From a bacterium BMS3Bbin09 (GTDB taxonomy: Bacteria; Nitrospirota; Thermodesulfovibrionia; UBA6902): a stretch of 39,289 nucleotides of DNA. The stretch is from NCBI GenBank assembly GCA_002897915.1, contig BDTS01000085.1, forward strand, positions 1 through 39,289, written 5' to 3'. Below the pieces are notes generated by a model. That model had not been told where the DNA came from and did no database searches. It saw only the letters and a program-made list of their open reading frames with translations. The position numbers were made by a program, and so were the translations under genes. Positions 1-39,289 of this stretch are shown piece after piece; positions within the stretch are counted from its first letter, which is position 1, and each line of letters opens with the position of its first letter.

Positions 1-754
1 CGGTTATGGAAAGCGGGATGTCCTGAAATTCCAGGTCCGCCTTTTCTATCTGTATATCAAGTGTCTCAAGATTGACCCTCACGTCATATTCAAGGGCCGC
101 CTTCATGTCCCTGATCAGTCCTTCTTCAGGTCCCCTCATAATAATTTCATCAAGCACGAGGTCTATGTTTCCTTTTGTGGATATTTCAGAGGTGCCGACG
201 CTTTTGATGCTAATTTTAATATCCGTGGTGGTCTTAAGGTCAGGCAGCTCCTTCTTGAGGTCCACAAGTGAGAACTTCGCGTCACTGATAACAATACTGT
301 CCACGAGCAATGAGATCGGGAGGGCTCCGCTTGCTTCGCCTTCTTCGGCCGACTTGGCCTCCACTGTTCCTTCTTTTTTACCGATGTCCTCGAAATTGAA
401 CTTACCCTCTTTGTCACGCCAGATACTGACCTCAGGTGAAACGAGCTTTATCTCGTCAATGACAACCTGCTTTGAGAGGAGCGGTAAGAGTTTGAACCTG
501 AGAACGAATTCCTTACACTTAATAAAGTCGTTTTTCTTGTCCGCTTCTTTTATGGCAAAGTCCTTCAGCCCTATGCCCGTAAAAATATTTATGTCTATTT
601 CCCCGATATCGACTTTTCTGTTCAGGGCGCTCTCCGCCGCAGGAACCACAAACGCCTTGACCCTTTCGGGAGTAATGTAGATCTTAATGAACGCAATGGC
701 AGCAATGATGACCACGACGATCAGCGCAGTGATTATCAATAATATTTTTTTCAT
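1..754 (-). CDS. AsmA-like protein, N-terminal portion; runs off the left edge
   Basis: Minus-strand reading from CAT at 752-754: MKKILLIITALIVVVIIAAIAFIKIYITPERVKAFVVPAAESALNRKVDIGEIDINIFTGIGLKDFAIKEAD..., i.e. an N-terminal TM helix followed by an AsmA-like pattern. No stop before window start. Confidence 0.7.
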   Translation of the reverse strand, partial: MKKILLIITALIVVVIIAAIAFIKIYITPERVKAFVVPAAESALNRKVDIGEIDINIFTGIGLKDFAIKEADKKNDFIKCKEFVLRFKLLPLLSKQVVIDEIKLVSPEVSIWRDKEGKFNFEDIGKKEGTVEAKSAEEGEASGALPISLLVDSIVISDAKFSLVDLKKELPDLKTTTDIKISIKSVGTSEISTKGNIDLVLDEIIMRGPEEGLIRDMKAALEYDVRVNLETLDIQIEKADLEFQDIPLSIT

Positions 755-861
755 TATGTAATTTAACATACCTCCGTCCAAAATTATCTTGATTTTCACA
801 ACGATATGTTTTATTTTTGACTATCAAATGCATTTAATGAAAATTAAAAAGGGGAACTAAT

Positions 862-1209
862 ATGGCAGAAGAGATCAATTGGGAAAACCGCCTCAGCAAT
901 TCTCTTAAGCTTGCGAAAGAAAATAATAAATCAGTGTTGATCGATTTCTACTCCCCGACATGAGGAGCGTGCAACAGGATGGAAACAGTTACGTTTCTCC
1001 AGGAGAATGTCCAGGATTACATCAACAATAATTTCGTGGCAGTGAAATACAACTCCGGCCCTGACGCTGAACAGTTCAGGCGTTTCGATGTAAGGATGAC
1101 CCCAAGCTATATTGTCCTTGACGCGGAAGGGAATGAGATCGGAAGAGTCATCGGTTATCAGGCACCCAATGAGTTTATTAGTCAGATAAATGGATTGGGG
1201 AAGTTCTAG
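862..1209 (+). CDS. Thioredoxin-fold selenoprotein candidate (UxxC), in-frame TGA=Sec at 961-963
   Basis: Reading ATG at 862 through TGA gives MAEEINWENRLSNSLKLAKENNKSVLIDFYSPT-U-GACNRMETVTFLQENVQDYINNNFVAVKYNSGPDAEQFRRFDVRMTPSYIVLDAEGNEIGRVIGYQAPNEFISQINGLGKF*. The frame is continuous, a purine-rich AAAAAGGGGAA RBS lies upstream, TGA replaces the first Cys of CxxC, and the cis-Pro motif (MTPSY) is present. The supplied ORF track has only the 979-1209 fragment. Confidence 0.82.
961..1000 (+). promoter_or_regulatory. Candidate bacterial SECIS hairpin directly after the UGA
   Basis: GGAG(964-967)/CTCC(997-1000), CGT(968-970)/ACG(991-993), AAC(973-975)/GTT(988-990); apical loop AGGATGGAAACA with G at the second position. 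Hand-folded only. Confidence 0.45.
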
Positions 1210-1247
1210 AGTTTAGGAGTTGTGGAGTGTTTAAGTACTTCTATATC

Positions 1248-1682
1248 TCACCCATCCGGAAACATCTTTAAAAATGCCGAAGCGCTTATGATCTTGACCG
1301 ACTTGTAATGGCCGATATCCAGCAGATCCATGTCCCCGGTAACAATAAGGTCTGCTGATGCGGATTCAGCACTGGATATGAATTTATCATCATCAGCGTC
1401 CCTGCATACTCCGCGTATCTCATCCGTGATATCTACAATGTCGAAAAAGGGAAGAACTTCTTCTTCGATTATCACCCGGATATCTTCAACAGTCAGAGAA
1501 AACTTCGGATATTCAAGAACGGCCCTGAATTCTTCAAAGGTTTCTTTTGAGAGCAAGGGAATGAATTTCCTCTTTTTCCAGAGATCAACTATTCCTGAAA
1601 GTTCTCCCCTGAATAACAGGGCTGATACCAGTATATTGGTGTCGAGAACAACTGTCTTTAGCGTTTTTTCTTTCTTGCCCAT
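1248..1682 (-). CDS. Putative toxin, PIN-domain family
   Basis: VVLDTNILVSALLFRG...CRDADDDKFISSAESASADLIVTGDMDLL: PIN acidic residues and the C-terminal D-x-D-L pattern. Confidence 0.88.
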   Translation of the reverse strand: MGKKEKTLKTVVLDTNILVSALLFRGELSGIVDLWKKRKFIPLLSKETFEEFRAVLEYPKFSLTVEDIRVIIEEEVLPFFDIVDITDEIRGVCRDADDDKFISSAESASADLIVTGDMDLLDIGHYKSVKIISASAFLKMFPDG

Positions 1683-1897
1683 TTAACTGCTCCGGCAACG
1701 TCGTCTTCCGTGATGCCGAGCTTTTTGAGTTTGTCCCTTACGCCCTCAAGGGGCGCATCATCAGAGGCTATCCTGACAGGCATAAGGATTATTTTCCTGT
1801 CCTGTATCGATATATCAAAATATTCGGTATCAGGAAATGACTTTACAATCTCCTTGGGCAGTGTGAGCTGATTTTTTGATGTCTTCTTTGCAAGCAT
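1658..1897 (-). CDS. AbrB/MazE/SpoVT-like antitoxin
   Basis: MLAKKTSKNQLTLPKEIVKSF swapped-hairpin N-terminus; start codon region of the PIN gene overlaps its 3' end. Confidence 0.8.
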   Translation of the reverse strand: MLAKKTSKNQLTLPKEIVKSFPDTEYFDISIQDRKIILMPVRIASDDAPLEGVRDKLKKLGITEDDVAGAVKWARKKKR

Positions 1898-2242
1898 ATT
1901 TCCTTACCTCCTTACTGTAAGGATATCCTATATCAAGGAAAATATCAATCCCCAAGCCATGTTTTTCAAGAAAAACCCGCCAATATTTAGCATGCACAGC
2001 AGAAGTTGAGTGTGCTGTCGATAGTCTATTGTTCTACAGCAGGCATGTCACCTGCAACTTTTTCAGGTGGAAGTTGAACATAAAGCAAAGGGTGACAAAT
2101 TGTCACGGGTTCAGAACCCAGGAAAATCTGTTTTCCTAATTCGCGAAGTCCCTATGTCCAGATTTTAAAGAAATCTATGGGGATAATTGCGGTTTTAGTG
2201 TAGACGCGACACCACTCACTTATCAAGCAAGTCATTAGTTTT

Positions 2243-2851
2243 TTACAAAAGCTTGCCCTGGTCGTCTTCTGATTCAAACAATGTGTCTTGCCTTGATTGT
2301 TTGGTTTTAGCTATTTCTTCCCATTTACTGGAAAACTCTGTATCTAATTGTTCCTGATATGTTTTGACTGAATCATCAAGTTTATCAATATTATTCATAG
2401 TAAGCACACGATAGAGCAGACTGCGATTCAGTAGAGGTAAAGGAATGCTTGTATTAACAGTAGCAGATCTTATCTTTCTGCATTCACTGCAATAGATGCT
2501 TGCAAAATGTTCTTTGTCGTGTACTTCTACAAAGTGCAGATCATCAATTGAGGAACATACAGAGCATGAAGGGAATATGCTTTCCGGTTCGGGATCGTCT
2601 GGAAAGTCTAATGATAGCTGTAGCTTATTTGTATCTTCGATCTTGCCCGGCCCGGTTCCATGCGTGAAGGCTTCTCCTGTGCGATATAAATCAAATAAAA
2701 GTGCCCTTTTGAAACGGTCTTCCTTTTTTATCCCGGCTTTTGATAATTTTTGATGTCCTTCATCAGTCAACTGAAAAGTTACAATACTGCCGCTGATTGA
2801 GGTAAGGACATAATATTTTTCTCTGTCTTTGTATTTATGCAATATGGGCAT
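2243..2851 (-). CDS. Hypothetical protein with CxxC-CxxC zinc-ribbon-like segment
   Basis: 202-aa ORF with CSVCSSIDDLHFVEVHDKEHFASIYCSEC; no recognised family. Confidence 0.65.
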   Translation of the reverse strand: MPILHKYKDREKYYVLTSISGSIVTFQLTDEGHQKLSKAGIKKEDRFKRALLFDLYRTGEAFTHGTGPGKIEDTNKLQLSLDFPDDPEPESIFPSCSVCSSIDDLHFVEVHDKEHFASIYCSECRKIRSATVNTSIPLPLLNRSLLYRVLTMNNIDKLDDSVKTYQEQLDTEFSSKWEEIAKTKQSRQDTLFESEDDQGKLL

Positions 2852-2967
2852 TTACCCTGGCTCCGATTATATATTTTTCCATTAATACAAAAGCATATTA
2901 TTGTTTTTCTGACATTTCACATTTTGTTTGACGGTGAGGATATGGGATTAATGAGGAAGATGGTGAG

Positions 2968-3153
2968 TTAAAGCCCAAGCTCTTTCTTGAGATTGTTATG
3001 AGATGTCCAATTTTTATTCTTTTTCTTTACATCCATAGCTGAATCATAGTCAATCTTATCCTGCTCAATTTCCTTTAACCTCTTGTATTCATTGTAGTCA
3101 AGAACTACTGCTACCGGTTTATTATCCTCTTTTACAATCTGTGTCTTAATCAT
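2968..3153 (-). CDS. Phd/YefM-type antitoxin
   Basis: MIKTQIVKEDNKPVAVVLDYNEYKRLKEIEQDK is a typical short Phd-like antitoxin; overlaps the start/stop of the RelE-like gene. Confidence 0.75.
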   Translation of the reverse strand: MIKTQIVKEDNKPVAVVLDYNEYKRLKEIEQDKIDYDSAMDVKKKNKNWTSHNNLKKELGL

Positions 3154-3409
3154 GATAAGCCTCCTGTCTGTGCTTTATCTCATAGATTAATATAACATTT
3201 TTATCGTCTTCAAATATAATTCTGTAATTCCCTGCACGTAGTCTTTTAAGGTTACCATATTTTCCCTTTAAAACTTTCACATTAACACTCCTGGAAGGTT
3301 TGACGGCATAAGTCTCTATCGACTGCAATATTATCGCCGCACTCTTCCTGTCTCCTTTATGAATTTTCTTAAATTGTTTGACAGCTTTCTCTGAGTACTT
3401 TATTTCCAT
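3146..3409 (-). CDS. RelE/ParE-family toxin
   Basis: MEIKYSEKAVKQFKKIHKG...LKGKYGNLKRLRAGNYRIIFEDDKNVILIYEIKHRQEAYHD is a classic RelE/ParE pattern. Confidence 0.9.
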   Translation of the reverse strand: MEIKYSEKAVKQFKKIHKGDRKSAAIILQSIETYAVKPSRSVNVKVLKGKYGNLKRLRAGNYRIIFEDDKNVILIYEIKHRQEAYHD

Positions 3410-3497
3410 TGTGTTATATCCAATTAATCCTCTTCCGGCAATGAAAAAGCCTCATATTCTTTTTCCGTCATTTCAAATTCAGGAGCAGTGATTTTTA

Positions 3498-3911
3498 TCA
3501 CTTCTTTATATTTGCCTTTTTTCTAATTATCTCAAATTCTTCTTTTGATAAGGGCAGTACAGAAACTCTCGGTTGTTTAATGAGTCCGATGTTATGTAAT
3601 TTACTATCATTTTTTATTTGTTGTAATGATATTGATTGTTCAAATGTGTTAATCGGTTCAAAATCAATCGATAACCATACCTCACTTTTTGTAGTTTTAT
3701 CATTGTACGGTAAGGTGCTCACTTTCATTATGCCGTATATTGATTTAGAAGACGGGCTATGATAGTAAAGCACTAAATCTCCTTTTTTCATTTGTGCGAT
3801 ATTATTCTTTGCCTGATGGTTGCGGATTCCATAGAGTTTGAAGACACCCTCAACCAAAACATTCTGCCATGAACGGATACGAAAAGGCGATTTGACAAAC
3901 CAGTAGTTCAT
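3498..3911 (-). CDS. EVE (PUA-like) domain protein
   Basis: MNYWFVKSPFRIRSWQNVLVEGVFKLYGIRNHQAKNNIAQMKKGDLVLYYHS: EVE signature. Start overlaps the methylase stop (3908-3911). Confidence 0.88.
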   Translation of the reverse strand: MNYWFVKSPFRIRSWQNVLVEGVFKLYGIRNHQAKNNIAQMKKGDLVLYYHSPSSKSIYGIMKVSTLPYNDKTTKSEVWLSIDFEPINTFEQSISLQQIKNDSKLHNIGLIKQPRVSVLPLSKEEFEIIRKKANIKK

Positions 3912-6900
3912 GACCCCTCAGTGTTGATTTTATTATTCTGCGCCTTGACAAGCTTTGGATACCGCCGGGCGTACCAGTTCTCGACCTCTGCAATGTCTTC
4001 ATCATTCAGGCCATATGCCTTATAAACCAGGCGGTCTATCTCAATCTGCTCGTTTGAGGCATAATCATAGCGAGGATTCATCTTTTGTTTACTTATAACT
4101 GCCGAAACTAAGTGTTCAATCGGAGACAAAGATATATAATCAAAAACAATGTTAATCGGCTTTAGCCCCTCAACTTGGGTATGGACAGTATGGTTAATAT
4201 AGTTCTTGACTTTGTATCTGACAAGTTTTGACGCTAACAGGCCTAATAAAATTAACTCGTTCCCCTTTTCTATGAAAATTGACATGCCCATGACATCATA
4301 GAGGGTGCCAGAACTTATCCTGAAAGTGGGAGCGTAATAACCGGTGTCAGAAAATGTTATGCTTTTCTCAAAATAAGTATCAATATTTCGAAAAACAGCA
4401 CAAGGTGTTGTATTATAATGAGGCTTAACTTCCTTTTGGTCCCCTTTATCTTTAAGCTTCTGCGCAATCGTATATGTCTTCATCCTCTTTACGGCCCACT
4501 CGCTCCAGTCAATGTAATAATTCGTGGGCACATAATAGTTTGGCATCCAGCCTTCAGCAGAATCGGATTCGCCGCCTTTGTCATACGGCAAAATATAACG
4601 TCCATCAAAATATCTACTGGACTTTGGGTTCTTAGAAATGCCTTTTTCAATAGTGTCTATTCGTAACTTCTCGTTTATAATTATTTTCTGTATGTCATCA
4701 TCCGTCAAAAGAAAATCCTTAAAATCATCAATGCTTCGGTAAGTACCTCGTGCTTCGGGATTCTGGAATAGGTAGGACTCATTGTCTCCTGTCTGTAAAC
4801 CGACCTTCACCTCAGCTATCTGATCTAACTTTGCCAGCTTGAGCCTCTTGACATTGAGACTGATTTTTCTCACCTGAACAGACTTGCCGCCAAGGTCAAC
4901 GTATTCTACTGAGGCACTTTTATCATTCATCAGTGCAAACAGTGTCGGTGATGCCACAAAGAACGGAAGATTGGAATTAGTCTCGATCAATTCCTGAGGG
5001 TAATAATAGATGGCATATTCAGGGCTTGAGATGCTCGCCCTTTTTTTAAATCCCTCTGTCTTGTAAAGAATCTCAAGAAACCGCTCATAGTCATCGTAAA
5101 TGCTAACATTGGTCATATCAACCATTTGGCAGTGATGACCAGCGTCTATGGTTATTTGATCTGCTGGTCTTCCCGGAGAGAATACGTTTCTTTCGCAAAT
5201 GATGATCGCCGTATTGACCGTGGCCTTGAAGGTGTCAGGATGCACTCGGATCATCTTGTGAATATAATTGCGCATCATCTGCTGACGAAGAGGGAAGTGC
5301 GTTTTGATTGTCATGAAGGTGTCAGAAACTATATAGGCAAGGATGCCCTTGTTTTTGAGAGGTGTAGTATTTTCTCCGTTACCGAGGAACCGGGCAATAA
5401 AGGCTCCATAAGGGTCTTTCTTGCCCAGCTCAAGTCTATTCTTAACCTTAACGGAAATATCCTTGCCGCCATACGGCGGATTGCCGATTACGATATCAAA
5501 GGGCTGATGTATCAGTTCAGGAAAGAACAGATCGAGATTGAAAAATGGAGCGCAGAGATTGGCATGCTGAAACCATTGCTTTAATATAACCTTATTCCGA
5601 ATGCTCTCGGACTGCGGGTCTTTAAGCTTCTTGCCGGTAGCCCGTTCAGAAAAATTAGGGAAATACGTAGCCAAAATCTCACTAATCTCTGAGGCTATCT
5701 GTTCCTTCTCATCCCTTGAAAGGTTGGGCCTGTAGTACTTCTCTTTAGCATCCCTCAGATGTGCAAAAACAGTTTCATCAAATAGGCCGATGTCCAGATC
5801 CACCAAAGAGTCAGCGCAGATGATCTTCGTTTCAATATTAGGAAGCGGGATAATATGGTAATTTTCTTCTGGCTTTTTCAGGTCAATCTGCTGTTCGATC
5901 AGAAGAGTTATGAAAAATCTTAGCTTGGTTATAAGCACGGCCAGCGGCTGATTGTCTATGCCGTATATGACATTCTTGATAATGCCGAGCTTCCGGGGAT
6001 AGTCTTCCAAGTGCTGTTCAAGAATCTTCGCAAAGTTGTTGCGCTGAAACTTGTCCTCAATCCTTGAAAGCTGCTTGTCGAGCCATAAATGGTTCTTGGG
6101 GTCAACAAGCTTAAGTATAGAGACAATCCTGTGCAGCATGCCCATCGGAAAAGCGCCCGAACCACAGGCCGGATCGAGCACCTTTATACTGTCGAGCGCA
6201 TCGACCACGATTGCATTAAAAGCCTTGTCATCGCCGTCGAGCCGGTCAAAGTAGATTAGACTATTCAAACTCTTTATGTGAGCCTTTTTACCCTTCTGTT
6301 TAAAATAATTTAAAAGGTAGAGAATCAACGATTCATTGACCATATAGTCAATAACTTTACGTGGTGTGTAGAACGAGCCGGATTCTTTTCTGGCAGTCTT
6401 TGCGACACCCTCATCAGGGTCAATTTCCGCAAGAAGGTTTTCAAAGACCAGGCCCAGTAACTCAGGATCAAGCGCAACCTCCTCTTCCAGAGGAGTGCTT
6501 TCGTGAACAGTAAATACGTATGAAGCCAATATCCTATTAAGCCCCTCAGTTTTCAAGGTCTTCTTCCCGAAGCCTACCGTCAATTGTTTTGCATAGAATA
6601 GTTCGTTCGGAATATACAGAGGCCCGTCTTCGGTGGTTTCGTTGTAATTGTCTTCTTCAAGGCGGTCGAAAAGTCCGCCGTTTAGAAAAGGAATGCTGTC
6701 AAAAAGACCAAAATTAAAATCTTCAGACAGATATTTCTTGCCGAGATATTCGGCCATTCTCTTTGATGCATTCATAGGCGAGTTCAGACAGCTTAGAAAG
6801 ATATTTTGCAATATCCCCCGATAGTAGCTGTTTTCCGTGTCAAAGTCTTTATTTGATTTTCTAACAAGTACAATCGGACTACCTGCATAGTCATAGAGTT

Positions 6901-7732
6901 CGAGCAATTTGGGATCGATCAATCCCTTTTCTTTAAGAAACCAGCAAAAGATCATCCGGCATATCAGCCTCACAGTGAAGTTTTTAACGTTATCCTTGTC
7001 GTCTTTATAATATTCTGGCCTGATTGGAAGCTTTATGACATTTGTTGCATAGTAATACCAAGCTGAGATTTTTCGATAAAAAGACTCATTCAACACCTGA
7101 ACATCGAATACTTCCTGCCACTGCTTATAAAGGGCATTAAAGTCCGTTACATCAGGCTCAACTTTTAAATCATACAAAATCTTTAAATGCCCGGTATGTG
7201 GTGAATCAGTATTGATGTCCTTAAGAAGCGAAATCTTGCCTATCTTTTCCCCTTCTCTCCATGCCTGTTTATATTTAGTTCTTTCAGAAGCTGCGAAAGA
7301 AAGGAGGTCTCCATATTGTAAAAGTAGAACAACAGGTATATATTCGCTTACACGGTTAAATGCCCTTGTCAGCTCGGCTATCCTGCCTCTTGCAGGAGAA
7401 TAAGAATCATCCAGTTTGACAGCAAAAACCATCAAGCCGTTATAATCTGCATTGATCTTACCCGTAGCTTCCTGGAGAGAGATTTTGTCATCGCTTAACA
7501 AAGGGGCATTCCCGTCAAAAACAGAATCATCGACAAGACCTAAAAAATATGTTTCGGTAACGGCCTCAAAAATATCTTTGTCTTTATATTGATCCTTTAA
7601 CAGCTCTTTTGCCTCTAATGAAGAAGCAGTATTGCTATTCAAACGTACGCCTAACTGGTTGAAAAACTCAGTGCCCGCCTCGAAGAGGTTGTTTTTGAAA
7701 ATGGTCAGGTTTATCCGAGTTGTCTGTTTCAT
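3908..7732 (-). CDS. Large Eco57I-like N6-adenine DNA methylase, restriction-modification-like
   Basis: 1274 aa; motif I DPACGSGAFPMGMLHRI, motif IV NPPYGG, SGSFYTPRKVIDYMV. Confidence 0.9.
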   Translation of the reverse strand: MKQTTRINLTIFKNNLFEAGTEFFNQLGVRLNSNTASSLEAKELLKDQYKDKDIFEAVTETYFLGLVDDSVFDGNAPLLSDDKISLQEATGKINADYNGLMVFAVKLDDSYSPARGRIAELTRAFNRVSEYIPVVLLLQYGDLLSFAASERTKYKQAWREGEKIGKISLLKDINTDSPHTGHLKILYDLKVEPDVTDFNALYKQWQEVFDVQVLNESFYRKISAWYYYATNVIKLPIRPEYYKDDKDNVKNFTVRLICRMIFCWFLKEKGLIDPKLLELYDYAGSPIVLVRKSNKDFDTENSYYRGILQNIFLSCLNSPMNASKRMAEYLGKKYLSEDFNFGLFDSIPFLNGGLFDRLEEDNYNETTEDGPLYIPNELFYAKQLTVGFGKKTLKTEGLNRILASYVFTVHESTPLEEEVALDPELLGLVFENLLAEIDPDEGVAKTARKESGSFYTPRKVIDYMVNESLILYLLNYFKQKGKKAHIKSLNSLIYFDRLDGDDKAFNAIVVDALDSIKVLDPACGSGAFPMGMLHRIVSILKLVDPKNHLWLDKQLSRIEDKFQRNNFAKILEQHLEDYPRKLGIIKNVIYGIDNQPLAVLITKLRFFITLLIEQQIDLKKPEENYHIIPLPNIETKIICADSLVDLDIGLFDETVFAHLRDAKEKYYRPNLSRDEKEQIASEISEILATYFPNFSERATGKKLKDPQSESIRNKVILKQWFQHANLCAPFFNLDLFFPELIHQPFDIVIGNPPYGGKDISVKVKNRLELGKKDPYGAFIARFLGNGENTTPLKNKGILAYIVSDTFMTIKTHFPLRQQMMRNYIHKMIRVHPDTFKATVNTAIIICERNVFSPGRPADQITIDAGHHCQMVDMTNVSIYDDYERFLEILYKTEGFKKRASISSPEYAIYYYPQELIETNSNLPFFVASPTLFALMNDKSASVEYVDLGGKSVQVRKISLNVKRLKLAKLDQIAEVKVGLQTGDNESYLFQNPEARGTYRSIDDFKDFLLTDDDIQKIIINEKLRIDTIEKGISKNPKSSRYFDGRYILPYDKGGESDSAEGWMPNYYVPTNYYIDWSEWAVKRMKTYTIAQKLKDKGDQKEVKPHYNTTPCAVFRNIDTYFEKSITFSDTGYYAPTFRISSGTLYDVMGMSIFIEKGNELILLGLLASKLVRYKVKNYINHTVHTQVEGLKPINIVFDYISLSPIEHLVSAVISKQKMNPRYDYASNEQIEIDRLVYKAYGLNDEDIAEVENWYARRYPKLVKAQNNKINTEGS

Positions 7733-8028
7733 ACAATTAAAACATTAACAAATATTTGAATTATAATGATTTATTATTTATTTGCAGAGCCTCCTGCAAA
7801 TTAGTTGTCCGGTTTGTCCAGTTTATGTCCTGTTTGTAAGCTTCCTGAATTCATGGCCCCTTTGCGATGGGTTTGACGGATTTCGCAATCAATTGTTACC
7901 TCCTGCTTGTCCAGTTTCCCGATGAGCCATTTATGAGCCGTTTAGTGTCCCATATGTCTCATAAATGTCTCATTAAGTGAAAATCATCTTTCAGTAAAGC
8001 AGAACGTCTCATATGTCTCAAATATGTC

Positions 8029-9465
8029 TCATTTCTTGCCAGCCAGAATGTAGTAGCTTCCGCGTTTTTCTCCCATACGTTCAAGAATACCCTTCTCGAC
8101 AAGATCATCCAAGTCACGAGCAGCAGTTTTGCGGATGACTCCTGTAAGTTTCTGGTACTCAGAGTTGGTAATCCGTCGCGTTCCTTTGATATGGGCCACT
8201 GCCTTCATCTGCCGCTCGTTCAGGTTGTATCCCGCCAGCAGTTCCGGTGTCAGCCAATCGCGCCATAGGGTTATGACAAAGGAGCCGCTGCGCTGCTCGA
8301 ATTCGGGTTCAGGCAGTCCCGCTTCACGGCAGAGCTCGATCATGCGTTGGGTGCCTGAGCCGGCCTTTTCAATATAGCGGGTCAGATACAAAGACTCAGC
8401 AAGAAGCGGGTTGTTCGGAACTGAAGGGTGATCAGTACGCAGATCGTCGAGCGAAAGTGTCCCGGGAAGTCTTCCTGGATTCCATACTTCGAGACGGTCC
8501 GTAAAGAGACGGACCTCAACGGACGCATTGTTGTTGTAATCCCTGTGCGCAATGGCATTGACAACTGCTTCGCCTATGGCGTCAGGGGGCAGTTCATAGG
8601 CAGCCGGAGCAATGTTGCTATCAGCGCGTACTCCTACGGCCCGGCTAATTTTGGAGAGCACGAAGTCACGGGCCTGATCTGCCTGCTCAAAAAGATCACC
8701 GGAATAAATCTGCTGGGATGCAAAGGGGCGGCGATAGCCAGTGCCGTGGCAATGCACGCACTTTGTCTCAGCCGAGCGGTGAAACCTTTGCGGTGTCGTG
8801 CCAAACAGAAGAATTGCAGCATTGGTCGGTTTTCCATGGGCAAGCAGATTCAGATGTATGAGAAGCGCCTTTGTCGCGGAATTGCGCTTGAGCGGAAAAG
8901 CGCGTTCCCTTCGGGCAGTCTCTAAAAACCACTCAACACGCTTACGTGAGAGATTTTTCAATGTCACACCCTGACAAACAGCGGTATCAAAGGGCGGCAC
9001 GCGGAGCGCGCCCATGCCGTCAAGGTGGTCAATAAGACTTGCATATACTTCTGAGGTCAGGGCATTAAAGTCTTTGATGCGGCGGCGGACAAGTTCGCCG
9101 CTGGCCCTACTGATAAGTTTCTTCATTTTAGGATCACGTTTCTTATCGTCAGAGCCCCATACATAGATTAGCCGGGTTTTCCGGTGTCTCGTGGCCTGGT
9201 TGTATTCGCGTTCAGTAGGTGATAACCCGTTTGGGTCCTCATTGCCATATTCATAACCAAAGATTCCGAGATATATATCACAGCGCTCCACTTCCTGGAG
9301 ATAAACCTGATCAGAGCGCCGGTCCCTTGCGGGAAGCTCTTCAAAAAGAAAAACCTCGGAGATAAACCGGTGCAACACCGCATCACCAAGGAGAAAGGCC
9401 TTTAAATCCAGACGAATTTGCTTAAATTCACCCTGAACACTGCTGACAAAGATTTTATATTTCAC
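8029..9465 (-). CDS. DUF4062 N-terminal domain plus COG2865-like ATP-binding (HATPase) and wHTH protein
   Basis: MKYKIFVSSVQGEFKQIR...CDIYLGIFGYEYG (DUF4062 pattern); PPDAIGEAVVNAIAHRDYNNNASVEVRLFTDRLEVWNPGRLP...NNPLLAESLYLTRYIEKAGSGTQRM (HATPase_c_4/COG2865 pattern); C-terminal winged-helix region. Confidence 0.85.
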   Translation of the reverse strand: MKYKIFVSSVQGEFKQIRLDLKAFLLGDAVLHRFISEVFLFEELPARDRRSDQVYLQEVERCDIYLGIFGYEYGNEDPNGLSPTEREYNQATRHRKTRLIYVWGSDDKKRDPKMKKLISRASGELVRRRIKDFNALTSEVYASLIDHLDGMGALRVPPFDTAVCQGVTLKNLSRKRVEWFLETARRERAFPLKRNSATKALLIHLNLLAHGKPTNAAILLFGTTPQRFHRSAETKCVHCHGTGYRRPFASQQIYSGDLFEQADQARDFVLSKISRAVGVRADSNIAPAAYELPPDAIGEAVVNAIAHRDYNNNASVEVRLFTDRLEVWNPGRLPGTLSLDDLRTDHPSVPNNPLLAESLYLTRYIEKAGSGTQRMIELCREAGLPEPEFEQRSGSFVITLWRDWLTPELLAGYNLNERQMKAVAHIKGTRRITNSEYQKLTGVIRKTAARDLDDLVEKGILERMGEKRGSYYILAGKK

Positions 9466-9498
9466 AGTTGATCCTTAAAGTATTTTTTCAGGATAAGA

Positions 9499-12400
9499 TT
9501 ACTCTGACACCACAAACCAGGTGATTAAATCAAAATTGTCCAGTTTAAATTTATCTTCCAGCCTCTTTTCATTCGAAGACTTTTTCCTGGGGACACCATC
9601 TGTAAAAATACCCTGAATTTCATCAATGGCCTTTTTGGGCGCCTGCCCATCAATCCATGCCTTAATCTTGTCGCTTAACCACTGCAACGCTTCCTTATCT
9701 CCATTTTCAACATCATCAGGAACAAACCTGATCTTGTTTTTATGCTTTCTTAATATACATAGTATTTCCTGATTGTTATTGTAAGTAGAAAAACCTTTGT
9801 TATTGGAATAGAGCAAATGATACTCATTATATGTATGTGTGTCAGCGTCATCGGGCTTTTTGGGATAACCTAATAATGCAATTATGCCTTCCGGCAATTC
9901 AGTATATTTTTTGTCAGGTTCTGCTTTGAAGCCAGTAAATATGCCATTAGGCATTCCTTCAAAAATTTCTTTATTCTTCTGGAAAATATCGAATAATTCC
10001 TGTCTAAACTGCTCAAGGGACAGGTTATCCAGGCTAAGACTTTCATCGCTGGTCTCAACATCTTCCCATGTAAACTGCATTTGATTGAGCATTTTTTCAG
10101 TCTGTCTGGTGACTATTGGGTTGTTTTCAACAATCTTTTCAATTTCCGGCGTCATCTTCTCATCAATCTCAGCGCCAACCACAGACATGGCAGCCATCCG
10201 GTTTTCAACTCTTGCTTTGAGCCTGAGGTAGTCTTCATAATTTTTACCCGGCCAAAAATTTATCCCTTTAATGGTTTGATTGGGAGAGCCAAGACGGTCT
10301 ATACGTCCCATTCGCTGAATAATTCTGACTGGATTCCAATGTATATCGTAATTGATCACACAATCACAATCTTGTAGATTTTGGCCTTCACTTAAACAGT
10401 CCGTAGCTATCAAAATGTCCAAGGGCTCTTCTAATTTTTTCAAAGTATCAGGATCGTGCTTTTTTATGATATTCTTCCAGTCTTCAAAACTCTCCGGCTC
10501 TAATATGCCTTTTTCATCATATAAATAACTCCAATCTTTTTCTTTATACAATTTAGTGTATGGAGCAAAACGCTCTAAAATGCCCTCGAACTTTTTCCCA
10601 CTGTAGCCGTAATCTGTTTCGGATAATGAGCCTGACACGCAAGCAATATTGCAAAATCCTTCATTTATCAATTGGTTATATAAATACTGTGCAGTATCAG
10701 TAAAGACAGTAAACACTACCACTTTCTGGTTGTCTCGCTCTTTCCTTTTTTTCTTAATATGTTCAATTAATTTTTCTAATTTAATATCTTTTATTTTCTT
10801 TTCTTTCAGATTTTCTTCAAATATAACAAGATTTGACTTGAGGTTCTCCAGCCTTGCAATATCATCTTCCAGATGCCTCTTAAACATATCAATGTACCTG
10901 ATATCTGAAAGTTTAATAGGGTTCTTTTTCCCAAGGGTAAATTCTTCAAGCTGTTCTGTTTCATTGTCGGAGCCGGCAAACTCAACAGATGTTTCTTCAA
11001 GATCATCTTCGAAATTATTTTGCTCTGATATTTCATCTTCAAGAACAGTGTCTTCTTTTGCATCTATAAAGTCATTAACTTTCTGCAAAGCGTTAGTGTG
11101 ATGGTCATAAATATTGTTTACTGTATTTCTAAATGAATACCAGCTTGATTCAAGACGCTTCATCAAGAGAATGTACATCATCTTGACCAGAAAACCCTCA
11201 CGCTGGACCTCATCTTTCAATACACTTTCAGGTGTTATTTTTTCTGTATATTTATGTGGCATATATGCAATGAGGTTAATCGACTCAATTGCGTTTAACA
11301 ACTCCTCAAAAGACTTTAAGTTGCCAATGTTTTCAGGATTAATATATTCATTCTCAGGATCTTCTTTTTTAGGAAATGACATGCCGCCAAACTCACTCTC
11401 TATCAACTTCCTTGTTCTTGCAACAATCAATGCATCCGTAAGAGAAAAGAACTTTTGTGGCAGCATCTGAATAAAGTCGCTGATTTTTCTGTTCTCTTTT
11501 TCCTGCCATGATTTGAAATCTTTTTGAGCTGTCCGGAATATGCTTTCTAAACTACCGATTTCGAGGTTTGTCTCTTTGAACCCATTGTCATGCCCTTTTA
11601 CGATCAATTTGAATTGGTTTCTTACATCAATCAGTTTATTGTTTATTGGTGTAGCAGACAGTTGTAATACCTTTACTTCCTTATTTTTCCGTAAGATATT
11701 TTCAACCAGAAATTTGTAGCGGGAAGATTTATCATTTCGCAGATTGTGACTTTCATCAATTACAACTAACAGTTTTGGATTGCCCTGAAAGAATGTCTTT
11801 ATCTTATAGCCATCCTGATATGACTCTAATCTGTCATCCTGTAAATCAGTATGATAACGAATCGTATACTTCAATCTGTCTCTTTCAAATTTTGAAAGAT
11901 GTCCTTCAAGATATTGTCTCCAGTTAGCATCCAGTTTCTTCGGGCAGAACAAGATTATCCTGTACCCTTTTATTTCAAAATACTTCATAACGGCCAGGGC
12001 AGTCCATGTTTTGCCTAATCCCACTGCATCAGCCAGAATAGCACCGTCATTTTTTTGAAGCATTTTAATAAGACTGATTACACCCGTTTTCTGGAAGGGA
12101 TAGAGGATTTTATAAATACCAGTATCCTCTAAATGACTTATCTCTTTATTAAATTCAGGATCAAGCGACAGTGATAATAAGTCCTCTTTAAAGAGCTCAT
12201 ACAGCACCTTGTAATAAAGTTGGAAAGGAGTGTATTTGCTATACAGGTCTTGAATGAGAGTGATGATATGTTCTTTAACACTTACTTTAGACTTGTCAGG
12301 TAGTTCGATATTCCCTAAAGTATCTTTGCTTTTCCACAGATCACTGAACCATTGAGTCAACTCCTTGAAATCGTTATCATTACCAGTACCTGCTGAATTT

Positions 12401-12858
12401 AATTCAATATTACCAGACTCTCTTATTCCTAACCCTGCATCGGTTAAATTGGAACTGCCTATAACGTGGAAATTCTTACGGGGGTCAGGATCATGGTACA
12501 TATAGGTCTTAGCATGGCAAAAACTTCGTTGAATAGTTTTGACCTGGACTTTTTCCTGCCGTAGAAAATCAACGGCCTTTTTTGCTGACTGATTAAGATT
12601 TAATACTTGGGTAACACCTAGAGTGTCGCTTAGAAGATTTATAATCTTATCATGTTGATTGTCCTCATTAAGTAAATTACCGAGTACCAGGCGAAATCTT
12701 TCAGTATCATTCATCTCGTCCATTACCCTGGCAAGTGCATTGACAGAAAAATATCCGGTAACTATATCAACTTTTCCCTGCTCGATATAGTTACGTAAGA
12801 AGCCATATACAGTCGAGTACTCGTTGTCTTCAGTTTTTGTTTTGTTATCCAACAGCAT
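9499..12858 (-). CDS. PLD-like domain fused to SNF2-family helicase
   Basis: N-terminal HAKTYMYHDPDPRKNFHVIGSSNLTDAGLG (PLD-type HxK...GSSN); ADAVGLGKTWTAL (Walker A), VVIDESHNLRN, LSATPINN, IIQRMGRIDRLGSPNQ (motif VI). Confidence 0.92.
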   Translation of the reverse strand: MLLDNKTKTEDNEYSTVYGFLRNYIEQGKVDIVTGYFSVNALARVMDEMNDTERFRLVLGNLLNEDNQHDKIINLLSDTLGVTQVLNLNQSAKKAVDFLRQEKVQVKTIQRSFCHAKTYMYHDPDPRKNFHVIGSSNLTDAGLGIRESGNIELNSAGTGNDNDFKELTQWFSDLWKSKDTLGNIELPDKSKVSVKEHIITLIQDLYSKYTPFQLYYKVLYELFKEDLLSLSLDPEFNKEISHLEDTGIYKILYPFQKTGVISLIKMLQKNDGAILADAVGLGKTWTALAVMKYFEIKGYRIILFCPKKLDANWRQYLEGHLSKFERDRLKYTIRYHTDLQDDRLESYQDGYKIKTFFQGNPKLLVVIDESHNLRNDKSSRYKFLVENILRKNKEVKVLQLSATPINNKLIDVRNQFKLIVKGHDNGFKETNLEIGSLESIFRTAQKDFKSWQEKENRKISDFIQMLPQKFFSLTDALIVARTRKLIESEFGGMSFPKKEDPENEYINPENIGNLKSFEELLNAIESINLIAYMPHKYTEKITPESVLKDEVQREGFLVKMMYILLMKRLESSWYSFRNTVNNIYDHHTNALQKVNDFIDAKEDTVLEDEISEQNNFEDDLEETSVEFAGSDNETEQLEEFTLGKKNPIKLSDIRYIDMFKRHLEDDIARLENLKSNLVIFEENLKEKKIKDIKLEKLIEHIKKKRKERDNQKVVVFTVFTDTAQYLYNQLINEGFCNIACVSGSLSETDYGYSGKKFEGILERFAPYTKLYKEKDWSYLYDEKGILEPESFEDWKNIIKKHDPDTLKKLEEPLDILIATDCLSEGQNLQDCDCVINYDIHWNPVRIIQRMGRIDRLGSPNQTIKGINFWPGKNYEDYLRLKARVENRMAAMSVVGAEIDEKMTPEIEKIVENNPIVTRQTEKMLNQMQFTWEDVETSDESLSLDNLSLEQFRQELFDIFQKNKEIFEGMPNGIFTGFKAEPDKKYTELPEGIIALLGYPKKPDDADTHTYNEYHLLYSNNKGFSTYNNNQEILCILRKHKNKIRFVPDDVENGDKEALQWLSDKIKAWIDGQAPKKAIDEIQGIFTDGVPRKKSSNEKRLEDKFKLDNFDLITWFVVSE

Positions 12859-12950
12859 TAGTTATTAATTCCTCAGAAAAGATAAAAATATAGTTTACCC
12901 CTATGAATCAAAGATCATCCATTTTAACGGAAAACCGGGATGTTCGGCAA

Positions 12951-12985
12951 GAAAATATCGTAGGGGTGTGAAAATATCGTAGGGG
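12951..12985. repeat. Direct repeat GAAAATATCGTAGGGG x2
   Basis: Identical 16-mers at 12951-12966 and 12970-12985. Confidence 0.85.
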
Positions 12986-13058
12986 CGTATTGCTGTGCCC
13001 TTTGGATATCGTACGCATTTACAGATGGTCCCGCTAATAAATGAAAGTCCGGGAAGTT

Positions 13059-13424
13059 TTAAACCCTCAATTCAACCGCAACCCCCACCCTCTCATTCGG
13101 GCTTCCTTCCTCCCTGATCCCGCTTATCCGGGCCTTAACATCCACACCCTTATCCATCAGCTGGGCAATAACCATATTATCGGAACGGGGAAGGTAGCCA
13201 ATCTTCTCGTTTTCGTGGTATATCTCGACGGCGTCGTAGTCGAAGGGGTTTCCGGGTTCTCTCTTGAGGTCAAGGGACCTGCCGGGTTCGAGTTTTTTCC
13301 ATATCTCTTCACCACTGTAATACCGGAAACCGGCTACAGAGGAATCAAGCAGTAATATGTTTTTTTTGTGGGCGGGTCTTGTTGCTGCCGGAACGATCAA
13401 TCCGAGGACTCTTCTTCTTTTCAT
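13059..13424 (-). CDS. HIRAN-domain protein
   Basis: MKRRRVLGLIVPAATRPAHKKNILLLDSSVAGFRYYSGEEIWKKLEPGRSLDLKREPGNPFDYDAVEIYHENEKIGYLPRSDNMVIAQLMDKG. The start at 13424 has a GGAGGT RBS; the longer ORF to 13616 translates repeat DNA. Confidence 0.82.
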   Translation of the reverse strand: MKRRRVLGLIVPAATRPAHKKNILLLDSSVAGFRYYSGEEIWKKLEPGRSLDLKREPGNPFDYDAVEIYHENEKIGYLPRSDNMVIAQLMDKGVDVKARISGIREEGSPNERVGVAVELRV

Positions 13425-13506
13425 TGTTACCTCCAGGTTTAAATTTACCTGTATAGTAAACCATGCACTATGCCATATGATGTCATAGTGGATCGAGTGC
13501 AAAAGA

Positions 13507-13530
13507 GCAATAGTGCAATAGTGCAATAGT
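13507..13530. repeat. Tandem 8-bp repeat GCAATAGT x3
   Basis: 13507-13514, 13515-13522 and 13523-13530 are identical. Confidence 0.9.
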
Positions 13531-13536
13531 TCAAAA

Positions 13537-13634
13537 GTAGGGGCAGGTCCCTGCGCCTGCCCTTGTAGGGGCGAGGTTGCCTCGCCCTGTGGATATGTCT
13601 GCCCACGTAGGGGCACGGCATGCCGTGCCCCTAC
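13537..13634. repeat. Array of three GTAGGGGC-type palindromes
   Basis: GTAGGGGCAGGTCCCTGCGCCTGCCCTTGTA; GTAGGGGCGAGGTTGCCTCGCCC; GTAGGGGCACGGCATGCCGTGCCCCTAC (perfect 28-bp palindrome, 13607-13634). Confidence 0.9.
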
Positions 13635-13637
13635 ATT

Positions 13638-14609
13638 TCAATCATATATCTTCCCCATCTTCTTTATCTCATTCTTCACTTCATCGGCAAGCGCCTTCGG
13701 CGAAACCACCTTCACGTCAGGACCGTGGCTCAATATCCTCTTTGTCAGTTCATTGAAGTCAGCGGCAGGGAAGCTGAGTTCGAGTGCCCCGTCCTTTTTG
13801 AGAACGAGTTTCTGTTCAGGGTGCCAGATCTGTTCCTCTATCCAGTCCGCGACTGAAGGAGAGAACCTCAGGCAGACCTTACGGGTCTTCCCTCCCTGCA
13901 TTATCCCGAAGTGTTTACGGGTATATTCCTTTACAGGCGGCAGGCCGTCCGGAAGACGGATGTTCTCATCTGAAAAAGCTATGGACCTGACCCTCGACAG
14001 GGCAAAGTCCCTCATATCATTTCGCAATGAACAGAAGGCGATCAGGTGCCAGCTTCCCATGTACTGCACCAGATGAAGGGGCAGGATGTTCCTCTCTGTT
14101 TCTTTTTTTGAATGAGGTGAATAATATGAGATGGAGATAGGCGTTTCCTGAAAGAGCGCGTTAACTATGGAGTGAAAGTCTTCTTCATTGACGCGTGAGT
14201 ACTCAACATTCTTTACCGATATCTTTTCGGACATCTCCCGGATATCGGGTCTCGATCCATGATCACTGACATTGAAGACCTTCCCGATAAAATCATAGAG
14301 TTCATCCTTTATCCGCGTATCAGGGATGGTAGAGGCGAGCCGGACAGCAAGGGCAAAAGAGATGACGCTCTCTTCACTGTACCATTGGGACGGAAGCTCG
14401 TATGAATCATCGGTATAATAATATCCCTTTCTGGTGTGATCATACTCAAGCGGGGCCTTCAGCCTGTCCCTTATAAAATCGAGCTCACGCTGGGCAGTGC
14501 GGGGGGATATCTCAAATCTCTCGGCAAGGTGGCGCGCGTTCGGATATTTAGAGGCCTTTACCCTGTCATGAAACCAGAGGAACCTCTCATATTTAAGCCT
14601 CTCTCCCAT
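13638..14609 (-). CDS. HTH plus WYL-domain transcriptional regulator
   Basis: N-terminal HTH ([42 protein letters not shown]), WYL core ([53 protein letters not shown]) and C-terminal WCX-like region. Confidence 0.9.
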
Positions 14610-14613
14610 CTAT

Positions 14614-15114
14614 CTATGAAAAATTTTCCTCAACCTTCTTCGCTTTTCTTACTACCTCGGCAGCCATCTTCTTTTTGAATGCCTTAAGCGCAATAGCGAT
14701 CTTTTTATCGCTGAGCCCTATGATCTGGGCGGCCAATATACCGGCATTCTTTGCGCCGCTTTTTCCCACAGCCATCGTGGCAACAGGGATGCCGGGCGGC
14801 ATCTGTACTGTTGCAAATAGGGCATCCACTCCCTCTAAAGGCGAGGAGTCTATTGGTACGCCTACTACCGGAAGTATTGTATGCGCGGCAACCACACCCG
14901 CAAGATGCGCGGAAGCGCCTGCTCCGGCAATGATCACCTGAACTCCGCCTTTTTCCGCATCCCTTATAAGTTTAACTGTCCTCTCAGGGGTTCTGTGCGC
15001 GGAAGATACGGTCATGTAATACGATATCTTGAAATCATCCAGCATTTTTGCAGCTGCCTTCATTATTGGCAGATCCGAATCACTACCCATAAGAATCAAT
15101 ACTTTCACTTTCAT
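14614..15114 (-). CDS. purE: N5-carboxyaminoimidazole ribonucleotide mutase
   Basis: [22 protein letters not shown]...SAHRTPERT...[25 protein letters not shown]. Confidence 0.96.
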
Positions 15115-15157
15115 GTTTCACTACCTCCAAGTAAATTTACGGGGGTCATGTTCATAA

Positions 15158-16429
15158 TTATTTCTTTATCGCTTTGTCCCCGATGTCCTTCCTATAATAC
15201 ATCCCCTCAAAATCGATCTCTTTTATCGCCTTATACGCGTTATCCTGCGCGGTCCTGATGTCCTTGCCGAGCGCCGTCACTCCAAGTACCCTGCCGCCTG
15301 AGGTGACCACATCCCCGTCTTTCAGTCCGGTGCCGGCATGGAAGACAACAACATCCTTTTTATCCTTAAGGGAATCGAGGCCCTTGATCTTTTTCCCTTT
15401 TTCATACTCACCGGGATATCCCTTTGAAGAGAGGACAACGCAGATAGCGACCTCGTCTTTCCATTTAACTTCCACCTCGTTGAGCCTGCCCTCAGCCGTT
15501 GCCTTCAGTAGCTCGAACAGATCGCTGTCGAGCCTCGAGAGGATCGGCTGAGCCTCGGGGTCGCCGAAACGGACATTGAACTCAAGGACATAAGGCTTAC
15601 CTTTGCACATCATTATCCCTACATAAATAACGCCGCGGTAATTTATCCCTTCCCTCTTCAGTCCCTTCATTATCGGTCCGACGACATCCTCCATAATCTC
15701 TTCATTCAGTTCTTCGGTAAGTACAGGGGCCGGGCTGTACGCACCCATTCCGCCCGTATTGGGTCCCTTATCTCCGTCAAATATCTGTTTGTGGTCCTGA
15801 GAGGTCGCGAGAGGCACTACTGTCTTTCCATCGGTCAGGAACATGAACGAGGCCTCTTCACCCACCAAACACTGTTCCACCAGCACCTTTTTGCCGGCAT
15901 CACCAAAGGCCTTGTCTTTCATGATCAGGCTGAGGGCATCTGTCGCCTCCTCAACGGTCTTCGCGACTATAACTCCCTTGCCTGCCGCAAGTCCGTCAGC
16001 CTTTATTACGATAGGCGCTCCCTTAAGCCTTACATACTCTGCCGCCTGCAGGTAAGATGAGAATGTCTTGTATTCAGCGGTAGGTATGCCGTACCTGAGC
16101 ATGAAGTCCTTTGAAAACACCTTACTGCCCTCAAGCTGCGCGCCTGCGGCAACAGGACCGAAGATCACGCGGTCTTCCTTGATAAAACTGTCTACTATCC
16201 CTGTAGTAAGGGGCACTTCCGGACCAACAACAGTAAGGTCGATCCAGTTATATTTAACAAAATCGAGTAATGCGTCCGCATCGTCACCCTTAATGTCAAC
16301 GCACTCGGCGATCTCTGATATGCCCGCGTTCCCGGGCGCGCAATATACCTTGGTCACCTTGGGACTCTGTTTGAGCTTCCATACAAGTGCATGCTCCCTG
16401 CCTCCGCCTCCGATAACCAGAACCTTCAT
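15158..16429 (-). CDS. purD: Phosphoribosylamine-glycine ligase
   Basis: MKVLVIGGGGREHALVWKLKQSPKV...IKADGLAAGKGVIVA...GDPEAQPILSRL. Confidence 0.97.
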   Translation of the reverse strand: MKVLVIGGGGREHALVWKLKQSPKVTKVYCAPGNAGISEIAECVDIKGDDADALLDFVKYNWIDLTVVGPEVPLTTGIVDSFIKEDRVIFGPVAAGAQLEGSKVFSKDFMLRYGIPTAEYKTFSSYLQAAEYVRLKGAPIVIKADGLAAGKGVIVAKTVEEATDALSLIMKDKAFGDAGKKVLVEQCLVGEEASFMFLTDGKTVVPLATSQDHKQIFDGDKGPNTGGMGAYSPAPVLTEELNEEIMEDVVGPIMKGLKREGINYRGVIYVGIMMCKGKPYVLEFNVRFGDPEAQPILSRLDSDLFELLKATAEGRLNEVEVKWKDEVAICVVLSSKGYPGEYEKGKKIKGLDSLKDKKDVVVFHAGTGLKDGDVVTSGGRVLGVTALGKDIRTAQDNAYKAIKEIDFEGMYYRKDIGDKAIKK

Positions 16430-16443
16430 CTAATATCTCCCAA

Positions 16444-16458
16444 GCAACTAGTAGTTGC
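16444..16458. repeat. Palindrome GCAACTA-G-TAGTTGC in purD leader
   Basis: Perfect 7-bp arms. Confidence 0.85.
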
Positions 16459-16462
16459 GCCG

Positions 16463-16539
16463 CCCCCGCGTCTTAGATTTGTAAAGTCCCTTACGTAGTT
16501 TGTGAATCAAACTATAGGGGACGTCAAATCTGCAGGGGG
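16463..16539 (-). other. Nested multi-segment hairpin between purH and purD (possible structured leader or MITE-like element)
   Basis: CCCCC/GGGGG, AGATTTG/CAAATCT, GTCCC/GGGAC, TAGTTTG/CAAACTA pair in nested order around loop TGAAT. Confidence 0.7.
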
Positions 16540-16542
16540 TAT

Positions 16543-18102
16543 TTAATGCTTAAAATGCCTCATCTCGGTAAAGATCATCGCAATGTTGTGTTCATCCGCT
16601 GCAGCGATAGTATCAGCGTCCTTTATCGAACCTCCGGGCTGGATGATCGCGGTAGCACCGGCATTGGCAACAGTATCTATGCCGTCCCTGGCAGGAAAGA
16701 ACGCATCTGACGCGACAGCTGAACCTTTCAGTGATACGTCGTAGTTCGCTGCCTTCATCGCCGCAAGCCGAGCAGAATCAACCCTGCTCGTCTGCCCGCA
16801 GCCGATCCCAAGTGTTCTGTTTGACGATGAATAAATGATCGCGTTTGACTTCATGTGCTTGCAAATCTTCCACGCAAAGGCCATGGCCGCGTATTCATCA
16901 TCTGTGGGTTTCCGCTTGGTCACGACCTTCAGGGTCTTCAGGTCCTCTATCATGCCCCTGTCCTTTTCCTGTACAAGGAGTCCGCCCTGGATCTTCCTCA
17001 TATCATAACCGGTAACATCTTTTGTGATATCAAGCTCGAGCAGCCTTATGTTGGGCTTGGCGCTCAGGAGTTTAAGTGCCGCAGTATCGAACGAGGGGGC
17101 AATGATTATCTCGCAAAAGAGGCTCAATATCTCTTTTGCAGTGGCCTCGTCAACCGGCCTGTTTATGGATATGACACCGCCAAAGGCAGAGACAGGATCT
17201 GTCGCGAACGCCTTCTTATATGCCTCGCTGATTGACTCATCTACAGCTACGCCGCACGGGTTGTTATGTTTAACTATGACCGCCGCAGGTTCAGTGAACT
17301 CCTTTGCAAGGTCTATAACAGCGCTTGAATCAAGGTAGTTATTGAAGGACATATCCTTGCCCTGTAGTATCTTCGCATCTACAAGTGAGAGCCCGGCATT
17401 CAGCGGTTCCCTGTATACGGCTGCCTTCATGTGCGGATTCTCGCCGTACCTAAGGCTGTTTATCCTGCTGAAGCTCAGATTAATGCTCGGCTGGAACGGG
17501 TTGTTCGGCTCGGCCTGCTTGTTGAGCCAGTTCGAGATCAATGTATCGTATCTGGCAGTATAGGCAAAGACCTTTCTGGCAAGATAGTATTTTGTCTCAT
17601 CACGAGCCTCGCCGTTATTCGTGTTCAGTTCATCAATGACCTTCGAATAATCGGCAGGGTCAACAATGACAATTACATCCTTGAAGTTCTTTGAAGCGGC
17701 CCGCAGCATTGTCGGGCCCCCTATATCGATGTTCTCTATCGCCTCCTCGAACTTGACGTCCGGCTTTGATACAGTCTGTTCAAAGGGATAAAGATTCACA
17801 ACAACTATATCAATAGGTTTTATCCCATGCTTTTCTGTCTCTTCCCTGTCTTTAGGATTGTCTCTCCTGTAGAGCAGTCCGCCGTGGACCTTTGGATGGA
17901 GTGTCTTGAGCCTGCCGTCCATCATCTCCGGGAAACCGGTATGTTCGGATACATCCTTTACATTCAGGCCCGCGTCCTTTAACGCCTTTGCGGTCCCGCC
18001 GGTAGAGAGTATCTCGACGCCGAGCTTATTGAGCCCCTGCGCAAATTCAATTATTCCGGATTTATCTGAAACGCTTATTAGTGCCCTTTGAACCTTTGCC
18101 AT
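16543..18102 (-). CDS. purH: Bifunctional AICAR transformylase/IMP cyclohydrolase
   Basis: MAKVQRALISVSDKSGIIEFAQGLNKLGVEILSTGGTAKAL...LRYGENPHMKAAVY...KHNNPCGVAV. Confidence 0.97.
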   Translation of the reverse strand: MAKVQRALISVSDKSGIIEFAQGLNKLGVEILSTGGTAKALKDAGLNVKDVSEHTGFPEMMDGRLKTLHPKVHGGLLYRRDNPKDREETEKHGIKPIDIVVVNLYPFEQTVSKPDVKFEEAIENIDIGGPTMLRAASKNFKDVIVIVDPADYSKVIDELNTNNGEARDETKYYLARKVFAYTARYDTLISNWLNKQAEPNNPFQPSINLSFSRINSLRYGENPHMKAAVYREPLNAGLSLVDAKILQGKDMSFNNYLDSSAVIDLAKEFTEPAAVIVKHNNPCGVAVDESISEAYKKAFATDPVSAFGGVISINRPVDEATAKEILSLFCEIIIAPSFDTAALKLLSAKPNIRLLELDITKDVTGYDMRKIQGGLLVQEKDRGMIEDLKTLKVVTKRKPTDDEYAAMAFAWKICKHMKSNAIIYSSSNRTLGIGCGQTSRVDSARLAAMKAANYDVSLKGSAVASDAFFPARDGIDTVANAGATAIIQPGGSIKDADTIAAADEHNIAMIFTEMRHFKH

Positions 18103-18276
18103 AATGCCCTCCTGAGATATAAATATGAAAGACTGGATAATTATTTATTATTGTTAATTACTACAGGTCCACCCCTAAAAAACAGGGTCGGTAAGACATT
18201 TTAGACTATTTCCTGAAAAAATTCATTGAATTATGATTTTCTCTTGAAATACAGGAGGTTAAGCGGTTATAGATCT

Positions 18277-19011
18277 TCAGCTCATATAGCCCTTTTCCAT
18301 CAGACTGAAGTATTTACCGTCAGAAATGATCAGGTGGTCAAGGACCTTTATCCCGACGACATTTCCGGTCTCGACGAGTCTTTTTGTTATGTTAATATCA
18401 TCTCTGCTCGGGCTCGGGTCCCCGCTCGGATGATTGTGAATAAATAGCACGGATGCGGCGGCCTCCTTGATAGCATCCCGAAAGACTTCCCTCGGGTGCA
18501 CTGGAGATGAAGTAAGTGTCCCCTCTGACACGACGTTCTCCTTGAATACCCTGTTCTTTGTATCAAGCAATGCGCAGAGGAACCTCTCTTTCTTCAGTCC
18601 GTAAAAAAGAGGTCTATAATATTCAAAGACAGCCTTGCTGTTTTTGAAAAATGGATTCTTTGCAGAGGTTTCATTCCCGGAGCTCAAAAGCCTCCTGCCC
18701 AGTTCAAAGGCAGCCTTGATCTGTGCCGTCTTCGCGGGGCCGATCCCCTTTATATCCGAGAATTCGGCGGACGCGGCAGACTCTATCTCGTGCAGAGTCC
18801 CGAAGTGGATCAGAAGTTCCCTTGCGAGCTTGATCGCGCTCTTGTCCCTGCTGCCGGTCCTCAGTATGATCGCAAGCAAATGAGCGTTGCTCATGCCAGA
18901 CGCGCCGAATTTGATGAGCCTTTCCCTCGGCCTTTCATCCTCCGGCCATTTATTTATACCCTTGTCCAAGAGGTAAGAATAGCAGGAAAAACAAAAACGC
19001 TCACCTGTCAT
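18277..19011 (-). CDS. radC: RadC family protein (JAMM/MPN+); true start probably downstream of 19011
   Basis: RPRERLIKFGASGMSNAHLLAIILRTGSRDKSAIKLARELL...HNHPSGDPSPSRDD. The annotated start lies inside a terminator hairpin. Confidence 0.93.
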   Translation of the reverse strand: MTGERFCFSCYSYLLDKGINKWPEDERPRERLIKFGASGMSNAHLLAIILRTGSRDKSAIKLARELLIHFGTLHEIESAASAEFSDIKGIGPAKTAQIKAAFELGRRLLSSGNETSAKNPFFKNSKAVFEYYRPLFYGLKKERFLCALLDTKNRVFKENVVSEGTLTSSPVHPREVFRDAIKEAAASVLFIHNHPSGDPSPSRDDINITKRLVETGNVVGIKVLDHLIISDGKYFSLMEKGYMS

Positions 19012-19027
19012 TAATAACAGGTGAGCG
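18987..19027 (-). terminator. Rho-independent terminator of the murI/rph transcription unit
   Basis: CGCTCACCTGT-N8-ACAGGTGAGCG (18998-19027); on the minus strand followed by TTTTTGTTTTT. Confidence 0.8.
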
Positions 19028-19032
19028 GCTTC

Positions 19033-19062
19033 TGTAGGGGCACGGCACGCCGTGCCCTTACA
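19033..19062. repeat. GTAGGGGC-type palindrome
   Basis: TGTAGGGGCACGGCACGCCGTGCCCTTACA. Confidence 0.9.
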
Positions 19063-19068
19063 AAAAAG

Positions 19069-19785
19069 TTATTCTCCCAGAGTCTCTTTCTGAACAGTTA
19101 TGAGATCACTGATCCCATCACCGGCAAGGCCGAGCATCTTCTGAAGATGGTCACTTCCGAACGGCTCGGTCTCGGCAGTTCCCTGGATCTCTATGAACTT
19201 CCCCGAACCTGTCATTACGATATTCATGTCAACCTCGGCGTTAGAATCCTCCAGATAACAGAGATCTAACCTCGGCTCGCCTTCAACAACACCAACACTT
19301 ATGGCAGCTACGTAATCCTTTATAGGCTGTTTCGTAATAGTACCGTTTGCAAGCAAGGTATTAACCGCATCCTTCATTGCCACAAACGCCCCGGTTATCG
19401 AAGCTGTCCTTGTGCCGCCGTCGGCCTGTATAACATCGCAGTCGATCCAGACGGTCCTCTCTCCGAGCGCCGTGAGATCAACCACTGAACGCATGGACCG
19501 GCCTATCAGCCTCTGTATCTCATGTGTCCTGCCGCCAACTTTACCCCTGGCAGCCTCTCTGACCATCCTGGTACCTGTCGAACGGGGAAGCATGGAATAT
19601 TCTCCAGTAACCCAGCCCTTTTTCTTGTCCCTGAGAAAGGGAGGAACCTTATCCTCGATCGACGCGGTGCAGATGACCTTTGTGTCTCCCATCTCTATAA
19701 GGACAGAACCCTCCGCTGTATTTAAAAAATTCTTTGTGATCTTAATTCCTCTGAGCTCATCAGCTTTTCTTCCATCTGGTCGCAT
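19069..19785 (-). CDS. rph: Ribonuclease PH
   Basis: [45 protein letters not shown]...[20 protein letters not shown]. Confidence 0.96.
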
Positions 19786-19801
19786 TTATTTATATTCCTT
19801 T

Positions 19802-20605
19802 CTATAAATCTATTTTCGTTATGTTATTTATTTTGTGATCCAGAAATCTCTCCCCTACACGGCTGAACTTTTCAGGGAAATCCGTGACAAAGAACTCCCT
19901 CGAGCCTTCCTCTCTGGATTGACGGAGCATCTCTTTTTCTTCAAGTATCCGCATAACCTCTTTCGCGGTCTCGACTGCCGAATCGATCAACGGCACTTCC
20001 GTGACTTCTTTTATTATGTCCTTTATCATCGGATAGTGCGTACAACCGAGTACAAGAGAGTCCACACCATTATGTCTCAAGGACAGGAGATATTTCTCTA
20101 CAGTTAATTTTACTATCTCGCCATCAAGCCAACCCTCTTCGATCAATGGTACAAAGAGAGGACACGCAATACCCGAGACCTGTATGGAAGCATCCAAGGC
20201 GTTTATGGCATCTTCATAGGAACGGCTGTTCACAGTCGCCTCGGTCCCGATCACCGCGACCCTTTTCAGCTTTGTAGCTGCTGCGGCGGCCCTGGCTCCG
20301 GGCTCGACAACCCCTATCACCGGCACGGGGAATTCCCTTCTAAGTAAAGGCAGACTGATCGAAGATACAGTGTTACATGCAACCACAAGGGCCTTGATCC
20401 CCTTTGACATAAGGAACTCGGTATTCTCTATGGAATATTTCGTTACTGTCTCGCGCGACCTTGTCCCGTAAGGCACCCTTGCTGTATCTCCGAAGTAGAT
20501 CATATTCTCTCCAGGCAGCAGCTTTATTAACTCCTTCATGACAGTAAGTCCGCCTACCCCTGAATCAAATATCCCTATAGGCAGTTCATCAGATACTTTC
20601 CTCAA
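19802..20605 (-). CDS. murI: Glutamate racemase
   Basis: PIGIFDSGVGGLTVMKEL...YFGDTARVPYGTRS...VVACNTVSS...LGCTHYPM. Confidence 0.96.
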   Translation of the reverse strand: MRKVSDELPIGIFDSGVGGLTVMKELIKLLPGENMIYFGDTARVPYGTRSRETVTKYSIENTEFLMSKGIKALVVACNTVSSISLPLLRREFPVPVIGVVEPGARAAAAATKLKRVAVIGTEATVNSRSYEDAINALDASIQVSGIACPLFVPLIEEGWLDGEIVKLTVEKYLLSLRHNGVDSLVLGCTHYPMIKDIIKEVTEVPLIDSAVETAKEVMRILEEKEMLRQSREEGSREFFVTDFPEKFSRVGERFLDHKINNITKIDL

Positions 20606-21167
20606 TTTCTTCTCCTATCGGTCTTGAAATATCAATATGTCCGCCGAAGCTCTCGGTCTCTTCCCCGTTTATAAGTATTTTCAGCGCCGTAAAGCCCGGG
20701 ACCTTAAATTTTATTCCCTTGTATAGACCGGCGATTATATTTAATTCTTCGGTCGCGTCCCCCTTGAAGTTGTTCTTGAGCTCACCTCCAAAGTCTATAT
20801 AAACAATTCCCTCCCTGTCCATGTACAGGTCCAGGAGCCTTACTTTGTAAGGCTTCATATTCCTCTTTATTATGTCCTCGACGACAAAAAGCAGCGCGTC
20901 TTTCCTGAAGACAGTGCCGCTCCTGATCACCGGACTGCTTCTCTTGCTCTCATACAGCCTTAAAGGGTCACCCTTCCGGTCTTCAGATGAGGATTCATCC
21001 TGCACAAGCCCGATGTCAGCTATATAGGACGACTCAAACTTGAACTGGCCCTTGAAATAATAATAGCTCATCCCCATGGTAACGGTATAAGTGATAATGA
21101 GAAGGAATACCACAAGCCAACTGCTCATTTTCTTTCTCTTTCTTTTAGTTGGTTTTGATCTCTTCAT
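20589..21167 (-). CDS. GerMN-domain protein
   Basis: N-terminal TM; YMDREGIVYIDFGGELKNNFKGDATEELNIIAGLYKGIK...LKILINGEETESFGGHIDISRPI. Confidence 0.82.
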   Translation of the reverse strand: MKRSKPTKRKRKKMSSWLVVFLLIITYTVTMGMSYYYFKGQFKFESSYIADIGLVQDESSSEDRKGDPLRLYESKRSSPVIRSGTVFRKDALLFVVEDIIKRNMKPYKVRLLDLYMDREGIVYIDFGGELKNNFKGDATEELNIIAGLYKGIKFKVPGFTALKILINGEETESFGGHIDISRPIGEEIEESI

Positions 21168-22170
21168 AAATATATAATCCCTTATACAGAGCATTTGCCA
21201 TTTTCGTCTTCACTTCTTCCGTGTAAACAACATTATCAAAAGACGGCAGCTCAATCATAAGCGAAGCAGATTCGGTCTTTGAGAGAATACTGTATGGAAG
21301 GGGCTGTATTGAGACCATATCTTCACCGAATTCCACTGTTATCGCCTCTTTCATCGCGTTCAGCAGGGTCATGGTCTTTTGTATATGTTCTTCCTGTCCC
21401 TTATTGCTCAGATAAAGTTTAACGACATCGGACGCGTCATCCGTGATCACAGGCAGATATATCACCATATTCTTACGTGTGCCTATGTGAATACTCAAAA
21501 ATATTTCCGGCCCCTTTGCATTCGCGAACTCGGCCCTCTCAAGCAGTGTCATGAACCCGTCGCTGCCCCTGGTAAGATATCCCTTGAAAGCTCCCCTGTT
21601 TATGAGGTTGTTGAGCTTCCTTGCTATATCAAGGACAACGTTCTTCTCGATGTATCTGCCTTTTGTCAGGCCTTTGTCATATCCCCCGTGTCCAGGATCG
21701 ATAATGACGGTGCTGACCTTGGAGGCCCTTCTGTTCTTCCTCACGTCAGGCATGGCAAAAAAAGGAGGCGGGGGTTTTTTCTCTTGGGCTGGAGGAAGGG
21801 TGCGTCCCACCCGTTTTTGCTTTTTCTGGAGATATACATCAATAACAAGCCTGTCAGGATGCTTCAGCCTGAACACCTTCAATCCCCTGAATTCACCAGG
21901 GTAGAACATAATGCTATTATCGTCGTTTTTGGAAAATGGGACCTCTATCTTTTCTTTCTCTATTGAAAAAGACTGATCCGGGAACTTGACGAGTATATTC
22001 TTTTGCCTCTGGTAGACTCTTGCAGCCTCTATTGCCGACAGGTCACCCTCAAGAACTATCCTCAGGAATTCGGAATGGTTACTTGCCCTTAATTTCAGAA
22101 CATTTGTTTTCCCGCTCGAAACAAGCGGCAAGAGCAAAAGGAAGACCAGTAACAGAACAAATTTTTTCAT
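21145..22170 (-). CDS. N-acetylmuramoyl-L-alanine amidase (AMIN plus Amidase_3)
   Basis: VSTVIIDPGHGGYDKGLTKGRYIEKNVVLDIARKL...EIFLSIHIG; start chosen at MKKFVLLLVF. Confidence 0.88.
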   Translation of the reverse strand: MKKFVLLLVFLLLLPLVSSGKTNVLKLRASNHSEFLRIVLEGDLSAIEAARVYQRQKNILVKFPDQSFSIEKEKIEVPFSKNDDNSIMFYPGEFRGLKVFRLKHPDRLVIDVYLQKKQKRVGRTLPPAQEKKPPPPFFAMPDVRKNRRASKVSTVIIDPGHGGYDKGLTKGRYIEKNVVLDIARKLNNLINRGAFKGYLTRGSDGFMTLLERAEFANAKGPEIFLSIHIGTRKNMVIYLPVITDDASDVVKLYLSNKGQEEHIQKTMTLLNAMKEAITVEFGEDMVSIQPLPYSILSKTESASLMIELPSFDNVVYTEEVKTKMANALYKGLYIYEEIKTN

Positions 22171-22751
22171 CTCTTTCTGTGTGACTCGAAGATGATCTCC
22201 TCCACCATCTGGCAAAGGACATGGCCGAGGACAATATGGGTCTCCTGCACCCTCGGGGTATTGTCGGAAGGCACAGCAAAGACATAATCCGCCAGAGAGG
22301 CAAGTTTATCGCCTTTGGCGCCTGTGAATACAATAGTTTTGAGTCTCTTGCTTTTCGCTGCCTCAACAGCCTTTATGACATTGGGGGAAGTGCCGCTTGT
22401 GCTTATCGCGATAACAGCATCACCTGCCTGAGCGAATGCCTTTAACTGGCGCTCAAAGATATTATCATAGTCATAGTCATTTGCTATGGAGGTCAGGACC
22501 GCGGTATCGGTATTAAGTGCGATCGCCGGGAACGCGGGGCGCTCCATCTTGAACCTGTTAACGAATTCAGCGGCAATATGAGACGCATCGCTAGCACTGC
22601 CGCCGTTGCCAAAGAGTATAAGCTTGTTACCCTTGCTGAAGGTGTCTGCAAGAAGCACCGAGACTTCTATGATAGTATCAATATTCTCATCAAGGAACCT
22701 CTCTTTAACAGCTATACTCTCTTTAAATATATTTATTATCTTCTGCTTCAT
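22167..22751 (-). CDS. gmhA: Phosphoheptose isomerase (SIS domain)
   Basis: LILFGNGGSASDASHIAAEFVNRFKMERPAFPAIALNTDTAVLTSIANDYDYDNIFERQ...ISTSGTSPNV. Confidence 0.93.
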   Translation of the reverse strand: MKQKIINIFKESIAVKERFLDENIDTIIEVSVLLADTFSKGNKLILFGNGGSASDASHIAAEFVNRFKMERPAFPAIALNTDTAVLTSIANDYDYDNIFERQLKAFAQAGDAVIAISTSGTSPNVIKAVEAAKSKRLKTIVFTGAKGDKLASLADYVFAVPSDNTPRVQETHIVLGHVLCQMVEEIIFESHRKR

Positions 22752-22753
22752 TA

Positions 22754-23218
22754 TCAGCGGACCTCCGTTATGATCACTATCTCCTTCGACGGCAGGCTCT
22801 CCAAAATTCCTACTGCAGTGACCTTGTAATGATATTTAGTATCGGGATTAACCTCCCGGTCAGTGAACGCCGGAGTAGCCGTATCTCCTAAAAACAGATA
22901 CCCATCTCCGGAAGAGCGGTAGACCTTGTACCGCCTTACATCCTGACCCTTGACCTCATCCCATGTAAGGACAACTGCCTTTTGCGTATAAAGTAGCATC
23001 AGCCCCCCCGGCACATCAGGCATCGTCGTCCCGGATCCCTGCTTTCCCGTCACATCTTCTGCCGGGCCCTGACCTTTCAGACCATCTGCATCCCCTTTAA
23101 CTACATCTCCATCATACGGTGCGATCAACACCGGGTCTCCCCTTCTGCCGCATGCCGTAAAAGAAAAAACATAAAAAAGGCAGGAAGTGATGATCAGGAA
23201 GCTGGATACAAGGCGCAT
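22754..23218 (-). CDS. Fibronectin type III-like lipoprotein
   Basis: Lipobox FSFTACGRRGDP; LTWDEVKGQDVRRYKVYRSSGDGYLFLGDTATPAFTDREVNPDTKYHYKVTAV. Confidence 0.8.
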   Translation of the reverse strand: MRLVSSFLIITSCLFYVFSFTACGRRGDPVLIAPYDGDVVKGDADGLKGQGPAEDVTGKQGSGTTMPDVPGGLMLLYTQKAVVLTWDEVKGQDVRRYKVYRSSGDGYLFLGDTATPAFTDREVNPDTKYHYKVTAVGILESLPSKEIVIITEVR

Positions 23219-23269
23219 CCCTTTATTTAAATTCTGAAAAACCATTTGATTATTTATATCCGGACCGCT

Positions 23270-24637
23270 TTACTTTTTCTTTATATTTTTGATACGGGCA
23301 AGGACCATCTTCCTGGCCGTCCCGCCGAATGACTTCCTGGCGTCAACAGATGCCTCAATGCTTATGTGCTTAAAGATATCGCTGCCAATCTTTTTCGAAT
23401 ACTTCTTAAACTCTTTAAGTTCCAGCTCCATCAGGGTCTTGTCCTTATCAATACAATGCTTGACTATACTGCCCGTAATAGCGTGCGCATCCCTGAAAGG
23501 AACGCCCTTATTCACCAGATAGTCGGCAATGTCGGTCGCGGTCAGGAAACCGGCATCCGTCGCGCTGACGATATTCTTCTTTTTGAACTTCATCCCGGGC
23601 ATCATTTTGTTCAGGACATCAAGGCAGGCCTTGACCGTATCAACGGTATCGAATACCGGCTCCTTGTCTTCCTGCATGTCCCTGTTGTACGCGAGCGGAA
23701 GTCCCTTCATTATTGTAAGGATAGACATCAGGTTTCCGTACACCCTTCCTGTCTTGCCCCTTGTGAGTTCGAGCACGTCAGGGTTCTTCTTCTGCGGCAT
23801 AATACTCGAACCCGTAGTGAACGCGTCCGGGAGCTCCACAAACCCGAACTCCTCGCTGTTCCATATTATGATCTCCTCCGCAAACCGCGAGAGGTGCATC
23901 ATCAGCATGCTTGCCGCGGATATAAATTCAACCGCAAAGTCCCTGTCGGAAACAGTGTCTATACTATTCTCTGTTACAGCTGGAAACTTCAGAAGCTTTG
24001 CCACATACTTCCTGTCTATAGGCAGTGTGGTTCCCGCAAGCGCGGCAGCGCCGAGCGGCAGAACATTCAACCTCTTGAGGCAGTCCGCGAACCTTCCGCT
24101 GTCACGTTCAAGCATCTCATAGTACGCGAGCATGTGGTGCGATAGAAGGACGGGCTGCGCCCTCTGCAGGTGCGTATAGCCCGGCATGATCATATCAATG
24201 TTCTTTTCAGCGATCTTCAGGAACGCTTTCTGAAGGCCCTTTATCAGTTTTTGGATCGTATTTATCTCATCCCTCAGATAGAGCCTGAGGTCGAGCGAGA
24301 CCTGGTCGTTCCTGCTCCTGGCAGTATGGACCTTGCCCCCGACAGGGCCTATCTTTTTGATAAGGGCGTGCTCTATGTTCATATGCACGTCTTCGAGGCT
24401 CTCCTTAAAGCGGAACTTCCCGCTCTCAATCTCTTTGGCGATCTCATTGAGACCCTTTATAATAGATACCGATTCTTTGGATAAAATTACCTTCTGCTTT
24501 GCAAGCATCTTTACGTGCGCAATGCTCCCCTCGATATCGTGCCTCCAGAAACGCGCGTCAAAAGATACGGACTCGGTAAAGCTCTCAACCGTGCCTTCTG
24601 TCTGTTCCTTGAACCTTCCACCCCATAGTTTCTTCAT
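23270..24637 (-). CDS. argH: Argininosuccinate lyase
   Basis: [45 protein letters not shown]...[16 protein letters not shown]. Confidence 0.97.
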
Positions 24638-24723
24638 GAAAGTAAGAATAAAAGAAATACGGTTAAATGTCAAAATTTTAGATAAATATTGAGGTTGAAT
24701 CTCGATATGAAATAATCTTGACT

Positions 24724-24747
24724 TATACTATACGTTTGTATAGTATA
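24724..24747. promoter_or_regulatory. Putative LexA operator TATACTATAC-GTTT-GTATAGTATA
   Basis: Perfect 10-bp inverted arms around a 4-bp spacer, ending 5 bp before the lexA ATG. Confidence 0.75.
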
Positions 24748-24752
24748 ATAAT

Positions 24753-25373
24753 ATGACGCCCGCAAGATCAAAAGAACCTACAAAAAAGCAGCAGTCTGTG
24801 CTCGAATTCATCAAGGCCCACCTGATCGAAAAAGGCTTTCCCCCAACTGTGCGTGAGACAGCCGCGCACTTCGGTTTCGCGAGCCCCCTCTCGGCACAAC
24901 TGCATATAAACGCACTGATCAAGAAGGGCTTTTTAAAAAAGACCCCGTTCAAGCAGCGCTCCCTTGAAATAATCGGGCTCAAACCCGCGGAAGACACAAA
25001 GATCCCCCTGCTCGGAACCGTCAGGGCGGGCGCGCCCATGCTGGCTGAAGAGAACATAGAATACTACATTAATATCGACAAGGACCTCTTCCGGACTGAG
25101 GACGGCTTTGCGCTCAGGGTCATAGGTGACAGCATGATCGACGCGGGGATACTCGAAGGCGACATAGCCCTGATCGCCCCCGGCAAAGAGGCACGCAACA
25201 GGGACATCGTCGTTGCTCTTATAGAAAACGAGGCCACGATCAAGAGGTTCTTCCTTGACAGAAGCACCGTAACGCTCGTGCCCGAGAATAAGGACATGGA
25301 GCCTATGAAGTTCAGCCCAAATGACGTAACGATAATCGGCAGGGTCATAGGCATAATGAGGACGATCAGATGA
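24753..25373 (+). CDS. lexA: SOS repressor LexA
   Basis: KQQSVLEFIKAHLIEKGFPPTVRETAAHFGFASPLSAQLHINALIKKGFL; Ala-Gly RAGAP cleavage region; RVIGDSMIDAGILEGDIALI with Ser/Lys. Confidence 0.95.
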   Translation: MTPARSKEPTKKQQSVLEFIKAHLIEKGFPPTVRETAAHFGFASPLSAQLHINALIKKGFLKKTPFKQRSLEIIGLKPAEDTKIPLLGTVRAGAPMLAEENIEYYINIDKDLFRTEDGFALRVIGDSMIDAGILEGDIALIAPGKEARNRDIVVALIENEATIKRFFLDRSTVTLVPENKDMEPMKFSPNDVTIIGRVIGIMRTIR

Positions 25374-25618
25374 TCGAGATCGGGGAGCGCGTATTCGTTA
25401 TCGCTGCCTTCGGAAGGAGCATAAGGCTCAAACCCCTCAGGTTCACATGGTCCGACAGGCAGATCAATATAAAGGATGTCACATATGAATGGACCACATC
25501 AGAAGGAACAAGCAAACTGCTGCACTTCTCGGTCACTGACGGCAATACACTTTACGAACTAAGCTTCAATACAAACTCTATACTGTGGATGCTTGAGGGA
25601 GTGGAGACGGATGCGTGA
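25370..25618 (+). CDS. Small uncharacterised protein between lexA and dinB
   Basis: 82 aa; start overlaps lexA stop (ATGA) and stop overlaps the dinB GTG start (25615). Confidence 0.82.
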   Translation: MIEIGERVFVIAAFGRSIRLKPLRFTWSDRQINIKDVTYEWTTSEGTSKLLHFSVTDGNTLYELSFNTNSILWMLEGVETDA

Positions 25619-26826
25619 GAACTATCCTCCTCATAGACATGGATTCTTTCTTCGCGTCGGTCGAGCAGCAATCAAACCCCGGACTCCGCGGAAAGCCGAT
25701 CGCGGTCATCGGCTCCAGAAAAAGGACCGTCATCACGACCGCGTCTTATGAAGCAAGGACATTCGGTGTAAAGACCGGGATGAACATGTGGGAGGCAAAA
25801 AAACTCTGCCCCCATCTGATATTCGTTGTCGGCGACAACAGAAAATACGCGCACACCTGCGAAGGACTCAAGAATATCTATTCCTCTTACACATCCGAGG
25901 TCGAGGTCTATTCAATCGACGAGGCGTTCCTGGACATAACCGCCTCCAGTCTTTTCGGAAGCCCGCTCGAGATAGGGGGAAAAATAAAACAAAGAATAAA
26001 AAAAGAGTTCGGACTGAATGCGAGCGTGGGCATCGGGCCGAACAAACTGATCGCAAAGCTCGCGTGCGGCCTCTCGAAACCTAACGGGTTAATGTGGATG
26101 ACGCCCGAGACCATCCAAGCTATACTCGAAAAACTCCCGGTCAAGGAGCTATGGGGCATCGGGAAAAAGACCGCGAAAAAACTTAACTCGCTCGGCATAT
26201 ATACCTGCGGTCAACTCGGCAGTACCCCTGCAAGTTTTCTAAGAGATCAGTTCGGGATAATCGGTGAAAGACTCAGGCTGATGGGTATGGGCATATATAG
26301 TTCAGAGATCGATTGCGAAAGAGAGGAGCCGAAGTCAATCGGTCACAGCATGACCCTCCCGCATGATATATGGCACGAAAAAGATATCCGGGCATACATC
26401 CTGAAACTCTCCGAAATGGTCGGGAGCCGCGCAAGGAGATACAGCCTTATGGGAAACGTAATAAGCGTGACCATCAGGTACAAAAATTTTGAGACCTTTT
26501 CGAGGCAGTCAAGGATAACACACACGAACGATACGCACATTATTTATAACAATGCAATGAGAATATTAAAAGGCATAAAGCTCAAGGCACCGATAAGGCT
26601 TCTTGGTATCAGTATCTCCGGGCTAGCAGAATCTGAAAGGCCCGAACAGCTTCACCTGCTGCGGGAACATTCGAAAAGACACGATCTGCTCAGGGCAATT
26701 GACAGTATTAATGACAGGTACGGCGGGGCCACACTTTCATGGGCGGGCTATATGCCCTGCAGATCAAGGAGGCCTGTGATCTCACCGGCCTGGAGGCCGA
26801 ACGGAATCCATCGAACTAACGTTTAA
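25615..26826 (+). CDS. dinB: Y-family DNA polymerase IV
   Basis: VRTILLIDMDSFFASVEQQSNPGLRGKPIAVIG...YSIDEAFLDIT...KELWGIGKKTAKKLNSLGI. Confidence 0.95.
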   Translation: MRTILLIDMDSFFASVEQQSNPGLRGKPIAVIGSRKRTVITTASYEARTFGVKTGMNMWEAKKLCPHLIFVVGDNRKYAHTCEGLKNIYSSYTSEVEVYSIDEAFLDITASSLFGSPLEIGGKIKQRIKKEFGLNASVGIGPNKLIAKLACGLSKPNGLMWMTPETIQAILEKLPVKELWGIGKKTAKKLNSLGIYTCGQLGSTPASFLRDQFGIIGERLRLMGMGIYSSEIDCEREEPKSIGHSMTLPHDIWHEKDIRAYILKLSEMVGSRARRYSLMGNVISVTIRYKNFETFSRQSRITHTNDTHIIYNNAMRILKGIKLKAPIRLLGISISGLAESERPEQLHLLREHSKRHDLLRAIDSINDRYGGATLSWAGYMPCRSRRPVISPAWRPNGIHRTNV

Positions 26827-26841
26827 GAAAAGTGCCATAGA

Positions 26842-26880
26842 GCAATAGTACAGAAATGCAATAGGGAAATGTAGGGGCGG
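26842..26880. repeat. GCAATAG-type repeats followed by GTAGGGGCGGG half-site
   Basis: GCAATAGTACAGAAATGCAATAGGGAAATGTAGGGGCGG, same composition as 13507-13545. Confidence 0.7.
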
Positions 26881-26890
26881 GAAATGATAA

Positions 26891-28111
26891 TTAGAGATGC
26901 GATGTCTTCTTGTCACTCGCGATTACCGTGATCCCTGACGGGTCGTTATGCGCGCGCCAGTAAGGCTCCTTACTGTCATATCCTATATGGACGTTTTCTT
27001 CGATTACATTGTAGGAATCAACAATCACCTTGTTCAGCTTACAGCCCTTCTTTAATAGAACCCTGTCCATTACTATAGAGTCCCTTACTTCAACGCCGTC
27101 CTCGATAATGGTTCCTTTTCGTATCACGGAGTTTATGATCTTTGCCTTGTTGATCACCACTCCCTCGGCAACTATGCTGTTGGTGACCTCACCGCCTATG
27201 ATCCTTGTTGCCGGAAGTTCGTTCCTTGACGGGCGGATGGGCCAGCGGTCATTATAGATATCAAAGAGAGGCTTCTCCCCGAGCATGTCCTGGTGCGCGT
27301 CCCAGAAGGCCTTGATATTACCGACGTCGCGCCAGTAGCCCTTCTCTTCATAAGGCTTGGTCTCTGGAATGTCATTGTTCACAAAGTCATAGGCAAAAAT
27401 ATCCTTGCCCTTTTTCAGAATGTTTGGTATCACGTGTTTGCCGAAGTCATACTCCTTGTTCCTCTCCGCCTGTATCAATCCCTCTATCAATACATCAGTG
27501 TTAAAGATATAGTTCCCCATAGAACAATAGGCCCGGTTCGGGTCATCCGGCATGGATGGAGGATTTTCCGGTTTCTCTATAAAGTCCTTTATCCTGCCGT
27601 CACTCCCGGCATCGATAATACCAAACGCACTCGCATCAGCGATAGGCACCGGCATTGCGGCAACAGTTGTCTGAGCGCCGCGAGCCAGGTGAAACTCTAT
27701 CATCTGACTTATGTCCATCCGGTATATATGGTCTGCCCCGAATATGAGAACAAGGTCAGGTTTGTGCTGGCGAATGAGATTCATGTTCTGGAACACAGCA
27801 TTGGCCGTCCCATGGAACCAGTCCTTCCCGTACATCATCTGCGGGGGGACAACTGTAACAAAGTGGTCACTCATAACAGCGGACAGTCCCCAATTCTCTC
27901 TTATATGTTCAATAAGGGACTGGGACTTGTACTGCACCAGGAGATAGATCGAATATATCTGTGAATTAATAAGATTGCTAAGGGCAAAGTCAACGATACG
28001 GTAACGTCCGCCGAACGGGACAGATGGTTTGGAACGTTCGAACGTAAGGGGAAAGAGCCTTTCGCCCCTGCCGCCTGCCATTATCATTGCCAGAACTTTT
28101 GGATTTGCCAT
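26891..28111 (-). CDS. glgC: Glucose-1-phosphate adenylyltransferase
   Basis: VLAMIMAGGRGERLFPLTFERSKPSVPFGGRYRIVDFALSNLINSQIYSIYLLVQYKSQSL. Confidence 0.97.
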   Translation of the reverse strand: MANPKVLAMIMAGGRGERLFPLTFERSKPSVPFGGRYRIVDFALSNLINSQIYSIYLLVQYKSQSLIEHIRENWGLSAVMSDHFVTVVPPQMMYGKDWFHGTANAVFQNMNLIRQHKPDLVLIFGADHIYRMDISQMIEFHLARGAQTTVAAMPVPIADASAFGIIDAGSDGRIKDFIEKPENPPSMPDDPNRAYCSMGNYIFNTDVLIEGLIQAERNKEYDFGKHVIPNILKKGKDIFAYDFVNNDIPETKPYEEKGYWRDVGNIKAFWDAHQDMLGEKPLFDIYNDRWPIRPSRNELPATRIIGGEVTNSIVAEGVVINKAKIINSVIRKGTIIEDGVEVRDSIVMDRVLLKKGCKLNKVIVDSYNVIEENVHIGYDSKEPYWRAHNDPSGITVIASDKKTSHL

Positions 28112-28188
28112 CGCACCTGCCTTATAACATAAGTATATATTTCAAGAGATTAGGATAACTAAAAATTTAAATTAAATGCAAACAACAA

Positions 28189-28216
28189 GTAGGGGCAATT
28201 CATGAATTGCCCCTAC
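28189..28216. repeat. GTAGGGGC-type perfect palindrome
   Basis: GTAGGGGCAATTCATGAATTGCCCCTAC, 28-bp perfect palindrome. Confidence 0.95.
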
Positions 28217-28235
28217 AGTTCTTTCGATTTTTATT

Positions 28236-28583
<348 letters not shown>

Positions 28584-28781
28584 TCATTTGGTTGTTCAAA
28601 TATTATAACACATCAAAAAACTATAATATGACCATTGCATAATACCTTATCCTGACTGTATATTTTCCCTATAACAATTCGGTGTATTATTGAGTTATCA
28701 GGAGTTATTTATAGATAACAGCTAATTCATACCAATTTTAGCGTATTTCCCGCCTTGTCTATAAATTCATTTTTTATTATA

Positions 28782-28808
28782 TTAGCACTCGCCTCGTTAG
28801 AGTGCTAA
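28782..28808. promoter_or_regulatory. CIRCE operator (HrcA site)
   Basis: TTAGCACTC-N9-GAGTGCTAA, canonical, upstream of groES. Confidence 0.97.
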
Positions 28809-28867
28809 TAACGTATAGTATTTTCAATTAAATAAAATACTTACATAAACAAGAAAGGAAAAAGACT

Positions 28868-29161
28868 ATGAATTTTAAACCGCTAAGAGACAGACTTTTG
28901 GTCAAATATTCTGAAGAGGCCGAAAAGAGCGCTGGAGGGCTCTATATCCCGGACTCAGCAAAAGAAAAACCCCAGGAGGGCAAAGTTGTAGCAGCAGGCA
29001 CGGGCAGGGTAACTGACGACGGCAAGCTGCAGGCAATGGAAGTAAAAGTTGGCGACATAGTGCTTTTCGAAAAGTATGGCGGTTCCAAACTTAAGTTAGA
29101 CGGCACCGAATACATTATCATCAAAGAAGACGAAGTTCTCGGTATATTGGCTAATAAATAA
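28868..29161 (+). CDS. groES: Co-chaperonin GroES
   Basis: MNFKPLRDRLLVKYSEEAEKSAGGLYIPDSAKEKPQEGKVVAAGTG. Confidence 0.98.
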   Translation: MNFKPLRDRLLVKYSEEAEKSAGGLYIPDSAKEKPQEGKVVAAGTGRVTDDGKLQAMEVKVGDIVLFEKYGGSKLKLDGTEYIIIKEDEVLGILANK

Positions 29162-29194
29162 ATCAATTTTCAGTCTTAAAAGGAGGAGTACTAA

Positions 29195-30856
<1,662 letters not shown>

Positions 30857-30885
30857 CATCCGTTTTATCTTTAAAAGTAAAACCC

Positions 30886-30917
30886 AAAGGGAGAAGGCAG
30901 TTGCCTTCTCCCTTTTT
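30886..30917 (+). terminator. Rho-independent terminator after groEL
   Basis: AAAGGGAGAAGGCA-GT-TGCCTTCTCCCTTT followed by TT. Confidence 0.88.
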
Positions 30918-30948
30918 ATGTAATATACTGGATTTTAGAGACAGTATA

Positions 30949-32817
30949 ATGGAAGCAACAAAACTAAGAAACATCTACTTTATCGAGGCCAGGTCACCCG
31001 GCTCTCACATCTTCAGCTTCACAACTTTGCCCAGGCTCGGTTCCATCCTTTTGGGCACGATACTAAAACGTAAGGGCTACAATGTTAAGGTCTTTATAGA
31101 AGATATAGCCCCACCCGCGTGGGACATGCTCGATGACGCTGATATGGTCTGTATATCCTCGATCACCCCGACTGCAAACAGGGCCTTCCAGCTGGCTGAG
31201 AGGTTTAAAAAAAGCGGAGTACATGTCGCAATAGGCGGCCCCCATTCCACTTTTCTGCCGGACGAGGGGCTGAAGCACGCGGACTACGTGGTAAGGGGAG
31301 AAGGGGAAAAAACGATAGTAGAACTGGTCGAGCACCTCGAGAACAATATACCGCTTGATACCATAAAGGGCCTCTCATTCTTAAACGGGAGCGGGCAGGC
31401 AGTTCATAACCCCGGGCGAGAACTGGAGAGGGAGCTGAGCGATTCTCCGATCCCTGACTTCAACCTTGTGTACCGGTGGGACAGGTCAAAGGTCGTGCCA
31501 ATAGCAACATCCAGGGGTTGTCCTTTCGGATGCAAATTCTGCTCGGTTATCCCGATGTTCGGCAGGAAGTACCGTTTTAAACCGATCGAACGGATACTTG
31601 AAGAGATACGGGCGTCACAGGGAAAAAAGAGACACTTCTTTTTCATCGACGACAATTTCACGGCAAACAGGCAAAGGACCAAAGAACTCCTGCGCGCTAT
31701 GATAAAAAATAATGTAAAGATCGAATGGAGCGCCCAGGTGCGAACAGACGCTGCTAAGGATCCTGAGATGCTGAGTCTTATGAAAAGGGCCGGATGTTTT
31801 GCTGTCTATATTGGCTTTGAATCGATCAACCCGGCAACCCTTTCACTTTACAATAAGGGGCAGGGGCTCAAGGACATCGAGGACTCCATAAGGTCGTTCA
31901 AGAAACACTCTATAAATATTCACGGAATGTTCGTGCTCGGTTCGGATACTGACGACATATCGACGATAAAAAATACAGCTAAGTTCGCGAAGAAACTCAA
32001 CATCGAATCAATACAGTTTATGGTGCTCACTCCGTTTCCCGGCACCCCGGTATTCGAGGACCTAAAAAGCTCGGAACGCCTTATACACAGGGACTGGAGC
32101 AAGTACGACGCGCACCACGCGGTATTCGAACCCAAGCTTATGACAGCCTTTGAACTCCATGTCGAGACACTTAAGGCAATGGCAAGGTTCTATTCCTGGA
32201 GGAATTTTTTCCGCAATCTCTGGCAGTTTGATTTTTTTTATTCGGTTGTCTGCCTCTATGGGAAACGGTCTGTAAAAAAGGCACTTGGCGGCGCCAGAAA
32301 ATACCTGGACAACTTAAAGGAACAGCTTACGGCCGAATTCGATCTAAAGACCGAAAAACTGAGGCAGTATCTACCCCTGAAAAAAGGAAGAGTAAAGAAC
32401 ATTGTTTTAAACACCGAGACGCTCGAAACTAACGAGTCCCGGTTCTTTGCTGTCTTCCTCGGCAAACTGGGCAAGCGACTGGTCGTTACCAGGGAACGTT
32501 TCAGCATAACCAATGAAACCATTGCGATAACCCCGCTTGTCGAACATTTAAAGAACAGGCAGCAGCAGAGTAAGCAACTGTTGGGGGAGTTCTACGAAAA
32601 ACATCGGGAAAAACTGGATTCCGCAAGGGTAATCGATATGGAATCCATTTCACTCTACAAAAGCTGTGTGAACATCGGCCTGCTCCTGAACGCTAACACC
32701 AGAAAGGTCCGCAAGGCTTACGAAAAAGCCCTCAAGAGCGCGGGCGGCAAGGCATTTGAGTGCAACCATATACTGGTAATCATGGAGAGGCAGAAACCTA
32801 CTTCTACCCTTTGTTGA
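30949..32817 (+). CDS. B12-binding-domain radical SAM protein
   Basis: N-terminal cobalamin-binding-like domain; SRGCPFGCKFCSVIPMFGRKYRFKPIERILEEI (CxxxCxxC). Start MEATKLRNIYFIEA; the TTG at 30901 lies in the terminator. Confidence 0.9.
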   Translation: MEATKLRNIYFIEARSPGSHIFSFTTLPRLGSILLGTILKRKGYNVKVFIEDIAPPAWDMLDDADMVCISSITPTANRAFQLAERFKKSGVHVAIGGPHSTFLPDEGLKHADYVVRGEGEKTIVELVEHLENNIPLDTIKGLSFLNGSGQAVHNPGRELERELSDSPIPDFNLVYRWDRSKVVPIATSRGCPFGCKFCSVIPMFGRKYRFKPIERILEEIRASQGKKRHFFFIDDNFTANRQRTKELLRAMIKNNVKIEWSAQVRTDAAKDPEMLSLMKRAGCFAVYIGFESINPATLSLYNKGQGLKDIEDSIRSFKKHSINIHGMFVLGSDTDDISTIKNTAKFAKKLNIESIQFMVLTPFPGTPVFEDLKSSERLIHRDWSKYDAHHAVFEPKLMTAFELHVETLKAMARFYSWRNFFRNLWQFDFFYSVVCLYGKRSVKKALGGARKYLDNLKEQLTAEFDLKTEKLRQYLPLKKGRVKNIVLNTETLETNESRFFAVFLGKLGKRLVVTRERFSITNETIAITPLVEHLKNRQQQSKQLLGEFYEKHREKLDSARVIDMESISLYKSCVNIGLLLNANTRKVRKAYEKALKSAGGKAFECNHILVIMERQKPTSTLC

Positions 32818-33298
32818 TCTTCGAATAAAATTCTATATCAAGCAGTCGCCTCTTGATATCCACACCCAATGAATATCCGCCGATAGAGCCGTCAGACTCA
32901 ATAACCCTGTGACACGGAATAACGATAGGGACAGGGTTTTTTGAGAGAGCCCTGCCAACCGCCCTTGTAGCCGATGGATTACCGATCTTTTCCGCAACCC
33001 ATTTATAGGTCCTTGTCTCACCGAAAGGGATCTCTCTCAATGAGTTCCATACCTTTTTCTCAAAGTCGGTCCCTATGAGGAACTTTATTTTCTGGTTAAA
33101 ACCAGTGCCGGTCCCGGCGAAATATGAGACAATTTCCTTTTTAAAACTTTCTGCTGCAGCAGATTTTTTAAAGGAGATGCCGGAAGGTTTTTGATAAGAT
33201 ATCCGGGTCAGAAATTTCTCTGAAAATTCAATGTAGAACGGTCCAAGTGGTGAATCAAAGATATCATAATAAAGCTGATGTCTGGGTTCACGGCTCAT
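32804..33298 (-). CDS. ogt: Methylated-DNA-[protein]-cysteine S-methyltransferase
   Basis: IPFGETRTYKWVAEKIGNPSATRAVGRALSKNPVPIVIPCHRVIESDGSIGGYSLG. Confidence 0.94.
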   Translation of the reverse strand: MSREPRHQLYYDIFDSPLGPFYIEFSEKFLTRISYQKPSGISFKKSAAAESFKKEIVSYFAGTGTGFNQKIKFLIGTDFEKKVWNSLREIPFGETRTYKWVAEKIGNPSATRAVGRALSKNPVPIVIPCHRVIESDGSIGGYSLGVDIKRRLLDIEFYSKINKG

Positions 33299-35451
33299 CA
33301 GGTCTCTATCCTTTTAACCTCTAATACACCGTTTATCTGTGCTACCCTGGCGATCACCTGATCGAGCTGCCGCTTGTCCCTGATCTCAAGCGTAAAATTG
33401 AACAATGCCTTCTTATCATGTGTTGATGAGGCAGCGAGGTTACTGATATTGACATTGAGTGTTGAGAGAACAGCACTCAGTTCAGCAAGCAGACCTCTCT
33501 TATCTATGGTAAGCACCTGCACCTTGACCGCAAAGGTGACCTGTCCGTCTCCGGCCCACTCCACTTCGAGAAGCCGGTCCACGTCTATTGTATTTGTATC
33601 GAGCGTCGGGCAGTCGATCTTATGGATCGAAACACCCCTGCCCCTTGTCACAAAGCCGGCAACCTTTTCTCCTGGCAGCGGATAACAGCACTTGGAGCGG
33701 TGGAACATTATGTTATCAACGCCCTCAATTGTTATGCCTTTACCCTCATCTGATCTTTTATCTCCCCCTGCGTGGATCATTTCTTCTTCCGTCTTTTCAG
33801 ACTCTGGCAGGAGTTTGTTTATGATCTTATGTACAGAGAGCCTTCCATAACCTATCGCGACAAAAAGGTCCTCATGAGTCTTTATCCTGAAGGAGCTGGC
33901 CGCTTCAAGGACATCATCGGATCTGGCCAGATCCTTGCTCAGCTTATTTCTCCTGAGGGCCTTCTCGAGCATTTCTTCTCCAAGGGCCAGCCCCTTCTTT
34001 CTTTCCTCGATCTTCAACCACTGTTTTATTCTCGCCTTTGCCCTCTGGGTCTTTACGAATTTCAGCCAGTCCCTGCTCGGGACATGTCCATGGGATGTTA
34101 TTATTTCAACGGTATTACCGTTCTGCAGCCTGTACCTCAGAGGGACTATCTTCCTGTTTACCTTAGCGCCGGTGCACTGGTGTCCCACCTCGGTATGTAT
34201 GCTGTAAGCAAGGTCAACAGGAGTGGCATCCTGGGGAAGCTCGACTATATCCCCTTCAGGGGTAAATACATAGACAACACCCGGAAGTATATTACCCTTG
34301 ACAGCCTCGAGGAACTCCTTAGCATCAGGGGTGTCTTTCTGTGACTTCACGATCTCCCTGAGCCAGCTGACATACTTATCATCCATTTTCCCGGACTTGT
34401 CACGCTCTTTATATTTCCAGTGGGCCGCGATCCCTTCCTCCGCTATCCGGTCCATCTCTTGTGTCCTTATCTGGAACTCGATCCTCTCGCCCTTGGGCCC
34501 TATGATCGTTGTATGAAGGGCCTGATAAAGATTCGATTTCGGCGCCCCGATAAAGTCCTTGAACCTTCCTGGCACCGGGGTCCAGAGCGAATGAATAAGC
34601 CCGAGTGAGGCATAGCACGTTGCCTGCGTGTCCGTTATTATCCTGATCGCTATTACGTCATATACGAGCTCAAAGGGAATTTGCTGTTTCTGCATCTTTT
34701 GATAAATGCCATAGTTATGTTTCACCCTCCCGTTTACCGTTCCTGGGATCAAGGCGGCCTTCAGGTGCGCCTCAACTATCTTCACGACCTCGTTCAGATA
34801 ACCTTCCTGTTCCTCTCTCTTCTTTGCGACCTTATGGACCAGTTGTTCATAAATATCCGGATGAAGGAACTTAAAGCTCAGGTCTTCGAACATGGACTTC
34901 AGCCAACCAATCCCGAGTCTGTTAGCGAGAGGGGCGTATATCTCAAGCGTCTCGGTCGCTATCCTCTGCCTCTTATCAACCGAGAGATGTTCCAGGGTGC
35001 GCATATTATGGAGCCTATCCGCGAACTTGATGAGTATGACCCTCATGTCTTCGGCCATTGCGAGAAACATCTTCCTGAAGTTCTCTGCCTGGGCATCCTC
35101 ACTCGTCCTGAACTCCATCTTGCTCAGTTTTGTCATGCTCTCGACAAGAAAGGCTACGTCCTCCCCGAAAAGGTCCTTTATCTCCTCGATCGTTGTGACA
35201 GTATCCTCGATAGTGTCATGGAGAAGGCCGGCAGCAATAGAATTGGTGTCCATCCGCATGTTGCAAAGGATAGCGGCGACCGCAAGCGGATGCTGAATAT
35301 AACGGTTCCCGGCCTTTCTCTTCTGCTTATAGTGCATCTCGTTCGAGAAGGCATAGGCCCTCCGCAAAAGGTCGGCATTCGCTTCGGGGTTATACATAAA
35401 GACCCTGTCAATAAGGCCGTCTACTGTGTTTATGTCATGTAAGATAACCAT
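33298..35451 (-). CDS. RelA/SpoT (RSH) family protein with HD, synthetase, TGS and ACT regions
   Basis: GNRYIQHPLAVAAILCNMRMDTNSIAAGLLHDTIEDT; YQALHTTIIGPKGERIEFQIRT; VYVFTPEGDIVELPQDATPVDLAYSIHTEVG. Confidence 0.95.
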   Translation of the reverse strand: MVILHDINTVDGLIDRVFMYNPEANADLLRRAYAFSNEMHYKQKRKAGNRYIQHPLAVAAILCNMRMDTNSIAAGLLHDTIEDTVTTIEEIKDLFGEDVAFLVESMTKLSKMEFRTSEDAQAENFRKMFLAMAEDMRVILIKFADRLHNMRTLEHLSVDKRQRIATETLEIYAPLANRLGIGWLKSMFEDLSFKFLHPDIYEQLVHKVAKKREEQEGYLNEVVKIVEAHLKAALIPGTVNGRVKHNYGIYQKMQKQQIPFELVYDVIAIRIITDTQATCYASLGLIHSLWTPVPGRFKDFIGAPKSNLYQALHTTIIGPKGERIEFQIRTQEMDRIAEEGIAAHWKYKERDKSGKMDDKYVSWLREIVKSQKDTPDAKEFLEAVKGNILPGVVYVFTPEGDIVELPQDATPVDLAYSIHTEVGHQCTGAKVNRKIVPLRYRLQNGNTVEIITSHGHVPSRDWLKFVKTQRAKARIKQWLKIEERKKGLALGEEMLEKALRRNKLSKDLARSDDVLEAASSFRIKTHEDLFVAIGYGRLSVHKIINKLLPESEKTEEEMIHAGGDKRSDEGKGITIEGVDNIMFHRSKCCYPLPGEKVAGFVTRGRGVSIHKIDCPTLDTNTIDVDRLLEVEWAGDGQVTFAVKVQVLTIDKRGLLAELSAVLSTLNVNISNLAASSTHDKKALFNFTLEIRDKRQLDQVIARVAQINGVLEVKRIET

Positions 35452-35494
35452 TCATTTTATTATACACGCAAGACACTACTCTGTGAAGAAGGAT

Positions 35495-37189
35495 TTATTT
35501 GCCAGGCCGGATGGCCTTGACGTTCAGTTGGATGTTCTTCATACCGTTCCATTCATTGATACCCGGAACAAAGGCAACGTCCAGGGATGTAGCGGCTTCG
35601 AGTTCTTCGACCTTATCACCCTGGTTAAAAGCGATCGCGTCCATGTCTTTTCTGTCCTGTCTTAACCGCATCTTGAGGTGATTATTTCCGACTATCCTGT
35701 GATTAACGATCTTGATCTCTTTTGTGGCAAAGACGGGTTCACGGTTCAACTCGCCGTAGGGTTCAAGCAGACCCAGTTCACGTACAATGGTAAAGTTCAC
35801 GTCAGACAACTTTAATGCCGCGTCGATCTCCAGCACCGGCATCATCTCTTCAGGGCTCAGGGTCTTTTCAACCTCGGCATTCATACTCTCCCGAAAGGCC
35901 TGGAGGTTTTCAGTTGAGATCTTGAGTCCGGCTGCCTGGTGATGACCTCCGAATGCTATAAGAAGATCCGAACATTCAACGATCGTCTTATAAAGGTTCA
36001 GGGGCGGAATGCTTCTGGCCGAACCCTTTGCAAGAGAATCCTTTACTGAAAAAAGAAAGACAGGCCTGTAGAACATTCCCACAAGCCGCGAAGCCACAAT
36101 ACCTATGACCCCGGGGTGCCATTCATCCGACCAAAGCACAATGGCACTCCCTGGATCTTCGGGGTCGATCATTTTGACAGCCGATTCAAGAACAATTGCC
36201 TCGATCTTCTGTCTTTCCCTGTTCTGTTCATCAAGATGCTGTGCGATCTCTTTCGCCTTATCCCTGTCTTCGGATAAAAATAGTTCGACAACTTCGCTTG
36301 CGTCACCAAGTCGGCCGGCCGCGTTAATACGGGGGATCAATGTATACGAAAGCCGTCCGGACTGCATGTCCTTGTCTACACCAGCGACTTCTTTTAATGC
36401 CGCAAGCCCGGGCCTGCAGTGTTGCCTCCTGATCTCTTCAAGCCCATAGGCTGCGAATATCCTGTTCTCATCAACAAGCGCGACAGAGTCAGCGATCGTG
36501 CCAAGCGCCACCAGATCAAATAATTCATTAAGCTGTAAGCTGTCAGCTGTAAGTTGTAAGCTTTTTATAAGAGCCTGTACCAGTTTATAAACAACCCCTA
36601 CCCCTGCCAGATATTTGAACGGATACTCCGAGTCCTTCCTATGAGGGTTAACAACCGCAAGGGCAGCCGGGAGTTCTTCAGGGGGTTCATGATGATCTGT
36701 AACAATAATATCTATACCCTTTGAGTTCGCAGCCGCAACCTCTTTTGCGGAGGTTATGCCGCAGTCAGCTGTGATAATAAGGCCGGCCCTGCATTCCACC
36801 GCCTTTTCTATCCCCTTATCACCGAATCCGTAACCTTCAGTCATCCTGTCAGGGATGTAATAGAAGGTCTTGATCCCAAGTCTTCTTAACACAGAGACGA
36901 GCAGCGTAGTGGATGTTATCCCGTCCGCGTCATAGTCGCCGTGCACCAGCACTGTCTCGTCTTTTTCGCGGGCGGCCTTCAGCCGGAGAACGGCCTTGTC
37001 CATATCAGGCATAAGGAAAGGGTCATGAAATGACTCCATGGAGGGGTTGAGAAAATCTTTTATTGCAGCAGCATCCTTGATGCCCCGGTTCACGAACACC
37101 TGGGCAAGCACAGTGGATATGGACGCCTCTCTCGAAAGGTAATCAATAAATTCAGAATTGGTTCTGCTTACCACCCATTTATGGTTCAT
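35495..37189 (-). CDS. recJ: Single-stranded-DNA-specific exonuclease RecJ
   Basis: VLVHGDYDADGITSTTLLVSVLRRLG...TDHHEPP...INAAGRLGDAS...FGGHHQAAGL. Confidence 0.96.
   Translation of the reverse strand: MNHKWVVSRTNSEFIDYLSREASISTVLAQVFVNRGIKDAAAIKDFLNPSMESFHDPFLMPDMDKAVLRLKAAREKDETVLVHGDYDADGITSTTLLVSVLRRLGIKTFYYIPDRMTEGYGFGDKGIEKAVECRAGLIITADCGITSAKEVAAANSKGIDIIVTDHHEPPEELPAALAVVNPHRKDSEYPFKYLAGVGVVYKLVQALIKSLQLTADSLQLNELFDLVALGTIADSVALVDENRIFAAYGLEEIRRQHCRPGLAALKEVAGVDKDMQSGRLSYTLIPRINAAGRLGDASEVVELFLSEDRDKAKEIAQHLDEQNRERQKIEAIVLESAVKMIDPEDPGSAIVLWSDEWHPGVIGIVASRLVGMFYRPVFLFSVKDSLAKGSARSIPPLNLYKTIVECSDLLIAFGGHHQAAGLKISTENLQAFRESMNAEVEKTLSPEEMMPVLEIDAALKLSDVNFTIVRELGLLEPYGELNREPVFATKEIKIVNHRIVGNNHLKMRLRQDRKDMDAIAFNQGDKVEELEAATSLDVAFVPGINEWNGMKNIQLNVKAIRPGK
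36531..36565. repeat. Heptanucleotide tandem repeat AGCTGTM inside recJ
   Basis: AGCTGTA AGCTGTC AGCTGTA AGTTGTA AGCTTTT. Confidence 0.85.
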
Positions 37190-37269
37190 ATCAATCAGGA
37201 ACTTTCGTTAAAGAGTAGATTAAATATTAATTAAGAACCGGAAATAGACCGACGGGAAAGACGCGGCCG

Positions 37270-38181
37270 TTATCTCTTGCTAAACGCCTTATCTTCACCG
37301 AACAGCAGAACAACGGGGCTTGCAACAAACATGGAAGAGTAAGTTCCTATCACTATTCCGAGCATGATCGCCAGTGCAAAATCATGAATGACCTCGCCCC
37401 CGAGCAGATAAAGCATGGCTGCGGCAAAGAAGGTCGTAAGTGAAGTGATCAGCGTCCTCGATAGACACTCGTTTATACTCTGGTTCACGATATCGGATGT
37501 AGACTTCTTCTTTCTGGAACTAAGGTTCTCCCTTATCCTGTCAAAGATAACAACCGTATCGGTCAGGGAATAACCCGCTATCATAAGGAGCGCGCTGACA
37601 AGTATAAGATTGATCTCTTTGCCCGTCAGGAAAAAGATACCCAGGACAGCGAGAACATCATGGAACGTGGCAACAGTCGCGCCCACGCTGAACTTGAACT
37701 GGAACCTTACGGTTATATAAATAAGAATGCCTATGATCGACGCGATTACCGCCCAGAAAGCGTCGTTCCGAAGCCTTCCTCCTACCTTAGGGCCTATCTC
37801 TGTGGTGGAATCGACCACTATATTCTCTTTGGAATATTTATCAGAGAGGACAGTGATTATTTTCTTTGAGCGGCCTCCGAGCGTCTGCTCACCCTTTTTT
37901 ATCCTTATAAGAACCTTGTTCTCCGATGTCAGGGTCTGAAGGTCAAATTCGGTTACCCCGCCGTCGACAAGGGTCTTCCTTATATCCTGCAGTGGAATGT
38001 CAATATTAAATTTTATTTGCACAGCGGTACCGCCGGCAAAATCAATCCCGAGATTGGCTTTCCCTCTTGAGATCTGGACAATGGAGACAATGCCTAATAT
38101 TATCATCAGCGCCGAAAAAACAAGAGCAAATATTCTCTTGCCCATAAAATCGATCTTTGTATTTCTTATTAGTTCTATCAT
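37270..38181 (-). CDS. secF: Protein translocase subunit SecF
   Basis: [14 protein letters not shown]...[16 protein letters not shown]. Confidence 0.96.
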
Positions 38182-39289
38182 ATGCTTATACGCTTCACTT
38201 CCCTCTTGTCGGTTATCAGATCAAAGATCGTCTTTGTACCAATTAGCGCCGTAAAAAGGTTTATAAAAACACCCCATCCGAGCGTTACGGCAAACCCCTT
38301 TATGGGTCCGGTGCCGAACTGAAAAAGAACAACAGCGGTTATCAGTGTAGTTACATGTGAATCAAATATGGTCCAGAAGGCCTTGTCATAGCCCGAATCT
38401 ATCGCGGCCTTCGGGGTCTTTCCGAGCCTGAGTTCCTCACGTATCCTCTCGAACATGAGAACGTTACTGTCAACAGCCATTCCTATCGCGAGTATGATCC
38501 CGGCAATACCAGGCAGTGTGAGCGTCGCGTTAAAAGCGGAGAGGACCCCTATCAGAAAGATTATATTGAGGACGAGCGCAAAATCCGCGATCAGGCCCGA
38601 CATTTTATAGTAGACGACCATAAACACAATAACTATCAGTGCAGCGACCAGGCCCGCATTAATTCCGGCCTTGATGGAATCCGAACCGAGCGACGGTCCG
38701 ACAGTGACATTCTGCAGCATTGTGAGCGGCGCTGGAAGGGAGCCTGACCTAAGTACGATCGCAAGGTCCCTCGCCTCCTGCATCGTGAACGAACCGCTTA
38801 TCTGCGCGTTCCCGCCAGCTATCTTTTCCTGTATAACAGGTGCGGAATATACATTGCTGTCCAGTATTATCGCGAGGCGCTTCTTTTTATTATTAGCAGT
38901 GACCTGTTCAAAGATCTTTGCGCCGGTAGAATCAAAAGATATCGAAACATACGGCTCATTGGCCCTCTGGTTAAGACTGACCCTTGCCTCTGTAAGGAAC
39001 TCGCCTGTCATTAGGGTCTGTTTCTTCATTAAATATACTGTCTTGGTCTCGACCCCGGTCTCCTGATTGAAATGCCTTCCAAAGAGTATCTCGTCACCTT
39101 CGGTGACCTTGTCGCCAAACTCTTTCATGACCTTGTCTTCTTCGCTAGATGGTATAACACCCGGAAGTTTTGATGCCAGGGGGGAGTCTTCATCGAGCAG
39201 TTTAAATTCAAGTATCGCTGTCTTGCCGACCAGTTCGATGGCGCGGGCAGTGTCCTTCACGCCGGGGAGCTCTATTACTATTTCATTAT
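38178..39289 (-). CDS. secD: Protein translocase subunit SecD, C-terminal part; runs off the right edge
   Basis: Frame continues to window end ([34 protein letters not shown]...); [24 protein letters not shown]. Confidence 0.95.

Follow-up and report, generated by a model that had tools for sequence, protein, structure and literature searches.

Our comparative analyses revealed a conserved two-gene core, a PLD-SNF2 helicase followed by an Eco57I-type DNA methylase, and two further genes that vary separately around it: a DUF4062 gene that follows the helicase lineage and an EVE gene that follows the methylase lineage. The operon lies in the window, the 39,289-nucleotide stretch of DNA analysed here, from the draft genome (1.85 Mb, 115 contigs) of a deep-branching Nitrospirota bacterium of Thermodesulfovibrionia type. 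The initial annotation had described four minus-strand genes with a 4-nt overlap of the last two, and open reading frames and Pfam matches bear this out. The helicase (9499..12858, minus strand, 1119 aa; PLDc_2, E 1.6e-7; SNF2 (SNF2-rel_dom), 1.1e-14; Helicase_C, 2.2e-17) is followed by a DUF4062 (TIR-like)-HATPase_c_4-winged HTH protein (8029..9465, minus strand, 478 aa; DUF4062, 1.8e-20; HATPase_c_4, 1.6e-24), an intergenic stretch with short direct repeats (7733..8028), the Eco57I/PglX-type methylase (3908..7732, minus strand, 1274 aa; Eco57I, 3.9e-16; N6_Mtase, 2.3e-8) and an EVE-domain protein (3498..3911, minus strand, 137 aa; EVE, 2.7e-31), whose gene overlaps that of the methylase at 3908-3911. 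We hold it rather probable that this is an ATP-dependent RM-like defence operon, in which a core of two genes is joined by two accessory modules. The closest named matches of the window are Bacterium BMS3Bbin08 (L087), with 99.97% DNA identity over 3,577 bases, and Thermodesulfovibrionia DeMMO3_26 (L085). A RelE-like/Phd-like pair at 3409-2968 and an AbrB-like/PIN pair at 1897-1248 had been overlooked in the initial annotation.

About 100 loci were gathered from species-representative genomes, by a scan with an alignment of the helicase, from 300-400 genomes of the phylum and from plasmids. Helicases at least 40% identical to that of the window adjoin the same Eco57I-type methylase in every locus with enough sequence, and more distant ones (about 30%) are found either with a methylase of this kind or among DUF4391 and Type III Mod/Res genes. 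Complete helicase-methylase pairs number 74 and come from many phyla; 71 have the order helicase then methylase, and 40 have no gene between the two, the median gap being a few nucleotides. Such pairing is far from chance, and the conserved unit is the helicase with the methylase rather than a fixed four-gene system. An SMC-like ATPase lies near the core in 16 of the 74 relatives, which does not imply the CxC type. Among the loci reached, the exact four-gene set occurs in the window only, and its closest four-gene analogue (L031) consists of a Schlafen-HATPase-wHTH gene, helicase, methylase and EVE. Conservation of the four families as neighbours was seen for the adjacent helicase and methylase in 74 loci and not for the other two genes, which vary separately. 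Best read as RM-like, the operon would use the methylase to mark self and the PLD-SNF2 protein to cut unmarked DNA; in the 74 pairs, the modification and restriction genes lie side by side, are inherited together and retain their catalytic motifs. The initial proposal that the system is RM-like, that the PLD could serve as its nuclease and that the methylase marks self is supported by this conserved pairing and by the invariant motifs described below.

Comparison of relatives shows that the operon is composed of two exchangeable halves, one holding the helicase and the predicted NADase gene, the other the methylase and EVE. In L070/L085, the closest relatives of the window by helicase (88% identical), the DUF4062 gene is 73% identical, the methylase differs and EVE is missing. 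Their methylase is 53% identical over residues 1-500, with homology mainly N-terminal and a different catalytic/C-terminal part, and the DNA match within the gene is confined to about the first 210 residues. L031 and L034 present the opposite combination, with methylases 58-70% identical and helicases only 32% identical; relatedness of the methylases was judged by pairwise identities. Methylase and EVE behave as a cassette exchanged between cores. Because the N-terminal part of the methylase stays with the helicase, it is a candidate docking surface. With the DUF4062 gene going with the helicase lineage and EVE with the methylase lineage, the idea of one fixed four-gene system has to be given up.

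What does the EVE gene contribute? We know of no settled binding target for standalone bacterial EVE proteins. A profile HMM built from four EVEs of the system was searched against all loci, a procedure that divergent EVEs could escape, and placed EVE next to the methylase in the window, L031, L098, L114, L134 and L155. In all six, the C-terminal 415 residues of the methylase resemble those of the window's enzyme. EVE accompanies this C-terminal type in 6 of 7 loci and other types in 0 of 52 (Fisher p=1.6e-7; table 6/1/0/52 from 59 evaluable pairs, with L034 left out at a contig end), a link carried by seven loci that were mostly chosen via the helicase. The one exception, L071, has a similar methylase C-terminus with no EVE alongside, and an operon EVE is encoded elsewhere in the same genome (G026). 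EVE-bearing loci are spread over six separate helicase branches. On a helicase tree, built to allow for relatedness of the loci, the methylase C-terminal type changes 8 times and EVE 6 times; across 7 independent pairs EVE moves with the methylase type in 6 and in the opposite direction in none (sign test p=0.031). The EVEs of the system group together in a single clade (100/99) that excludes the Nitrospirota housekeeping EVEs sampled, and neither this genome nor the listed genomes of its family yielded a second EVE. It is the methylase lineage that EVE tracks, not the helicase, and in at least five phyla its clade goes with a single methylase lineage. We predict that EVE is a modified-base reader or a partner of its methylase lineage. 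Given the genetic tie between clade and methylase lineage, the site that this enzyme methylates becomes a concrete candidate ligand.

EVE domains are also predicted specificity modules of modification-dependent restriction, with a similar role proposed for COG1743-DUF499-SNF2/nuclease-EVE systems (PMC7641849), and one may consider a Type IV-like arrangement in which EVE recognises modified phage bases and brings the PLD-SNF2 nuclease to them, the mark made by the methylase being a different one that is tolerated. We regard this as unlikely, given that EVE tracks the methylase and not the helicase-nuclease lineage, and that 53 of the 59 evaluable helicase-nucleases have no EVE nearby.

The position between helicase and methylase is a variable slot. 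Empty in 40 loci, it elsewhere holds Schlafen-HATPase-wHTH, DUF4062-HATPase-wHTH, YhcG (DUF1016) nuclease, KilA-N or PIN genes. DUF4062-HATPase-wHTH genes occupy it in the window, L070/L085 (73% identity), L086 (84%) and L087 (100% over 244 aa), and Schlafen_AlbA_2-HATPase_c_4-wHTH genes in L034, L035, L036, L102 and others; in L031 the Schlafen-HATPase-wHTH gene is upstream of the helicase. Apparent DUF4062 matches in L031, L034, L035, L036 and L039 were rejected as co-occurrence, being matches through the HATPase-wHTH part only; the proteins among them that were scanned with Pfam have Schlafen_AlbA_2 where DUF4062 would be. A strong GC contrast within the cluster (helicase 36.5%, DUF4062 gene 51.5%, EVE gene 33.8%) had also been overlooked earlier. 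The higher GC content of the DUF4062 gene might point to a recent insertion, a reading we rejected, since L085 and L086 show the same contrast at the same position.

DUF4062 proteins have been shown to act as TIR-like NADases that cause abortive infection (PMC13174449), and Schlafen-HATPase-wHTH proteins beside BREX have been read as backup suicidal effectors (PMC12839542). We read the slot as an interchangeable position for a backup (abortive) effector. The suggestion that the DUF4062 protein is a sensor or effector can be sharpened accordingly, to a predicted TIR-like NADase backup effector (PMC13174449) with a sensor/regulator part. In an alignment of 45 DUF4062 domains E87 is invariant and E85 is present in 43, making E87 the likely catalytic residue. 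An AlphaFold model of the DUF4062 protein, built with 3 sequences, was poor (pLDDT 41) and was set aside, so that this active-site assignment comes from sequence alone. No relatives of the protein were found in viral contigs. In other Nitrospirota, DUF4062-HATPase-wHTH genes occur with Type III RM (L241, L244, L237), adjoining HsdR (L242) and near SNF2-NOV_C genes (L235/L236); occurring in RM operons of both Type I and Type III, they are a mobile module associated with RM and are not confined to this core. Within the core's own loci, the DUF4062 gene follows the helicase lineage.

The winged HTH at the C-terminus of this protein raises the question of whether it is mainly a transcriptional regulator, comparable to a C protein. 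Direct repeats of TGAGACAT lie about 11 bp apart, that is, one helical turn, at 7954, 7965, 8013 and 8024, downstream of the DUF4062 gene and upstream of the methylase, and in the relatives L085 and L086 this place is taken by other repeat units (TGGCTCA, TGACTCA). A regulator bound to such repeats could time expression of methylase and EVE, with the TIR-like domain sensing a nucleotide and no killing involved. We consider this improbable as the protein's main function: the catalytic-type glutamate is invariant in 45 of 45 domains, the family has NADase activity (PMC13174449), the gene swaps in its slot with Schlafen-type and nuclease genes, and the core is kept in loci that have no DUF4062 protein. 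That this protein type also turns up in RM operons of Type I and Type III likewise suits an effector better.

The PLD-SNF2 protein is predicted to be both motor and nuclease, and hence the restriction component. Its PLD part has a single HKD motif. H115, K117, N137 and E152 of this part, as well as the SNF2 Walker-A K283 and the DExH residues D368/E369/H371, are kept in 72-74 of 74 homologues, and the near-invariance of the PLD and SNF2 motifs, together with that of the methylase NPPY motif, fits active enzymes. PADLOC and NCBIfam know the helicase as single profiles only, the PADLOC profile C3a139 'HKD+Snf2' matching over most of its length (E 1.1e-79) and NCBIfam DrmD at E 7e-41, with 140 bits where the cut-off is 610. 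Viral contigs yielded no relatives of the helicase, and matches in phage records were partial or distant only. It is conceivable that the PLD-SNF2 protein is a motor in a BREX/Pgl-like system, in which self is marked and phage DNA is blocked in replication or entry rather than cut. The C-terminal part of the methylase indeed resembles PglX (NCBIfam NF033452), and Pbe systems, in which an HKD-SF2 helicase is also present, have been proposed to act in a way that involves no cleavage (discussed in PMC10853773). The invariant PLD catalytic residues and the absence of PglZ and DUF499 from the 92%-complete genome make this quite unlikely, and cutting of unmarked DNA is the function we favour.

The methylase is predicted to be both the self-marking enzyme and the target-recognition subunit. 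NPPY (751-754) and motif I D520 are present in 74 of 74 homologues, and N6-adenine methylation is predicted from the NPPY motif. Its C-terminus has no match in phage records and none but weak ones in plasmids, nearly all to BREX PglX. PADLOC profiles that match the protein are of the IIG/PglX kind. Among 49 aligned N-terminal segments, Arg, Asn and His are among the residues kept nearly invariant over the first 200 positions; an acidic pair or ExK is not, and no conserved D...ExK or nuclease triad was seen. AlphaFold modelled the N-terminal 450 residues with confidence (pLDDT 80), and Foldseek searches of the model against PDB and BFVD returned no significant match and no nuclease; scattered matches to YTH were likewise not significant. 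Of the nuclease, methylase and specificity functions that a Type IIG enzyme joins in one chain, the protein shows a methylase part and a specificity-like C-terminal part, with no nuclease motif or fold found N-terminally, which leaves the PLD of the helicase as the best nuclease candidate. A methylase that works alone as a Type IIG enzyme, by means of a nuclease at its own N-terminus, next to a PLD-SNF2 gene that is a separate defence gene and mere island neighbour, would agree with the best-matching PADLOC profiles, which are Type IIG, and with the DUF4391 and Type III Mod/Res neighbours of related helicases, but is very unlikely in view of the direct adjacency of the pair across phyla and of the N-terminal 450 residues, where neither a conserved D...ExK nor a nuclease match was found.

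In conjunction, these analyses lead us to propose the following model for the RM-like operon. The methylase would use its C-terminal region to recognise a DNA site, and would methylate the host's copies, probably at N6-adenine. The PLD-SNF2 protein would dock on the methylase and translocate along DNA, and its PLD domain would cut incoming DNA that lacks the mark. The HATPase/wHTH part of the DUF4062 protein may sense infection or failure of the core, upon which the TIR-like domain would destroy NAD+ and abort the infection. EVE, as a member of the methylase cassette, probably reads the mark of that methylase or helps it act on its site. More tentatively, we speculate that EVE is a dedicated reader of its neighbour's mark, that methylase and EVE form a self-recognition cassette which plugs into different PLD-SNF2 cores, and that an interchangeable suicide module (NADase or Schlafen) fires when self-reading fails. 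The predicted backup killer slot takes either a Schlafen-type or a TIR-like NADase head on a common HATPase-wHTH chassis. This swap connects restriction systems with an NADase family that was described only recently, and it suggests a route by which RM failure could be coupled to abortive infection.

How does the operon relate to known systems? We found no named defence system and no experimentally tested relative covering it as a whole, and the pair of Eco57I-type methylase and PLD-SNF2 protein was not found as a named system in the open-access full-text papers searched. PADLOC and NCBIfam profiles cover single genes only; C3a139 'HKD+Snf2' describes one protein, not a system, and is silent on methylase, EVE and DUF4062. 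The hallmarks of DISARM, BREX and Type I RM, which the initial annotation had not seen, proved absent: the window proteins scanned include none of drmA/drmB, brxC/pglZ or hsdR/hsdS, and profile searches found no PglZ, DUF499 or MZB (DUF1998-type) in the whole 92%-complete genome, the MZB search giving matches in 8 of 14 control genomes and the DUF499 control being positive.

Among the nearest known systems are the Type-2 BREX-related (BR)/Hma-type DUF499 systems, including COG1743-DUF499-SNF2/nuclease-EVE (PMC12839542, PMC7641849), which share an SNF2 helicase with an N-terminal HKD nuclease, a methylase, sometimes a standalone EVE, and Schlafen-HATPase-wHTH as backup effector. Unlike them, the window and its genome lack the DUF499 ATPase, on which ground we rejected an Hma identity; the core here has two genes, and its methylase is Eco57I/PglX-like whereas theirs is COG1743. 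DISARM class 1 (DrmD SNF2, DrmMI methylase, DrmC PLD) likewise combines an SNF2 helicase, an adenine methylase and a PLD domain, but here the PLD is fused to the SNF2 protein, which scores far below the DrmD curated cut-off, the cluster proteins include no DrmA or DrmB, and MZB is absent from the genome. BREX is set apart by its PglZ and BrxC core, with no PglZ in the genome and no BrxC among the window proteins scanned, and Type I RM by HsdS and HSDR_N, which Pfam found on no cluster gene. CxC-ABC/PbeABCD (PMC10853773) share the HKD nuclease fused to an SF2 helicase and, in some cases, methylases; their CxC ABC ATPase and DndE are absent here. Swarozyc, a DUF4062 antiphage NADase with portal-activated NAD+ hydrolysis and abortive infection (PMC13174449), resembles the window protein, by sequence only, in its TIR-like domain with a conserved catalytic-type glutamate (here DUF4062 at E 1.8e-20, E87 in 45 of 45) and in a C-terminal auxiliary part with an HTH/winged fold; in the window this part consists of HATPase_c_4 and wHTH, and the gene sits within an RM-like operon. 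At least one of the defining features tested separates the operon from each of DISARM, BREX, BR/Hma and Type I RM. We predict that it works like these systems, yet belongs to none of them, and represents a kind of ATP-dependent RM-like defence.

The 1-13 kb region of the window is AT-rich as a whole and looks like a defence or mobile island. Beyond it, the minus-strand interval 13059-14609, adjoining purE, codes for two proteins, one with a HIRAN domain and the other a WYL regulator. Since WYL and HIRAN genes also occur together in two relatives lacking the operon (L254 and L255), the island border probably lies near 13.0 kb. Towards the other end, two likely toxin–antitoxin pairs follow 3' of the EVE gene (2968-3409 and 1248-1897), all on the minus strand. 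One would comprise a RelE-like ORF (3146-3409) and a Phd-like ORF (2968-3153), the other an AbrB-like ORF (1658-1897) and a PIN protein (1248-1682); the RelE-, Phd- and AbrB-like names were read directly from the sequence rather than obtained by profile search.

Within the operon, the stretch separating the DUF4062 gene from the methylase gene (7733-8028) carries TGAGACAT as short direct repeats spaced by ~11 bp, and two relatives, L085 and L086, have other repeat units (TGGCTCA, TGACTCA) at the equivalent position. It is possible that these repeats form an operator for the wHTH, or else a fast-changing spacer.

The N-terminal domain of the methylase (3908-7732; residues 1-450) yielded a confident structure model (pLDDT 80), for which PDB and BFVD gave no significant relative, and contains the conserved residues R115, R123, R151, H179 and H182. 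In the Cyclobacterium locus L098, methylase and EVE are separated by an NgoFVII-type PLD restriction nuclease (17141-18412).

The DUF4062-HATPase gene (8029-9465) has solitary counterparts adjoining parB on the Legionella plasmids L165 and L166 (50-54% identity to the window protein); in L. hackeliae, the annotation splits the gene into two overlapping pieces.

PLD-SNF2 helicases also occur, on plasmids and chromosomes, in the common order helicase–DUF4391–Type III Mod–Res (L009-L013, L041-L044), for which the literature searched on DUF4391 gave no name. DUF4062-HATPase-wHTH is a general RM-associated module: in other Nitrospirota, such proteins reside in Type I or Type III restriction operons or in the vicinity of SNF2-NOV_C (L235, L237, L241, L242 and L244).
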